This document shows positions 1 to 64,000 of a stretch of DNA of 64,000 nt, one piece after another. The stretch covers positions 248,001 to 312,000 of the forward strand of contig NZ_ATUZ01000014.1 of assembly GCF_000420465.1 (NCBI RefSeq), read 5' to 3'. How positions within the stretch are numbered: the first letter of the stretch is position 1; each line of letters opens with the position of its first letter. The stretch comes from Desulfovibrio desulfuricans DSM 642 (GTDB lineage Bacteria > Desulfobacterota > Desulfovibrionia > Desulfovibrionales > Desulfovibrionaceae). The notes under the pieces are model-generated. The model did not search any database and had not been told where the DNA came from. It was given only the letters and a program-made list of their open reading frames with translations. The translations under genes were made by a program, and so were the position numbers.

Positions 1-802
1 GTTTTTTGCGCAGATGCGCAATGCGATTATCAATGACCGACGGATTGGGATAATCGTCGCGGGCCAGTTCAAAGTTTTTCAGGGCTTCTTTTCCCTTACC
101 GAGCTGTTCAAGGGCATCAGCCAGCAAATAGCCCGCCAGACCACGCAGAATCTTGTCCGGATCGCTGTCCAGTATCTGTTGACAAAGGTCAGCCACATCC
201 TGCCAGCGTTCCCTTGCCATATTCTGGTCGGCAAGGTCGTACATGCACATTATTTTGTCATGATCCGCCATGGGCAGAGCAAGACACTGCTGCAAGGTAT
301 CTTCGCCTGCGTCAAACCGGCGCAGGTTGAACTGCATGGCCGCCAGCCTGCGGTAACCATCCACAGTCTGCTCCGCCGACAGGCCTGCAAGACCTATATA
401 AGCATTCCAGGCGTCCGCGGCACGGCCATAACGCCGCAAACCCTCGTTTACCTCGCCCATACGCCGCAAAATAACAGCGCTTCTGGCGTCATTATCTGCA
501 AATTCCGCCAGCATGGTTTCAAGGCATTCAAGGGTGGCGCGAGGTTCCTGCCCGGCGGCATTGAGCACAACCAGCAACTGCTGCCACGCTTCCCAACGCA
601 GATCAGCATCCCGTGCCTCACGCAGATAACGCTCAAGCAGCCTTTCGGCAAGGGACCAGTCACGCAAAGAAACTGCGGTGCGGGCTGCGGAAAGGTCATC
701 GCCCACCATGCTCTGGTCTTTGCAAGCGCACAAAAAGCCAGCAAAAACCAGGCACAGACACAGGGTCAAACCCTTGCCGCAAACCCGCCGCAATATTTTC
801 AT
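1..802 (-). CDS. TPR-containing lipoprotein, 3' part only
   Basis: The reading frame starts 10 bases after the gyrA stop and stays open to the left edge of the window, so the C-terminus is missing. The protein begins with a basic residue cluster, a hydrophobic stretch and a lipobox-like L-C-A-C around residue 27, which predicts an SPII-processed lipoprotein. The rest is a run of helical degenerate TPR-like units (repeated A..L...G..A.A...). Such proteins act as periplasmic protein-protein scaffolds, for example in outer-membrane assembly; the exact role here is unknown. The tight spacing suggests co-transcription with gyrA. No strong Shine-Dalgarno precedes the ATG, so translational coupling with gyrA is possible. 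Confidence 0.75.
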   Translation of the reverse strand, partial: MKILRRVCGKGLTLCLCLVFAGFLCACKDQSMVGDDLSAARTAVSLRDWSLAERLLERYLREARDADLRWEAWQQLLVVLNAAGQEPRATLECLETMLAEFADNDARSAVILRRMGEVNEGLRRYGRAADAWNAYIGLAGLSAEQTVDGYRRLAAMQFNLRRFDAGEDTLQQCLALPMADHDKIMCMYDLADQNMARERWQDVADLCQQILDSDPDKILRGLAGYLLADALEQLGKGKEALKNFELARDDYPNPSVIDNRIAHLRKK

Positions 803-811
803 CAGCTGTGG

Positions 812-3367
<2,556 letters not shown>

Positions 3368-3525
3368 TGCGGGCCTCGCTGCTGTTATTTTTGGGTGAAG
3401 GGCAAGCCCTCCTGATACAAAGGGCCTGAGCCCTGGTGCATCCCCATTTTACGTGTCATGCGGCGAAAAACCTTGTCGAAAATCCGGCTTTTCGCTTCAC
3501 GCTATTGATATCTTCACAGAAAAGC

Positions 3526-3558
3526 GTGTGGAACTATCCGCTCCGGACAGTTCCACAC
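3526..3558 (-). terminator. Strong hairpin between gyrB and gyrA
   Basis: Two 15-base arms (one G-U pair) with a 3-base GAG loop form a very stable stem 10 bases after the gyrB stop. On the minus strand it is followed by GCTTTTC, only a short T-tract, so it may be a partial terminator or attenuator that lets some transcription reach gyrA. Confidence 0.6.
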
Positions 3559-3567
3559 GGATTTCTT

Positions 3568-7127
<3,560 letters not shown>

Positions 7128-7277
7128 ATGTTTTTTCCTTACTATTATAGTCGTCTGTGTCTATGTTCTTAAGACAGCTAACTTGCTTTTATCATTGAAA
7201 AATCAAGTGAACATTCCAACAACGTCCAAGGAAACACCGGAAACATTTTCCCGTATTTTCGCCCGGTTGACGGGCTG
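7128..7277. other. dnaA-dnaN spacer
   Basis: 150 bases, relatively AT-rich next to dnaN, probably holding a dnaN promoter on the minus strand. A short hairpin (GCCCG/CGGGC, 7262-7276) lies just after the dnaA stop but lacks a T-tract. No DnaA box was found here. Confidence 0.4.
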
Positions 7278-8615
7278 CTATTGTGCCTTGAGCTCCAGTT
7301 CTGTCACTAGTTGTTGGAGCGCTTTGTCACTAACTAGAATTTTTTTAATTTTTTTAATAGCATATATAACAGTGCTATGGTCTTTTCCGCCAAAGGCCCG
7401 CCCGAGTTCCGGGTAGGAAAGACCCAACTTGCGCCTGCATATATACATGGAAACCTGCCGCGCCAGCACGAGGTCTGGCCGGCGTTTGCCGCCAAGCACG
7501 TCTTCGGGCCGCAGATTCATGGCCCGGGCCACTACGCCAAGAATTTCCAGACAGCCTGGCGTTTTGTCGGCCACGCCCGTGCGCACAATGTTTTCAAGGT
7601 CTGCCTGCGACAATTCGCACCCTGTAACGGAACAAAAGGCCGCCACCTTGAGCAGCAGCCCCTGTAGCAGACGAAACTGCGAACAGCGCTGGGCAATGAA
7701 CAGCAGCTGTTCCCGAGTGAGGTTCATGTGCCGTTCTTTGCTCATGGCCTGCAGGTAGCGCATACGCACATCAAGATCAGGCTCCATGAGTTCTACCACA
7801 AGCCCGCTTTCTAGGCGCGAACGCAAACGTTCGTCCAGAGCCTTGAGAGCCTGCGGCTGACCCGTGCAGGCAAAAACCATCTGTCCTGGCTTGCCGTCCT
7901 GCCCGGCGCTGCGCGGGCAGGCATCCATGCAGGATACCAGTTTGCGTTGCCACGCCGACTGCCCGGCAATATCCTGAATATCGTCCAGCAGCAGAACGTC
8001 GCACTGTTGCCAGAAAATTTCCGGCCTGCGCACCCATGCCGGATTGTCTGCGCAAAAGCGCGCAGCCGCAGCAATAATTACGCGGCTGCCTGTATGCCCT
8101 TCTGCCAGGGTGGCTGCCATGGATCGCAAAATATGGCTTTTGCCTGTGCCGCTGTGCCCACAGAGCAGAAAGGGATTGTAGGCCACATCGGCGCGCCTTT
8201 CTGCGATCTCCTTGGCGGCAGCCAGGGGAAAGGCATTTTTTGCATTGGCAATAAATGCTGTGAAGGCATCGTTTTCAATTCTGGGCGCTGCGGGGGTATC
8301 CGCGCGCACCATAAAAATTTGTTTGTTCTGATCGGCAGTTTTTTGCTCCACATGCGGGAGCGACCATGTCTGCGCGTGGCCCAGGGTGGGCTGTTCGTAT
8401 ACTATTTGCGGAAGCTTTTTGTCGGCAAAGCGGCAGGAAAGCGCCTGTTCAAAAAGATCGCGCTTTTGCTGGTTGAACCACGCGGCAAAATAAAAGTGGG
8501 GAAAGCCGACGGTTAGTGTATCGCCTTCATGACGCAGGGTAAGGGATTCCAGCCAGTCTCCCCTGTCGTTGGCCTTTTGCTGTGCCAGTATGTCCCGCAA
8601 CTCGTTTTTCAGCAT
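7278..8615 (-). CDS. dnaA: Chromosomal replication initiator DnaA
   Basis: 445 residues from the chosen ATG. It binds DnaA boxes and opens oriC. Domain I begins M-L-K-N-E-L-R-D-I-L. The AAA+ domain has Walker A G-H-S-G-T-G-K-S (153-160) and Walker B V-L-L-L-D-D (about 207-212). Domain IV carries the signature helix-turn-helix G-G-K-D-H-S-T-V-I-Y-A. The reading frame is open upstream to 8786, but those 57 residues are Cys- and Pro-rich, unlike any DnaA N-terminus, and the DNA there contains a DnaA box, so I rejected that extension. The Shine-Dalgarno at the chosen start is weak. Confidence 0.93.
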   Translation of the reverse strand: MLKNELRDILAQQKANDRGDWLESLTLRHEGDTLTVGFPHFYFAAWFNQQKRDLFEQALSCRFADKKLPQIVYEQPTLGHAQTWSLPHVEQKTADQNKQIFMVRADTPAAPRIENDAFTAFIANAKNAFPLAAAKEIAERRADVAYNPFLLCGHSGTGKSHILRSMAATLAEGHTGSRVIIAAAARFCADNPAWVRRPEIFWQQCDVLLLDDIQDIAGQSAWQRKLVSCMDACPRSAGQDGKPGQMVFACTGQPQALKALDERLRSRLESGLVVELMEPDLDVRMRYLQAMSKERHMNLTREQLLFIAQRCSQFRLLQGLLLKVAAFCSVTGCELSQADLENIVRTGVADKTPGCLEILGVVARAMNLRPEDVLGGKRRPDLVLARQVSMYICRRKLGLSYPELGRAFGGKDHSTVIYAIKKIKKILVSDKALQQLVTELELKAQ

Positions 8616-8640
8616 AGCGTATGTGGCCTGTCCATAGGCC

Positions 8641-8649
8641 TGTGGATAA
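8641..8649 (-). promoter_or_regulatory. DnaA box, perfect consensus
   Basis: TTATCCACA on the minus strand, 26 bases upstream of the chosen dnaA start. It may serve both dnaA autoregulation and origin function. Confidence 0.75.
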
Positions 8650-8908
8650 CTGTTCCTTCCGGGGTATTGCGCCAAGACATGCCAGCATTTCAGGCAGGGC
8701 CCACAGGCCTTGTTTGCCGGATTTGGCGCGGTTCTCGCCATGAAGGAACAAAGAGCATGCATACCATAAAGCTTAATATGAAACAAGTGCCGCCATATTC
8801 AACGGCCTCCCCGCTCCCTGTCCTGCGTGGAAAAACAGAGGGGATCAATGATACCGGTCAACGGCATGGATACAGTTTTTATAATATACTGCATTATCTG
8901 TTAAAATC

Positions 8909-8917
8909 TGTGTAAAA
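8909..8917 (-). promoter_or_regulatory. DnaA box, relaxed consensus
   Basis: TTTTACACA on the minus strand fits TTWTNCACA and adjoins the AT-rich stretch of the candidate origin. Confidence 0.45.
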
Positions 8918-8974
8918 CCTCAATGCCTGCTAAGGCGGCTGGACAAGGAACACCACGGCAGGTATACGTTTGCA

Positions 8975-10483
8975 ATGTTTTTGCACATGAAGATTCGCTG
9001 GATACTGGTCGCGGCCCTGTTTCTGCTTTTTGCAGGTTTGTTTGCCTGGGAAAAGGGGTGGCTCCCGCTTGATCAGTTGCAAGCTGGCATTCCCGATGCG
9101 GGTGGGCAGGCTTCTGCTGATCAGGCAGCACCTGCTAACAGTGGGGAAGACCCTGCCAACGTTTCCAAAGCCCAGGGGACAGAAGCCGCCTCTCAGAGCA
9201 ATCTTGCTGAAGGTGACGGAAATACCGGAGCAGGTCTGACGCAATCCGCTGCGCCGGACGCTGCAAATCCTGATGAAGAATCTGCCGCCCCTGGCGAAGA
9301 AGTGGTCAAGGGCACGGTTGAGAAAGGTGATACTGTCACCAAGATTCTTGCCGGGGCTGACAGCCAGGCCGTGCAGGATTATATAAGCGCCGCGCGCCGA
9401 GTGTTTTCCATGCGGGCTTTTCGTGATGGTCAGCCCTACGTGGTTGTAACCGATGCCGCCACAGGCAAGGTAAAGCGTTTTGAATACGAAATAGACAGCC
9501 GCCGTCGTCTGGTGGTGGAGGGCATGGAACAGCCAGTGGCCAGGGTGGAGGCCATTGAATATGTCACCCTGCTCACCACCATGAGCGCCACCATTGACGA
9601 CAATCTTTTTCAGGCAGTGGCCGATGCCGGGGAAAGCCCGCAAATGGCCCTTAAGCTGGCAGAGCTTTTTGGTTCGGAAATCAACTTTATCCGTGATCTG
9701 CAGGAAGGTGATTCTTTCTCTGTGCTGGTTGAAAAGCGCTACCGCGAAGGTGAGTACAAGGGCTATGGGCGTATTCTGGCCGCGCATTTCACCAACAAGG
9801 GTAAAACCTTTGAGGCCTACCTGTTCCGCGAAGGAAACAAGGCCGCCAGCTATTATAACAGCAAGGGCGAAAACGTCCGCAAATCACTGCTGCAGGCTCC
9901 CCTGGCATTCACGCGCGTGACCTCGCGCTTTACAAAAAACAGGCTCCATCCCATATTGGGATATAGCAGACCACATGAAGGTGTGGACTATGCCGCTCCC
10001 ACGGGTACGCCTGTCAAGGCTGTTGGTGAAGGTGTGGTTACGCAGCGTGGCTGGGCTGGCGGCTACGGCAATCAGGTTATTGTGCGTCATGGGGGCGGAT
10101 TGGAGTCTTTGTACGCGCATTTATCCGGCTATGCCCGGGGCCTGCAAAGCGGGCAGAAGGTGCGTCAGGGGCAGGTTATTGGTTTTGTGGGCATGACGGG
10201 CCTTGCCACTGGGCCGCATCTTGATTTCAGGCTGCGGCAGAATGGCAAATTCGTAAATCCCGCCAAGGCCATTAACCCCAGAGGCGAACCGGTCAGCAAG
10301 AGCGCCATGAGCGCCTTTGAAAAAGTAATGGCTGTGGAACTGGCAGCGCTTAAGGGAGAAAAAAACTTTCCCGAGTATACTGTGGACAGTATTGTGGTCG
10401 ACAAGGTGGATCTGCCGCAGCCCGAAAAATCATCCGAGCCGGAACACAAGGCTGAAAAGCGCAAAAAGAAGCATAGAAACTAG
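8975..10483 (+). CDS. M23-family murein endopeptidase, membrane-anchored (MepM-like)
   Basis: 502 residues. An N-terminal transmembrane anchor (about 5-25) is followed by a Pro/Ala/Glu-rich linker (about 35-105), a LysM/OapA-like region beginning V-E-K-G-D-T-V-T-K-I-L, and a C-terminal LytM domain. The first zinc motif is H-E-G-V-D. The second is G-P-H-L-D-F-R, so the usual H-x-H is H-x-D; other M23 proteins with this form exist. The family cleaves peptidoglycan cross-links in the periplasm to let the sacculus grow. The ATG has only a distant AGG, and an ATG four codons on is also possible. The C-terminus is a Lys-rich tail. Confidence 0.88.
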   Translation: MFLHMKIRWILVAALFLLFAGLFAWEKGWLPLDQLQAGIPDAGGQASADQAAPANSGEDPANVSKAQGTEAASQSNLAEGDGNTGAGLTQSAAPDAANPDEESAAPGEEVVKGTVEKGDTVTKILAGADSQAVQDYISAARRVFSMRAFRDGQPYVVVTDAATGKVKRFEYEIDSRRRLVVEGMEQPVARVEAIEYVTLLTTMSATIDDNLFQAVADAGESPQMALKLAELFGSEINFIRDLQEGDSFSVLVEKRYREGEYKGYGRILAAHFTNKGKTFEAYLFREGNKAASYYNSKGENVRKSLLQAPLAFTRVTSRFTKNRLHPILGYSRPHEGVDYAAPTGTPVKAVGEGVVTQRGWAGGYGNQVIVRHGGGLESLYAHLSGYARGLQSGQKVRQGQVIGFVGMTGLATGPHLDFRLRQNGKFVNPAKAINPRGEPVSKSAMSAFEKVMAVELAALKGEKNFPEYTVDSIVVDKVDLPQPEKSSEPEHKAEKRKKKHRN

Positions 10484-10581
10484 TTTATTTTAAGCTCGTA
10501 AAGTTTTTTCCGACAGGGCCGCCACATCTCGTTAAACGGATGCGCGGCATTGCGGCGGATTTTCCGCCCAGGGGGGGCTTT

Positions 10582-10806
10582 ATGACATACTATGACCCAG
10601 CATCCGGGCTTTCTGTTATCGTGCTGCCGGGCTCACCCGGCAACCCGGACTCCATTACGTACTACCCCTCCATTATCAACGATTCCACGGCTGCTGCGGA
10701 AGCCCTGCTAGCGGAGGAAAGCGCCAAATCCTTTATGCAGACCCAATGGCGGCTCGCCGCCTCCAACATGGTGGGGATTGGCGTTATTGCAAGCGGGTGG
10801 GCCTGA
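10582..10806 (+). CDS. Small uncharacterised protein (74 residues)
   Basis: A short frame with a strong G-rich Shine-Dalgarno (10570-10577) just before its ATG. The product begins M-T-Y-Y-D-P-A-S-G, is Ser/Tyr/Pro-rich in the first half, helical and acidic in the middle (A-E-A-L-L-A-E-E) and ends in a short hydrophobic segment (M-V-G-I-G-V-I-A-S-G-W-A). I do not recognise it. It stands alone between the peptidase and a sigma-54 activator and is followed by a possible weak terminator. An upstream in-frame ATG (10540) is less likely because it lacks a ribosome-binding site. Confidence 0.5.
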   Translation: MTYYDPASGLSVIVLPGSPGNPDSITYYPSIINDSTAAAEALLAEESAKSFMQTQWRLAASNMVGIGVIASGWA

Positions 10807-10887
10807 GTGTCGTTTGTCACCAAGATATGAATTTTATATTAGTTATTTAAATATATTATATAAAAAATAAAACATATTGATTATTTC

Positions 10888-10914
10888 CCTGCTGTCATTT
10901 TAAGGCAGGCTTTT
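10888..10914 (+). terminator. Possible weak terminator after the small protein gene
   Basis: A 5-base stem (CCTGC/GCAGG) with a 12-base loop followed by CTTTT. It is preceded by a very AT-rich block (10826-10880) that may hold a promoter for the downstream regulator. Confidence 0.35.
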
Positions 10915-11044
10915 GCCCAAGCAACAGCCAAATCTGGCTGAAAGTTGCACGGTTTCCCCCCTTTTTTGCTGCAAGTAGCCGAACATGGCCTGTTTTGGGC
11001 CTTGGCGGTTGCATTGTGAAGCGCGAAACGATACACAAATTCTC

Positions 11045-12547
11045 ATGTCATCGCGCCGTCTTCTTTTTCTTACCCCCGCTCAGGCAGTCACTGCCGTCTT
11101 TCCCGCGTTGCGAAATGCGGGCTATGAGCTTGGCATTGCAGAAAATCTCAAGGGCGCTTCCGTTTTTATAAAAAAATCCGGGCCGGACGTGATTTTTTCA
11201 CGCCCCTCATTGCCGGGTTTTCGTGTGGAAGATCTGCTTGCCGTTGGCGCGGAAGACCCCAATTTTCCTCCAGTCATAGTTATTACGGACAAAGGCAGCC
11301 CTGAAGAGGCCGAGAGGCTCATGGGGCTGGGTGCGCGGGACTACTGGCTTGAACCGCTGGATGTGGACCGTGTGGCCGCTGTGGCAGGCCAGAAACGCAA
11401 GACTGCCCCAGTTCCGGCTGTGTCCACCCTTGGCGGACACAAGACCCGTCACGGAGGCTCTGGCCCGCGTATTGTGGGCGAGCACCCTGCCATTGCCCGT
11501 GTGCTGCAACTGGCCCGCCAGGTGGCCGGATCGCGCGCTACAGTGCTGATTACCGGTGAATCGGGTACTGGTAAGGAAATGTTTGCCCGCTATCTGCATG
11601 CCATGAGCAAGCGCGCGGAGCAGCCCTTTGTGGCTGTGAACTGCGCCGCCCTGCCGGAACACCTGCTTGAGAGCGAGCTTTTTGGGCATGAGAAAGGCGC
11701 GTTCACCGGGGCCATTGCCCGCAAACCCGGCAAATTTGAACTTGCCGATGGCGGCACCCTCCTGCTTGATGAAATTTCTGAAATGGATATGGCCCTGCAG
11801 GCAAAGCTCCTCCGTGTGCTTCAGGAGGGCGAGATCGACCGTGTGGGCGGCACCGAGACCATCAAGGTTGATGTGCGCGTACTTGCCACCACCAACCGCG
11901 ATCTTGAAGGCTGGGTAAAAGAGGGCAAGTTCCGTCAGGACTTGTATTTTCGTCTGAACGTTATTCCCCTGCGGCTGCCTTCGCTGCGCGAGCGCGGGGA
12001 TGACGTGCTGGAACTGGCCAGATTTTTCATAGGCATGTATACGCGTGAATATCAGTTGCCTGCCGCCCCCCTTTCTGAAATCGCAATTGCCTGGTTGCAG
12101 CAGTATGACTTTCCCGGCAATGTGCGCGAACTGCAAAACCTGATGGAACGCGCAGTGCTGCTGGCTAACGGCAGGCCTGTTGAGCCTTGCCATTTTCTGC
12201 TTGAGAATGAAGACTGGCCGCTGTTTGAAGAAGAAGCTCCCCAGTCGGCTGCACTGGTGGAAGAAGACCATGCCAACGCGCTGGCGGCCTCTGCGGCTGT
12301 TCAGGATGTTGATGCACCACGCGCCGGCGAATATGCCCCGGTACAGGGCGTATCGGCTGGGGCTGGAGACAACCGCATGCAGGGCGCCGTTATTCCTCTG
12401 CACGAGATGGAGCGCATCATGATTCTCAAGGGGCTTGAGGTAACCTCCGGCAACCGTACGCAGGCCGCCGATCTTCTGGGTATTTCAGTGCGCACGCTGC
12501 GCAACAAGCTGAACGAATACCGCGCTGCCGGGCACCCCATCGACTGA
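11045..12547 (+). CDS. Sigma-54-dependent activator with pseudo-receiver domain (FlrC/FleQ-like architecture)
   Basis: 500 residues from the ATG that begins the receiver fold; a further in-frame ATG at 10985 is possible. Residues 1-120 look like a response-regulator receiver, but the phosphoacceptor position reads D-V-I-F-S-R-P-S-L-P-G (Asp replaced by Arg) and the conserved K-P reads E-P, so phosphorylation is unlikely. The AAA+ domain has Walker A G-E-S-G-T-G-K-E and the sigma-54-contacting G-A-F-T-G-A. A Fis-type helix-turn-helix ends the protein (G-N-R-T-Q-A-A-D-L-L-G-I-S-V-R-T-L-R). This resembles flagellar activators, but no flagellar gene is nearby, so the regulon is unknown. A strong terminator follows. 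Confidence 0.85.
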   Translation: MSSRRLLFLTPAQAVTAVFPALRNAGYELGIAENLKGASVFIKKSGPDVIFSRPSLPGFRVEDLLAVGAEDPNFPPVIVITDKGSPEEAERLMGLGARDYWLEPLDVDRVAAVAGQKRKTAPVPAVSTLGGHKTRHGGSGPRIVGEHPAIARVLQLARQVAGSRATVLITGESGTGKEMFARYLHAMSKRAEQPFVAVNCAALPEHLLESELFGHEKGAFTGAIARKPGKFELADGGTLLLDEISEMDMALQAKLLRVLQEGEIDRVGGTETIKVDVRVLATTNRDLEGWVKEGKFRQDLYFRLNVIPLRLPSLRERGDDVLELARFFIGMYTREYQLPAAPLSEIAIAWLQQYDFPGNVRELQNLMERAVLLANGRPVEPCHFLLENEDWPLFEEEAPQSAALVEEDHANALAASAAVQDVDAPRAGEYAPVQGVSAGAGDNRMQGAVIPLHEMERIMILKGLEVTSGNRTQAADLLGISVRTLRNKLNEYRAAGHPID

Positions 12548-12578
12548 TTTTGCACGGATAATTTTTCTGACAGATATA

Positions 12579-12604
12579 AAAACGCCCGCTGATGCGGGCG
12601 TTTT
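12579..12604. terminator. Bidirectional rho-independent terminator
   Basis: A perfect GC stem (CGCCCGC/GCGGGCG, loop TGAT) is flanked by A-run and T-run on both sides. It can end both the sigma-54 activator gene (+) and the seven-gene sulfonate-type operon (-). Confidence 0.9.
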
Positions 12605-12638
12605 GCGTTACGTGCTCTGGTTAGCACCTCAATGCGGA

Positions 12639-12690
12639 GGTGGGTGCGCGGAGGGTCTTTTGCAAGACGACCCCTCCCCCGCAACCACCC
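12639..12690 (-). repeat. Long imperfect hairpin at the operon 3' end
   Basis: Arms of roughly 20 bases (GGTGGGTGCG... and ...CGCAACCACCC) pair imperfectly around a TTTTGCAA loop, between the RraA-like stop and the terminator. On the transcript it could protect the 3' end from exonucleases. Confidence 0.5.
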
Positions 12691-12703
12691 ACCATGAAAG
12701 GTA

Positions 12704-13375
12704 CTAGCTGTGGATGTGGCAGCAGCTTTTGGCAAGTTTGTCATAAAGCCATGTCATGTCCATTGAACCATGTTTTTCAATGGATTGCAGCTTTCTTAGA
12801 CCAGCTTCTGTAATTTTGCGGGCCAGTTCCGCCACAGAAGCTGCCTCCTGCCGTCGGATGGACACAATGCCGTCCGCGTCCGCCACAATCAGATCACCGG
12901 GCTGAATAACCACGTTGCCCATGCTGACAGGTATGTTAATCTCACCGCAGGCGTCCTTGTATGGCCCGTTGGGCGACACTGCCCGCGCGTAGACGGGAAA
13001 ATCCGTCTGTCGCAGGGCTTCGGCATCACGCACGGCTCCATCAATAACAAAGCCTGCCAGACCGCGCGCCTTGCCAAGTGCCGCTACAATTTCGCCAGCT
13101 ACGGCTCTTTCCGTATAGCCTGCGCAGGATACCACCAGCACGTCGCCGGGCCGGGCGTTGTCTACAGCATAGTAGAGCAGCAGATTTTCGCTTGCTGGCA
13201 GATTGACGGTATAGGCGGTTCCCAGAATGCGGCTGTTGTTAAAGGGCTTGAGCCCTGACGGCAGGGCGGCGTTGCGGCCCAGGGCATCGCAGATGTCCGC
13301 AACAGCCAGATCAGCGTACTGGCGTACAATTTCAGACGAAAGGCGATCAATCTGACAGTTGATGGCGTAACGCAT
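12704..13375 (-). CDS. RraA-like/HMG-CHA aldolase family protein
   Basis: 223 residues from an ATG with GGGAA 6 bases upstream. The fold family contains class II pyruvate aldolases (4-hydroxy-4-methyl-2-oxoglutarate aldolase), oxaloacetate decarboxylases and RraA. Visible family motifs are V-A-D-I-C-D-A-L-G near the N-terminus, P-G-D-V-L-V-V in the core, G-F-V-I-D-G-A-V-R-D (the conserved G-x-x-R-D) and P-G-D-L-I-V-A-D-A-D-G. It is the last gene of the operon with a SuyAB/UxaA-type lyase and a TTT transporter. This suggests a catabolic job on a 2-oxo acid rather than RNase E regulation, but the substrate cannot be read from sequence. Confidence 0.82.
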   Translation of the reverse strand: MRYAINCQIDRLSSEIVRQYADLAVADICDALGRNAALPSGLKPFNNSRILGTAYTVNLPASENLLLYYAVDNARPGDVLVVSCAGYTERAVAGEIVAALGKARGLAGFVIDGAVRDAEALRQTDFPVYARAVSPNGPYKDACGEINIPVSMGNVVIQPGDLIVADADGIVSIRRQEAASVAELARKITEAGLRKLQSIEKHGSMDMTWLYDKLAKSCCHIHS

Positions 13376-13447
13376 GTTTTGTTCCCTGCGCTGGATGCTT
13401 GCCCACCTTTGCCAAGCGGGGTTGATGTTGCTGCACATCTGGGTTGA

Positions 13448-14539
13448 TCAAATGTCTATGCGGTAATGCTTAACAACATCCTCATCCACGTCTATGCCAA
13501 GACCCGGCGCGTCGGAAACTGTTATTTTGCCGTGGACAGGCCGGAAATCCGGGCTGATGAAGTTCTCTTCAATGGGGGTGGTGCAGATTTCCATTTCGTT
13601 GCCAAAGGGGTTGGAGATCACAAAATGGGCTGTGGCCGCCACACCAGCGCCGTAATAGAACGAGTGGGTTATCAGGGGAATATTCCAGGCTTCTGCCATG
13701 CCCAGAATTTTGCGGCAGCAGGACAATCCTCCGGCCTTAATAACGTCGGGCTGTAAAATATCAACGGCGTTTTTTTCAATCAGGGTTTTGAATCCATAAT
13801 GGGTGTATTCATTTTCGCCTGCGGCAATGCTGATGTTGCTGCGTTCGCGTATGAAGCTCAGACCATCATAATCATCCATGGGGCTGACGGGTTCTTCAAG
13901 CCAGCGGAGGGAGTATTCTTCCATGCGCTGCGCCATGGTCACCGCTTCCCGCCTGCTCCAGCAGCCGTTGACATCCAGCGCAAGTTCAACGTTGTCGCCA
14001 ATGGCTTTTCGCGTTGCCGCCACAGATGCCAGATCCCGCTGGTGCAATTTGACCATATGATAGCCGTCTCCGGCCTGTGCCGCGGCATCTTCCGCTGCTT
14101 CTTCCGGCGTTGGGTACGGAGGGAGGCTGGCGTATCCACGAATGGAACTGTGGTGCGCGCCACCGAGCAATTTGTAGACCGGGAGGCCGCTCATTTTTCC
14201 CAGAATGTCCCATAGGGCGATTTCCACGCCGCTGATGGCGTTCAGAACCATCCCTTTGCGCCCGTATCTGAAGGTGGCGATGTACATTTTTTGCCACAGG
14301 GCATCGATGCATGTTGGGTCAGCGCCCATCAACCGGGGTTTGAGAGCTTCAACAATGAACTTTGCCACGGCGCATGGCGTGAGCCGCCAGGCTTCGCCAA
14401 TTCCGGTAATACCTTCATCCGTGTGGATTTTTACCAGTACATGGCCGTCACTTTCAGTGTTGAAACACTTTTCAGATTTTGAAGCCTTTATTTTTTGCGG
14501 AATGCGCAAAGGTATAGCCTGCACATCAGTAATTTTCAT
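13448..14539 (-). CDS. Mandelate racemase/muconate lactonizing family enzyme
   Basis: 363 residues, enolase superfamily. Predicted Mg ligands are Asp189, Glu215 (W-L-E-E-P) and Glu242 (A-A-G-E-N-E). Acid-base residues appear to be K164-x-H166 on one face and a His292/Asp265 pair on the other, the mandelate-racemase subgroup pattern, which supports racemisation or dehydration of a 2-hydroxy acid. The ATG of M-K-I-T-D-V-Q is preceded by GGAG 9 bases away; an upstream extension of 18 residues is rejected. In this operon it could interconvert stereoisomers of the substrate before the lyase acts. That role is inference. Confidence 0.85.
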   Translation of the reverse strand: MKITDVQAIPLRIPQKIKASKSEKCFNTESDGHVLVKIHTDEGITGIGEAWRLTPCAVAKFIVEALKPRLMGADPTCIDALWQKMYIATFRYGRKGMVLNAISGVEIALWDILGKMSGLPVYKLLGGAHHSSIRGYASLPPYPTPEEAAEDAAAQAGDGYHMVKLHQRDLASVAATRKAIGDNVELALDVNGCWSRREAVTMAQRMEEYSLRWLEEPVSPMDDYDGLSFIRERSNISIAAGENEYTHYGFKTLIEKNAVDILQPDVIKAGGLSCCRKILGMAEAWNIPLITHSFYYGAGVAATAHFVISNPFGNEMEICTTPIEENFISPDFRPVHGKITVSDAPGLGIDVDEDVVKHYRIDI

Positions 14540-14605
14540 CCCACACATCTCCATGTAATGCAGTGAATCACAACAAACTTGCCGATGTTCCATCCAGACA
14601 TATTT

Positions 14606-15064
14606 CTAAAAAAACATGCCTGTGGGCGTAGGTACATTGAGCAGCTTCACAAAACTGAGCCAGAGCAGGATGCAAAAAATCAGGGAATACAGCGTGCTGA
14701 CTTTGGCCAGATGCCCAATACCTTTGTTTTTGTCGCCCAGAATCATGGACGTGCAAAAAATAAAGGCAGCCGTGCTGACAAAGAAGCCCAAAATTGGTAA
14801 CAAAACTGCGTAAAACAATGCTATTGCCGCAATTATTGCTACCTTTTTCCAGGCAACGGATTCGGTTTCGCAAGAAGAATTGTCACGCCGTTTCAGGTAT
14901 ATCCCCTTACCGACAAACCACACCCCGCCAAGCGCTATCACTGTAAGAAGCGCCGCAGGAAAGACGCGCGTCACGTCTTCCAGCTCGTGCATCTGCAGGG
15001 CGAAAGCGGCGCTGATTGCCAGAAAACACAGTCCGCACAGGATATCTTGATTGCTTTTACACAT
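14606..15064 (-). CDS. tctB: Tripartite tricarboxylate transporter small membrane subunit (TctB)
   Basis: 152 residues with four hydrophobic segments, the TctB topology. It is the small membrane partner of TctA in a secondary transporter driven by an ion gradient. The start ATG overlaps the tctA stop by 8 bases and has GGAG upstream; the longer frame from 15109 is rejected. Sequence conservation in TctB is low, so the call rests on size, topology and position. Confidence 0.85.
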   Translation of the reverse strand: MCKSNQDILCGLCFLAISAAFALQMHELEDVTRVFPAALLTVIALGGVWFVGKGIYLKRRDNSSCETESVAWKKVAIIAAIALFYAVLLPILGFFVSTAAFIFCTSMILGDKNKGIGHLAKVSTLYSLIFCILLWLSFVKLLNVPTPTGMFF

Positions 15065-16610
15065 TGGTATTCTCCGGGCGTTCATCCTGACAGCGACATT
15101 TTGCTTCATTTTCCTGCATACGCAGTTTTTTCAGGTGCAGCAGATACGGGGTGGCCAAAGAAAGCGCCAACGCAAGCACAAGCACCTTGCTGATGGTGCT
15201 GTTGAGCATGATGGCAGGGAGGCCGCCCGGCACGGAGTGGGCAAGATCAAGGCACTTGCCAAGGTTTTCTTCAATCATGGGCCCCAGAATAACGCCCAGG
15301 GCCATTGCCCCGGTGTCCATGCCAAGCTTGCCGCCAAAAAAGCCCACAAAACCGAACACCATGACAACCCATATGTCGATTATGCTGTTGGAAATGGCAT
15401 AAGCGCCAATATATGACAGAACCACAATGCCAATGGCCACAAAGGTCAGCCTCAGCGTCAGCAGTTTTGCCATGCAGCGGCACAGAACAAAGCCAATGGG
15501 AATCATGAGCAGATTTACGGCAAACTGCGAAAAGATGAACGTATAGGCCAGTTCGCCTGTGGCAGAAAAAATCTTGAATCCAGGCTGGATGCCATGCGCC
15601 ATAAGAGCCCCGAGGATTACGGCCGCAACGGCGCTGCCGGGAATCCCCAAGGTCAGCATGGGGATAAGAGAACCACCGATAACCGCATTGTTGGAACTTT
15701 CAGATGCGGCAACACCCTCTATGCATCCCTTGCCGTAAATGGAAGGATCTTTGGCCCAGCGTTTGCTCTCATTGTATGCGATGATGGAGGCGATTTCTCC
15801 TCCTGCTCCGGGCAGCATGCCCACCCACGTGCCAATAAGCGACGAGCGCAGCAGGATTTTTTTGCATCGGCGGGCGAGGTATGAGGCTGTTCTTCCAAAC
15901 GTACCCTTGCGGGGATTGTAGTCAGCCACAAATGTTTTATCCGTACCAATCAGATAAAGCACTTGCGAGAACGAAAACAGGCCAATCATGCACGGGATGA
16001 CGGAAACGCCCTGAACCAAGCCGTAAGAACCAAATGTGAACCTGGGTACGCCAGCATTGGGATCAATGCCAATGGTGGAGATAAGCAGCCCTATCGCGCC
16101 AGAAACAATACCCTTGCCCATGTTTCCGGGGCTCATGACGGCAATGGTGCTCAAACCAAAAAGACACAGCCAGAAATTTTCCGGCCCGCCGAATTGCAGG
16201 GCAAATCGCGCCAGAGCGCCAGCAAGGAACAAAAGAAAGAATACGCCTACAATGCCGCCAAAGGCAGAGGAAAGCAGCGAGGTATACAGGGCCTTGTCCG
16301 CTTCGCCGTGTTGCGTAAGCGGCCAGCCGTCAAAAGTTGTGGCAACAGAAGAAGGCGTACCTGGTGTGCAGATGAGCACCGCCGAGTTGGAACCGCCGTA
16401 AATGGCGCCTACATATATGGCGCCGAGCATGACAAGACCAGAGGTAGGATTCATGGCAAAGGTCGCGGGGACCATAAGGGCAACACCCATGGTAGCCGAA
16501 AGACCCGGCAGGGCGCCAATGACTATGCCGCCTGTAAGGCCAACAATCATAAGAAGAATATTCAGGGGATCAATAAGGTTCAGAAGCGATGGAACGATAA
16601 ACTCGGTCAT
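15057..16610 (-). CDS. tctA: Tripartite tricarboxylate transporter large membrane subunit (TctA)
   Basis: 517 residues, about 11-12 transmembrane segments. The family signatures G-A-L-P-G-L-S-A-T-M-G (about residue 32-42) and I-Y-G-G-S-N-S-A-V-L-I, a pair of G-x-P-G loops, and a C-terminal G-x-M-I-E-E-N region are visible. It is the permease that accepts substrate from TctC. A perfect hairpin lies between it and tctC, and AGGAG precedes the ATG. Substrate specificity is set by the binding protein; here a carboxylate or sulfonated carboxylate is likely from the operon. Confidence 0.95.
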   Translation of the reverse strand: MTEFIVPSLLNLIDPLNILLMIVGLTGGIVIGALPGLSATMGVALMVPATFAMNPTSGLVMLGAIYVGAIYGGSNSAVLICTPGTPSSVATTFDGWPLTQHGEADKALYTSLLSSAFGGIVGVFFLLFLAGALARFALQFGGPENFWLCLFGLSTIAVMSPGNMGKGIVSGAIGLLISTIGIDPNAGVPRFTFGSYGLVQGVSVIPCMIGLFSFSQVLYLIGTDKTFVADYNPRKGTFGRTASYLARRCKKILLRSSLIGTWVGMLPGAGGEIASIIAYNESKRWAKDPSIYGKGCIEGVAASESSNNAVIGGSLIPMLTLGIPGSAVAAVILGALMAHGIQPGFKIFSATGELAYTFIFSQFAVNLLMIPIGFVLCRCMAKLLTLRLTFVAIGIVVLSYIGAYAISNSIIDIWVVMVFGFVGFFGGKLGMDTGAMALGVILGPMIEENLGKCLDLAHSVPGGLPAIMLNSTISKVLVLALALSLATPYLLHLKKLRMQENEAKCRCQDERPENTNV

Positions 16611-16623
16611 ATGTGGCTCCTGG

Positions 16624-16657
16624 GGACAGGATGGACAGCAGACTGTCCATCCTGTCC
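16624..16657 (-). repeat. Perfect hairpin between tctC and tctA
   Basis: 15-base perfect arms (GGACAGGATGGACAG and its complement) with loop CAGA. There is no T-tract in the minus direction, so it more likely stabilises the tctC message or stops exonucleases than terminates. Confidence 0.75.
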
Positions 16658-16664
16658 AAAAAAT

Positions 16665-17627
16665 CTATTTGAGTAGGCCGGCTTCTGAGAGCAGAGCTTT
16701 GTCTTTTTCCTCGACAGAACGGATGTAGGCTGCTGTGGCAGCTCCATCCAGGTACTCCGCAGGTTGGCCGGCTTTTTTCATATCTGCCAGATAGCTGGGA
16801 TCGTTGCAGATTTTATTAAAAGTTTCCCGCAAAAACGCCATTTTGTCTGCGGGGGTGCCCTTTGGGGCAGCAAAAATGCGACGTATGTCAGAAACAAGAT
16901 TCACGTTTTGTTCACGCAGGGTCGGCACATCGGGCAAAAAGTCATTGCGCTTTTCTGCCGCAACATTGAGCACATTAAATTCGTCAATGGAGCGCATGAC
17001 ATCGTTGATATTGCCAAAAATCAGATCAACTTCGCCGCCAAGCAGGGCCGCGTTCTGATCAGCGGCGCCTTTATAAAAAACACGGCTCAGCTTCACATCG
17101 GGGAAGAGTTTGTTGAACTCCAGAAACATCAGATGATGCCCGCTCAGCGGGCCGACAAGCCCAACCCTGACTGCATTGGGAGAAGCCTTTGCGGTATCAA
17201 TAATATCCTTGAACGACTTGAACTTACTTGACTTAAGCACGGCGATGCACTGTGGGTCGTTGACCACCTGGGCAATGTATTCAAAGCTGTCTGCATTGAA
17301 AGAGGCACGCTGTGCGAGGGATTGAAGTACGAGATGCGGGACGTTAAGGCCGCCGATGGTGTAGCCATCAGGGTTTGCCTTGGCTATTTCCGTAAAGCCG
17401 ATAATGCCGCCAGCGCCGGGTTTATACACAAACACCCAGGGTTCTTTGACATATTTATCCCAGTACTTTTGCATGATCCGTGCTTGAACATCACTGGAGC
17501 CACCTGCGGTAAAAGCAATGATCATGCTGACGGGTTTGTCTGGGTACGCGGCGGCAGCCGGATGGGCAGCCATTGAAATGAGGGAGAGGGCGAGGAAAAG
17601 GCAAGGTAAAATGGCTTTGAACTTCAT
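16665..17627 (-). CDS. tctC: Tripartite tricarboxylate transporter substrate-binding protein (TctC/Bug family)
   Basis: 320 residues with a clear signal peptide (basic start, hydrophobic core, cleavage near A-H-P-A-A-A-A). The mature start Y-P-D-K-P-V-S-M-I-I-A-F-T-A-G-G is the Bug-family beta1-loop that contacts the ligand carboxylate. It acts in the periplasm and hands substrate to TctAB. GGAGG precedes the ATG. The gene is bracketed by two perfect hairpins, which may let the binding protein be made in excess over the membrane subunits. Confidence 0.93.
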   Translation of the reverse strand: MKFKAILPCLFLALSLISMAAHPAAAAYPDKPVSMIIAFTAGGSSDVQARIMQKYWDKYVKEPWVFVYKPGAGGIIGFTEIAKANPDGYTIGGLNVPHLVLQSLAQRASFNADSFEYIAQVVNDPQCIAVLKSSKFKSFKDIIDTAKASPNAVRVGLVGPLSGHHLMFLEFNKLFPDVKLSRVFYKGAADQNAALLGGEVDLIFGNINDVMRSIDEFNVLNVAAEKRNDFLPDVPTLREQNVNLVSDIRRIFAAPKGTPADKMAFLRETFNKICNDPSYLADMKKAGQPAEYLDGAATAAYIRSVEEKDKALLSEAGLLK

Positions 17628-17675
17628 CTAGGCCTCCTTTTCGAAAGCAGTATCATTCCTTTTTTTGGGAGGAAA

Positions 17676-17706
17676 GTATCCTGGGAAAGCAACTTTCCCA
17701 GGATAC
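17676..17706 (-). repeat. Perfect hairpin between suyB-like gene and tctC
   Basis: 14-base perfect arms with a 3-base CAA loop, directly after the lyase large-subunit stop. On the minus strand it is followed by TTTCC only, so partial termination or message processing is more likely than full termination. Confidence 0.75.
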
Positions 17707-17716
17707 ATAACGCAAC

Positions 17717-18877
17717 TTAGGCGCTTTCGTACAAACGGGTCATAATGAATTCTCTGTGTCCCAGAACTTCAGCGGATGTATTGCGTCCATTGCAGGTGCG
17801 GAACATCATTTCAAGCAGCTTGTCGCCAGCGGCATCAAGGTTGATTTCGCGGCGCAGAATACCGGAAACGTCAACATCAATGTGCTCGCTCATGGTGCGC
17901 ACGGTACGGGGGTTGGCCGAAAGCTTGATCACCGGCAGAATGGGATTGCCGATGATGTTGCCCTGACCCGTGGGGAAAAAGTGCACCACAAAACCGGAGG
18001 CAGCGCAGAGCGTAACCATTTCAGCAGCGGCAGAAGAGGAATCCATGAACCACAAGCCGGGGCCGGTGGGCATTTCTGCCTTGTCGAGGCAGCCGATAAC
18101 AGGGGCTTTGCGGCCAATTTTCTGCACATTGCCCAGGGCTTTTTCTTCAATGGTGGTCAGGCCGCCTTCAATGTTGCCCTTGGTGGGCTGGGAGTCGCTG
18201 AGGTCGTCTGTTTTGTGGTCGTCCACAACCTTGGCGTAGCGGTCAAAAAAGCCCTTGAACTTGGCCCGGACCTCATCGTTGGCGCAACGTTCCATAACCA
18301 GGTGTTCGCCGCCGGTGATCTCAGTGGTTTCACCAAAGAGGGTGGTGGCGCCCTTTTCCCACAGTTTGTCAAAAGCGTTGCCAACGGTGGGGTTGGCGGC
18401 GATACCGGAGGTGGTGTCGGATTCACCGCACTTGGTGGAAACCCACAACTCGTTTACCTTGCATTCGGTGCGTTGCAATTCGGTGGCGAAGTGCATGAAT
18501 TCCTTGGCCTTGCGGGAAGCGCTGCAAATGGTTTCAAGGTCGCCGTGCTGTTCGATGGCAAATCCTTCAACGGGCTTGCCGGTTTTGGCGATACCGTCTA
18601 CCACGCGCTTGGTCCACTGTGGCTCAATACCGATAACGATAACGGCGGCAACGTTGGGGTTGGAGCCCACGCCGATCAGCGTGCGGAAATGCAGGTCAAG
18701 GTCTTCGCCGAACTGAAGGCGGCCATAAGCGTGGGGAAGAGCCAGGGTGCCCTTGACGTTGTTGGCTACCGCTTCGCAAGCGGCGTTGGAAAGATCGTCC
18801 AGGGGCAGAATGATAACGTGGTTACGGATGCCCACGCGGCCATTTTCGCGGCGATAGGCCATAAATGTCTGTTGCAT
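17717..18877 (-). CDS. suyB: UxaA-family lyase large subunit, probable (2R)-sulfolactate sulfo-lyase beta (SuyB)
   Basis: 386 residues starting [16 protein letters not shown], with GAGGTGG upstream. The frame is open further upstream, but that part is the out-of-frame shadow of the small subunit. It belongs to the altronate/galactarate dehydratase family ([25 protein letters not shown]). Wording around [10 protein letters not shown] and [10 protein letters not shown] matches my memory of SuyB, which releases sulfite from sulfolactate giving pyruvate. Altronate-type dehydratases are usually longer and less similar. In a sulfite-respiring organism the sulfite would be an electron acceptor. The SuyB versus generic UxaA call is not certain without alignment. 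Confidence 0.7.
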
Positions 18878-18881
18878 CAGA

Positions 18882-19166
18882 TCACCACCTCTTGGTTTTG
18901 ACGTTGTGGACATGCAGGTGCTCGCCACGCTTGATGGGCTGCACGACCTTGCCAATGTCGGTGCCGTACTTGATGACGGTGTCGCCCACAGCCATATCCT
19001 TAAGGGCAATCTTGTGGCCGATCGGAATGTCGTTCCGCGTTTCAAAGTCGAGGCTCTGGTTGCCGTCCATGACCCAGCCATTGAGCTTGTCGCCTTTCTT
19101 CACCCCTTCGACAACGATAACACCGACGCTATCGCCGGGTTCATGAACCACAAAATGGGTTACCAT
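18882..19166 (-). CDS. suyA: UxaA-family lyase small subunit, probable (2R)-sulfolactate sulfo-lyase alpha (SuyA)
   Basis: 94 residues, a stand-alone SAF domain. Conserved are [10 protein letters not shown] (substrate loop), D-T-V-I-K-Y-G-x-D-I-G and the ending [10 protein letters not shown]. In UxaA-type dehydratases this domain is fused or separate and completes the active site; SuyA is the separate form. AAAGGAG sits 6 bases before the ATG; a start seven codons earlier lacks a site. It is the first gene of the operon, about 170 bases downstream of a sigma-54 promoter. Confidence 0.72.
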
Positions 19167-19346
19167 ACCGCTCTCCTTTAATAACATTGCTATAAAAAAG
19201 TTTTTTGAGGCAAAAACTTAATGGCAGTATGAGCAAAACAAGAGTATATTTTGCAAAATTATTAGTTTGTATCTGTGGAGTACTGTATATCCACACATAA
19301 ATACCAATAATATTTTGTGCCTTTAAGCCTTGCTGCAAGATATAGA

Positions 19347-19361
19347 GCAATTGGTGTGCCA
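19347..19361 (-). promoter_or_regulatory. Sigma-54 (-24/-12) promoter for the suyA operon
   Basis: On the minus strand TGGCAC-N5-TTGC matches the RpoN consensus with the correct GG-to-GC spacing, preceded by TTT and followed by T. It points at suyA and fits the divergent AAA+ activator that carries the sigma-54 contact motif. Confidence 0.82.
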
Positions 19362-19460
19362 AAAAGTATGCTGCCCGGTATCTTATGAGAATGATGGACT
19401 TATTTTCACAAACTTGGTTGAATAACCAGTGAATGCATTGATTTATTGGTAAATTTGATT

Positions 19461-19488
19461 ATATTTGGGCATAGAATTGCCCAAATAT
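19461..19488. promoter_or_regulatory. Palindrome, candidate binding site for the divergent activator
   Basis: Perfect 10-base arms (ATATTTGGGC/GCCCAAATAT) around an 8-base spacer. It lies 11 bases before the activator start and about 100 bases upstream of the sigma-54 promoter, a usual distance for an enhancer-type site; it could also give autoregulation. A weaker TGGTT/AACCA repeat lies at 19415-19428. Confidence 0.6.
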
Positions 19489-19499
19489 AGGCGGACAGG

Positions 19500-21137
19500 A
19501 TGAAATATAAAATTACCCCAAAGGGGCTGAGCAGTCCCTCTCTCACTGTCGGACAGGTTGTTCACCACCTGGCGCGTATTGTGGCCGGAAAAATCGACAG
19601 AAACGTTTTTTTTCAGATTTTATCCAGACAGCTTCGTGAGCTTTTTCACTATGACAGGTTTTGTATTAATCTCTATGACGCAGAACGGGAATTTCTGAAC
19701 CTGTTCACCGCTGCGGATGGAACCGTGGTAGAATCACTTTCAAATACGCGCATAGCGCGCAACACGGTTGCCGGCCTTGCCATATCCTCGCGCAAGCCTG
19801 TGGTTATTAATGACCTTTCTGTGCATAACCTGGGCGATGGCCCCATGCCGCTCTCGTCAGTGGGCCTTAACGCAACTATTGCCCTGCCCCTGATCATCAA
19901 CCGCGAGGTCATTGGCACGCTGCACGTCTCCTTTGTAAAACAACCTGATAATATTGTTGAGATTCTGAATTTTCTCATTGAACTTACGCCAGTGCTCACG
20001 GCTTTTCTGTTCGCAGTCCTGGCTGAGGAACGCATGGCAAAGGTCAGGCCAGTGGCGGAGCATTCCGGCAGAATGCAGGATGACTCAAGCAGTATTCTGC
20101 TTGAAAGCAAGCTGCTCGAGACGCCGCCCATGGTGCGTACAATGGCTGTGGTGCGCAAAGTTGCAAAGTTGAACATTCCCGTGCTTATCACCGGAGAAAC
20201 AGGCACGGGTAAAAGCATGCTGGCGCGTTGGCTGCATCGTCACAGCCCGCGAAGGGAAGAAAACTTCGTCAAGGTCAACTGCCCTTCCATCGCGCCCACA
20301 CTTTTTGAAAGCGAAATGTTCGGCTACGCAAAGGGTGCTTTTACCGGGGCCACAGCCAAGCGCATTGGCCGTATTGAACTGGCCCAGCACGGAACCCTGT
20401 TTCTGGATGAAATTGGCGAACTTGCGCCGGAAATGCAGAGCAAACTGCTGCTTGTGATGGAAGAAAATTCGTTTGAGCGCGTGGGCGAGGCTGAATCGAC
20501 GGGCGTGGACATCCGCGTAATTTCAGCCACCAATATTGATCTGGCGGCGGCCATGGCCGAGGGGCGACTGCGGCGGGATCTGTACTACAGGCTCGGTTCA
20601 GTGGTTGTGCGTATGCCTTCGCTGCGGGAGCGCAAAAGTGATATTCCCCTGTTTGTGGACCATTTCATTCATCAGTTCTCCAAGGAGTACGAGATACGCC
20701 CTCCCCGGCTGAGCCGTTCCGTGGTGCAGGCCCTGCACGGGCATTCATGGCCCGGCAATATCCGTGAACTGCGCAATGTGGTGAGCCGTATGCTGCTTCA
20801 TTCGCTTGATTCGGCGGTCACAGAGGATTTTGTTTTGGAGGCCCTGCACCAGTGGGAACCCGAAACTGCGGAGAGACAGCCCTGCGAGTCAGCTGCTCCT
20901 GCGGCGGGCGGAATCTCTGGGAGCGTTGCTGCCCCGGCATCGGGCGGCGCAGGCAGCGTGCAGGCGACAGCCCCGGAGCGCCTCCCCACACTTGAAGAAA
21001 ATGAGCGTGGTCATATTGAACGAGCATTGCGTCAGTCCGGCGGGCGTATTTCCGGGCCGCGAGGAGCAGCGGCGCTGCTGGGTGTGCCGCGCTCTACCCT
21101 GCAACACAGAATGCGCAAGTTGGGCATGGACAGGTAG
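19500..21137 (+). CDS. Sigma-54-dependent activator with GAF sensor domain (NorR/FhlA-like)
   Basis: 545 residues. An N-terminal GAF-type domain (about 20-180) would sense a small molecule. The AAA+ domain has Walker A G-E-T-G-T-G-K-S, the sigma-54 loop G-A-F-T-G-A and Walker B L-F-L-D-E-I-G. A Pro/Ala/Gly-rich linker (about 460-505) leads to a Fis helix-turn-helix (G-P-R-G-A-A-A-L-L-G-V-P-R-S-T-L-Q). Because it is divergent from the suyA-type operon and that operon has a sigma-54 promoter, it is the likely activator, with the substrate or sulfite as the possible signal. An AGGCGGACAGG stretch precedes the ATG. Confidence 0.9.
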   Translation: MKYKITPKGLSSPSLTVGQVVHHLARIVAGKIDRNVFFQILSRQLRELFHYDRFCINLYDAEREFLNLFTAADGTVVESLSNTRIARNTVAGLAISSRKPVVINDLSVHNLGDGPMPLSSVGLNATIALPLIINREVIGTLHVSFVKQPDNIVEILNFLIELTPVLTAFLFAVLAEERMAKVRPVAEHSGRMQDDSSSILLESKLLETPPMVRTMAVVRKVAKLNIPVLITGETGTGKSMLARWLHRHSPRREENFVKVNCPSIAPTLFESEMFGYAKGAFTGATAKRIGRIELAQHGTLFLDEIGELAPEMQSKLLLVMEENSFERVGEAESTGVDIRVISATNIDLAAAMAEGRLRRDLYYRLGSVVVRMPSLRERKSDIPLFVDHFIHQFSKEYEIRPPRLSRSVVQALHGHSWPGNIRELRNVVSRMLLHSLDSAVTEDFVLEALHQWEPETAERQPCESAAPAAGGISGSVAAPASGGAGSVQATAPERLPTLEENERGHIERALRQSGGRISGPRGAAALLGVPRSTLQHRMRKLGMDR

Positions 21138-21207
21138 CGTTTTTTAGCTCCCGTTCGCTGTGCCGCAAGTCGATAGGTGGCTATTTTCTTTCGTACTGTT
21201 CCTGTTG

Positions 21208-21236
21208 TTGAGTTTCCTACAGTTTGCGCTTATGAT
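21208..21236 (+). promoter_or_regulatory. Putative sigma-70 promoter of ppiD
   Basis: TTGAGT, a 17-base spacer and TATGAT, ending 42 bases before the ppiD start. Confidence 0.55.
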
Positions 21237-21277
21237 GCCTCCCTATCTTTTGGGAAATTCCGCATCTCGGAGTAAGC

Positions 21278-23197
21278 ATGCTTGAGTATATCCGTTCCAA
21301 TTCGCAGTCTCTTGGCGTCAAACTGGCTTTTGGCCTCATTATCCTTGTCTTTGTTTTTTGGGGCGTGGGCAGTATGAAGGATCAGAGCGCGGGCAATGTT
21401 GTCGCCATGGTTAACGGCGAACCCATTACCGTGCGTGATTTTGAACTCGCTTATCGCAATGCGGAAGAATCCGTGATGCGCAACAACCCCGGCGCAACGC
21501 GTGAGCAGGTTCGTCAGGGGCTTGGACGTCAGGTGCTGCGTGATCTGGTCAGCCAGACCCTCGTGCGTCAGGAAGCCGCCCGTGCGGGCATTACTGTGAC
21601 GCCGCTTGAGCTGCGCATTGCAGTGGGGCAGATCCCGGCTTTCCAGAATGCCAAGGGGCAGTTTGACCCTCAGGCCTACAAGCGGGTTTTGGAAATGCAG
21701 CGCATCTCGCCCGCGCAGTACGAGCACGACATGAGCGAAGACCTGCTGCGCCAGAAGCTCTTTGCCCTGGTCACTGCCGCAGCGTGGCATGATCCTGCCG
21801 AAGCTCAGAACCGTTACAACTTCCTGCGTGAACAGCGGGTGCCTGACTACATCTTTATTCCTGCTGCCGATTTCATGGCAAATGCCAAACCTTCGGATGC
21901 GGAAGTAGCCGCCTATTACGACAGCCACAAGGCTGAATTTGCCGTTCCTCCCAAGGTGGACGTGGCCTATATCCGCGTTTCGCCAGAAAATCTGGTCAAG
22001 CCAGAAGCCATCAGCGAGGCTGACGCCCGCAAGTGGTACGATGCCAATCTCGCCCGCTTCAATCAGCAGGAAGAAGTCAAGGCCGCACACATTCTTGTGC
22101 CGCTGGCCGAAGACGCCGCCGAGGCGGACGTGAAGAAGGCCCAGGAATCAGCTGCGGCCATTGAAAAAGAACTCAAAAGCGGCAAAAGCTTTGCAGATGT
22201 GGCCAATGCTCATAACGGCCCCAATGCTGCCGGCCCCGGCGGCGAGCTTGGCTGGATCAAGCGCGGCACCACGGTCAAGCCTTTTGAAGACACGGCCTTT
22301 GCCCTTGAACCCGGCAAGGTTTCCGCCCCTGTGCGCAGCCAGTTTGGTCTGCACATCATCAAGGTGGAGGAAAAGAAGGGCGGCGACACGCAGCCCTTTG
22401 CCAGCGTTGCCGCCGATGTGCGCAAGGCCATTGCCAAGGAACAGGGCGCGGACAAACTGCGCGATGTTCTTGACAACCTTATTGAAGACAACATCCTCGG
22501 CAAGCCGCTTGAAAAAAGCGCGCAGGCCCTGGGACTTGAAGCCCAGCAAACGGGCATGGCTTCCGCGCAGGAACTGCAACAGAAGATGGGCATCAGCGCC
22601 GAAGCCGCCGCAAGCCTTGAAAAGACCCCGGTCAATTCGCCGGTGGACAGGGCGCTTGAAGCTGGCGATGCCTATGTGGTGGCCCGCGTGCTCAAGGCGG
22701 AACCCGCGTCCACTGCGCCGCTTGAAGCTGTGAAAGACAAAATTTTTGCCCGTTTGCAGGGTGAAAAGGCCCTAGCCGAAGCCCTGCGCACAGCGGTGGA
22801 GCGCCGCAAGAACCTTGCGGACGGCCCCATCAACCCCACAGTTAAGACGGGCATGGGCATCAAGACCGCCAACCCCATGGATCGCAGCGGAGGCCTGGCA
22901 GATTTTGGGGCTGACCCCGAGCTTGCCGCAGCCCTGTTCCATGCCAAGGTTGGCCAGTGGCTGCCTGCGGCCTTTGCCGTCAACAGCCCCAAGGACGGTC
23001 AGGGCGCAGTGCTCGTGCATGTTGGCGCTGTGCAGCCTCCCGATCCCGCAGAATGGGACATGATCAAGGACATCATGGTCAACGCCGTGGAGCGCGAACG
23101 CCTTCAGGGCATGTATGAAACCTTCATGCAGCGCCTGCTTTCGACCGCCAAGGTTGAAGTGCACAACATGGACATTGTGGACAGAAAAAATATGTAG
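21278..23197 (+). CDS. ppiD: Membrane-anchored periplasmic chaperone/peptidyl-prolyl isomerase (PpiD/SurA-type)
   Basis: 639 residues, typical PpiD length. One transmembrane helix (about 15-33) anchors it in the inner membrane. A SurA-N-like helical region (V-N-G-E-P-I-T-V-R-D-F at about 47) is followed by a parvulin domain (K-A-A-H-I-L-V..., G-P-G-G-E-L-G-W, Q-F-G-L-H-I-I-K-V) at about 265-370 and a C-terminal chaperone part. It assists folding of exported proteins at the Sec translocon. GGAG precedes the ATG. Confidence 0.92.
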   Translation: MLEYIRSNSQSLGVKLAFGLIILVFVFWGVGSMKDQSAGNVVAMVNGEPITVRDFELAYRNAEESVMRNNPGATREQVRQGLGRQVLRDLVSQTLVRQEAARAGITVTPLELRIAVGQIPAFQNAKGQFDPQAYKRVLEMQRISPAQYEHDMSEDLLRQKLFALVTAAAWHDPAEAQNRYNFLREQRVPDYIFIPAADFMANAKPSDAEVAAYYDSHKAEFAVPPKVDVAYIRVSPENLVKPEAISEADARKWYDANLARFNQQEEVKAAHILVPLAEDAAEADVKKAQESAAAIEKELKSGKSFADVANAHNGPNAAGPGGELGWIKRGTTVKPFEDTAFALEPGKVSAPVRSQFGLHIIKVEEKKGGDTQPFASVAADVRKAIAKEQGADKLRDVLDNLIEDNILGKPLEKSAQALGLEAQQTGMASAQELQQKMGISAEAAASLEKTPVNSPVDRALEAGDAYVVARVLKAEPASTAPLEAVKDKIFARLQGEKALAEALRTAVERRKNLADGPINPTVKTGMGIKTANPMDRSGGLADFGADPELAAALFHAKVGQWLPAAFAVNSPKDGQGAVLVHVGAVQPPDPAEWDMIKDIMVNAVERERLQGMYETFMQRLLSTAKVEVHNMDIVDRKNM

Positions 23198-23259
23198 CTC
23201 TGCCCTGCCGATGGCCCAGTGCCCCCGGCGCGCAGGCGACAGACACATTGAACTCTCGA

Positions 23260-23284
23260 CCGGAACCGCGTATTGCGGTTCCGG
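23260..23284 (+). terminator. Hairpin after ppiD
   Basis: 10-base perfect arms (CCGGAACCGC/GCGGTTCCGG) with a 5-base loop, 62 bases after the ppiD stop, with no real T-tract. It could be a weak terminator or the start of the glmS leader. Confidence 0.45.
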
Positions 23285-23418
23285 CCTTGCATATTTCCCC
23301 CCAACCCTCTCCGTTCTGGCGGCAGGGATATTTACAAAACGACATACCTACCTATTTCTCACAGGTCGACCGAATGGTCTGTGAACGGGCCTTGCCCGGC
23401 GATAAAAGGAGGCACTCT

Positions 23419-25248
23419 ATGTGCGGCATTATCGGTTATGCGGGCCACAGGCCTGCGGTACCCGTTGTAGTTGAGGGCTTGCGCCGTCTGGAATACCGTG
23501 GGTACGACTCTGCGGGCGTGGCTTTCGCCCGTCAGGGCGATCTGCATGTGGTGCGCGCCACCGGCAAGCTGGCCGCGCTGGAAGAAAAGCTCGCCCACGA
23601 AGAAGGCGTGACCACGCCCACCAGTGCCATGGGCCACACCCGTTGGGCCACCCACGGCGTGCCCGCCGAGCGCAACGCCCACCCCCACCGTTCCAACGAT
23701 GGCACGCTCGCCATTGTGCACAACGGCATCATTGAAAATTATCAGGAAATCAAGGCCGACCTGACGGCCAAGGGCTATACGTTCAGCTCCGAGACTGACA
23801 CCGAAGTGCTGGTGAACCTCGTAGCCGAACGCCGCAAGACCGAGCCTGACCTGCTGCACGCCTTTGCCGCCGCCCTGCGCGAAGCGCACGGCGCATACGC
23901 GGTCTGCCTTATGGACAAAAGCGAACCCGGCGTCATCTACGCGGCGCGCATGTCTGCTCCGCTTATCTTCGGTCAGGGCACGGGCGAAAACTTTGTGGCG
24001 TCCGACATCCCGGCCTTTCTGCCCTACACGCGCCAGGTGGTGTTTCTGGAAGACGGCGAGCTGGTTCGCGCCACCGCTTCTGACTACGCCATCATGCGCC
24101 TTAAGGATCTGAGCCCGGTGCAGCCCGAGCCGCAGACCATCCAGTGGGACATGCAGGCCGCGCAAAAGGGCGGCTACCGCCACTTTATGCTCAAGGAAAT
24201 TTTTGAGCAGCCCCGCGTTATCACCGATGGCCTCACGGGCCGCATTGAAGGCGACCACAGCGATGTGCGCCTTGCGGAGCTGGACAGCCTGCCTGTGCCG
24301 CGCCGCCTGCATATTGTGGCCTGCGGCACGTCTTACCATTCCGGCCTGTGGGGGCGGCATCTGCTGGAGCATTGGGCGCATGTGCCTGTGCAGGTGGAAA
24401 TCGCTTCCGAGTTCCGTTACAGGGACGCCCTGCTGCTGGACAAGGACGACATGGTGCTCGTTATCAGCCAGAGCGGCGAAACCGCCGATACCCTGGCAGC
24501 ACTGCGTATTGCCAAGGAAAAGGGCGTGACCGTGCTTGGCCTGTGCAACGTGGTGGGCTCGTCCATCGCGCGCGACGCCTCCGCCGTGCTCTACACCCAG
24601 GCCGGGCCTGAAATCAGCGTGGCCTCCACCAAGGCCATGTGCAGCCAGATGCTCATGCTGGCCCTCATGGCCCTGTACTGGAGCAAGCGCAACGGCACCA
24701 TGTCTGCAGACGAAAGACGCAAGATCATCGACATGCTGGAAAACCTGCCCGCCATGCTGGACGCTTCGCTGCCCGCCATGCACAAAAAGGCGCGCGAGCT
24801 TTCGCGCAAGTACGCCCAGGCCCGCAACTTCTTTTACCTTGGGCGCGGTCATTGCTACTCCCTGGCTCTGGAAGGCGCGCTGAAGCTCAAGGAGCTTTCG
24901 TACATCCACGCGGAAGGCTATGCGGCTGGCGAAATGAAGCACGGCCCCATTGCCCTGATCGACCCCTCGTTCCCCACTTTTGCCCTGGCGCTGGATGATG
25001 TCCTGTTGCCCAAGGTGAAGTCCAACATGGTCGAGGTGCAGGCCCGGCAGGGCAAGGTTATCGCCCTGACCAACGAAGGTTTTGACCTTGGCGCGGAAGA
25101 TACCTGGGTTATCCCCTCCCTGCCCGCTCCTCTGGCGGGCTTTATGGCCCTGCCCGCGCTTCAGCTTTTCAGCTATGAAACCGCCGACTACCTCGGCAAG
25201 GATGTGGATCAACCCCGCAATCTGGCCAAGAGCGTAACGGTGGAATAG
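23419..25248 (+). CDS. glmS: Glutamine-fructose-6-phosphate aminotransferase (isomerizing)
   Basis: 609 residues from M-C-G-I-I-G with AAAGGAGG upstream; an in-frame extension from 23248 is rejected because the N-terminal Cys must follow the initiator Met. Cys2 is the class II amidotransferase nucleophile; R-W-A-T-H-G and H-N-G-I-I-E-N-Y are the glutamine-site motifs. Two SIS domains (S-Q-S-G-E-T-A-D-T; S-T-K-A) follow and the C-terminus ends K-S-V-T-V-E. It makes glucosamine-6-phosphate for peptidoglycan and LPS. Confidence 0.97.
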   Translation: MCGIIGYAGHRPAVPVVVEGLRRLEYRGYDSAGVAFARQGDLHVVRATGKLAALEEKLAHEEGVTTPTSAMGHTRWATHGVPAERNAHPHRSNDGTLAIVHNGIIENYQEIKADLTAKGYTFSSETDTEVLVNLVAERRKTEPDLLHAFAAALREAHGAYAVCLMDKSEPGVIYAARMSAPLIFGQGTGENFVASDIPAFLPYTRQVVFLEDGELVRATASDYAIMRLKDLSPVQPEPQTIQWDMQAAQKGGYRHFMLKEIFEQPRVITDGLTGRIEGDHSDVRLAELDSLPVPRRLHIVACGTSYHSGLWGRHLLEHWAHVPVQVEIASEFRYRDALLLDKDDMVLVISQSGETADTLAALRIAKEKGVTVLGLCNVVGSSIARDASAVLYTQAGPEISVASTKAMCSQMLMLALMALYWSKRNGTMSADERRKIIDMLENLPAMLDASLPAMHKKARELSRKYAQARNFFYLGRGHCYSLALEGALKLKELSYIHAEGYAAGEMKHGPIALIDPSFPTFALALDDVLLPKVKSNMVEVQARQGKVIALTNEGFDLGAEDTWVIPSLPAPLAGFMALPALQLFSYETADYLGKDVDQPRNLAKSVTVE

Positions 25249-25292
25249 ACAGATCAGCCCCCGGCGGGCACTTCGCCGCCGAAAAAACAGTT

Positions 25293-25337
25293 GCCCCGCG
25301 CCTGCCGTGCAAATATATCCGCCGGCAGGCGCGGGGC
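25293..25337 (+). terminator. GC-rich hairpin after glmS
   Basis: Perfect 15-base arms (GCCCCGCGCCTGCCG and complement) with a 15-base loop. It lacks a T-run, so its efficiency as a terminator is uncertain. Confidence 0.5.
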
Positions 25338-25505
25338 TTGCTGTGGTGCACCGGTTGTCCGGCCTGTCCGGTGTCCTGATATTCGATTCAGTCATATCCG
25401 GCAGGCAATTGCCGCCTAATGCCCTGATTCTGCGCGGCTTGCCTAGTGCGGGCAAATTGGGCATAATCCGGTTCTGTAACCTTTCAGGCCTTTGCGGAGG
25501 CGCAC

Positions 25506-26300
25506 ATGCAGCCCGAGATTCTGCTTTTCGACATAGGCAATACATCCATCAAGATTGGGCTGGGCAACGAGCGTCATGTGCTGACCTCGTACACCCTGCG
25601 CACCGATACCGCCCAGTCGGCGGACAATTTTGGTCTTACCCTTCTCACTCTTTTGCAGCATGCTGGCGTTGCGCCAGCGCAACTCAAGGCCTGCGTCGCG
25701 TCTTCTGTGGCGCCCGGTTTTGATCCCCTGCTGCGTGAGGCTGTGGCCCGCTATGTGGGCTGCCCCTTGCAGCGCGTGGGCAAGGAACTGCCCGTTCCAC
25801 TTGAAAACCGCTATGAACGCCCTGCGGAAGTGGGCGCGGACAGGCTGGTGGGGGCCTACGCTGCGCGCCGTATGTATCCGGAAACGCCTTCTCTGCTTAT
25901 TGTCGATTTTGGCACGGCAGTAACCATCGACTGCGTGAGCGGCGATGCCTACATGGGCGGCCTGATTTTCCCCGGCCCGCGCACGGCCCTGACCGCGCTT
26001 TCGCGTGAGGCCGCCAAGCTGCCAAGGGTCAACCTTGACGTGCGCGCCAACGAGCCCACGCCGGGCCGCAATACCACCACCAGCATCCAGCACGGCCTTG
26101 TTTTTGGCTTTGCCTGTATGGTCGAGGGCCTCACACAGCGCCTCAAGCGGCAGATGTCCGGCCCGGTCAAGGTGCTTGGCACAGGAGGCTTTGCCTCTTC
26201 CATCGCCAGGGTCAGCAACGTGTTTGATCAGGTGCTGCCCATGCTCCTGCTTGAGGGTCTGCGCAGGCTGCACTATGAAGAGCCCGGCACTGACGAGTAG
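25506..26300 (+). CDS. coaX: Type III pantothenate kinase
   Basis: 264 residues. It phosphorylates pantothenate in the first step of coenzyme A synthesis. The ASKHA-fold motifs are D-I-G-N-T (9-13, phosphate loop), G-A-D-R (110-113, pantothenate site) and D-F-G-T-A-V-T (134-140), with G-T-G-G-F near the C-terminus. GGAGG precedes the ATG. CoaX is the usual pantothenate kinase in bacteria lacking CoaA. Confidence 0.95.
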   Translation: MQPEILLFDIGNTSIKIGLGNERHVLTSYTLRTDTAQSADNFGLTLLTLLQHAGVAPAQLKACVASSVAPGFDPLLREAVARYVGCPLQRVGKELPVPLENRYERPAEVGADRLVGAYAARRMYPETPSLLIVDFGTAVTIDCVSGDAYMGGLIFPGPRTALTALSREAAKLPRVNLDVRANEPTPGRNTTTSIQHGLVFGFACMVEGLTQRLKRQMSGPVKVLGTGGFASSIARVSNVFDQVLPMLLLEGLRRLHYEEPGTDE

Positions 26301-26452
26301 CGCCATAAATCCAGCCTGACTGTCAGGCGGCGCTTCTGGCCCGGGGCGGAAGTTGCACTGACAAATTTTCTGATCGACATTATCCGCAGACCATCGGCCT
26401 TTGCCCGTGGTAAGCATTTTCGTAAACAAGCCCGCCAGGGCAAAAGGAGTAG

Positions 26453-27757
<1,305 letters not shown>

Positions 27758-27765
27758 GTTTATCC

Positions 27766-27808
27766 GCCCGCAGATCAGGCCGCGCTAAGGCAGGGTCTGC
27801 GGGCTTTT
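27766..27808 (+). terminator. Rho-independent-type terminator after eno
   Basis: Arms GCCCGCAGA and TCTGCGGGC with a 21-base loop, followed by TTTT. Confidence 0.7.
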
Positions 27809-27945
27809 CACAGCTGATCGCGTATGGACCTCCAACCCGCGCGCAACCATATTGGAAGGGCGCGGGTACCACCAGCGACCGTCGCACCAGCCGGGCGCGG
27901 CGGTCGCCCTGTTTGCGGCGGCTATCTTATTTTTTGGAGTTTGAC

Positions 27946-28803
27946 ATGATCTTGATTGACGGCAAAAAAACCGCCGCCGACATCCGGGCGGAACTTGGCG
28001 CGGAAGTGACCGCCGCCTGTGCGCAGGGCCATCGTGCTCCGGGTCTTGCGGTTATCCTTGTGGGCGAAGACCCTGCCTCGCAGGTCTACGTGCGCAACAA
28101 GGAGCGCGCCTGCGCCGAGGCCGGTATTGTTTCCTTTCCGCACCATTTGCCCGCCACCACCAGCCAGCGGGATCTGCTGCAACTCATTGGCGAGTGCAAC
28201 GCCAATCCCGCTGTGGACGGCATCCTGCTGCAACTGCCCCTGCCCAAGGGGCTGGACGCGCAGGAATGCCTGCTGGCCATTGATCCGGAAAAGGACGTGG
28301 ACGGTTTCCACCCTGTGAGCGTGGGCCGTCTTTCGCTGGGCTTGCCGGGATTTGTCTCCTGCACGCCCGCCGGGGTCATGGAGCTGCTGCGCCGCTACGA
28401 CCTGCCCACCAGCGGCAAGAAGGCCGTGGTTGTGGGGCGTTCCAACATTGTGGGCAAACCGCTGGCCATGCTGTTGGCCCGCTCTGGCCGTTTTGGCGAC
28501 GCCACGGTGACCGTATGCCATTCGCGCACGCCAGACCTTGCCGAGCAGTGCCGTCAAGCCGATTTTCTGTTTCTTGCCATGGGCAGGCCGCGCTGCATCA
28601 CTGGCGATATGGTGCGCCAGGGCGCGGTGGTCATTGATGTGGGCATCAACCGCACACCAGAAGGCCTGTGCGGCGATGCGGACTTTGCCAGTGTAAGCCC
28701 CAAGGCGCATGCCATTACGCCTGTGCCCGGCGGCGTTGGCCCTATGACCATTGCCATGCTGCTGAGCAATACCGTGCAGTCGTGGCGGCAGCACCGGGCC
28801 TGA
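27946..28803 (+). CDS. folD: Bifunctional methylenetetrahydrofolate dehydrogenase/methenyltetrahydrofolate cyclohydrolase
   Basis: 285 residues starting M-I-L-I-D-G-K-K with TTGGAG upstream; an 11-residue longer start is rejected. Catalytic region Y-V-R-N-K (Tyr/Lys), [10 protein letters not shown] and P-E-K-D-V-D-G-F-H, then the NADP-binding G-R-S-N-I-V-G-K-P and C-terminal [10 protein letters not shown] are present. It supplies one-carbon units for purines and formyl-methionine. Two GC-rich hairpins lie in the leader (27838-27910). Confidence 0.97.
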
Positions 28804-28827
28804 TCTTGCCCGCTGGAGGGAGAGCAC

Positions 28828-29268
28828 ATGGAATTCAGGGAAGCCGTAAAAATTTGCCTGACCAAGAAGTATTGCAGCTTTAAGGGCCGGGCCTCGCGCT
28901 CCGAATTCTGGTGGTTCTGCCTGTTCACGCTGCTGATTAATATCGCAGTGGGCATTGTGGGAGCTATTGCGCCAGCGCTGGCTTCCATCATCAGCGCCGT
29001 GCAGGCCCTGTGGCTGCTGCTGCCAACGGTGAGCGTGTCAACGCGCAGGCTGCACGACCGCGACCTTTCCGGTTGGTGGCAGGCACTGCCTGCGGCATTG
29101 ATGTTGCCGGGCCTGATCGGCCTGGCGGCCGATGCCGAGTGGCTGTACATTGTGGCGGCCCTGGCCGTGGGCATTGCGAGCATCGGACTAATGATCGTAT
29201 ACGCGCTAAAAGGAACCTCCGGGCCCAACCGTTTTGGCTCTGATCCACTTGACGACAGCGGGGTCTGA
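28828..29268 (+). CDS. DUF805 family membrane protein
   Basis: 146 residues, about four transmembrane helices. The DUF805 marks are G-R-A-S-R-S-E-F-W-W-F near the N-terminus, S-T-R-R-L-H-D-R-D-L-S-G-W-W in the middle, and a C-terminal K-G-T-x-G-P-N-R-F-G. The function of the family is not known. It follows folD by 24 bases with GGAGGGAG upstream and is probably co-transcribed. Confidence 0.88.
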   Translation: MEFREAVKICLTKKYCSFKGRASRSEFWWFCLFTLLINIAVGIVGAIAPALASIISAVQALWLLLPTVSVSTRRLHDRDLSGWWQALPAALMLPGLIGLAADAEWLYIVAALAVGIASIGLMIVYALKGTSGPNRFGSDPLDDSGV

Positions 29269-29408
29269 GGGCCAACATAGCATGGTTGTGCCGCCCTTCG
29301 GCGACAACAGGCGAAAATCCGCGCCAGTGGCCTATTGCAGGCCATCTTGCCAGACGTTCGGCTATAGCGTATGGCCCGGTCATCATCTGCCATATTGAGA
29401 GGGCAACT

Positions 29409-30488
29409 ATGTTTCGCAACGCAAAGAATGTCGGTTACTATATGATTGGTTCGGGCAGCCTTGCCCAGCTTGGCGATCTGATCGGCGCGCGCCGCGCCGC
29501 AGTGAACGGCCCTGCCGTGTTCTTTATTGACCATTTTTTTGAAGGCAAGGATCTCATTGCCAAGCTGCCCGTGGAAAGCAAGGACATGGTGGTCTATGTG
29601 GACACCACCAACGAGCCCACCACTGACAGCATAGACGGCTACACCGGCAAGGTGAAGGCCTTCCTCAACGGCGCGGCCCCCTGCGGCCTGCTGGCCTTTG
29701 GCGGCGGCTGCGTTCTTGATACCTGCAAGTGCGTGGGCAACCTGCTGAACAACCCCGGCAAGGCCGAAAACTATCAGGGCTGGGAACTGGTCAAGAACCC
29801 CGCTCCCTACAAAATCGCCGTTCCCACCCTTTCCGGTACGGGTTCCGAAACCTCGCGCACTGGCATCATCTGCAACGAGGAAAAGAACATCAAGCTGGGC
29901 ATGAACAGCGACTACACCATGTTCGAGCAGGTGCTGCTCGACCCTGACCTGACCGCCAGCGTGCCGCGCAACCAGTATTTCTACACGGGTATCGATACCT
30001 ACATGCACTGCTTTGAGAGCATTACTGGCTCTTACCGCAACGTGGTGGTGGATTCCCTGGCTGAAAAGGCCATTGATCTCAGCAAGCAGGTCTACCTTTC
30101 CAGCGACATGATGAGCGATGAAAACCGCGAAAAGCTCATGATCGCCTCCTTCCTGGGCGGCATGGCAGCCGGTTTCGTGGGCGTGGTGCATCCGCTTTCG
30201 GCGGGCCTCAGCATGGTGCTGCACATGCACCACGGCATTGCCAACTGCCATGCCCTCACCGTGCTGGAGGACATCTACCCCAATGAGTACAAAGACTTTA
30301 TGGCCATGATGGAACGCCAGGGCATCGACCTGCCCAAGGGCATCTGCCAGGGCCTTACCGATGCGCAGTACGATGCCCTTTACGGCGCAAGTATTGTGCA
30401 CGAAAAGCCGCTTTCCAACCGCCTTGGCCCGGATTTCAAAAAGATCCTCACCAAGGAAAACGTTATCGAGCGCTTCAAGCGCATGTAG
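29409..30488 (+). CDS. kdnB: KdnB-like iron-type alcohol dehydrogenase (Kdo 8-oxidase)
   Basis: 359 residues from an ATG with GAGAGGG upstream; the frame extends 41 residues upstream without a site. It is a group III metal-dependent alcohol dehydrogenase: F-G-G-G-C nucleotide loop, S-G-T-G-S-E-T-S-R, and histidine ligands in H-P-L-S-A-G and H-M-H-H-G-I-A-N-C. The stretch E-N-Y-Q-G-W-E-L-V-K-N-P and G-M-N-S-D-Y-T closely recalls Shewanella KdnB, which oxidises C8 of Kdo for 8-amino-Kdo synthesis. The next gene is an aminotransferase, as that pathway needs. Substrate assignment is by similarity from memory and context. Confidence 0.75.
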   Translation: MFRNAKNVGYYMIGSGSLAQLGDLIGARRAAVNGPAVFFIDHFFEGKDLIAKLPVESKDMVVYVDTTNEPTTDSIDGYTGKVKAFLNGAAPCGLLAFGGGCVLDTCKCVGNLLNNPGKAENYQGWELVKNPAPYKIAVPTLSGTGSETSRTGIICNEEKNIKLGMNSDYTMFEQVLLDPDLTASVPRNQYFYTGIDTYMHCFESITGSYRNVVVDSLAEKAIDLSKQVYLSSDMMSDENREKLMIASFLGGMAAGFVGVVHPLSAGLSMVLHMHHGIANCHALTVLEDIYPNEYKDFMAMMERQGIDLPKGICQGLTDAQYDALYGASIVHEKPLSNRLGPDFKKILTKENVIERFKRM

Positions 30489-30584
30489 CCGCGCGCGGCG
30501 CAACCCGCGCCACCGCTTGCAGTGATAACCGCAGATTGTGCGCCGTCGGGCCTTCCGGCGGCGCATTTGCCACAAGGAGTCCTC

Positions 30585-31772
30585 ATGGACCTTAAAGTGA
30601 ATTTCAGCGGCCGCGCCATCCGCTACACGGAAGAAGAAATCGCCGTGGTTGTCGAGGTCATGCGCAATGCCGACACGCTCACCCAGGGCGTGCACATGCG
30701 TGATTTTGAGAGCAAGTTTGCCAGTTACCAGGGCGTTGCCCCAGGCAGCTGCTTTGTGACCATGAACGGCGTTTCGGCTCTGGAGCTTTCGGCCCAGCTG
30801 TGCCGCTTCAAGCCCGGCGATGAAGTGGTCATGCCTTCGCACACCTTTACGGCCTCCGCCTACCCCTACATTAAAAAAGGCGCCACAATGGCCTGGGCTG
30901 ACGTTGACCTTCTGACCCGGGTCGTTACGGCCGAAAGCATCGAAAAAGCCATTACGCCCCGCACCAAGGCCGTTGTGGTGGTGCATCTGTACGGTTATGT
31001 GGCAGACATGGTCGGCATTGCCGCCCTGTGCAAAAAGCGTGGGCTTATCCTCATTGAAGACGCGGCCCAATCCATCGGTTCCGAGCTGAACGGCAAAAAG
31101 GCTGGCAGCTTCGGCGACATGGCCGTTTTTTCCTTCCATTCGCACAAAAATCTTACCACCCTTGGCGAGGGCGGCATGCTCTATGTGCGCGATCCCAAGC
31201 TGGCGGGCCTGGTGCCCACCCTGCGCCACAACGGGCATTGCGGCTATGATTTTGAGCGGCCCGACTACTGGAAGCCCGCCATGGGCAACGTTGATCTGCC
31301 CATGCTGGACGGGGAGCCACTGCAACCCAACAACTATTGTCTTGGCGAAGTGGAATGTGCGCTGGGGGCAAAGCTGCTTGAGCGTATCGACACCATCAAT
31401 GACGAAAAGCGCGCCCGCGCCCTGCGCTTCATTGATGCGCTGGCGGACTTTCCCGAGCTGGAGTTCCACCGCGAGGACTCGCGCCGCCACAACTACCACC
31501 TGCTCGCTGCGCGCATGACCACGGGCACCAAAGCCCGCGACCGCTTTATACGCGCCATGTTCAACGAAAAAGGCGTGAAGTGCGTGGTGCAGTATATTCC
31601 GCTCGACCGTTACGATTACTACCGCCGTTTGGGCATGGGCAAGGCCGACTGCCCCAATGCCGACACATTCTTTGACGCCATGATTTCCTTCCCCTTCCAG
31701 CACTGGCTGACGGATGAGGAATTTGACTACATGCTGGCTTCCACCCGCGAGGTTCTGGCCAGCCTGCGCTAA
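30585..31772 (+). CDS. DegT/DnrJ/EryC1-family sugar aminotransferase (KdnA-position)
   Basis: 395 residues with AAGGAG upstream. It is a PLP-dependent sugar aminotransferase: P-S-H-T-F-T-A-S-A-Y, E-D-A-A-Q-S-I-G (Asp159 to the PLP nitrogen), F-S-F-H-S-H-K-N-L-T-T-L-G-E-G-G (Lys188 Schiff base). Directly after the KdnB-like oxidase it would aminate the aldehyde at C8 of Kdo or a related acid. It does not look especially close to Shewanella KdnA, so this could be a different enzyme of the same step or a related sugar. Confidence 0.85.
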   Translation: MDLKVNFSGRAIRYTEEEIAVVVEVMRNADTLTQGVHMRDFESKFASYQGVAPGSCFVTMNGVSALELSAQLCRFKPGDEVVMPSHTFTASAYPYIKKGATMAWADVDLLTRVVTAESIEKAITPRTKAVVVVHLYGYVADMVGIAALCKKRGLILIEDAAQSIGSELNGKKAGSFGDMAVFSFHSHKNLTTLGEGGMLYVRDPKLAGLVPTLRHNGHCGYDFERPDYWKPAMGNVDLPMLDGEPLQPNNYCLGEVECALGAKLLERIDTINDEKRARALRFIDALADFPELEFHREDSRRHNYHLLAARMTTGTKARDRFIRAMFNEKGVKCVVQYIPLDRYDYYRRLGMGKADCPNADTFFDAMISFPFQHWLTDEEFDYMLASTREVLASLR

Positions 31773-31867
31773 CGCGGTCTGTATTGCCCCGGACGGCATC
31801 GGCATTTGCGATGTTGTCCGGGGTTTGCTCACTGCGTCCTGTCCCTTCCGCACAGCAGAGAACACAC

Positions 31868-33556
31868 GTGAAAGAACGCTGCATCGTCATACCTGCCATC
31901 AAGAAAAATGCCGTCATTCCTGACCAGCTTGTTAAAAAACTGGCCGGGGTTACGCTTGTGGAACGGGCCGTCAATACCGCGCGCGGCGTCTTGCCCGGCG
32001 ATGATATTGTTGTGCTGACCGACAGCCAGGAGATTGCGCTCATCTGCGAACGTGCGGGCGTGCGGCACCACTGGAACAAGGACCTGCGGTTCACCAGCCT
32101 TGATATCGTTACCGAAATGCGCGGGCTGCTGACAGAGCTTGCGCGGGAATACGAGCACTGCATGATTTTGCGCGCCTCCTGCCCGCTGCTCACATGGGTG
32201 GACGTGGAAGACGCCTGGAAGCGCTTTCGCGAGGCGCAGGCCGATAGCCTGGTGACGGTCAAGAGCATGCGCCAGCGCATCTGGAATGTGCAGGGCGAAG
32301 GGCTTGAGAGCCTGCTGGACGAAGACGCCGGGCACGACAGCGAAAAAATGCTGGTGGTGGAAAGCCGCGCGCTGATCATTTTGCGGCTTTCACTGCTGGA
32401 CAAGGCCAACGGCCACACGCTGGGGCGCGGCAAGATAGTGCCGTATTTTCTCAACGACAGGGCCATTGAAATTCAGGGCTATCAGGACTGGTGGATCTGC
32501 GAGCACCTTTTGCAGCGGCGGCATGTGGTCTTTGTGGTGGCTGGCTGGCCCGCCATCGGCATGGGGCATGTGTTCCGCGCGCTGATGCTGGCGCACGAGA
32601 TCACCAATCACAAGATCAGCTTTGTCTGCACGCGCGAGAGCGAGCTGGCGGTGGAAAGCATAGCCCGCAAAGACTACAAGATCGTACGCCAGGGCAACGA
32701 GGAGCTGGCAGACACCGTGCTGCGCATGCGGCCCGACCTTGTGGTCAACGATATTCTGAACACCACGGCGGCCTATATGGCGCGCCTGACCACGGCTGGC
32801 GTGCGCTGCGTCAATTTTGAGGATGAAGGCCCCGGTGCAGACTGGGCGCGGCTGGTGGTCAATGCCCTGTACGAAGACAGGGACAGCAACGAGCGCCTGC
32901 GCTACGGGCCGGATTATTTCTGCCTGAGGGATGAATTTCTGGGTGCAGCGCGCAATCCCTTCCGCCCTGAACTCAGGACAGTACTCATCACCTTTGGCGG
33001 CACGGATCTCAACGACTGCTCGCGCCGGGTGCTGGACATCATCGAACCCATCTGCCGGGCCTACGGCATCCGCATCCGCCTTGTGGCAGGGCCGGGCTAT
33101 GCCCACAAGGACGCCATGGAGGCGCATCTGGCACAGCTGGATAACCCGCTGGTGGAATTTACCTGGGCCACCAACGTCATGAGCCGCATGATGGAAGGGG
33201 CCGACCTTGCCATCTGCTCCGCAGGACGCACGGTGTACGAGCTGGCCCACATGCGTATTCCCTCAATGGTGCTGGCCCACCACGAGCGCGAGGCGCGCCA
33301 CACCTTTGCCCGCCCCCGCAACGGCTTTGCCTTTGTGGGCATCATGGACAGGGTCAGCGATGCCAAAATTCGCAATGTTTTTCTGGCCATGCTCAAGAAT
33401 CCCCGGCGCAAACGCTTTTGGGATCGCCAGAACGCCCTTAATTTTACGGTCAACAAGGGGCGTGTTGTAGCCCTTATGCAGAATATCCTGCAGGAAGGCG
33501 CAGCCACCCCGCAGGCGGAGGAAGATGCCGCCTCCGCAGAACCGCAGCAAGCGTAA
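31868..33556 (+). CDS. Fused CMP-sugar cytidylyltransferase-like/PseG-like protein
   Basis: 562 residues from a GTG; the frame is open to 31784. Residues 1-217 look like a NeuA/PseF-type cytidylyltransferase (I-V-I-P-A-I-K-K-N, T-D-S-Q-E-I, L-R-A-S-C-P-L-L), although the usual A-R-G-G-S-K loop reads A-I-K-K-N, so nucleotide binding may be altered. Residues 219-545 resemble PseG nucleotide-sugar hydrolase/GT-B, with G-M-G-H-V-F-R holding the catalytic-type His234 and T-F-G-G-T-D, S-A-G-R-T-V-Y-E near the C-terminus. It lies between an aminotransferase and an SpsF-like gene, suggesting activation of an acidic amino sugar. Exact activities are uncertain. Confidence 0.8.
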   Translation: MKERCIVIPAIKKNAVIPDQLVKKLAGVTLVERAVNTARGVLPGDDIVVLTDSQEIALICERAGVRHHWNKDLRFTSLDIVTEMRGLLTELAREYEHCMILRASCPLLTWVDVEDAWKRFREAQADSLVTVKSMRQRIWNVQGEGLESLLDEDAGHDSEKMLVVESRALIILRLSLLDKANGHTLGRGKIVPYFLNDRAIEIQGYQDWWICEHLLQRRHVVFVVAGWPAIGMGHVFRALMLAHEITNHKISFVCTRESELAVESIARKDYKIVRQGNEELADTVLRMRPDLVVNDILNTTAAYMARLTTAGVRCVNFEDEGPGADWARLVVNALYEDRDSNERLRYGPDYFCLRDEFLGAARNPFRPELRTVLITFGGTDLNDCSRRVLDIIEPICRAYGIRIRLVAGPGYAHKDAMEAHLAQLDNPLVEFTWATNVMSRMMEGADLAICSAGRTVYELAHMRIPSMVLAHHEREARHTFARPRNGFAFVGIMDRVSDAKIRNVFLAMLKNPRRKRFWDRQNALNFTVNKGRVVALMQNILQEGAATPQAEEDAASAEPQQA

Positions 33557-33578
33557 CCTGCTCCACAAAGGAACACCC

Positions 33579-34265
33579 ATGCGCAAGACCGGCAAGGTTA
33601 TAGCCATTGTTCAGGCCCGCCTCGGCTCCACGCGGCTCCCCATGAAATCACTGCTCTGTCTGCGCGATGTGCCCGTTATCGACTGGGTAACGCGGCGGCT
33701 GGCGCAGGCGGCAAAACTGGACGGCATCATGGTGGCCGTGCCGGATACGTCCCTTGACCGTGTGCTCGTGGAGCATCTGCAAAGGCGCGGCGTGCCCTGC
33801 GTTGCCGGTTCGGAGGACGATGTGCTGGCGCGGTTCTGCCTTGCGGCCCGCACGGCGGATGCCGGGCGCGTGGTGCGCGTGTGCGCCGATAATCCGCTCA
33901 TCTGGGCCGGGGCCATTGACCGGCTCGTGGATTTTTATGAGCAGGGCGGCTGGGACTATGCCTATAACCATATTCCGCGCAACAACCTCTGGCCCGACGG
34001 CCTTGGTGCGGAAATCCTCTCGCGCGAACTGCTGGAAGAACTGGACGCCAAGGCCGTCCAGACTTCGCAGCGTGAGCACTGCCTCAACTACATCTGGGAC
34101 AATGCCGCCAGCTTTAAAATAGGCACGTTTGACCCGGAAGAAGACTGGCTGCGCCGCCCCGAACTCAAGCTGGATATGGACAGGTCTGATGACTTTTGCC
34201 GTCTGGCGCTCAAGCCCATCCACCCCGACATGGACGCAAGGGATATTGTGCGCGTGTTTGGCTAG
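33579..34265 (+). CDS. SpsF-like cytidylyltransferase
   Basis: 228 residues with AAAGGA upstream. It begins I-A-I-V-Q-A-R-L-G-S-T-R-L-P-M-K-S-L, the nucleotide-binding signature of the SpsF/KdsB/NeuA superfamily. D-N-P-L-I and the middle D-Y-A-Y-N-H are further family features. It is 22 bases after the fused NeuA/PseG gene and ends the cluster. It may be the working cytidylyltransferase if the fused domain is degenerate. SpsF-like proteins occur in surface polysaccharide and pseudaminic/legionaminic-type clusters. Confidence 0.85.
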   Translation: MRKTGKVIAIVQARLGSTRLPMKSLLCLRDVPVIDWVTRRLAQAAKLDGIMVAVPDTSLDRVLVEHLQRRGVPCVAGSEDDVLARFCLAARTADAGRVVRVCADNPLIWAGAIDRLVDFYEQGGWDYAYNHIPRNNLWPDGLGAEILSRELLEELDAKAVQTSQREHCLNYIWDNAASFKIGTFDPEEDWLRRPELKLDMDRSDDFCRLALKPIHPDMDARDIVRVFG

Positions 34266-34270
34266 AGTCC

Positions 34271-34406
34271 GTTTCTCAACAATTCTTTTGGCCGGTCACT
34301 GCGTCATCCAGCATTTTTTACTCCAGTCATGGACAGAAATCGTCCACTCCTGTCGTAAATAACACTGTTTTCCTTGTCCTAGGCGCAAAATCTTTTATTG
34401 AGAAAC
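34271..34406. repeat. Element-like segment with imperfect terminal inverted repeats
   Basis: GTTTCTCAA at the left end and TTGAGAAAC at the right end form inverted ends, with weaker matching continuing inwards for about 22 bases. The segment is about 136 bases, AT-richer than its surroundings, with no coding capacity. It may be a MITE or the residue of an insertion sequence; no target duplication was identified. Confidence 0.35.
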
Positions 34407-34438
34407 AGCCCCTAGTTTGGTTCAGGGATGCATGCTCA

Positions 34439-34497
34439 GGTCCCCAAGGTGTTTTTTAGCCCGTAATGCGGGCTGAGGGACGCCTTGGGGACCTTTT
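34439..34497. terminator. Nested hairpin terminator between the sugar cluster and cls
   Basis: Outer arms GGTCCCCAAGG/CCTTGGGGACC enclose an inner AGCCCG/CGGGCT hairpin and are followed by TTTT on the plus strand. It can end the sugar cluster and probably also cls from the other side. Confidence 0.75.
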
Positions 34498-34506
34498 GCA
34501 TGGTTG

Positions 34507-35922
34507 TTACAGATAGGGTGAAAATATCCAGCAGGCGGCATTGCGCAGCTTTACGGGCAGGGGCAGGGCGGCAAGGTAATCTCTGGTGATTTCGCGTCCC
34601 GTGATGATGGCCCTGTCTATGTGGGCGGTAATCTGGTCGTGCACGTCCGGGTTGAACACTTCCATGTTCAGCTCAAAGTTCAGGCGCAGGCTGCGTGCGT
34701 CCAGATTGGCCGAACCTATCTGTGAATAGTAGCCGTCCACGGCCAGCAGCTTGGTGTGGGCAAAGGGGGGCTGCTGGTACCATACGCGTACGCCAGCTTC
34801 CAGCAGGGTGGGCAGCAGGCGGTACTGCGCCCAGTGCACGTAGAAGAGATTGTTTTTTTCAGGCAGCACAACGCGCACGTCCACACCGCGCTGCCCTGCG
34901 GAGCGCAGTGCGGAAACCAGCCCGTGCGAGGGCAGAAAGTAGGGCGTCATGATGCGCACGGAGCGCCGGGCCGCATTGATGACGGCGCAGTAGATGTCGT
35001 TGAGGATATCCGCCTCGGAGCCGGGGCCGTCCATGATGATGCGGCAGCGGCTTTCGCCGCGCGGCAGGGTGGTGGTTGGCGGCAGGGGAGTATAGTTATT
35101 GGTGCAGAAACCCCAGTTGAGCAAAAATGCGCGGCGCAACTGGTCCACAATTGGGCCTTCGCACTGAAAGTGCATGTCCTGCACATACCTGGTCTTGCCA
35201 GCGGCGATATTGTCGTCCGCTATGTTCATACCTCCGGTAAACGCCACGGTGTCGCACACCAGCATTTTGCGGTGGTTGCGCAGGTTGATGCTGAAATTGG
35301 GCGGAAACAGGCGCGGCGGCATGAACAGGGCCACGCGCACCCCGCGTTTGGCAAGCTTTTTCCACGGCTTGCGCAGGGAATAGAGCATGCCGATGCCGTC
35401 CACCAGCAGGCGGGCGTCCACGCCGCGCTCCGCAGCACGGGCCAGGGCCTCGCCAAAGGCCGTTGCAACCTGGCCTGCGTTGAAAATATAGGTGCAGAGA
35501 AAAACGTGATCCTTGGCATTGTCTATGGCAGCAAGCATGGCCGGGTAGGCCTGATCGCCGTTGCGCAAAGGAGTGACGGCATTGCCGGTGCTCAGGTGCT
35601 GCTCGGTGAGTACACGCCCGATGTGTTCCATGCGGGCTATGCTGTCAGGGATATTTTCCGGGGGAACCTTGGAAAGGGGCGGATGGGCGTAATCCGGCTC
35701 CAGAGGCTGCTGCCGCCGCATGATGCGGCTGGCCCTGCTTTCTGCTCTGCTGATGCCAAAGCAGGCGTACAGAATGGGGCCTACGACAGGCAGAAACAGG
35801 GCCGTGACAGTCCAGCCAAGGGCCGCGCGGGGGTCGTGTTTGGTCAGCAGGGCATGGCAGACGGCAACCCACGAAAGTATGTGGGCGGCCAGGAGGCCCA
35901 GTGTTTCAAAAAATAGCAGCAT
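34507..35922 (-). CDS. cls: Cardiolipin synthase
   Basis: 471 residues. Two N-terminal transmembrane helices (about 5-25 and 35-57) anchor two phospholipase-D-type domains. HKD motifs are H-R-K-M-L-V-C-D (first) and H-T-K-L-L-A-V-D (second), each followed by the G-(G/S)-x-N pattern (F-T-G-G-M-N, I-G-S-A-N-L-D). It condenses phosphatidylglycerol to cardiolipin. GGGAAAAC precedes the ATG. It stands alone, with 148 bases to uspA. Confidence 0.95.
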   Translation of the reverse strand: MLLFFETLGLLAAHILSWVAVCHALLTKHDPRAALGWTVTALFLPVVGPILYACFGISRAESRASRIMRRQQPLEPDYAHPPLSKVPPENIPDSIARMEHIGRVLTEQHLSTGNAVTPLRNGDQAYPAMLAAIDNAKDHVFLCTYIFNAGQVATAFGEALARAAERGVDARLLVDGIGMLYSLRKPWKKLAKRGVRVALFMPPRLFPPNFSINLRNHRKMLVCDTVAFTGGMNIADDNIAAGKTRYVQDMHFQCEGPIVDQLRRAFLLNWGFCTNNYTPLPPTTTLPRGESRCRIIMDGPGSEADILNDIYCAVINAARRSVRIMTPYFLPSHGLVSALRSAGQRGVDVRVVLPEKNNLFYVHWAQYRLLPTLLEAGVRVWYQQPPFAHTKLLAVDGYYSQIGSANLDARSLRLNFELNMEVFNPDVHDQITAHIDRAIITGREITRDYLAALPLPVKLRNAACWIFSPYL

Positions 35923-36070
35923 TGTTTTCCCACAGTGAGAGCGCGTCAGCAGTGGGTGCGCGCGGTTAAAGGCAGGGCGGCGCAGGGCGTCTGCGTACAG
36001 GACGGGCTAAGTAACAGCCAGCCTTTACAAACATTTTGCGCCGCCACAGCCAGCACAGATGGCGCGGTGC

Positions 36071-36493
36071 CTAGCGGCGTATGGCCAGCAGCGGCGTGTC
36101 GGTATTGCGCAGCACACGCTCTGTGATGGAGCCGAGCAGCATGTCTTGCAGCCCGTCGCGTCCGTCAGTGAACATGATTATAAGGTCGGCATTTTCCTCA
36201 TGCGCCACGCGAATGATGGTTTCAGCAGTAGTGCCTTCTTCTACGCGGCAGCGAACAGACCCGGCGGGTTTTTCCATTTCCGCAGCTACAGTGTTCAGCA
36301 GGGTTTGTCCCTTGGCCTTCTGCTCCGCCAGAAGTTCGGCGTGGGCCTCGCCGCCCACGATCTGGGGCAGCGGCTCAAAAATGTGCAGGAGGACAATATC
36401 GCCGCAGGCAAGGTTTTTGGCATGATTCAGGGCAGACTTGGCACGGTTCAGGCCGTTTTTGCCGCTCACAGGAATAAGAATGGTCTTGTACAT
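36071..36493 (-). CDS. Universal stress protein (UspA family)
   Basis: 140 residues, single Usp domain. It starts M-Y-K-T-I-L-I-P-V-S-G and ends with the ATP-binding pattern D-G-R-D-G-L-Q-D-M-L-L-G-S-I-T-E-R-V, which fits G-x2-G-x9-G-S. Proteins of this family are induced by starvation or stress; the specific role is unknown. It follows the large kinase-like gene by 58 bases on the same strand and may be its downstream operon partner. Confidence 0.92.
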   Translation of the reverse strand: MYKTILIPVSGKNGLNRAKSALNHAKNLACGDIVLLHIFEPLPQIVGGEAHAELLAEQKAKGQTLLNTVAAEMEKPAGSVRCRVEEGTTAETIIRVAHEENADLIIMFTDGRDGLQDMLLGSITERVLRNTDTPLLAIRR

Positions 36494-36551
36494 GGCTTCC
36501 CTTGGGTCAAAGGTTATTGCAATGCTGGTTGCGCCTGAGGAACGTGGGCGC

Positions 36552-39500
36552 TCAGCGGCGCGGTGTCAGGCCGATGCGGTTGCGTTCAACCGCCACGGCC
36601 AGCTCGGGCAGCAGGTCGCGCAGTGCGTTCATGTCATTGGCCTTGGCGGCGCGCTCCACACAACGGGCCATACGGGCCAGCACGCGGAAGCCAAAGGCGT
36701 CAGATTCCGTGGCAATGCGGTTGGCCGCATCACCCACCACCGCGCAGCGGCGGTTTTTGAAGCCCTGTTGGGCATCGTCCATGGCGGCATCAAGCCGCGC
36801 CACAAGCTGCGGGATTGTTTGATCCGTTTCACGCGGGGCTGTGGGCTGCACAGGAGCCTGCGGCGCAAATACGGCTGGCTGTGGCTCCGCGGTTCTCTGC
36901 TCCGCAGGGGCCGCACGATAGCTCTCTGCCCCAAGGGCCTGTGCAGGTGCTGTTTCACCGGAGTGACCGCCTTGAGGCGCATGCTGGGCGTTGTCATGCC
37001 CGTTATGGCGTAGCGCCTCTGCTGCTCCTGCAATGAAATTCATAATGGAATTGCCAGGTGCCTTGCCCTTGAGGTGAGCGGCGGAACGCTGGGGTTCCGC
37101 AACTCCGGCAGATGACCCTGCGCGGGGCGTGCCAGCAAGTGCAGGGGACTCGGCCTGCACATCATCCTGACGTGGCATGTCCGCCAGATCCGCCATGAGA
37201 TCAGGCTTGCCGCCAGGCAGAGGCTCGTTGTCAGCCCCAAGGGGGCGGTCGCCAGCGCTGCCCAGCAGTTTGAGAATGAGCCGCCCTGTTGCGGTGCGCG
37301 GCATTTCAACCTGACGGGAACGTCTTTCATCGTCAGCATGACCGGAATCCTGCTTGGAATTCTGGTCGACCGTACCGGAGGCATCATCCTGCCTGGCGGG
37401 CTTGGTCATGGGCATGGGTTCGCCCACCCATTCCCCGGGGTGCGCGAGGCTGGGGCTGACATAGCTTTTTTCTTCTTTGGCGGGCGCAGCAAGCGGGCGA
37501 GTGGCAGATGCCGCAGACAGGGCATCCCGTGCGGAAGTCCGAGTCATGCCTTGCGCCAGACTTTGCACAGGACCTGACGCAGATTGGGGCGCAGCTTGAG
37601 GCGCAGACTTCGCCGCGGGGCTGGCTGTTTTGATGGGGGTGCCAATGGGCATGGGTTCACCCACCCATTCATCCTGAAGGCTGTAGGCATCCCATGCGCC
37701 CTTGCCAGCAGGCGCGGGGACATCAAAGGCTGCGGTGTTGACAGGAGACAGAGTGGCTTCTCCTGCTCGGCCTGTCATGGCCTTGAGAGGGTCGGCGCTT
37801 TCGGCGGCGGGTTGCTCTGCGGGCTGTTCTGCTGGTTCGGACATATCTGGTTCCGAAGGCAGGGAAGCCTCAAGAAATTCTGCCGGGGTAACTGTTTCCC
37901 TGGCCGCAGGGGTTGGGCCGGGGTGCTGTTCTGGCTCAGGCCATTCAGGGGTTTCAAAGCCCTCAGGCGTCTTGTCCGCCGGGGCAGACATTTGTTCCGT
38001 TACTTCTGGAACAGGTGTGGCTGCGGAGGTATCTGTGACGAGTTCCGCCTGTTCCACTGGTGCTGAGGCGGGGTTCTCTTGCTGTGCTGGCGCGCCCTCC
38101 GCATCGGATCCCCGTGCAGGTTCAGGCTCAGGCTCGCTCGCCTGCGGGTCAGCAGGGGTTTCTGCCGCCCACAGCGGGCCTTCAAGGCCAGCCGAGGCCA
38201 TAAATTCAGCGTCAGTGTTGTTCGCCGCCTGCGCGGGTTCCTGCTGCGGGTGCGCCACAGCAGCTTCCTGCGGTTCTTGTGCCGATGGCTCCGGCAAAAT
38301 CTCCGCAATAATTTCCGGCTGCTCTTCCGGCAAGGGGTCTGCATCGTCCTGCATGCTCAGAGGCACTGACTGCGGCGCATCGGGCAAAATATCCAGCGAT
38401 TCAGACTGCTGCGGTGCGGCCTCTTCTTCTACCGGGTCTGCTTTCCTTTCGACCGGGGCAGCACCAGCAGAGTCAGCATCGGCAGGAGCTGGAATAACGG
38501 CGGCAGGTTCCTCCAGGGAAATTTCTGGCGTGTCCGGCATGGCGGCAAGCGCCTGCCCGGCATCCTGCGCGGTGTTCTCGGGAGGCAAAAGATCCGTCAG
38601 TTCAATGGGCGCATCTTCTTCTGCCTGCGGGGAATCTTCCATCATGGGCAGCAGCATGCCAGACTGGTCGGCGGTGCCAAAATTCAGGGATTGCGGGGAA
38701 GACAGCAGCCCGTCATGCGACAGCGGCATTGTCAGCGGCTGAGAATACATGGGTGCGCCAGTGTCCGGCAGGGCATTCTGCAAGGAGGCGTCGTGGCCGA
38801 AGAGATCGGGCAGCTGGTTCTGCTCCGGTGCCTGTATGCTGGGTGCGGCATCAGCCGGTCCGTTCTCGGGTTCGGGCGAGCCGACCTCGTGAACGGGTAG
38901 GGGAATATCCTCTGCCGCAGAGGCAGGGACCGACACTGCTGACACCGCCGGGCCGTGGTCTGTAAATCCGGCTTCGTCCAGCACTTCGCGCAGGGTAGCG
39001 GCAAAGGCCTCCGCATCCACAGGTTCGAGCAGGGCGTGGGTGTAACCCGTGTCTGCCAGCTCATCCCAGCGGGTGTTGTCCTTGGTGACGGCAAGGGCCT
39101 TGAATACGGGTAGCCCGGCTTTGAGGGCTTCGGCCTCAAAGCGGCCCAGAGCATCCGCCTCTGTGGGGCCGTCGTGGGGGTACTGGGCCACGAGCATGAG
39201 AGCGGGGGCCTCGCGATTGCATTCCAGCGCTTCGCGCATGCTGCGGGCCTGGGTGCTGTTGCAGCCAAGGGTGGTTATCATGTGGGCCAGCGCCTGACGG
39301 TCAACGGCGCTTTCGGCCACCACGGTAATGGTGGGCGCGCGCTGTGGTTCCGGCGCAGCTTCTGTTCCGGTTTCGTTCTCCAGCGGCTTCAGGCGCAGGG
39401 TAAAGGCAATGGATGTTCCCTGGGGCCCGCATTCCACATTGAGGTACCCGCTGTTGGAACCGGCCAGTTCCCATGCGCGGGTGAGCGCCAGCGATGATCT

Positions 39501-41453
39501 GTCGCGCGGCGGAATGCCCGCCCCGGTGTCGGTCACAGTAAACAGCAGATGCCCCGGATCGGCTGTTTCGGGCACTCGGCGTATAGAAAGGTGCACTGCG
39601 CCTCTTGTGGTGGCGCGCACTGCGCTTTCAAGCAGCAGGCCGAGGGTTTCGCGCAGGGCTTTGGCCTGCCCTTCATACATGTGCCCCAGCAGCGGGGGCA
39701 TGTACCACGCAAGGCCAATCCCCGAGTTCTCGGCGGCGGCGGTCACGGCATCGTGCGCCTCGCGCACAAGATGCTGCAGGTTGAAGGCCGTGCGCTGTTC
39801 GCCCACGCTGGTCTGGTCCAGCTCCTTGCCGGGATTGTCAATAATTCTGGCAAGATCGCCAGCAGCGCCAAGCATGTTTTCAGCATACTGGCGCACCGCA
39901 GGGGGCAGGGAGCAATGGCCGAGAGCCGCGCCTTCGCGCATGAGGCGATCCAGCGGCGGGCGCAGCAGGTTTTCCCACATGCCTGGGTCAACGGCGGAGG
40001 CTGATTTTTTCTGGTTTCTGGCAGGCGCTGCAACTGGTTCCAGATCGGAATTGTCAGAAATGTCCACCGGCAGTGCGGAAAAGTCAGCGGCGGTTTTGCC
40101 TGTGACGGCAGAGGGAGGCAAGAGACGCAGATTGGGGTCGTCCAGCGGGGTGTCAAGACTGATGGGGCCATCGTTTGGCCCGGCGCCAAGGCTGGAACTG
40201 ATCAGCGCCGCATCAAGCGCGGCGGAGTTGCGTTTGCCCTCGGCTGCGGATTCGCGCTTTGCGCCCTTCTTGGCCTCTTCGGCCTGGGCAGCGTCACGCG
40301 GCAGGCCTGTTCCGGCAATGAGCAGGGCGCTCAGGGCCGTGCCCCACAGGGGAGCAGAGGCCAGCAGATTTGCGGCGTATCCGTAATCAAGCCCCATGAC
40401 GCCCGCAGCCACAAACAGGGGCGGCACAAGACAGCCCAAAAGAAAACGCCGTGCGCCGCCAAGGCCCATGATGGCCCCGCCAAGGGCGCTCAGGGTAAAG
40501 ATCACCGTGCAGGCAGGCCAGAGGGAAAGAAAACGAATGCTCCAGCTAAAGCCGGGAAGGAGCGGCAGCAGGGCCAGCGCCGCGCCCGGCAGGGAAAGCA
40601 ATATAAACTGGGCGTCCAGCAGGGGCGAGCGGCCCCTTGTGCGCATAAGATGACGGCCCACGTGGGGCAGGAGCATGAGCGCCAGACCAGGCGCAAGTAC
40701 TGCCAGAGCCTGATTCAGGGTTATGTGGCCGGAGCCGTAGGCAGGCATGCCAAATATGCCCTGCGCCAGAGCAACACCCACGTAAAGCGCAGTCCAGATG
40801 CGCCACTGGCCCCTCTCGGAGAGCCCGCGCAAAAGGCACAGCAGCATGACCACGGCAAGAGCCAGCAGGGCGGCTGTGCCCGCGAGGCTGCCCCAGTTGG
40901 AGGCTGCGTCCTGCGGGCTGCGAAGCATGGGTGAAAACCAGATGCCCGGCAGGCCGTCCAGACGGATATAGCAGGTGATCGGGTCGGCCCCCGGTTCGGG
41001 CAGCAGCATCACATTGCGGTGGCTCGGGAGAATCTCGCGCCATTCAACGCTGTCTGTCGCCGGGTTGGCGGCGGGTTCGTACAGAACAGGGTCAGCCGGA
41101 ACATCCGGCCCCATGTCCAGCAGCATGGCCTGTGAGCGTCCCCCAGCGGGCAGAGGAGCCAGGGTAAAGCGCAGCCACATCACGCCGGTGACTCGCGGCA
41201 GTTCCTTGACATTCAGGGGCTTGAACATCTGGCTGTTGGAAGGGGCGGCAGCCTCCTCCACATCCATGGTTCCTGTCACGTCAATAAAGTATTGCAGGTC
41301 GGGCAGCAGCGGCGTGTTTGCAGAACGCAACACGGGCGGAATCATGCCGCTGTGCGCCGTGGAAGGCGCTCCAATACCTGCGCAGGTTATGCACAAAAAA
41401 AGGGCGCAGGCGCGCAGCAACGCACGCAAAATGCCGGAGGAAGTGAGAGTCAT
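36552..41453 (-). CDS. Giant hybrid histidine-kinase-like protein with 7TM-DISM sensor and degenerate phosphotransfer sites
   Basis: 1633 residues. Signal-like N-terminus (10-35), periplasmic 7TMR-DISMED2-like domain (45-190), about seven membrane helices (190-385), then a kinase-like region: H513 in G-H-C-S-L-P-P (H and P of an H-box but no Glu/Arg), an N-box-like L-L-E-S-A without the conserved Asn, and a good D-T-G-A-G G1 box (642-646). A receiver-like domain (705-830) lacks the acceptor Asp (A-L-M-L-V-A-Q). A roughly 700-residue Pro/Glu/Ala-rich linker follows, with E-W-V-G-E-P-M-P repeated twice. The last 90 residues resemble an Hpt helix bundle but with Asn where His is expected. It is probably a signalling scaffold or an atypical kinase. 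Confidence 0.75.
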   Translation of the reverse strand: MTLTSSGILRALLRACALFLCITCAGIGAPSTAHSGMIPPVLRSANTPLLPDLQYFIDVTGTMDVEEAAAPSNSQMFKPLNVKELPRVTGVMWLRFTLAPLPAGGRSQAMLLDMGPDVPADPVLYEPAANPATDSVEWREILPSHRNVMLLPEPGADPITCYIRLDGLPGIWFSPMLRSPQDAASNWGSLAGTAALLALAVVMLLCLLRGLSERGQWRIWTALYVGVALAQGIFGMPAYGSGHITLNQALAVLAPGLALMLLPHVGRHLMRTRGRSPLLDAQFILLSLPGAALALLPLLPGFSWSIRFLSLWPACTVIFTLSALGGAIMGLGGARRFLLGCLVPPLFVAAGVMGLDYGYAANLLASAPLWGTALSALLIAGTGLPRDAAQAEEAKKGAKRESAAEGKRNSAALDAALISSSLGAGPNDGPISLDTPLDDPNLRLLPPSAVTGKTAADFSALPVDISDNSDLEPVAAPARNQKKSASAVDPGMWENLLRPPLDRLMREGAALGHCSLPPAVRQYAENMLGAAGDLARIIDNPGKELDQTSVGEQRTAFNLQHLVREAHDAVTAAAENSGIGLAWYMPPLLGHMYEGQAKALRETLGLLLESAVRATTRGAVHLSIRRVPETADPGHLLFTVTDTGAGIPPRDRSSLALTRAWELAGSNSGYLNVECGPQGTSIAFTLRLKPLENETGTEAAPEPQRAPTITVVAESAVDRQALAHMITTLGCNSTQARSMREALECNREAPALMLVAQYPHDGPTEADALGRFEAEALKAGLPVFKALAVTKDNTRWDELADTGYTHALLEPVDAEAFAATLREVLDEAGFTDHGPAVSAVSVPASAAEDIPLPVHEVGSPEPENGPADAAPSIQAPEQNQLPDLFGHDASLQNALPDTGAPMYSQPLTMPLSHDGLLSSPQSLNFGTADQSGMLLPMMEDSPQAEEDAPIELTDLLPPENTAQDAGQALAAMPDTPEISLEEPAAVIPAPADADSAGAAPVERKADPVEEEAAPQQSESLDILPDAPQSVPLSMQDDADPLPEEQPEIIAEILPEPSAQEPQEAAVAHPQQEPAQAANNTDAEFMASAGLEGPLWAAETPADPQASEPEPEPARGSDAEGAPAQQENPASAPVEQAELVTDTSAATPVPEVTEQMSAPADKTPEGFETPEWPEPEQHPGPTPAARETVTPAEFLEASLPSEPDMSEPAEQPAEQPAAESADPLKAMTGRAGEATLSPVNTAAFDVPAPAGKGAWDAYSLQDEWVGEPMPIGTPIKTASPAAKSAPQAAPQSASGPVQSLAQGMTRTSARDALSAASATRPLAAPAKEEKSYVSPSLAHPGEWVGEPMPMTKPARQDDASGTVDQNSKQDSGHADDERRSRQVEMPRTATGRLILKLLGSAGDRPLGADNEPLPGGKPDLMADLADMPRQDDVQAESPALAGTPRAGSSAGVAEPQRSAAHLKGKAPGNSIMNFIAGAAEALRHNGHDNAQHAPQGGHSGETAPAQALGAESYRAAPAEQRTAEPQPAVFAPQAPVQPTAPRETDQTIPQLVARLDAAMDDAQQGFKNRRCAVVGDAANRIATESDAFGFRVLARMARCVERAAKANDMNALRDLLPELAVAVERNRIGLTPRR

Positions 41454-41580
41454 GGTCGTTCCGCCTGTATGATCACCGATCTATCTATGGTCTTTCCCCC
41501 TTCAGGCGCGAATGCGCCTCCAAATCCGATGCAGGGGGCGGTTTGTCGTGCTGGGAAGGCTTTTAGCCGCAGCTCTGTGC

Positions 41581-42321
41581 CTAGCGCAGGTTTCTGATTA
41601 CGTCAGAAACGGACTGCCCGTCAGGAGCGCGCGCAGCGGGGTTGGCTGCCAGCAGACGTTGCCATGCCTTCATGGCGTCATCCTTGCGCTTGAGGTCGAA
41701 GTAAAGCACCACGCCCTCGTTGAACATGGCGTTTTCGTGCCGGGGGTTGACGCTGGAGGCGCGGCGGAAACTCGTCACGGCCTTGTCGTATTCGCCAAGC
41801 TCACGGTACATGATGCCAAGGTCTGTCAGCACATCGGCATTGTCGGGCGCAAGAGCCAGAGAACGTTCGTAGGCGCTGGCGGCCTTGCGCGACTGACCGG
41901 TGTCAAAATAGAGGTTGCCAAGGTCTGTCCAGTTCTGCGCGTCCTTGGGGTTGGCAAGGACATTTTGTTCCATGGAGGCGATTTTGGCTGCCAGCTCAGG
42001 CGGAATGGGAGGCTGGTTGTCCTGCTTGGCCTGGCCGGAAGGCTGAGCGGAAGGCTGCGAGGCCGTCTGCGTCTGGCCTGCGGGCGTCTGCTGCGCTGGC
42101 TCCTGCGTGAATATTGACGGCGCAAGGCTGCCCACATAGACGCCCAGCACAAGGGCCACGGCGATGCCTACAAAAAAAACACCCTTGCTGACCTTGCTGA
42201 TGCCGTGGGGCTGTTCAGCCTGGGGGGCGGTTTCCGGGGTGGATGTGGGGTCGGCGGGCGTGGAAAGCTGCACTGCCGTGGAAGTATCTGCGGACTTTTT
42301 TTTGGGCTTTTTGTTTGCCAT
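41581..42321 (-). CDS. TPR-repeat membrane protein
   Basis: 246 residues. A Lys/Thr/Pro-rich cytoplasmic start (1-42), one transmembrane helix (about 46-66), a Gln/Pro-rich stretch and three TPR units (about 120-225; W-T-D-L-G-N-L-Y-F, V-L-T-D-L-G-I-M-Y, A-M-F-N-E-G-V-V-L). The arrangement resembles NrfG/CcmH-type and other periplasmic TPR proteins. GAGGAATAC precedes the ATG. It lies 127 bases upstream of the giant kinase-like gene on the same strand; a functional link is possible but unproven. Confidence 0.8.
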   Translation of the reverse strand: MANKKPKKKSADTSTAVQLSTPADPTSTPETAPQAEQPHGISKVSKGVFFVGIAVALVLGVYVGSLAPSIFTQEPAQQTPAGQTQTASQPSAQPSGQAKQDNQPPIPPELAAKIASMEQNVLANPKDAQNWTDLGNLYFDTGQSRKAASAYERSLALAPDNADVLTDLGIMYRELGEYDKAVTSFRRASSVNPRHENAMFNEGVVLYFDLKRKDDAMKAWQRLLAANPAARAPDGQSVSDVIRNLR

Positions 42322-42422
42322 GTATTCCTCGTGGCTTGGGAAATATCTTTATCCATCAGCCTACAACCGGAGGAAAAAAGAGGCAAGCCCGCAGCTTGCG
42401 CACCCCTGCGCCATACCCTGGT

Positions 42423-43631
42423 TCAACGTGTCCGCCCACCGTGAACAAGGCGATATATACCAATCGAGGCCAAAACCACGATGCTCAGGGCCAGATACAT
42501 GCCGCTGTAGCCCATGGAAGGAATAAGATGACCGAATATGTAAGGCCCAAGCCCGATGCCGAGGTCAAAGAATATGTAGAATGTTGTGGTCGCCTGCGCA
42601 TAGCGCGAGCGTGAAACCAGCGAGAGGGATACCGCCTGCCCCACAGATTGAAAGTTGGCAAAGCCCACGCCCAGCAGCAGCCCCGCGCCCAGCAGCACGG
42701 CGGCGCTTTCGGCGCGCGAAAGCACATACAGGGCCAGAGCCGTGAGCAGCAGGGCGGGGTACAAAATCACGTGTTCGCCGTGCCGGTCAAACAAACGGCC
42801 GCTATGGGGCCGCGTGAGCAAGGCCGCTCCGGCGTAACACAAAAAGAATATGCTGGCGGTGCTCGTGAGGCCGTGCTCCGCCGCAAAAGAAGGCAAAAAT
42901 GCCTGTATGCAGCCATAGCTCGGGCATACGGCAAGAGCCACCAGCGAAAAGCGCACCACACGCGGATCAATATAGCTGTACAGGCTGAAGACCGGACGCG
43001 CAGGATGGCGCATGGGCGGCAGGTTGCGCAAAAAGCAGAAGCTGATCAGGCACAGCAGGCTGATGCCCGCATTGAGCAGCATGAGAGTGTGGTACCCGTA
43101 ACAGAGTGAAAGCCCGATGCCCAAAAATGGCCCGAGGGCCAGCGCCAGAGCGGCGCTCATGGTAAAAAGACCTATGCCCAAACCATGAAAACGCACAGGA
43201 ACAACATAGGCCACAATGGCCCCTGTGGCGGTTCCGGCCACGCCCACGCCAAAACCGGCCACAAAGCGCTGTACAAAAAGCATGGGGAGCGAATCCACCA
43301 TAAAAAGGCCGCCAATGCTGGCGGTGAACAGCAGCAGCCCTGCCAGCAGGCAGGGCTTGCCCCCAAATGTGGAAAGCTGGTTGCCGGTGATGAACCTCCC
43401 CACAAGGCAGCCGATGACCATGATACCGGAGGTCAGCCCCGCTGTGCTCAGGCTGGTGCCAAAGGTTTTTTGCACATGGGCCGTGCCCGTGACAAAAATG
43501 AGATAGTAGTCGGTCATCAACAACATGTTGATGCAGGTGACAACCAAAAAGCTGCCCCGGCAAATAGCGGCAAGGGCCTCACGCAAGCTGGCATCAGTCT
43601 GCTGGGCCGCGCGGATGCGATGGTGTTTCAT
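42423..43631 (-). CDS. Major facilitator superfamily transporter
   Basis: 402 residues, about 12 transmembrane helices. The loop 2-3 signature is present in altered form (G-R-F-I-T-G) and an equivalent R-P-H-S-G-R-L-F-D-R-H-G occurs in the second half. It resembles drug-efflux type permeases of the YfmO/staphyloferrin-export group. Substrate unknown. It is divergent from a MarR-type regulator with a perfect palindrome between them, the usual layout of a repressor-controlled efflux pump. Confidence 0.9.
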   Translation of the reverse strand: MKHHRIRAAQQTDASLREALAAICRGSFLVVTCINMLLMTDYYLIFVTGTAHVQKTFGTSLSTAGLTSGIMVIGCLVGRFITGNQLSTFGGKPCLLAGLLLFTASIGGLFMVDSLPMLFVQRFVAGFGVGVAGTATGAIVAYVVPVRFHGLGIGLFTMSAALALALGPFLGIGLSLCYGYHTLMLLNAGISLLCLISFCFLRNLPPMRHPARPVFSLYSYIDPRVVRFSLVALAVCPSYGCIQAFLPSFAAEHGLTSTASIFFLCYAGAALLTRPHSGRLFDRHGEHVILYPALLLTALALYVLSRAESAAVLLGAGLLLGVGFANFQSVGQAVSLSLVSRSRYAQATTTFYIFFDLGIGLGPYIFGHLIPSMGYSGMYLALSIVVLASIGIYRLVHGGRTR

Positions 43632-43669
43632 GGGCTTGATCTGGCCTCGCTGACAGGGTTCAAGGCAGC

Positions 43670-43687
43670 TCGTTGCGCTCGCAACGA
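43670..43687. promoter_or_regulatory. Palindromic operator candidate for the MarR-type repressor
   Basis: TCGTTGCG-CT-CGCAACGA, 18 bases with perfect symmetry, 38 bases upstream of the MFS start. Size and position fit a MarR-family dimer site overlapping the transporter promoter. Confidence 0.6.
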
Positions 43688-43819
43688 TTTATGGCCCTCT
43701 GCCCCTGCACTTGTCAAGGCAAGCACCACAAGCGTAGCCTTTTCCTGCGGCGCTGCCTGCTGCAATCCATTGGGCGTCGGCTTGCAGAGTCTGCTGACAA
43801 CCAGCCACAGGAATATGTC

Positions 43820-44266
43820 ATGGAACTTGTTTATAAATGGATCACGCTGGCCAATCGGCATTACTACATGTATCTCAACCGCGCGCTCGCACCCTTTGGC
43901 ATCAACAGCAGCCAGTATCTGTTCATTCTCAACCTGTGCCGCGACCCTGGCATCACTCAGGACAAATTGCCCGAGCGTATCTGCGTGAACAAAAGCAACG
44001 TGGCCCGCACTCTGGCCCAGCTTGAAAAGAAAGGGCTTATCCGGCGGCAGGTCAATCCTGTGGACAAGCGCACAGCCGCGGTTTTTCCCACTGAGCGCGC
44101 GCGGGAGCTGTACCCGCGGATAATGGAAGTTATTGCAACGTGGGACGATGCCGTGACCAGCGTGCTCAGCGCGCAGGAAAAGGAAAATCTGCTGGAATTC
44201 ATGCAGCGCGTGGCGGACAAGGCTGCTGCCTTGCGCGGGGCAAGCCCAGCTGCCCTCAGAAAGTAG
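43820..44266 (+). CDS. MarR-family transcriptional regulator
   Basis: 148 residues from an ATG with CAGGA upstream; a 49-residue upstream extension is rejected because it lacks family similarity and covers the operator. The winged helix-turn-helix shows Q-Y-L-F-I-L-N-L, T-Q-D-K-L-P-E-R-I-C-V-N-K-S-N-V-A-R-T-L-A-Q-L-E-K-K-G-L-I-R-R and D-K-R-T, the wing signature. It probably represses the divergent transporter and itself, released by a ligand exported by the pump. Confidence 0.92.
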   Translation: MELVYKWITLANRHYYMYLNRALAPFGINSSQYLFILNLCRDPGITQDKLPERICVNKSNVARTLAQLEKKGLIRRQVNPVDKRTAAVFPTERARELYPRIMEVIATWDDAVTSVLSAQEKENLLEFMQRVADKAAALRGASPAALRK

Positions 44267-44363
44267 GGCGGTTTTCGCTAAGCGCTTGTGTCTTGCGACC
44301 TTTACGGGATATGTTGCGGCAAAGGCCATTGCGCCTTGACATGCGGTTTGCGGGAGGAGCGTC

Positions 44364-45767
44364 ATGCTCAGCGTTTTTGATCTGTTCAAGATCGGCATAG
44401 GGCCGTCCAGTTCCCATACCATTGGCCCCATGATTGCGGGCAAGGCCTTTGCGGGCGAGCTTGCCGTTTTGGGCATGCTGCCTCTGGTAGGCCGGGTAAA
44501 GGTGGAGCTTTATGGTTCGCTGGCGCTCACCGGCGAGGGGCACGGCACCATTGGGGCCGTGCTGGCGGGCATTGAAGGCGAGGAACCACAGGAGGTGGAC
44601 ATTACCCATATGGCCCGCCGTACTGCGGATCTGCAAAACAATGCCGACCTTGTGCTCATGTGCGCCTACACGATCCCTTTTAATTTTGAACGCGATGTGT
44701 GTCAGCACAAGGGCATATTTTTGCCCAAACATTCCAACGCCATGACGCTTTCAGCCTTCAGCGCCGACGGCGCGCTGATATACTCCAAGAATTTCTATTC
44801 CATCGGCGGCGGGTTTATCCGCACGGACGATGATTTTGACCGCCCGCGCGAACTGTACGCCACGCCCTCCTATCCATACGAAAAGGCTTCGGAGCTTTTT
44901 GACATCTGCGCCCGCGAAAACAAGACCATTGCGCAGATCGTTATGGCAAATGAAGCATTCTGGCGGTCTGAAAGCGAGGTCAACGAGCGCGTAACGGGCA
45001 TCATAGACGTCATGCGTGAAGCCGTGGAACGCGGCTGTTATACGGACGGCGTACTGCCGGGCGGGTACAATGTGCGCCGCCGCGCGCCCAACCTGCTGCG
45101 CAAGGTCAGCGCCCTGCAAGCAGCCGGACGGCGCGACCTCAGCCTGTGGCCCATGCTCTATGCCTTTGCCGTGGCGGAAGAAAACGCCTCCGGCGGGCGC
45201 ATTGTGACCGCGCCCACCAATGGCGCGGCGGGCATTGTGCCGGCAGTGCTGCTGTATTATCTGAATTTTTACCCTCATGCCACGGACGATGGCGCGCGCG
45301 ACTTTCTGCTCACTGCCGGGGCCATTGGCCTTTTTTACAAGCTCAATGCGTCCATTTCGGGCGCGGAGGTGGGCTGTCAGGGCGAGGTGGGCGTGGCCTG
45401 TTCCATGGCTGCTGGCGCGTACTGCGCGGTTACGGGCGGCAACGTCAAACAGGTGGAAGTGGCGGCGGAGATCGGCATGGAACACAACCTCGGCCTTACC
45501 TGCGATCCTGTGGGGGGGCTGGTGCAGATTCCCTGCATCGAGCGCAACGGCGTGGCCGCAGAGCGCGCGGTCAATTGCGCCCAGTTGTCGCGGCTGGAAG
45601 ACGGGCGGCAGCGGGTGATCTCGCTGGATGATATCATTGAGGTCATGTACCGCACCGGGCTTGATTTGCAGTCCCGCTACAAGGAAACCTCGCTCGGCGG
45701 GCTGGCCGAGGCCGTAGCCAAGGTTATGGAGCGCAAAAAGATGGCACCGGGGGCATCCGGCAAATAG
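44364..45767 (+). CDS. sdaA: L-serine ammonia-lyase, iron-sulfur-dependent, single chain
   Basis: 467 residues, single-chain type II serine dehydratase. It deaminates L-serine to pyruvate. The N-terminal beta domain has [11 protein letters not shown] and the alpha domain has T-A-P-T-N-G-A-A-G. Three cysteines (C338 in E-V-G-C-Q-G, C380 and C391 in L-T-C-D-P-V-G-G...I-P-C) ligate the [4Fe-4S] cluster. GGAGG precedes the ATG. It follows the MarR gene by 97 bases and ends at a strong terminator. Confidence 0.97.
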
Positions 45768-45803
45768 GTGTAAACGCACTTTTTTTCCCTTTGGGGACGA
45801 GCT

Positions 45804-45835
45804 AAGAAAACGCGGCTGAAAAGCCGCGTTTTCTT
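45804..45835 (+). terminator. Rho-independent terminator after sdaA
   Basis: Perfect 14-base stem AAGAAAACGCGGCT and complement with GAAA tetraloop, the 3' arm ending in TTTTCTT. Confidence 0.9.
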
Positions 45836-46371
45836 GTTGATGGGTACAAGTGAGTTGAAAATATAATCAATCTTTAAGTATTTTCCAGGCAACAACCAGA
45901 ATGGAGAAGTAAAACGGGCTGGGCAAGGCTTTTATAATGCAGAATATTTTATGTTTATGTGGTAATGTACATGGCGGGCTTGTGTGAATTGTAAATTATC
46001 GCATGAGATTTGTTGGCATATATTATAATTTGTGTTTTTTTGATGCAACAATTCGCAATACTTATTATATTTACGAATATATTTGAATTTATGACAGCAT
46101 ATCGACAAAATATAAAAAATAAGGGAATGTTTTTTATACCGTGCGTAGCATACAGGGAAATGTGGGTATATGTCTTATGTGGCGTCTGATTAATCAGGAT
46201 GCCTGTCTGATATGTATTTCAATGGGCATGCCTGTAATATTATTGAATAAAAAGTACGAACGTCGCTTTTTGTCAAGATTCAAGGTACTGCGCAATGGAT
46301 TGATGGTACTCCATGATACTCTTTATGCTGCCTGGTGTGCGTCCTGAAACATGTAACACTGGAAGTGCAAG
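45836..46371. other. AT-rich region upstream of the HdeA-like gene
   Basis: 536 bases, far AT-richer than the surroundings (especially 45930-46140). A TATAAT hexamer is at 46024-46029 without a clear -35 element. The only open frame (46141-46347) has no ribosome-binding site and odd composition, so I do not call it. The region may be a regulatory leader bound by a nucleoid protein or recently acquired DNA. Confidence 0.45.
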
Positions 46372-46659
46372 ATGAAAAAAGTATGTTTTGCAATCGTGCT
46401 GGCGGCCATGCTTGCCTTGCCCATGACTGCCTCGGCAAAGAGCGACAAGATAGATTTCGGCAAGCTGCCTTGCAGTTCGTTTGTGCAGTTGGACGCCCAG
46501 ACCATGACCATGTTCTATTTCTGGCTTGATGGTTATGCCAGCGCCAAAACCGGCGACACGACCCTGGATGTCAACGCTGTGGAAAACAACCTGACCCAGA
46601 TCATGAAGGTCTGCAAACAGAACCCCAAAAAGACCGTGCTTTCGGTCATTGCCGACTAA
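46372..46659 (+). CDS. HdeA/HdeB-like periplasmic acid-stress chaperone
   Basis: 95 residues with a signal peptide (cleaved near A-S-A-K). The mature part has the family pattern of two cysteines (about residues 34 and 81) that would form a disulfide: L-P-C-S-S-F-V-Q-L-D and I-M-K-V-C-K-Q-N-P. HdeA proteins unfold at low pH and hold other periplasmic proteins soluble. It is monocistronic, between an AT-rich leader and a terminator. Similarity to E. coli HdeA is modest, so the chaperone function is an inference. Confidence 0.75.
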   Translation: MKKVCFAIVLAAMLALPMTASAKSDKIDFGKLPCSSFVQLDAQTMTMFYFWLDGYASAKTGDTTLDVNAVENNLTQIMKVCKQNPKKTVLSVIAD

Positions 46660-46667
46660 TAGCGCAA

Positions 46668-46699
46668 GGGGCGGGCCGTAAGGCCCGCCCCTGTTTCTT
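46668..46699. terminator. Terminator between hdeA-like gene and mutY
   Basis: Stem GGGGCGGGCC/GGCCCGCCCC with GTAA loop followed by TGTTTCTT on the plus strand. Confidence 0.8.
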
Positions 46700-46723
46700 G
46701 GAGAGAATACCTTCAGCGGTCTG

Positions 46724-48013
46724 CTATGGCTTTTTCAGGGGCAGATTTGCCTGACGGGGCGCAACCGTATTTGCGGCAACAGCGCTGTCTTTTCCAATAG
46801 CAAAAAGCTTGTCCGCCAGTTTGCGGTGCGCAGCGGGCATTGCCAGAGCGTTCAGCTCTTGCGGTGTGACCCAGCGAGCCTCGGTGGCGGCGGAAAGCAG
46901 CGGAGGCTGCGGCGGGTCAACCGGTGCGGCCGCGCTGTCAAACTCAAGGCCAAAGCAGTGCAGTGTCAGGCGGTAGGTGGTGTATCCGTGCCGGATAATC
47001 CCGTGCTGTGCGGCCACGCGCACGGCAAAGCCTGTTTCTTCCATAAATTCCCGCACGGTGGCCTGTTCCGGGCTTTCGTCCTGCTCAACCCGGCCGCCTG
47101 GAAATTCCCACAGGTTGCCCCACACGCCCGAAGGCGGGCGTTTTTGCACAAAAAACTTGTTGCCGCAGCGTAAAACCCCCGTCACGGCGTTGACGGGCTT
47201 GATGGTTGCTCGTTTCCCGGGCACCGGGCGCTGATCTGTGATGCCAAGATGCAGGCTGATGCAGAACCGGGCCAGGGGGCACTCTGCACAGCGTGGCTTT
47301 TTGCCGCAAACAAGAGCCCCAAGCTCCATCATTGCCTGATTATGTTCCCGCGACCTGCCCTCGGGCACCAGCCGCAAGGCCCAGCGGTGAATGATCCCTG
47401 CTGCCGGATTCTGCTTTACGGGGCTGTCCACATCAAAAATACGCGCAATGACGCGCTCCACATTGGCGTCCACGCATGGCAGCTTTTCACCAAAGGCAAT
47501 GCTTGCCACGGCGCCTGCCGTGTAGGGGCCAACGCCGGGCAAACCACGGATGGCTTCAAGCTCTGAGGGAAAAACGCCGCCGTGTTCCGCCATGATTTTG
47601 CGGGCGGCGGTCAGGATGTGTCTGGCGCGCGAATAGTAGCCAAGGCCTTCCCATTGGCGCAGCACGTCTTCCTCGCTGGCGGCGGCGAGGCTGGCTATGT
47701 CGGGGAAGCGCTGCATCCAGCGGTTGAAATAGCTGACGCCCCGCTCCATCTGGGTTTGCTGGAGCATGACCTCTGAAATCCACACTTCGTAGGGCGTGTA
47801 GTTGACCCGCCACGGCAGGCGGCGCTGGTTTGCGGCAAACCAGTTGAGCAGGGCGTTTTGCAGTTCGCCAAGGTGATCCTGGGGCGGCAGATGCGTGCTG
47901 GCAGCGGCCTGTTCCGGCATGCCCGGCAGTGTTACCGGTTGGGGCTTGGAAGTCTTGCGGTTCATGCTGCGAAGCCTATACCGGGAAACGGGCATTGTCA
48001 TCCGCGCTTCCAT
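46724..48013 (-). CDS. mutY: A/G-specific adenine glycosylase MutY with C-terminal Nudix domain
   Basis: 429 residues (start could be four codons later at 48001, where GGAAG is 5 bases upstream). It removes adenine mispaired with 8-oxoguanine. Glu81 (S-E-V-M-L-Q-Q-T-Q), the Hh[11 protein letters not shown], Asp182 (C-V-D-A-N-V) and the four cluster cysteines C236, C242, C245 and C251 are present. The C-terminal domain carries a full Nudix box G307-x5-E-x7-R-E-x2-E-E-x-G-F, while MutY C-domains usually have lost the catalytic residues; hydrolysis of 8-oxo-dGTP by the same protein is therefore possible. Confidence 0.94.
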
Positions 48014-48079
48014 ACCCTATATTCGCGCCAATGGCGGGGCGAACGCCCGCTGTGCAGAATAACCATTCAAGGAGCACCC

Positions 48080-48589
48080 ATGTCCGACAATCCTACGGTT
48101 TTGCTGGAGACTTCCTCCGGCGACATTCTTGTGGAGCTTTATGCCGACAAGGCCCCCCAAACCGTTGCCAATTTTTTGAAATATGTGGATGACGGCTTTT
48201 ATGCCAACACCATTTTTCATCGCGTTATCCCCGGCTTCATGATCCAGGGCGGCGGCCTCGGCGCGCGCATGGACGAAAAGTCCACCCGCGAGCCTGTGAC
48301 CAACGAAGCCGACAACGGCCTCAAGAACGAGCGCGGCACCCTGGCCATGGCCCGCACCCGCGATCCCCACAGCGCCACCGCCCAGTTTTTCATCAATCTG
48401 GTGGACAACGATTTTCTCAACCACAGCTCCCCCACCCCTGACGGCTGGGGTTACTGCGTTTTCGGCAAAGTGACCGAAGGCATGGAGAATGTGGACAAAA
48501 TTGCCAAGGTTAAGACCAAGACCGTGGGCTTTCATGAAAATGTGCCCACCGACATGGTGCTGATCACCGGGGCAAGCCGCTTCGAATAA
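48080..48589 (+). CDS. ppiB: Cyclophilin-type peptidyl-prolyl cis-trans isomerase
   Basis: 169 residues with AAGGAG before the ATG; the longer frame is a shadow of mutY. No signal peptide, so cytoplasmic. Cyclophilin motifs: [30 protein letters not shown]. The gene is divergent from mutY. Confidence 0.96.
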
Positions 48590-48731
48590 ATGGCGCGGCA
48601 GGCTTTGCCTGCACCGCTGTCGCATGGAACCGCCGTATGCCCGCAATTGCGGCGCTGCGGCGGTTTTGTGTTTGAGCGGCCTTTTACGCACAGGCAAGCT
48701 GTGCGCCAAACCTGAAAAAAGAGGAAAAGCC

Positions 48732-49214
48732 ATGTCCAGAGACATTGTCGCCGCCCTTGAAGAACCCTATCAGCGCTCCTGGGCCTTGCTGGCCCAGTAT
48801 ATGGACATCTGCCCCGAAAACATCTGGGCCGAAACCAACGGCGGCTGGCCCGTGTGGCAGCAGGTGGCCCACGCCATTGCCGTGATGAACTTCTTTATTC
48901 TTGAAAGTGACGACGAAACCTTTTTGCCCGCACCTGCCGGCATTGGCGTGCTGATGCTCAAGGAGCAGGGCAAGGATGTTGTGAGCAAAGAAGCCATGCA
49001 GGCCTACGGCAAATCCGTAAAGGCCGCAGTGGACGCACGGCTGGCGGCGCTTTCCAATGCCGACCTGACCAGGGTGCAGGAGCGCGTGAGCAAAAAAATT
49101 GGCCGGGATCTCACCTATGCGGCCATGATTGCCATGCTGGCCTCGCACACCACCTACCATCTGGGTTCCTGTGATGCGGCTTTGCGGGATCACGGTTTGC
49201 CGGGCGTGTTTTAG
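48732..49214 (+). CDS. DinB-family protein
   Basis: 160 residues with GAGGAAAAG upstream. Four-helix DinB fold: W-Q-Q-V-A-H-A-I-A-V-M-N-F in the first part and the metal-binding H-T-T-Y-H-L-G near the C-terminus, three histidines in all. DinB-like proteins include metal-dependent thiol transferases and proteins of unknown function. It follows ppiB by 142 bases and ends at tandem hairpins. Specific role unknown. Confidence 0.82.
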   Translation: MSRDIVAALEEPYQRSWALLAQYMDICPENIWAETNGGWPVWQQVAHAIAVMNFFILESDDETFLPAPAGIGVLMLKEQGKDVVSKEAMQAYGKSVKAAVDARLAALSNADLTRVQERVSKKIGRDLTYAAMIAMLASHTTYHLGSCDAALRDHGLPGVF

Positions 49215-49242
49215 GATGCAACAGTAAAATACTGTTGGCAGG

Positions 49243-49332
49243 GGGTGTTCTGCGGCAAGCTTTAGGGCTGCCGCAGAACACCCGCACTGCCCGCGTATCA
49301 CTAACAAGGGCGGGCAGTGGCGCAATTTTTTT
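49243..49332 (+). terminator. Tandem hairpins and T-run after the DinB gene
   Basis: A perfect 15-base stem (arms 49243-49257 and 49269-49283) is followed by a second 10-base stem (CACTGCCCGC/GCGGGCAGTG, 49285-49319) and a seven-T run at 49326. The second is terminator-like; the first may protect the message end. Confidence 0.75.
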
Positions 49333-49476
49333 GATAAATCATCTGGAACAACTTGACTCGACAGCGTGGAGCCTTAACTAAAATTCATAGCTTGAACGTA
49401 TGTTTTTTTGGCAAGCGTTGCCGTCAAGAACAACACTATAGATTTGAGCGCAACCTGCACTAAGCAGGAGGTTGTT

Positions 49477-49992
49477 ATGGCTACCTGGAAGAACGATCCC
49501 GACCATTCGCACCTTGGGTTTGTGGTGCGGCATCTCATGATTACCGACATTAACGGCAGGTTTGCAGACGTTGCCATTGATCTTGAAACTGGCAACGACG
49601 ATCTTTCTGACGCAGTCTTTACCATGACGGCCAAGGCTGTGAGCATTGATACGCATGTGCATGCGCGGGACGAGCACTTGCGCTCGCCGGATTTTTTTGA
49701 TGTGGCGCAGCACCCTGAAGTTACCTTCCAGAGTTCGTCTATGCGCCTTGGGCCGGATCATACCGGAACCATCACGGGTCTGCTTGAAATGCGCGGCACG
49801 GCGCGAGAAGTGACGTTCAACATCACAGCCAGCGACCGTATCACCAATCCCATAAACAACAAGGAAACGCAGTCTTTCAGCATCACTGGTGAGCTGAATC
49901 GCAGCGACTTTGGTATTGGCCCCAATATCCCGGCAGCCATTGTGGGCGACAGGGTGAAGGTGGCAGCCAACTTTGAGGTTTCGCCAGCCTAG
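49477..49992 (+). CDS. YceI-family lipid-binding protein
   Basis: 171 residues with AGGAGG upstream and no signal peptide; the frame extends 23 residues upstream without a site. YceI beta-barrel motifs: D-P-D-H-S-H-L-G-F-V-V-R-H at the start, H-L-R-S-P-D-F-F-D-V-A-Q-H-P-E-V-T-F in the middle, F-N-I-T and R-S-D-F-G-I-G near the end. Family members bind polyisoprenoids or amphiphilic ligands; the cytoplasmic form here has no assigned function. Confidence 0.93.
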   Translation: MATWKNDPDHSHLGFVVRHLMITDINGRFADVAIDLETGNDDLSDAVFTMTAKAVSIDTHVHARDEHLRSPDFFDVAQHPEVTFQSSSMRLGPDHTGTITGLLEMRGTAREVTFNITASDRITNPINNKETQSFSITGELNRSDFGIGPNIPAAIVGDRVKVAANFEVSPA

Positions 49993-50134
49993 GCCCGCTA
50001 TTGGCTCAAGCAATTGTTGGGGGTTCCCTGACCCAAAACATACTCAAATATAAAAAATTCAGGTGCAGAGTTGTAACTGCCGAGATCTTTCCCACCACGC
50101 GAAATCCGGCCCCGCCATACCCCGGGTTACGTTT

Positions 50135-50167
50135 AAAAGCCGCTCCTGCTGACAGGGGCGGCTTTTT
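50135..50167 (+). terminator. Rho-independent terminator downstream of the yceI-like gene
   Basis: AAAAGCCGC...GCGGCTTTTT stem with internal CCTG/CAGG extension, followed by T-run. It is about 140 bases after the stop. Confidence 0.8.
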
Positions 50168-50195
50168 ATTCTTCTGTCCATGCATTAATCCTGCA

Positions 50196-50226
50196 CAAAA
50201 AAGGCCGGGTGCATATGCCCCGGCCT
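50196..50226 (-). terminator. Rho-independent terminator of the SnoaL-like gene
   Basis: On the minus strand the AGGCCGGG/CCCGGCCT stem with TGCATATGC-type loop is followed by TTTTTT. Confidence 0.8.
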
Positions 50227-50261
50227 GATGGCCCTGTGCGGGCCAATATATATTTTTAACC

Positions 50262-50723
50262 TTACTGGATCTTGCAGTTGCCGTCGTTGCAGTCTTCGGT
50301 GGCAATCACAGGAGTGGCCTGGAACAGCACCACCTGTTCGCGCCCCTTGTTGGCAATGACCACCACGGTAATGCGCATGAGGCCTTCGGGCAGCGCAGGC
50401 GTGGCCTTGGCCTTGAGGTAGCCTGTGCCGGTGATGAGCTTGGCGTCGCTGATCAGTGCAGTGCGGGCATTTGTGAAGGTAAGGCGGTCAATGACCAGTT
50501 CCTTGTTCTTGATGGTGTTGATGAAGTGTTCCTTGTCCTCAATGTGCCCGTTGGCGTTGATATGCCAGTAGTTGGGGGCCAGCAGGGTTTCAAGGGCCGG
50601 GATGTCGCCTGTCATGACGGCTTCGGTATACAGCGCCACGGTGTCGGCCTTGGCGTGGGCAAGCCCGCCGGAAAGGGCAATAACAAGGGCTATGAACAAA
50701 GTGGTTACTTGCAGAATCTTCAT
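50262..50723 (-). CDS. Secreted SnoaL/DUF4440-like protein
   Basis: 153 residues with GGAGG upstream; the upstream 31-residue extension is rejected. A signal peptide (cleavage near A-H-A-K-A) is followed by an NTF2/SnoaL-like fold: V-A-L-Y-T-E-A-V-M-T-G-D-I-P-A-L-E-T-L-L-A-P-N-Y at the N-terminus, a D-K-E-H-F-I-N-T-I-K-N-K-E helix and an ending with D-C-N-D-G-N-C-K. The two terminal cysteines could form a disulfide or bind metal. Function unknown; it is transcribed alone towards its own terminator. Confidence 0.75.
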   Translation of the reverse strand: MKILQVTTLFIALVIALSGGLAHAKADTVALYTEAVMTGDIPALETLLAPNYWHINANGHIEDKEHFINTIKNKELVIDRLTFTNARTALISDAKLITGTGYLKAKATPALPEGLMRITVVVIANKGREQVVLFQATPVIATEDCNDGNCKIQ

Positions 50724-50893
50724 GGTATCCTCCCTGAAGGGGCTATTGGAGCGGCCAGACCGAAAATTGCCAATGTGCACGGATTCTTCTATGGTTATAT
50801 GTAAAGAGTTAAGCAAAACTCTCCCATTGTAAAGCGAATATCTGCCATAGAGCCGGATTTCCTAGTATTTTTTACTGTGAGGCTTATGTTTTC

Positions 50894-51805
50894 ATGTTAA
50901 CCAGCATTTTACAAACCATTGGCAACACCCCCATGCTGCGGCTTGATCTTTCACGTGATCTGCCCGGCACTGTCTGGCTGAAGCTTGAAAATCGCAATCC
51001 CGGCGGTTCCATCAAGGATCGCGTTGCTTTTCACCTTGTTGGCGAAGCTCTGGAAGAAGGGCGCGTTGAACCGGGTGGGGTGCTGGTGGAGGCCACAAGC
51101 GGCAATATGGGCATAGGCATGGCCCTGGTTGCCTCGGTGCGTGGTTTTCGCTGCATACTGACCATGCCCGAATCCATGAGCGTTGAGCGCCGCAACCTGC
51201 TGCGGGCGATGGGCGCAGAGCTTGTGCTCACCCCGGCGGAACAGGGCATGAGCGGCGCTGTGGCCGCTGCAAAGCGCATTGCCGATGAACAGGATGCCTT
51301 TGTTCTTGGCCAGTTTACCAATCCACAGGCTGTGGTGGCCCACTACAAGACCACCGGGCCGGAAATTTTCAAGGACAGCGTGGGCAAGATGGACGTGCTG
51401 GTTGCGGGCGTTGGCTCCGGCTCGACCATCACTGGCGTGGGCAGGTACCTCAAGGAGCGCATCCCCGGCTTCAGGGTGGTTGCCGTGGAGCCAGCCGCTT
51501 CGCCGGTGCTCTCGGGCGGCAAACCCGGCCCCCATCTTATTCAGGGTATTGGCGCTGACTTTGTGCCAGCCATCCTTGACCGTGCGCTTTTGGACGAGAT
51601 TATCCAGATGGACGGCGAGGAAGCCATAAGAACCGCCCGTCTGCTCATGGAGAACGGCATCATGGCGGGTATATCCACAGGTTCCAACGTGCGCGCGGCC
51701 CTTGACCTTGCGGCGCGGCCAGAAATGCAGGACAAGAATATTGTTACCTTTGCCTGCGACACAGGCGAACGCTACATGTCAACGCGGTTGTTTCAGGGAA
51801 TATAA
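50894..51805 (+). CDS. cysM: Cysteine synthase (O-acetylserine sulfhydrylase), CysM/CysK type
   Basis: 303 residues, PLP fold type II. The Schiff-base lysine is Lys41 in N-P-G-G-S-I-K-D-R; the substrate loop is T-S-G-N-M-G (CysK has T-S-G-N-T-G), and G-V-G-S-G-S-T-I-T-G-V-G is the phosphate-binding loop. It makes cysteine from O-acetylserine and sulfide (or thiosulfate in CysM-type enzymes). The Met in the substrate loop and shorter length favour CysM, but the choice is not firm. The ribosome-binding site is weak (GAGG about 13 bases upstream). Confidence 0.92.
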   Translation: MLTSILQTIGNTPMLRLDLSRDLPGTVWLKLENRNPGGSIKDRVAFHLVGEALEEGRVEPGGVLVEATSGNMGIGMALVASVRGFRCILTMPESMSVERRNLLRAMGAELVLTPAEQGMSGAVAAAKRIADEQDAFVLGQFTNPQAVVAHYKTTGPEIFKDSVGKMDVLVAGVGSGSTITGVGRYLKERIPGFRVVAVEPAASPVLSGGKPGPHLIQGIGADFVPAILDRALLDEIIQMDGEEAIRTARLLMENGIMAGISTGSNVRAALDLAARPEMQDKNIVTFACDTGERYMSTRLFQGI

Positions 51806-52059
51806 ACTGCTGGCAAGCTGGTTTTGCACCTAATTTATGACGGTATTTTCAATGCCAATACACTCAGTTTGATATGTTCCCCGTTTTGTGCGAAACAGAA
51901 AAATATGAAAAAAACTGTCTTTTCGGCCTGCATGGCTAAATATTTGCACTTGGCAACCGATAAGAGAGTCAGCGTAAGCTTCGCTCACCGGCTGGCAGCA
52001 AACAAGTTCAGGTCTGCCGTCCGACATTAACGGGCTTCAGCCCAACGGAGAGCATTTCC
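51806..52059 (+). other. Non-coding spacer between cysM and cheV
   Basis: 254 bases, moderately AT-rich. The only frame (51824-52030) has no ribosome-binding site and no family resemblance. A promoter for cheV is likely but I could not place it. Confidence 0.4.
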
Positions 52060-53001
52060 ATGGCGCAGACCAACATCCTGCTGGAAACCGGCACCAACGA
52101 GCTGGAAATTGTGGAATTTTTCGTCAACCAGGACGGTTACGAAGCCCACTATGGCCTTAACGTGGCCAAGGTGGTTGAAATTGGCCGTCGCCAGCCGGTG
52201 ACTGCCATGCCGGAAATGCGCCATAAAGCACTTTTGGGCGCGTTTCTGCACCGCAATGGCCGTGTGGTGCCGCTGATTGATATGGCCCAGTTTTTGGGCA
52301 GCGGCCCCATTGAAAACGAAGACGCCAAGGTTATCGTCACCGAATTCAACGGCGTATGTACGGGCTTTCTGGTGTCGGGGGTCAACCGCATCTATCGGTT
52401 GAGCTGGACGGATGTGGAAGCGCCGGGGCAGTTTTTGCAGAATGTGAGCCGCAGCTCGGTAACGGGCGTGGTGCGGCTGGAAGAGCGCGTGATCTTTTTG
52501 CTGGATCTTGAAGCCATTGTGGCCGAACTGCATCCGGCCATGGCCATGCGCTTTGACTCCTCCGACATGCGGCACAGCGGGGAAAAAATTTACAATATCC
52601 TGCATGTGGACGATTCTAGCAGTATCCGCAGCCTGCTGCTTGATCTGCTCAACAAGGAAGGCCGCTTTACCGTGACGCAGAAGGTCAACGGTCAGGAAGC
52701 CTGGGATTACCTTAAGGTTCTGCGCGACCGCTGCGAAGCCGAAGATCGCCCCATTTCCGATTTCGTTCACGGTGTCATCACGGACATAGAAATGCCCGGC
52801 ATGGACGGCTTGGCCCTGTGCAAACACATCAAGGAAGAAAAAGTCCTTAAAAAGCTGCCAGTGGCCATCTTTTCTTCCATGATCAACGATGCCCTGGCCA
52901 AGAAGTGCGCGGTTGTGGGGGCTGATGTGCAGTACACCAAGCCCGACCTCAAGGTGCTTTCCGTCAAGTTGTATGATCTGGTGACCGAAGCCTGGGGTTA
53001 A
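52060..53001 (+). CDS. cheV: Chemotaxis coupling protein CheV (CheW-receiver fusion)
   Basis: 313 residues with GGAGAG upstream. A CheW-like domain (about 10-165) couples receptors to CheA. A receiver domain (about 178-310) holds the acidic pocket H-V-D-D-S-S, the phosphoacceptor Asp in H-G-V-I-T-D-I-E-M-P-G-M-D-G, and the K of Y-T-K-P. Phosphorylation by CheA is thought to tune adaptation. No other chemotaxis gene is nearby. A terminator follows. Confidence 0.95.
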   Translation: MAQTNILLETGTNELEIVEFFVNQDGYEAHYGLNVAKVVEIGRRQPVTAMPEMRHKALLGAFLHRNGRVVPLIDMAQFLGSGPIENEDAKVIVTEFNGVCTGFLVSGVNRIYRLSWTDVEAPGQFLQNVSRSSVTGVVRLEERVIFLLDLEAIVAELHPAMAMRFDSSDMRHSGEKIYNILHVDDSSSIRSLLLDLLNKEGRFTVTQKVNGQEAWDYLKVLRDRCEAEDRPISDFVHGVITDIEMPGMDGLALCKHIKEEKVLKKLPVAIFSSMINDALAKKCAVVGADVQYTKPDLKVLSVKLYDLVTEAWG

Positions 53002-53026
53002 GGCAGTTTTCGCTTAAAATGTTCTG

Positions 53027-53069
53027 AAGGCCCTTTCCCATTGATCATTAATGGGAGAGGGCCTTCTTG
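53027..53069 (+). terminator. Terminator after cheV
   Basis: AAGGCCC-TT-TCCCATT pairs with AATGGGA-GA-GGGCCTT around a 7-base loop, followed by CTTGT. Confidence 0.75.
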
Positions 53070-53101
53070 TATTGAAAGGTTTGCGATTGTTTAACGCGCA
53101 A

Positions 53102-53163
53102 CCCCCTCTCGGGTAGGGACACGAGAGGGGGCGCGCATGGGGCGGCCAGGGGTAGGGGCCGCC
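53102..53163. repeat. Two GC-rich hairpins between cheV and mfrE
   Basis: First stem CCCCCTCTCG/CGAGAGGGGG (53102-53131), second stem GGCGGCC/GGCCGCC (53141-53163) followed by TTTT on the plus strand. They lie 23 bases beyond the mfrE stop and could end the mfr transcript and block read-through from cheV. Confidence 0.55.
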
Positions 53164-53186
53164 TTTTGTCACTATTTCAGGGCTGG

Positions 53187-54041
53187 TTAGCCCATCTTGG
53201 TGGCGTCAATCACGTTGTAGGCAAGGCCCAGTTCCTTGCCGGGAATACCGAGGGCAAGGCCCACCAGCTGCGAAAGGTGCAGCACGGGCATACGGGCTTT
53301 TGACTTGGCTATATCCTGCGCTGCTTCCTGATAAATGTCGAGCTGCATCTGGCAGAGCGGGCAGGGGGTTACGATGCAGGCCGCGCCGGAAGTAGCCGCG
53401 CTGTCCACAATCTGGCTGGTCATGCGCATGACGGATTTTTCCGCCGGATACACGGCGTGGAAGCCGCAGCAGTCCAGCCGCTTGGCAAAGGGGACCGTCT
53501 GCCCGCCAAGGGCGGCCACCACGGTCTCAAAGCTTGAGGGATTCACCGAGCTTTCAAAGCCAAGGGCGGATTCGGGCCGCAGGCTGTGACAGCCATAAAA
53601 AGCCGCCACTTTAAGACCCGTAAGCGGCTTGGTCACCTTGCTCTTGAGAGTCTGGGCGTTTTGCGCCAGAACCCAGAGCAGGCTGGTGACCTCGCTGGTG
53701 CCGTGATAGGTCATGTTGCCCTTGGCAAGAAAGGTGTTGATACGGTCCTTTTTGCCGCCGTCAAGTTCGGCCTTGGCGCGGCGCAGCATGAGCAGGCAGG
53801 TGCTGCACGAGGTCAGCACGGGCAGGCCCATTTTTTCGGCCAGGGCAATGTTGCGGGCGTTGGCAACCAGGGTCGCCACGGGGTCCACATCCTGAGCCTG
53901 AGAAGCGCCGCAGCAACTCCAGCCGGGGATTTCCTTGAGTTTGATGCCAAGCCTTGGGGCCACGGCCTCAAGAGCCATCTTGGATTCCTTGGCGGCCTGA
54001 GTCAGCACGCAGCCGGGAAAAAAGGCGAATTCGGTCTGCAT
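53187..54041 (-). CDS. mfrE: Membrane-associated subunit of methylmenaquinol:fumarate reductase (CCG-domain protein, SdhE/MfrE)
   Basis: 284 residues from an ATG with GGAG upstream. It holds two CCG cysteine-rich domains (G-C-V-L...C-C-G-A-S and Y-G-C-H-S...C-C-G-F-H), the pattern of heterodisulfide-reductase subunit B and of SdhE in class E succinate/fumarate reductases. It probably binds an unusual iron-sulfur cluster and accepts electrons from methylated menaquinol. It has no obvious hydrophobic membrane span. The start is 4 bases after the mfrB stop, so the three genes form one operon. Confidence 0.88.
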   Translation of the reverse strand: MQTEFAFFPGCVLTQAAKESKMALEAVAPRLGIKLKEIPGWSCCGASQAQDVDPVATLVANARNIALAEKMGLPVLTSCSTCLLMLRRAKAELDGGKKDRINTFLAKGNMTYHGTSEVTSLLWVLAQNAQTLKSKVTKPLTGLKVAAFYGCHSLRPESALGFESSVNPSSFETVVAALGGQTVPFAKRLDCCGFHAVYPAEKSVMRMTSQIVDSAATSGAACIVTPCPLCQMQLDIYQEAAQDIAKSKARMPVLHLSQLVGLALGIPGKELGLAYNVIDATKMG

Positions 54042-54045
54042 ACGG

Positions 54046-55005
54046 CTACTCCTTCTCTGCGGCATGGGCCGCCTGAATCATCTTCACCAGAGCGTCATGC
54101 CCTTCAATGGTTTCGCCGCCAAAGGCCTCAAGCGGATTCATCTTGCCCTGGCGCAGCAGGGTCACAGCCATGCCCGCGCGGGCAATGGTGCTGATGCCTT
54201 CGGTGCGCAGGGCAAGGCGCACTTCGTTGAGGCGGCCGGAATCGTCCACCAGATCGGTGTAGAACGACTTGGCGTGGGCCGGGCCAACGCCGTCGGTCAT
54301 GCCCTTGGCCATAACCATGGCCCGCAGGCCGGCGATGTCGTCGGCTGCGCTGATGCCCTTGGGGCAGCGGCTGGCGCATTCCTGACAATGCACGCAGTTC
54401 CACAGGCCGCCCGCCACGGCGGGCTTGCCGTGCAGCAAGGGATCCTTGGTGCGCGAATCGTTGGCCACGCGCCATGCGTGGGTGAAGACAAAGGGTTCCA
54501 TGTAGTCGCTGCGGTCGGCGCTGAGCTTGTTGCACTCAGAGGCGCACGCGCCGCAAAGGATGCAGTCCCACTGCTTGATGATGCGGTCGAATTCCTTCTG
54601 GTTCTGGCGGCAGCCTTCCTTCATGGAGAATTCGGATTTTGCCACCATGCCCGGATGCACCTTGCGCAGGTTTTCCATGGCGGGTTCCCAGTCCACAACA
54701 AGGTCGGAAATAACCTTGAAGTTCGCCAGAGGCGAAATGTGGAAGGTGTCCGAACCGTAGGTTTTGGCGAGGTCTTCCATCTTGGTGTCGCAGGCCAGAA
54801 TCGCATGCCCGTTGACGCGCACCGCACACGCGCCGCAAATGGCGCAGCGGCAGGAGGCCGTGAAGTTCAGCGTGGGATCCTGGGTCTGCTTGATGAACAG
54901 CAGGGTGTTGAGCACGGTCTTGCCCGCCACGTCCGCCGGATCAAGTTTGTAGCTCTGCTCAAAACTGTTTTTGCCGTCAAAGCGGTCAATGATGATAGTG
55001 GGCAT
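54046..55005 (-). CDS. mfrB: Fumarate reductase/succinate dehydrogenase iron-sulfur subunit (MfrB/SdhB type)
   Basis: 319 residues, longer than usual SdhB (about 240) because of a C-terminal extension, as in class E enzymes. The N-terminal ferredoxin part has C-R-C-A-I-C-G-A-C and a later Cys for [2Fe-2S]; the C-terminal part has C-I-L-C-G-A-C-A-S-E-C and C-V-H-C-Q-E-C-A-S-R-C-P for two further clusters. It carries electrons between MfrE and the flavin subunit. Its ATG overlaps the mfrA stop by one base. Confidence 0.93.
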   Translation of the reverse strand: MPTIIIDRFDGKNSFEQSYKLDPADVAGKTVLNTLLFIKQTQDPTLNFTASCRCAICGACAVRVNGHAILACDTKMEDLAKTYGSDTFHISPLANFKVISDLVVDWEPAMENLRKVHPGMVAKSEFSMKEGCRQNQKEFDRIIKQWDCILCGACASECNKLSADRSDYMEPFVFTHAWRVANDSRTKDPLLHGKPAVAGGLWNCVHCQECASRCPKGISAADDIAGLRAMVMAKGMTDGVGPAHAKSFYTDLVDDSGRLNEVRLALRTEGISTIARAGMAVTLLRQGKMNPLEAFGGETIEGHDALVKMIQAAHAAEKE

Positions 55006-56837
55006 TAGTACTTCCGCTCCTCAGGCTTGAATTTGGTGATTTCCACTTCCTTCCAGCCCATGCGCATTTTGCCGCTGTCGTCCATGGTGACCATGCTGTG
55101 CTTGAGGAAGTTGGCATCGTCACGCTTGGGGAAGTCCTCGCGGGTGTGTGCGCCGCGAGATTCCTTGCGCTCTGAGGCGGCAAGGCAGGCGGCCTGGGCC
55201 AGTTGCAGCATGTTGCCCAGCTCCACATATTCGGTGAACACCGTATTGTAGACGGGGTTGGCGTTGGGGACGCGCAGGGCATCGTAGCGCGAACGCAGGT
55301 CGGCAAGGGTGCTGCTCAGGGAGCCGAGCTTGGCCTGGGTGCGGAAGATACCCATGTTGTCCCAGAGCTGCGCGCCCATTTCTTCGCGGATGGTATACAT
55401 CTGCTTGGCATCGCCGCCGTTGGTGGTGTTGCGGAAGCGATCCTGCCAGCGGGCGGTCAGATCGGTGAGGCGTTTGCCAGCGCCAAAATCAGCATGGCTG
55501 GCAAAGGCCGCCGCGCCGTTACCGGCGATTTTGCCCGTCACCACGGCATCGGCCAGCGAGTTGCCGCCAAGGCGGTTTGCGCCGTGGATGGACACGCACG
55601 AAGCTTCACCAGCGGCAAACAGGCCGGGCACAACCGTGGCCATGTCGTCAAAGGTGTTCACGTCAATGCCGCCCATGGAGTAGTGGGCCGTGGGGCGGAT
55701 GACCATGGGCTTGTCCACAAGGTCGATATTTTCAAAAAGCTTGCCAACGTGGCGGATCTGCGGCAGATCATGCACGATCTTTTCCTTGCCGAGGTGCCTC
55801 AGGTCAAGCAGCACATAGGCTTCCAGGCCCTGGCCGTAGCCACGACCCTCGCGGATTTCCGTCTCGATAGCGCGGGCCACGATGTCGCGGGGTCCAAGTT
55901 CCATCTTGGCGGGGGCGTAAGCCTTCATGAAGCGTTCGCCCTTGTTATTGAGCAGATAGCCGCCTTCGCCGCGGGCCGCTTCGGTAATCAGCACGCCGCC
56001 GTGCACCACGCCCGTGGGGTGGAACTGCACCATTTCGGCATCCTTGAAGGGAATGCCTGCGCGCAGTGCAGCGGCTACGCCGTCGCCTGTGGCAATGTAG
56101 GGTGTGGAGGTGCGGTTCCAGAAAATGCGGGTATAGCCGCCGGTGGCAAGCACCACTGCCTTGGCGCGCACAGGGGCGATTTCGCCGGTGCGGATGTTGC
56201 GCAGCACGGCGCCTTCGCAGCGGCCATTATCCACGGCCACGTCAAGCAGCTCGTGATCCATGAGGAATTTGACGCCGTGGCTCAGGGCATCGTCCAGGCA
56301 GGTGTGGGCAACGATGTGGCCGGTTTTGTCGGCGGAATAGTTGCAACGCACCTTGGAAGCGCCGCCAAAGGGACGGGCCTTGACCTTGCCTTCAGCCGTG
56401 CGGGAGAAGGGCATGCCCAGATAATCCAGCTCGAGGATGGCGGGGCCTGCCTGTTCGCAGAATTTGAGCGTGGATTCCTGGTCAACCAGATAATCGCCGC
56501 CCTTCACGGTATCAAAGCAGTGCAGCTCGTAGGAGTCGCCCTTGCTGAAATCGGTGACGCCGTTGATGCCGCCTTCGGCCATACAGGTGGCGCTGCGCGA
56601 GGGCATGCATTTGCTGACCACAACCACATTGAGTTTGGGATTTTTTTGCAGGGCTGCCACGGCGGCTCGCAGGCCAGCTCCACCCGATCCGATGATCAGG
56701 ATGTCGCAGGTGGCCAGGGGGCCGACACCAGCGGCTGCGGCAAGAGCTTTTTCAATGCCGCTCATGTTCACCGTCAGCGCGCTGATGGTGATGCAGGCCG
56801 ATTGCAGAAACTTTCTGCGGGTAAACTGCTGCGTCAT
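55005..56837 (-). CDS. mfrA: Fumarate reductase flavoprotein subunit with Tat signal (MfrA/SdhA type)
   Basis: 610 residues from an ATG with GAGGAAA upstream; a 47-residue extension is rejected. It begins with a twin-arginine signal (T-R-R-K-F-L-Q, residues 6-12) and ends its signal near A-L-A-A-A-A-G, as in Wolinella MfrA, which sits in the periplasm. The FAD fold has I-G-S-G-G-A-G-L-R-A-A and the substrate motif H-P-T-G-V-V-H-G-G. At the site of the covalent-FAD histidine the sequence is S-A-T-C-M-A-E-G-G (Ala83), so the flavin is probably not covalently bound. It reduces fumarate (or oxidises succinate). Confidence 0.92.
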   Translation of the reverse strand: MTQQFTRRKFLQSACITISALTVNMSGIEKALAAAAGVGPLATCDILIIGSGGAGLRAAVAALQKNPKLNVVVVSKCMPSRSATCMAEGGINGVTDFSKGDSYELHCFDTVKGGDYLVDQESTLKFCEQAGPAILELDYLGMPFSRTAEGKVKARPFGGASKVRCNYSADKTGHIVAHTCLDDALSHGVKFLMDHELLDVAVDNGRCEGAVLRNIRTGEIAPVRAKAVVLATGGYTRIFWNRTSTPYIATGDGVAAALRAGIPFKDAEMVQFHPTGVVHGGVLITEAARGEGGYLLNNKGERFMKAYAPAKMELGPRDIVARAIETEIREGRGYGQGLEAYVLLDLRHLGKEKIVHDLPQIRHVGKLFENIDLVDKPMVIRPTAHYSMGGIDVNTFDDMATVVPGLFAAGEASCVSIHGANRLGGNSLADAVVTGKIAGNGAAAFASHADFGAGKRLTDLTARWQDRFRNTTNGGDAKQMYTIREEMGAQLWDNMGIFRTQAKLGSLSSTLADLRSRYDALRVPNANPVYNTVFTEYVELGNMLQLAQAACLAASERKESRGAHTREDFPKRDDANFLKHSMVTMDDSGKMRMGWKEVEITKFKPEERKY

Positions 56838-57012
56838 AAGGGTTTCCTCAAAAGTAGGTGGATTTGCCGTTATTTCCAGCGGTTGTGCAAGAAAGTACTT
56901 GTGGCGGAAAGGACGGCAAAAAACTGATTGATTGAGCAAGGAATAAAAGTATGCTCTGTTGATAGTGAAAAATAACACACCAAATCGCGCCAGAGCAACG
57001 CGGATTCTTGAT

Positions 57013-57038
57013 TTGTAAGTTTTGAAACTTTTGTAAGT
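57013..57038. promoter_or_regulatory. Direct repeat upstream of mfrA
   Basis: TTGTAAGT occurs at 57013-57020 and 57031-57038, starts 18 bases apart, flanking a short symmetric TTTGAAACT. About 175 bases upstream of the mfrA start, it could be a tandem activator site. Confidence 0.4.
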
Positions 57039-57114
57039 AATGAAATCGGTCGGGGCGGCGGGTGCAAGGATGGGCCGCGGCGGAACTTTCAGCGCCGTAT
57101 GTTATGAAAACAGT

Positions 57115-57149
57115 CAAAAAAAGGAGGCTCTTTGATAAAAGAGCCTCCT
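57115..57149 (-). terminator. Rho-independent terminator of purN operon
   Basis: Perfect 12-base stem (AGGAGGCTCTTT and complement) with a four-base loop and a T-run on the minus strand, 36 bases after the purN stop. Confidence 0.9.
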
Positions 57150-57184
57150 CACCATGTCGTTCTAGAACTTACCGCTGGCAGCAG

Positions 57185-57859
57185 TTAGAATCCCTGTTCC
57201 AGCGGCGGCCATACGAGCCAGTCGCCATCGTGCGGCGCACGGGGGCTGTTGCCGGGCTTGAGGTGCACCTGCCGCCCCTGCACGTCTATACGGCCCTGAG
57301 CCAGCCACTGGATTGCCTGAGGATAGATGCGGTGCTCCATCACATGGATGCGGCTCATGAGGTCGTCCTCGCTTTCGCCAGCGTTGACCGGCACAACGGC
57401 CTGAATCAGCACCGGGCCGCTGTCCACCTTTTCTTCCACAAAATGCACGGTGCAGCCGGAAACCTTGACGCCGTAATTGACGGCATCGGCACCGCCGTGC
57501 ACGCCGGGAAAGCTTGGCAGCAGCGCCGGGTGGATGTTGATGACCCTTCCGGCAAATGCCTCAAGGAATACCGGGGTCAGCAGCCGCATATAGCCCGCCA
57601 GCACCACAAGTTCGACCCCGGCTTCGCGCAGTGCTTTAACCATGCGGGCGTCAAAGCTCGCGCGATCGGGAAAGTTTGTGTGATCCAGTACAAGGCAGGG
57701 AATGCCCGCCTTTTCCGCACGGCTCACAACACCCGCACCGGGGCGGTTGCAAACGATCAGGGCAATGTTCACGTCCAGCACGCCCTGGGCGGCCTTGTCG
57801 ATCATGGCCTGAGCGTTTGTGCCGCTGCCGGAGGCCAGTATGGCGATATTCAGGGGCAT
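57185..57859 (-). CDS. purN: Phosphoribosylglycinamide formyltransferase
   Basis: 224 residues. It transfers formyl from 10-formyl-THF to GAR in purine synthesis. Motifs: A-S-G-S-G-T-N near the N-terminus, L-A-G-Y-M-R-L, I-N-I-H-P-A-L-L-P-S-F-P-G with the catalytic His, and V-D-S-G-P-V-L with Asp. Its start is 3 bases after the upstream cobA/hemD stop, so it is the last gene of a three-gene operon. Confidence 0.96.
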   Translation of the reverse strand: MPLNIAILASGSGTNAQAMIDKAAQGVLDVNIALIVCNRPGAGVVSRAEKAGIPCLVLDHTNFPDRASFDARMVKALREAGVELVVLAGYMRLLTPVFLEAFAGRVINIHPALLPSFPGVHGGADAVNYGVKVSGCTVHFVEEKVDSGPVLIQAVVPVNAGESEDDLMSRIHVMEHRIYPQAIQWLAQGRIDVQGRQVHLKPGNSPRAPHDGDWLVWPPLEQGF

Positions 57860-57862
57860 GTC

Positions 57863-59380
57863 TTATCTCGCAAAGTACGTTTTCAGGGCGTCCACCAGTG
57901 CCGGGATGGTGTAATCCATGGGCATGATGTTGCAGGTAAGGCCGTTTTTTTTCAGCGTTTCTGCCGTTACCGGCCCGATGGCGGCCAGCTTCACTTCCGG
58001 GTGCATCTTGAGGATTGCAGCCGGGATAAGGGCGAGGAAGTTCTCCACCGTGGAGGAGGAGCCGAAGGTCACGCAGTTCAGGGTGCCAGCGTTGATGCGT
58101 TCGAGCACTTCGTCCCTTTTGTGCGCGGCGGGCACGGTTTCGTAGGCGGAAATAACGTCCACCACGGCCCCTGCCTTGCGCAGTTCTTCGGGCAGCACTT
58201 CGCGGGCCTTGGCGGCGCGGGGCAGCAAAAAGCGCATGCCTGCCACGTTGCCGTTTTCAAGGGCCAGCAGGCCTTCGAGCACACCCTCGGCCATGTAGCG
58301 CTCGGGAATGAAATCGGGGGTGATGCCGCGTTCGGTCAGGGCATCGGCTGTGGCGGGGCCGATGGCGGCCACCTTGCAGTTGCCGAGCGCGCGGCTGTCC
58401 TTGCCCGCCTTTGCCAGCCGCAGCCAGAAGTGCTTTACGCCATTGACCGAGGTAAAGATAACCCAGCGGTAGCTGGCAAGATTGCCCAGAGCCGCGTCAA
58501 GTTCGGCGTAATCGGCCAGAGGGCTGATTTCAATGGTGGGGCACTGGATGACCTCGGCCCCCAGCGCTGTGAGGCTCTGGGCGAGGCCACTGGCCTGCTC
58601 GCGCGCGCGGGTCACAACAATGCTGCGGCCAAACAGCGGCTTTTTTTCAAACCAGCCAAGGGTGTCGCGCAGGGCGGCAACCTTGCCCACAAGAATGACC
58701 GAAGGGTTGGTGAATTTGGCTTCTACCGCAGCCTGGGGCAGACGGGCCAGGGTATCCACAAGGCTGCGCTGGTAGGGCGTGGTGCCGCGATAGATAAGCG
58801 CCGCCGGGGTGTGCGGGTCCATGCCAGCTTCAAGCAGATTGCGGGCGATGTCGGGCAGGTTTTTCATGCCCATCACAAAGACCAGGGTGGAGGCGCTGGC
58901 GGCAAGGGCCTCCCAGTTGTGCACGGAGCCTGGCTTGTCCGGATTTTCGTGCCCGGTGATGATGGTCACGGAAGAGGCAAAATCCCTGTGAGTCACGGGA
59001 ATGCCCGCATAGGCGGGGGCGGCTATGGTGCTGCTGATGCCGGGCACCTCTTCAAAGGGAATGCCCGCAGCCGCCAGTTCCTCGCCTTCTTCGCCGCCGC
59101 GTCCAAAGATATAGGGGTCGCCGCCTTTCAGGCGGGCCACAACGTTGCCTTCCTTGGCCTTGCTGACCAGGAGGGCGTTGATCTGATCCTGCGGCAGGGC
59201 GTGGTTGCCCGCCACCTTGCCCACATAGATTTTTTCCGCATCGGGGCGGGCGTAAGAGAGCAGACTGTCGTTTGCCAGGGCGTCGTATACCACCACATCG
59301 GCGGCGGCCAGGGCGTCACGCCCCTTGATGGTCAGCAGGCCCGGATCGCCGGGTCCGGCTCCGATGAGAAATACCTTCAT
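57863..59380 (-). CDS. cobA: Uroporphyrinogen-III C-methyltransferase/uroporphyrinogen-III synthase fusion (CobA-HemD)
   Basis: 505 residues from an ATG with GGGGAGG upstream. Residues 1-245 are a SUMT methyltransferase (G-A-G-P-G-D-P-G-L-L-T-I-K-G, R-L-K-G-G-D-P, V-T-H-R). Residues 255-505 are HemD (V-T-R-A-R-E-Q, I-F-T-S-V-N-G-V, G-S-S-S-T-V-E-N). The fusion makes uroporphyrinogen III and methylates it to precorrin-2, the branch to siroheme, cobalamin and the alternative heme pathway of sulfate reducers. The start overlaps the pepA stop (TAATG). Confidence 0.96.
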   Translation of the reverse strand: MKVFLIGAGPGDPGLLTIKGRDALAAADVVVYDALANDSLLSYARPDAEKIYVGKVAGNHALPQDQINALLVSKAKEGNVVARLKGGDPYIFGRGGEEGEELAAAGIPFEEVPGISSTIAAPAYAGIPVTHRDFASSVTIITGHENPDKPGSVHNWEALAASASTLVFVMGMKNLPDIARNLLEAGMDPHTPAALIYRGTTPYQRSLVDTLARLPQAAVEAKFTNPSVILVGKVAALRDTLGWFEKKPLFGRSIVVTRAREQASGLAQSLTALGAEVIQCPTIEISPLADYAELDAALGNLASYRWVIFTSVNGVKHFWLRLAKAGKDSRALGNCKVAAIGPATADALTERGITPDFIPERYMAEGVLEGLLALENGNVAGMRFLLPRAAKAREVLPEELRKAGAVVDVISAYETVPAAHKRDEVLERINAGTLNCVTFGSSSTVENFLALIPAAILKMHPEVKLAAIGPVTAETLKKNGLTCNIMPMDYTIPALVDALKTYFAR

Positions 59381-60882
59381 TATACGCCTCCCCTGGCGAG
59401 ATCGAGCAGCGTACGCGCGCCAAAGGCCGTGGGCCCTGCCGGAGCAAGGGGTGTGGCCTTGGCGGCCCAGTCTACCCCGGCAATGTCCAGATGGGCCCAG
59501 CGCACGCCCTCTTGAATAAAGTGTTGCAAAAAGAGCGCGGCGTTGATGGCCCCGCCTTCGCGCGGGCCCATGTGGCAAATATCGGCCACTTCGCTTTTGA
59601 GCGATTCAACATAGGGCTTCCACAGCGGCAGGGGCCAGTACTCTTCGCCGCAAGCGCCGCCTGCCGCGCGGATGCGCTCGGCAAGGTCGGCATCATCGCT
59701 GAACAGACCCGCAAGCTGGGTCCCCAGCGCAACGGCGCAGGCCCCGGTGAGGGTGGCAATATCAACCACAGCAGCCGGAACCCATGTTTTCTGGGCGTAG
59801 GCCAGTGCATCGCACAGGGCAAGGCGGCCTTCCGCATCGGTATTCTGGATTTCAACAGTGTCGCCATTGGCGGCGCGCACCACATCGCCGGGGCGCATGG
59901 CGCGGCCACCGGGCATGTTTTCGGCGCAGGCCAGCAGGCCCACCACGCGGCGGGGCGCGTCTTCCTGCGCAAGGGCCGCCACAGTGGCCAGCACCGTTGC
60001 GGCGCCGGTCATGTCGGCCTTCATCTGGTGCATGTTGGCGGCGGGCTTGAGGCTGATGCCGCCCGTATCAAAGGTGATGCCCTTGCCCACAAGCACGAGG
60101 GGCTTGTCCTGTTCATGCCCGGCGGGGGCGTGCTCCAGCACGATGAGGCGGGGCGGACGGCCCGAACCCTGGCCCACGGCCATGAGGCAGCCCATGCCTT
60201 CCTTTTCCAGATCGGTTTCGTCCAGCACGGTGCAGGCAAAGCCTTTTTCGCGCGCCAGTTCCTGCGCCTTCTGGGCCAGCATTTCGGGGTAGAGCAGGTT
60301 GGGCGGCGTGGTGGCAAGGTCGCGGGCCAGGCTCACGGCCCAGGCGGCGTTTTCACCCCTGCGGGCGGCGGCGTGGGCGGCGTCCGGCACTTCCTGGCCG
60401 TCAAAGGCCACGGCCAGCCACTGCGGATCGGCGGTTTCGTCCTCATCGGACTTTTTGAGGGCCGTAAAGCGGTACAGGGCAAGCTGGGCGGCGCATACGC
60501 ATTCTTCCACCAGCCGTTCGCGGCCTCCGGGCAGTTTTGCCAGAGCCGGTTCGGGCAGCACTATGGACGTGTAGCCCTGCTTGCGGCACAGTTGCACTGC
60601 GGCGGCAATGGCCTTGCGGATGTCGGCGGTGGAGACCTTTTCCCTCGGGCCAAGGCCCACGGCCAGCACGCGGGGAACGGAAAGGTCGGGATGCCCGTGC
60701 AGAAGGGCCAGTTCGCCCGTCTTGCCCTTGAAGTCGCGCAGGGCAGGGGCTATGACCAGCCAGGGAGCAACCTTGTCCAGTTCAGGAACCTGCTCAAGCA
60801 GGGCTTCGTCCTGGCAGACGGGGGCCAGCAGAACGTCCCCTTTCCATTGTTCCGGTCCGAGATTCTGAAAGCGTATATCCAT
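59380..60882 (-). CDS. pepA: Leucyl aminopeptidase (M17, cytosolic)
   Basis: 500 residues from an ATG with CAGGAG upstream; a 68-residue extension is rejected. C-terminal catalytic domain: V-G-K-G-I-T-F-D-T-G-G-I-S-L-K-P, M-K-A-D-M-T-G-A-A and the family signature N-T-D-A-E-G-R-L (metal-binding Asp/Glu, catalytic Lys and Arg). It removes N-terminal residues from peptides; some homologues also bind DNA. First gene of the pepA-cobA/hemD-purN operon. Confidence 0.96.
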   Translation of the reverse strand: MDIRFQNLGPEQWKGDVLLAPVCQDEALLEQVPELDKVAPWLVIAPALRDFKGKTGELALLHGHPDLSVPRVLAVGLGPREKVSTADIRKAIAAAVQLCRKQGYTSIVLPEPALAKLPGGRERLVEECVCAAQLALYRFTALKKSDEDETADPQWLAVAFDGQEVPDAAHAAARRGENAAWAVSLARDLATTPPNLLYPEMLAQKAQELAREKGFACTVLDETDLEKEGMGCLMAVGQGSGRPPRLIVLEHAPAGHEQDKPLVLVGKGITFDTGGISLKPAANMHQMKADMTGAATVLATVAALAQEDAPRRVVGLLACAENMPGGRAMRPGDVVRAANGDTVEIQNTDAEGRLALCDALAYAQKTWVPAAVVDIATLTGACAVALGTQLAGLFSDDADLAERIRAAGGACGEEYWPLPLWKPYVESLKSEVADICHMGPREGGAINAALFLQHFIQEGVRWAHLDIAGVDWAAKATPLAPAGPTAFGARTLLDLARGGV

Positions 60883-61184
60883 AGAGCTGCGTCTCCTGAA
60901 AGTGCGTTGCGTACAGGCCGCCAGCGCGGTGAAAGATGCGGCGGAAGGCCGCAGGGCGCTTGCGCCGTGTTCCAATTGGTGAATATACTTCGCCGCCGCG
61001 TTTTTGCCAAGGGCGGGCAGCCGCCTGCGCGCGGAATTCCCGGCACGGCGGCAGATGCGGGCATATTCCTTGCAGCTTTTGTTCATATCTGTTGCCAGTT
61101 TGCTGCAACGCTGGTTTTTTCTTTGTTCCGCAGGGCCTTATACGCAGGCGGAGCGTCGTTTTTTTGTCACTCACAGGATCGCTT

Positions 61185-62474
61185 ATGCTGCTTTATATAC
61201 ATGTTCCCTTTTGCTCCACGCGCTGCCGCTACTGCGCTTTTCATTCAAGCCCGCTGGGGCGCGGCGTTGATGCGGCTGCCTCCCCAGCCGTGCGCGACTA
61301 CGTGGATACCCTGTTCCTGGAGCTTGCCCACTGGGGCGATCAGCTTGGCGGCAGCGAGGTGCAGTCTGTCTTTTTTGGCGGGGGGACGCCCAGCCTGCTT
61401 TCGCCGCGCATCATCGGCCTGACCATGGAGCGCATTAACAAGTATTTCAGGCTCGTGCCCAAGGCCGAGGTGACGCTTGAGGCCAATCCGGAATCCCTGC
61501 GCGGCGGGCACCGCGCGGCCCAGTATCTGGATGCGGGCATCAACCGCCTTTCCATCGGCGTGCAGAGTATGGACGAAGGCATGCTGCGCATGCTGGGCCG
61601 TCCGCACAAGGCGCAGGACAGTCTGCACGTGGCCTTTCTGGCGCGGGAGGCGGGCTGCGCCAACATCAACCTTGATCTCATGTGGGGCCTGCCGGGGCAG
61701 AGCGTGCGCCAGTGGCTGCAAACGCTCAAGGATGTCATCCGCATGACTCCCGACCATATTTCCGCCTACGGCCTCACGCTTGAGCCGGGAACCCCGCTGG
61801 AGCTTGATGTGGAAGAAGGCCGCCTGACCCTGCCGCCGGAGCGCGACCAGAACATCATGTTCATGGAAGGCGCTGCCATGCTTGAGCAACACGGCTACCT
61901 GCACTATGAAATTTCCAATTTCGCCCGCATGGGGTTTCAGTGCCGCCACAACATGGGCTACTGGGAGGGGGAAGACTATCTTGGTCTTGGCCCTTCGGCC
62001 ACGTCCACCATCAACAACCGCCGCTGGACAAATCCGTCAAGTCAGGCCGCCTGGAACGCCCGCACCCGCGAGGGGAATCTGGCCCAGACTGTGGAAGAAC
62101 TCACGCCCGAAACGCGCGTGCTCGAGCTTTTGATGCTGCGCCTGCGCACGGCGCGGGGTCTACGCGTAAAAGAGTACCGCGAAATGACCGGGCGCGACTT
62201 TGTGCGCGATCACCAGCGGCTGGTGCAGGCCCTGCACGAAAACGGGCTTATCCGCATCCGGCAGGGCTATATGCGGCTGACCCGTAGTGGTATGCTGGTT
62301 TCCAACTCCATTCTCAGCAACCTGTTTGCCCGCACCCGCGAGGTACTCAAGCAGGCGGCGCTTTCCGGCGGGCTGAAGCCCCAGGCCGTGGAATCTCCCG
62401 AAGGAACAGCAGAGCAGAGTGCGCTGCACGAAGACAGCCCGGAAATCCGCCCGGTACGCTGGCCCAGCGCCTGA
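61185..62474 (+). CDS. hemW: HemW-type radical SAM protein (coproporphyrinogen III oxidase-like)
   Basis: 429 residues from an ATG with AGGA upstream; the frame extends 83 residues upstream without support. Cluster motif C-S-T-R-C-R-Y-C (C-x3-C-x2-C). The sequence C-R-H-N-M-G-Y-W is the heme-binding H-N-x-x-Y-W mark of HemW and is absent from HemN, so heme trafficking is more likely than coproporphyrinogen oxidation. The C-terminal winged part has T-A-R-G-L-R. It diverges from pepA. Confidence 0.9.
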   Translation: MLLYIHVPFCSTRCRYCAFHSSPLGRGVDAAASPAVRDYVDTLFLELAHWGDQLGGSEVQSVFFGGGTPSLLSPRIIGLTMERINKYFRLVPKAEVTLEANPESLRGGHRAAQYLDAGINRLSIGVQSMDEGMLRMLGRPHKAQDSLHVAFLAREAGCANINLDLMWGLPGQSVRQWLQTLKDVIRMTPDHISAYGLTLEPGTPLELDVEEGRLTLPPERDQNIMFMEGAAMLEQHGYLHYEISNFARMGFQCRHNMGYWEGEDYLGLGPSATSTINNRRWTNPSSQAAWNARTREGNLAQTVEELTPETRVLELLMLRLRTARGLRVKEYREMTGRDFVRDHQRLVQALHENGLIRIRQGYMRLTRSGMLVSNSILSNLFARTREVLKQAALSGGLKPQAVESPEGTAEQSALHEDSPEIRPVRWPSA

Positions 62475-62855
62475 TTTGCATTCAGGAGTGAGGCCGCTGT
62501 GCTGGTTTGCGCAAGGCCGGTGTTTACGCGGGGCAAAAATGCCACTAGTATGCGGCAGCCGGTCTTGACGGTACCCCCCTCCGTCTGCTCGGCTGATGCG
62601 AATTGCCCGCGCCCTTGCGCGGCTATGGCTGATCCTTCCCCGCCGCCTGCGGTTACGCGCGGCGCGGGACCAACCGATTTGGGCCTGTTCACGCTATGGC
62701 TCCTTTGCCCCTGCCTGCGTCAGAAAGCCTTTTTATTCCAGTTGAGTACCTATGTGTACACTCCTTTCACAAAAAGGCTTCCATCCCTGGCAGGGAACAA
62801 GATTTCTCACAGCGTCAACAGTCCCTGAGCGTCAACGAGAATACGGAGAGAGGGT
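62475..62855 (+). other. Leader region of the membrane protein gene
   Basis: 381 bases without a convincing gene. A long-loop inverted repeat is at 62725-62780. The frame 62499-62828 is Pro/Cys-rich with no ribosome-binding site, so I do not call it. A purine-rich ribosome-binding site (GGAGAGAGG) directly precedes the next ATG. Confidence 0.4.
62725..62780 (+). repeat. Inverted repeat with long loop in the leader
   Basis: AAGCCTTTTT and AAAAAGGCTT form 10-base perfect arms around a 36-base loop that itself can fold (GAGTAC.../...GTACACTC). It could be a regulatory RNA structure, or an antiterminator-type element, upstream of the membrane protein gene. Confidence 0.45.
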
Positions 62856-63539
62856 ATGCGGCAAAAGGATTTTGTGGTTTTAGGCGTTTGTTTGGCGGCG
62901 TTCGGTTGGCTGGCTTTTGGGCCTGGGGCGCTTGAGGGCTTTATCAGCCTGACTGCCCAGTATCCTTTTGGCATGAGCTTTCTCAAGTTTGCCATTCTGG
63001 CTACCCTTGGCGAATGCATTGCCCTGCGCATTACCGCAGGTGTGTATAACAGGCCTGGTTTTGGCGTTTTGCCCAAGGCGATTATCTGGGGTTTTCTGGG
63101 CATAGGCATCAAGATTGCCTTTACCGTGTACGGCGCGGGCACGTTCAAACTGCTCAACGAAATGGGTCTGCTTTCGGGCGCTCCCACGACCTTTGGTGCC
63201 AAGCTGCTCATGTCTTTTTCCATCAGCGTGCTCATCAACACGTTGTTCGCACCGGTGCTGATGATTACCCACAAGCTCACCGACCTGCATATTGCGGCCA
63301 CCGGCGGCACGCTCAACAGCCTGTGCACCAAGCCTGACGTGGCGGCCCTGTTCCGCACCATCGACTGGAATTCCATGTGGAGCTTTGTGCTCAAGAAGAC
63401 CATTCCGTTCTTCTGGATTCCCGCGCACACCATCACCTTTATGCTGCCCGCCCATTTTCAGGTGGTGTTTGCGGCGGCGCTGGGCATTGCCCTGGGCGTG
63501 ATTCTGGCCTTTGCGGGCCTGCGCGCCAAGAAGGCCTAA
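62856..63539 (+). CDS. Conserved integral membrane protein, unknown function
   Basis: 227 residues with about five or six membrane helices and GGAGAGAGG upstream. Long hydrophobic segments alternate with short loops; the C-terminal part W-S-F-V-L-K-K-T-I-P-F-F-W-I-P-A-H has a Mpv17-like flavour but I do not assert that family. A terminator follows. It lies between hemW and a glycerate kinase on the other strand, and context gives no function. Confidence 0.75.
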   Translation: MRQKDFVVLGVCLAAFGWLAFGPGALEGFISLTAQYPFGMSFLKFAILATLGECIALRITAGVYNRPGFGVLPKAIIWGFLGIGIKIAFTVYGAGTFKLLNEMGLLSGAPTTFGAKLLMSFSISVLINTLFAPVLMITHKLTDLHIAATGGTLNSLCTKPDVAALFRTIDWNSMWSFVLKKTIPFFWIPAHTITFMLPAHFQVVFAAALGIALGVILAFAGLRAKKA

Positions 63540-63586
63540 GCAGAGCAGAAAACCTCGCGGGGTGAACTCCGCAAGATCGAGAACAT

Positions 63587-63625
63587 AAAAAACGGCCACA
63601 CCGCAAAAAGTGTGGCTGTTTTTTT
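63587..63625. terminator. Bidirectional terminator
   Basis: AACGGCCACAC/GTGTGGCTGTT stem (one G-U pair), 8-base loop, A-run before and T-run after. It serves the membrane protein gene (+) and probably the glycerate kinase gene (-). Confidence 0.88.
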
Positions 63626-63663
63626 ATGATGCATACGTCTGGCAGGGGGCGCTGCGAATCTGC

Positions 63664-64000
63664 CTACCTGCCCGCGCGGCATGCGCCAAGGTTCAGGCCC
63701 ATGGAAAGGATGGCGGCTATGTTGCGGGCTGTTCTGCGCAGATTTTCATTGCCCTCGGTAAGCGCCTCGTCAATGGTGCAGGGGCGGTAGAGCACGCTTG
63801 AAACCGCGTCAATGCCGTGGGCAAATACGGCGTCCACATCGGCCCGCAGTGAACCGCCAATGGCTATAACCGGCTTGTTGTAACGCTTTGCCACGCGGGC
63901 AACGCCCACAGGAGTTTTGCCAAAGGCCGTCTGCCCGTCAATGCGGCCCTCGCCGGTAACAACGATATCAGCATCGCGCACATGCGCGTCCAGGCCCACG
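63664..64000 (-). CDS. Glycerate 2-kinase (GarK/GlxK family), C-terminal part
   Basis: Only the last 112 or so codons are in the window; the frame is open to the right edge. The signature V-T-G-E-G-R-I-D-G-Q-T-A-F-G-K-T-P-V-G-V-A of the type I glycerate kinase family is complete, followed by the nucleotide-domain strand P-V-I-A-I-G-G-S. It phosphorylates D-glycerate. The family is about 380 residues, so roughly 270 lie outside. Confidence 0.9.
   Translation of the reverse strand, partial: VGLDAHVRDADIVVTGEGRIDGQTAFGKTPVGVARVAKRYNKPVIAIGGSLRADVDAVFAHGIDAVSSVLYRPCTIDEALTEGNENLRRTARNIAAILSMGLNLGACRAGR

Follow-up and report, generated by a model that had tools for sequence, protein, structure and literature searches.

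A 1633-residue protein encoded in Desulfovibrio desulfuricans DSM 642 has the build of a hybrid histidine kinase and lacks the acceptor residue at every one of its three phosphotransfer sites. It is probably a catalytically dead kinase that has been kept as a receptor scaffold and that acts, in the manner of RcsD, RetS and DivL, through protein contact. Pseudo-kinases and pseudo-receivers are known singly; here one conserved protein is without all three sites. The gene lies in the window, the stretch of 64,000 nucleotides that was analysed, and all positions below are those of the window.

Domain order and degenerate sites

The open reading frame of 1633 residues that a preliminary description had placed at 36552-41453 is real and lies on the minus strand. 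A sequencing or frameshift error is ruled out by the same long open frame in many homologues. From the N-terminus the domains are a predicted periplasmic sensor, a membrane region, DHp, HATPase, receiver, a linker of ~700 residues and a C-terminal four-helix bundle. The gene and the features up to the receiver are as follows.

36552-41453, minus strand: whole gene, 1633-residue pseudo-hybrid histidine kinase, 7TMR-DISM-like
41349-41453, minus strand: N-terminal hydrophobic signal or anchor segment, residues 1-35 (hydropathy)
40956-41303, minus strand: 7TMR-DISMED2-like sensor, predicted periplasmic, residues 51-166 (Pfam)
40299-40898, minus strand: membrane region, residues 186-385 (hydropathy)
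39819-39992, minus strand: pseudo-DHp, residues 488-545
39969-39971, minus strand: His column, N495
39915-39917, minus strand: H513, the His first proposed as acceptor
39378-39797, minus strand: pseudo-HATPase, residues 553-692, with the G1 box DTGAG at 39516-39530
38964-39338, minus strand: pseudo-receiver, residues 706-830
39183-39185, minus strand: receiver Asp column, Q757
39024-39026, minus strand: receiver Lys column, E810

Pfam matches to the window protein are sub-threshold for both HATPase (26.3 bits, cut-off 26.4) and 7TMR-DISMED2 (17.9 bits, cut-off 22), and one further match is at chance level. Among relatives, 7TMR-DISMED2 is over its cut-off in L118, L207 and L208 and under it in L122 and L103. 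The membrane region has six hydropathy peaks, clustered at residues 186-381, and one weaker segment recognised by eye, giving a predicted seven helices. The Pfam 7TMR-DISM_7TM profile has no match in the window protein and in a search of the protein's own genome matches another place only; in relatives it is over cut-off in L208 alone (147.6 bits) and under it in L118, L122, L103 and L207.

The phosphotransfer sites were located in an alignment of the window protein with 75 relatives, which we selected from the matches, and the site columns were anchored on L118, a relative with its boxes present. Five kinases (L069-L073) whose match is confined to the kinase-receiver core were left out. The wide alignment was made without iterations, so its gappy regions are less reliable, and the lengths given for relatives are those of stop-to-stop open frames, not of proteins. 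The H-box of the window protein reads WENLLRPPL. The preliminary description took H513 for its His; alignment with relatives reading SHDLRTPL and with solved kinases instead puts the His column at N495. H513 lies 18 residues past N495, at a position that varies across 40 own-genus rows (H in 12, N in 6, Q in 5, R in 4, other residues in the rest). Neither conserved nor correctly placed, it is ruled out as the phosphoacceptor. The same description had allowed that its sites might prove misplaced. For H513 this was so, but the correct site also lacks a His.

The losses at the N-box, at the receiver Asp and in the Hpt-like end had been called correctly. Asn of the N-box is replaced by S610 and is found in seven of 74 rows at that column; the receiver Asp is replaced by Q757 (Asp in 24 of 74 rows), its partner Lys by E810 (Lys in 22 of 74) and the acidic pair of the receiver by A713/E714. 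An earlier placement of the Asp column at A/V/I was dropped when the wider alignment put it at Q757. The Hpt-like end has Asn, N1578, for His, which occurs at this column in one row of 72 (L108), and the H-box His occurs in three of 71 aligned rows (L118, L122 and L123, all from one other genus). When the 66 rows that are complete at four sites are compared, 42 have none of the four residues (the H-box and Hpt His, the N-box Asn and the receiver Asp), 16 keep the receiver Asp only, three keep His, Asn and Asp, and five show other mixtures. Published rates of missing sites are 0.9% for the HisKA His, 2.0% for the receiver Asp and 0.9% for the Hpt His (PMC12632262).

Histidines conserved elsewhere do exist in the own-genus rows, namely H567 (32 of 39), H635 (31 of 38) and H806 (38 of 43), but none is at a known acceptor position. 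That phosphate signalling persists via an unrecognised site such as H567 or H806, both of them well kept, is scarcely credible, as H567 is also replaced by Y or S and H806 by L, F or C.

The G1 box DTGAG (residues 642-646) is kept, as had been claimed; of the 70 rows compared, 64 conserve its Asp and 63 its first Gly. The further claim that all domains are retained holds for the fold regions but not for the ATP lid and the G2 box. The G2 Gly positions are S654/A656, and the distance from the G1 Asp to G2 is 14 residues in 58 of 70 rows and 10-20 in nine, against 34 in the three rows with an H-box His; therefore ~20 residues of the lid are missing. A structure model of the HK-REC core was unusable (mean pLDDT 38.5).

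The protein departs from a functional hybrid histidine kinase at the H-box His, at the N-box, lid and G2, at the receiver Asp and Lys, and at the Hpt His. In sequence it does fit a pseudo-histidine kinase, with kinase homology but without the acceptor His: at N495 the His is absent, and a profile of the HK region (45 rows, three with intact sites) matches the solved chain 7z8n, a named histidine kinase, at 101 bits. Lack of autokinase activity is predicted. The preliminary description had pictured a sensor that binds but does not relay phosphate. Its second half is well supported by the alignment, where all three acceptor sites are missing and the genus shares these losses; its first half is weaker as regards ATP, since G2, the N-box Asn and the greater part of the lid are missing and only the G1 Asp and Gly remain.

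With the G1 Asp and Gly conserved in nearly every row, nucleotide or other small-molecule binding could nevertheless have been preserved. It can be argued that a remodelled HATPase pocket binds nucleotide or another small ligand and that this binding, not catalysis, is a cytoplasmic input. W583 and F638 are conserved at 99%, the pseudo-HATPase is under strong purifying selection, and DivL offers a precedent by weakly binding an ATP analogue (PMC4211667). We regard this as unlikely, given what the pocket has lost and that the whole HATPase is missing from five own-genus members.

Family, selection and evolutionary route

In a first draw, all 37 own-genus genomes matched, one of them (63% complete) by a fragment only. 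In a larger draw, searched at E 1e-6 with the first 418 residues, 76 of 79 matched, and the genomes without a match, three in number, are 63-77% complete. Family-wide, the larger draw gave matches in 150 of 288 genomes, spread over 18 of 44 genera. Only one internal stop (G311) occurs among the matches listed.

Comparison with three close homologues, L139, L140 and L034, gives dN/dS values in the kinase part of 0.00-0.12 (DHp) and 0.05-0.08 (HATPase). The receiver has 0.13-0.14, the linker 0.24-0.31 and the C-terminal bundle 0.00-0.01. The more distant L035 and L036 give 0.09-0.23 in the four domains where estimable, with dS near saturation. Judged by these ratios, the gene is not decaying and every pseudo-domain is under purifying selection. 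In the comparison with homologues that had been proposed as a check, relatives share the losses and are under purifying selection, so the losses are not chance. A sensor kinase decaying after the loss of its pathway, and kept for its sensor part only or by chance, would explain the graded losses across relatives, including the full absence of the HATPase in five short members. Such a relic is nonetheless very improbable, as selection acts on every pseudo-domain, the gene is present in 76 of 79 own-genus genomes with the single internal stop mentioned above, and a conserved motif is maintained within a fast-evolving linker.

The relatives in question, which lack the HATPase, are the own-genus members L061, L064, L065, L066 and L134, with open frames of 742-873 residues. 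All keep the sensor, and the pseudo-receiver is kept in L064, L065, L066 and L134, not in L061. At the other extreme of length, a 2962-residue open frame in L117 (377-9262, plus strand) has a very long N-terminal extension; its sensor match starts at residue 1739 (query residue 141).

The alignment establishes, at the level of sequence, common descent with kinases that keep their phosphotransfer sites. The H, N, G1 and G2 boxes are all present in L208 and L209, together with those of the receiver and the Hpt domain (AHTIKG), and PAS domains occur in L208 in addition. Because L208 and L209 match only weakly over the sensor (E 2e-14 and 5e-9), they serve as an architectural outgroup more than as proven orthologues. 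L118, L122, L123 and L207 keep the H, N, lid, G2 and receiver sites and have no Hpt His, and the last Gly of their G1 box is Ser. In L201-L204 and L206 the kinase boxes are kept, the receiver is without Asp and Lys, and there is no Hpt His where the bundle aligns (the bundle of L201 sits in another open frame, and L205 is unaligned over the kinase). The g24 rows L103-L105 and L133 show yet another state, with His and Asn absent and the receiver Asp and Lys kept.

A tree of the kinase-receiver region was built by a quick method without bootstrap from 63 of the 76 rows, filtered by length and presence of the HATPase, and ten added kinases, with L208-L211 as root; the lid columns dropped out, and the His and Asn columns stayed. 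The 60 lid-less kinases form one clade in it (SH-aLRT 99.9). On a second, unrooted tree of the sensor (74 of 76 rows), the His changes state once and the receiver Asp at least seven times. When that tree is drawn from its midpoint, the intact g35 rows are nested inside, not outside, the rest, so the case for a single kinase loss rests on the rooted tree. Collectively, the kinase loss looks like one event and the receiver loss like a recurrent one, and long branches and open forks limit finer evolutionary claims. Living relatives include forms with every site, forms with the sites of kinase and receiver, of the kinase alone or of the receiver alone, forms with no site left, and forms that lack the domain; these intermediate stages make the route from enzyme to scaffold testable.

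Linker motif, C-terminal bundle and neighbouring genes

The remaining features of the protein and its two neighbours are as follows.

36834-38948, minus strand: low-complexity Pro/Ala/Glu-rich linker, residues 836-1540 (composition)
37644-37670, minus strand: motif copy 1, EWVGEPMPI, residues 1262-1270
37407-37433, minus strand: motif copy 2, EWVGEPMPM, residues 1341-1349
36567-36815, minus strand: pseudo-Hpt four-helix bundle, residues 1547-1629
36720-36722, minus strand: Hpt His column, N1578
41581-42321, minus strand: upstream TPR protein, 246 residues (Pfam)
36071-36493, minus strand: downstream universal stress protein, Usp (Pfam, 86.6 bits)

The linker is probably disordered, judged from its composition, and carries a motif of nine residues in which EWVGEPxP precedes I, V, M or L. 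The pattern [DE]WVG[ED]PxP occurs in 86 copies across 48 of 70 linkers, 28-160 residues apart where repeated, and the exact motif is absent from the other 22; 200 composition shuffles of the linkers gave zero copies. The fixed letters of the motif are set by the search pattern, and the free evidence is its recurrence and the following residue, which is hydrophobic in all but one of 85 cases. The codons vary synonymously, so the peptide is what is conserved. Searched for as DNA, the motif has exact matches in 76 of the 288 family genomes; it was not found in the 138 family genomes without a detected copy of the gene, and a reversed-pattern control had no match in any of the 288. In the first draw of 37 genomes, 28 of 29 motif hits lie inside this pseudo-kinase gene and the last falls in an unrelated frame of 187 residues from another family. 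In the larger draw the location was checked for part of the hits, and two of these, on G311:C118, fall in a frame that also holds a C-terminal bundle; a further hit lies on G118:C165.

The motif has been gained or lost at least eight times on the unrooted sensor tree. It is absent in all five HATPase-less rows and in 22 of 69 rows with a HATPase; a link between motif and HATPase was considered and abandoned, as nothing was significant and only two independent contrasts are available. Among the papers searched, WVGEP turned up in two, both on myocilin. A second recurring string, LPDL[FL], is seen in 33 of 70 linkers, in the window protein around residue 883 (38805-38807).

An Hpt bundle that lacks its His is the best reading of the C-terminal region. 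The structure prediction suggested for it in the preliminary description was carried out with two sequences, the window protein and L033, and AlphaFold gave a four-helix bundle with a mean pLDDT of 79.5 (56-60 for the other four models). Foldseek with this model placed Hpt domains at ranks 1-4 (HptB 7c1i, then 3myf) at E 0.04-0.1, with no match at 0.001 and other helical bundles close behind. A profile search of the PDB returned mostly designed helical bundles, with the HptB chain 7c1i tenth (E 0.038). The Pfam Hpt profile does not match the window protein. Five relatives do show a match: L207 (25.4 bits) and L208 exceed the cut-off of 24.6, and L118 (21.0 bits), L122 (20.5) and L103 (16.9) are sub-threshold. 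In L118, L122, L103 and L207 the match falls on the region that corresponds to the bundle. The bundle occurs in one copy in its own genome. Within the bundle, 60 of 70 rows share a Cys at residue 1598 (36660-36662), among them L118 with its intact kinase sites.

The TPR gene lies on the same strand, 127 nt upstream of the pseudo-kinase gene, and a TPR homologue is found on the same strand within 2.5 kb upstream in 57 of the 65 loci whose flank measures 800 nt or more (10 of 75 were too short). The TPR protein has a lysine-rich start and one hydrophobic segment, followed by the TPR repeats; given this start and segment, the repeats are probably periplasmic and would adjoin the sensor. Of the eight loci without a TPR homologue, three from the own genus (L047, L050 and L051) have a Nudix-like frame in its place, by eye. 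The uspA gene that had been noted next to the kinase is the Usp gene, 58 nt downstream. This linkage is less conserved, with Usp in 26 of 75 loci and a PLD/cardiolipin-synthase-like gene in 32 of 75, contig ends being uncorrected. Elsewhere in the window, a DegT-type aminotransferase, a frame of 590 residues that weakly matches NTP-transferase, and a cytidylyltransferase stand in a row at 30522-34265 on the plus strand, which suggests a nucleotide-activated sugar pathway.

Proposed function and comparison with known systems

Action through contact is the most plausible, because the receptor cannot relay phosphate yet keeps its folded domains. A signal would be sensed by the 7TMR-DISMED2-like domain in the periplasm, probably in concert with the TPR protein of the upstream gene, and the membrane region would relay a conformational change to the cytoplasmic module of pseudo-DHp, HATPase and receiver. 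This module may dimerise and would be unable to phosphorylate itself. The output would be protein contact, with the module and the pseudo-Hpt bundle binding and biasing other two-component proteins. The long flexible arm could offer one or more EWVGEPxP-hydrophobic peptides, which might dock a partner, presumably another signalling protein, or fold back onto the protein's own domains. Scaffold-type signalling, the function first suggested for the protein, is thus the best remaining reading, and the linker motif, the very conserved C-terminal bundle and the TPR neighbour appear to support it. Counting against it, the G1 Asp and Gly persist, the HATPase and the motif are not universal and the TPR linkage fails in 8 of 65 loci.

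A more specific variant is a modulator of the RetS or DivL type, in which the pseudo-DHp would heterodimerise with an intact hybrid kinase from its own cell, thereby shifting the balance of kinase and phosphatase in that partner. RetS sets the precedent, as it inhibits GacS via heterodimerisation (PMC12189002). Natural candidates are the two closest own-genome relatives of the kinase core, both HisKA-receiver-Hpt hybrids on the same contig and the only two other matches in an own-genome search at E 0.001 (C14:169586, E 4e-6; C14:229540, E 6e-5). HisKA and Hpt are both over cut-off in these frames, which by eye read SHEIRTPL/SHDMRTPL and AHTVKG/AHACKN and have acidic receiver sites. However, the similarity is weak (30% and 24%), and the 20 HisKA regions of the genome, which also has five Hpt matches, leave 18 other candidates. 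We hold this variant to be somewhat unlikely.

The scaffold reading can also be extended, tentatively and with more doubt than belief, to the idea that, throughout the clade, a phosphorelay receptor was converted into a purely structural one. One His loss with lid shortening would have been followed by a disordered arm whose repeated nine-residue docking peptide is the real output, recruiting a putative partner or plugging the protein's own vacated domains, and the pseudo-Hpt would form a second contact. If true, this would be a new mode of peptide recognition within two-component signalling, and the repeated motif offers a direct handle on the role of a phosphate-free 'kinase'.

Among characterised proteins, RcsD, from the Rcs phosphorelay of enterobacteria, is one of the closest. 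It has a degenerate receiver-like domain. We know of no 7TMR-DISM sensor or EWVGEP arm in it. The best NCBIfam model for the window protein is TorS, far below cut-off, and the second is RcsD (E 3e-10, 38.7 bits against a cut-off of 634); with its equivalog score below cut-off and N1578 in place of the Hpt His, the window protein is not an RcsD. RcsD sits in the membrane, carries an inactive HATPase part and contacts the regulator IgaA through both its periplasmic and its cytoplasmic regions (PMC7418988), and its Hpt domain hands phosphate to RcsB (PMC3762810). The window protein is likewise a predicted membrane protein with an inactive-looking HATPase part, but unlike RcsD it lacks the Hpt His, as do 71 of 72 rows.

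RetS, to our knowledge, has no pseudo-Hpt or motif arm. Next after 7z8n, the HK-region profile matches RetS (6dk8, 97 bits, second), and the pseudokinase DivL (4q20, 67 bits) is among the next-best chains. RetS of Pseudomonas is a 7TMR-DISM histidine kinase (PMC6107284) that siphons or removes phosphate from GacS (PMC12189002); its solved chain keeps SHEIRTP, whereas the window protein is without the H-box His. DivL of Caulobacter is a pseudo-histidine kinase with Tyr at the His site and no autokinase activity that works through DivK (PMC4211667) and is required for full CckA activity (PMC9491836). It differs in keeping the N, G1, F and G2 boxes and in having PAS sensors (PMC4211667).

The 7TMR-DISM receptors LadS and RgsP have the plan of DISMED2, seven helices and a cytoplasmic module (PMC6107284), which the window protein may follow. 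RgsP acts with a partner, RgsM, and differs in having a catalytic output, an EAL phosphodiesterase (PMC6107284), and LadS differs in trans-phosphorylating GacS (PMC12189002). No paper on 7TMR-DISM or pseudokinase histidine kinases in Desulfovibrio was found in a literature search that covered few subscription journals. Pseudo-receivers of the ShkA/CikA type resemble the present one in regulating by contact within a hybrid kinase, but theirs control a kinase that autophosphorylates (PMC12632262). Set beside these pseudo-kinases and pseudo-receivers, a conserved protein that has lost all its sites and carries a repeated peptide in its linker is new within the reach of these searches.
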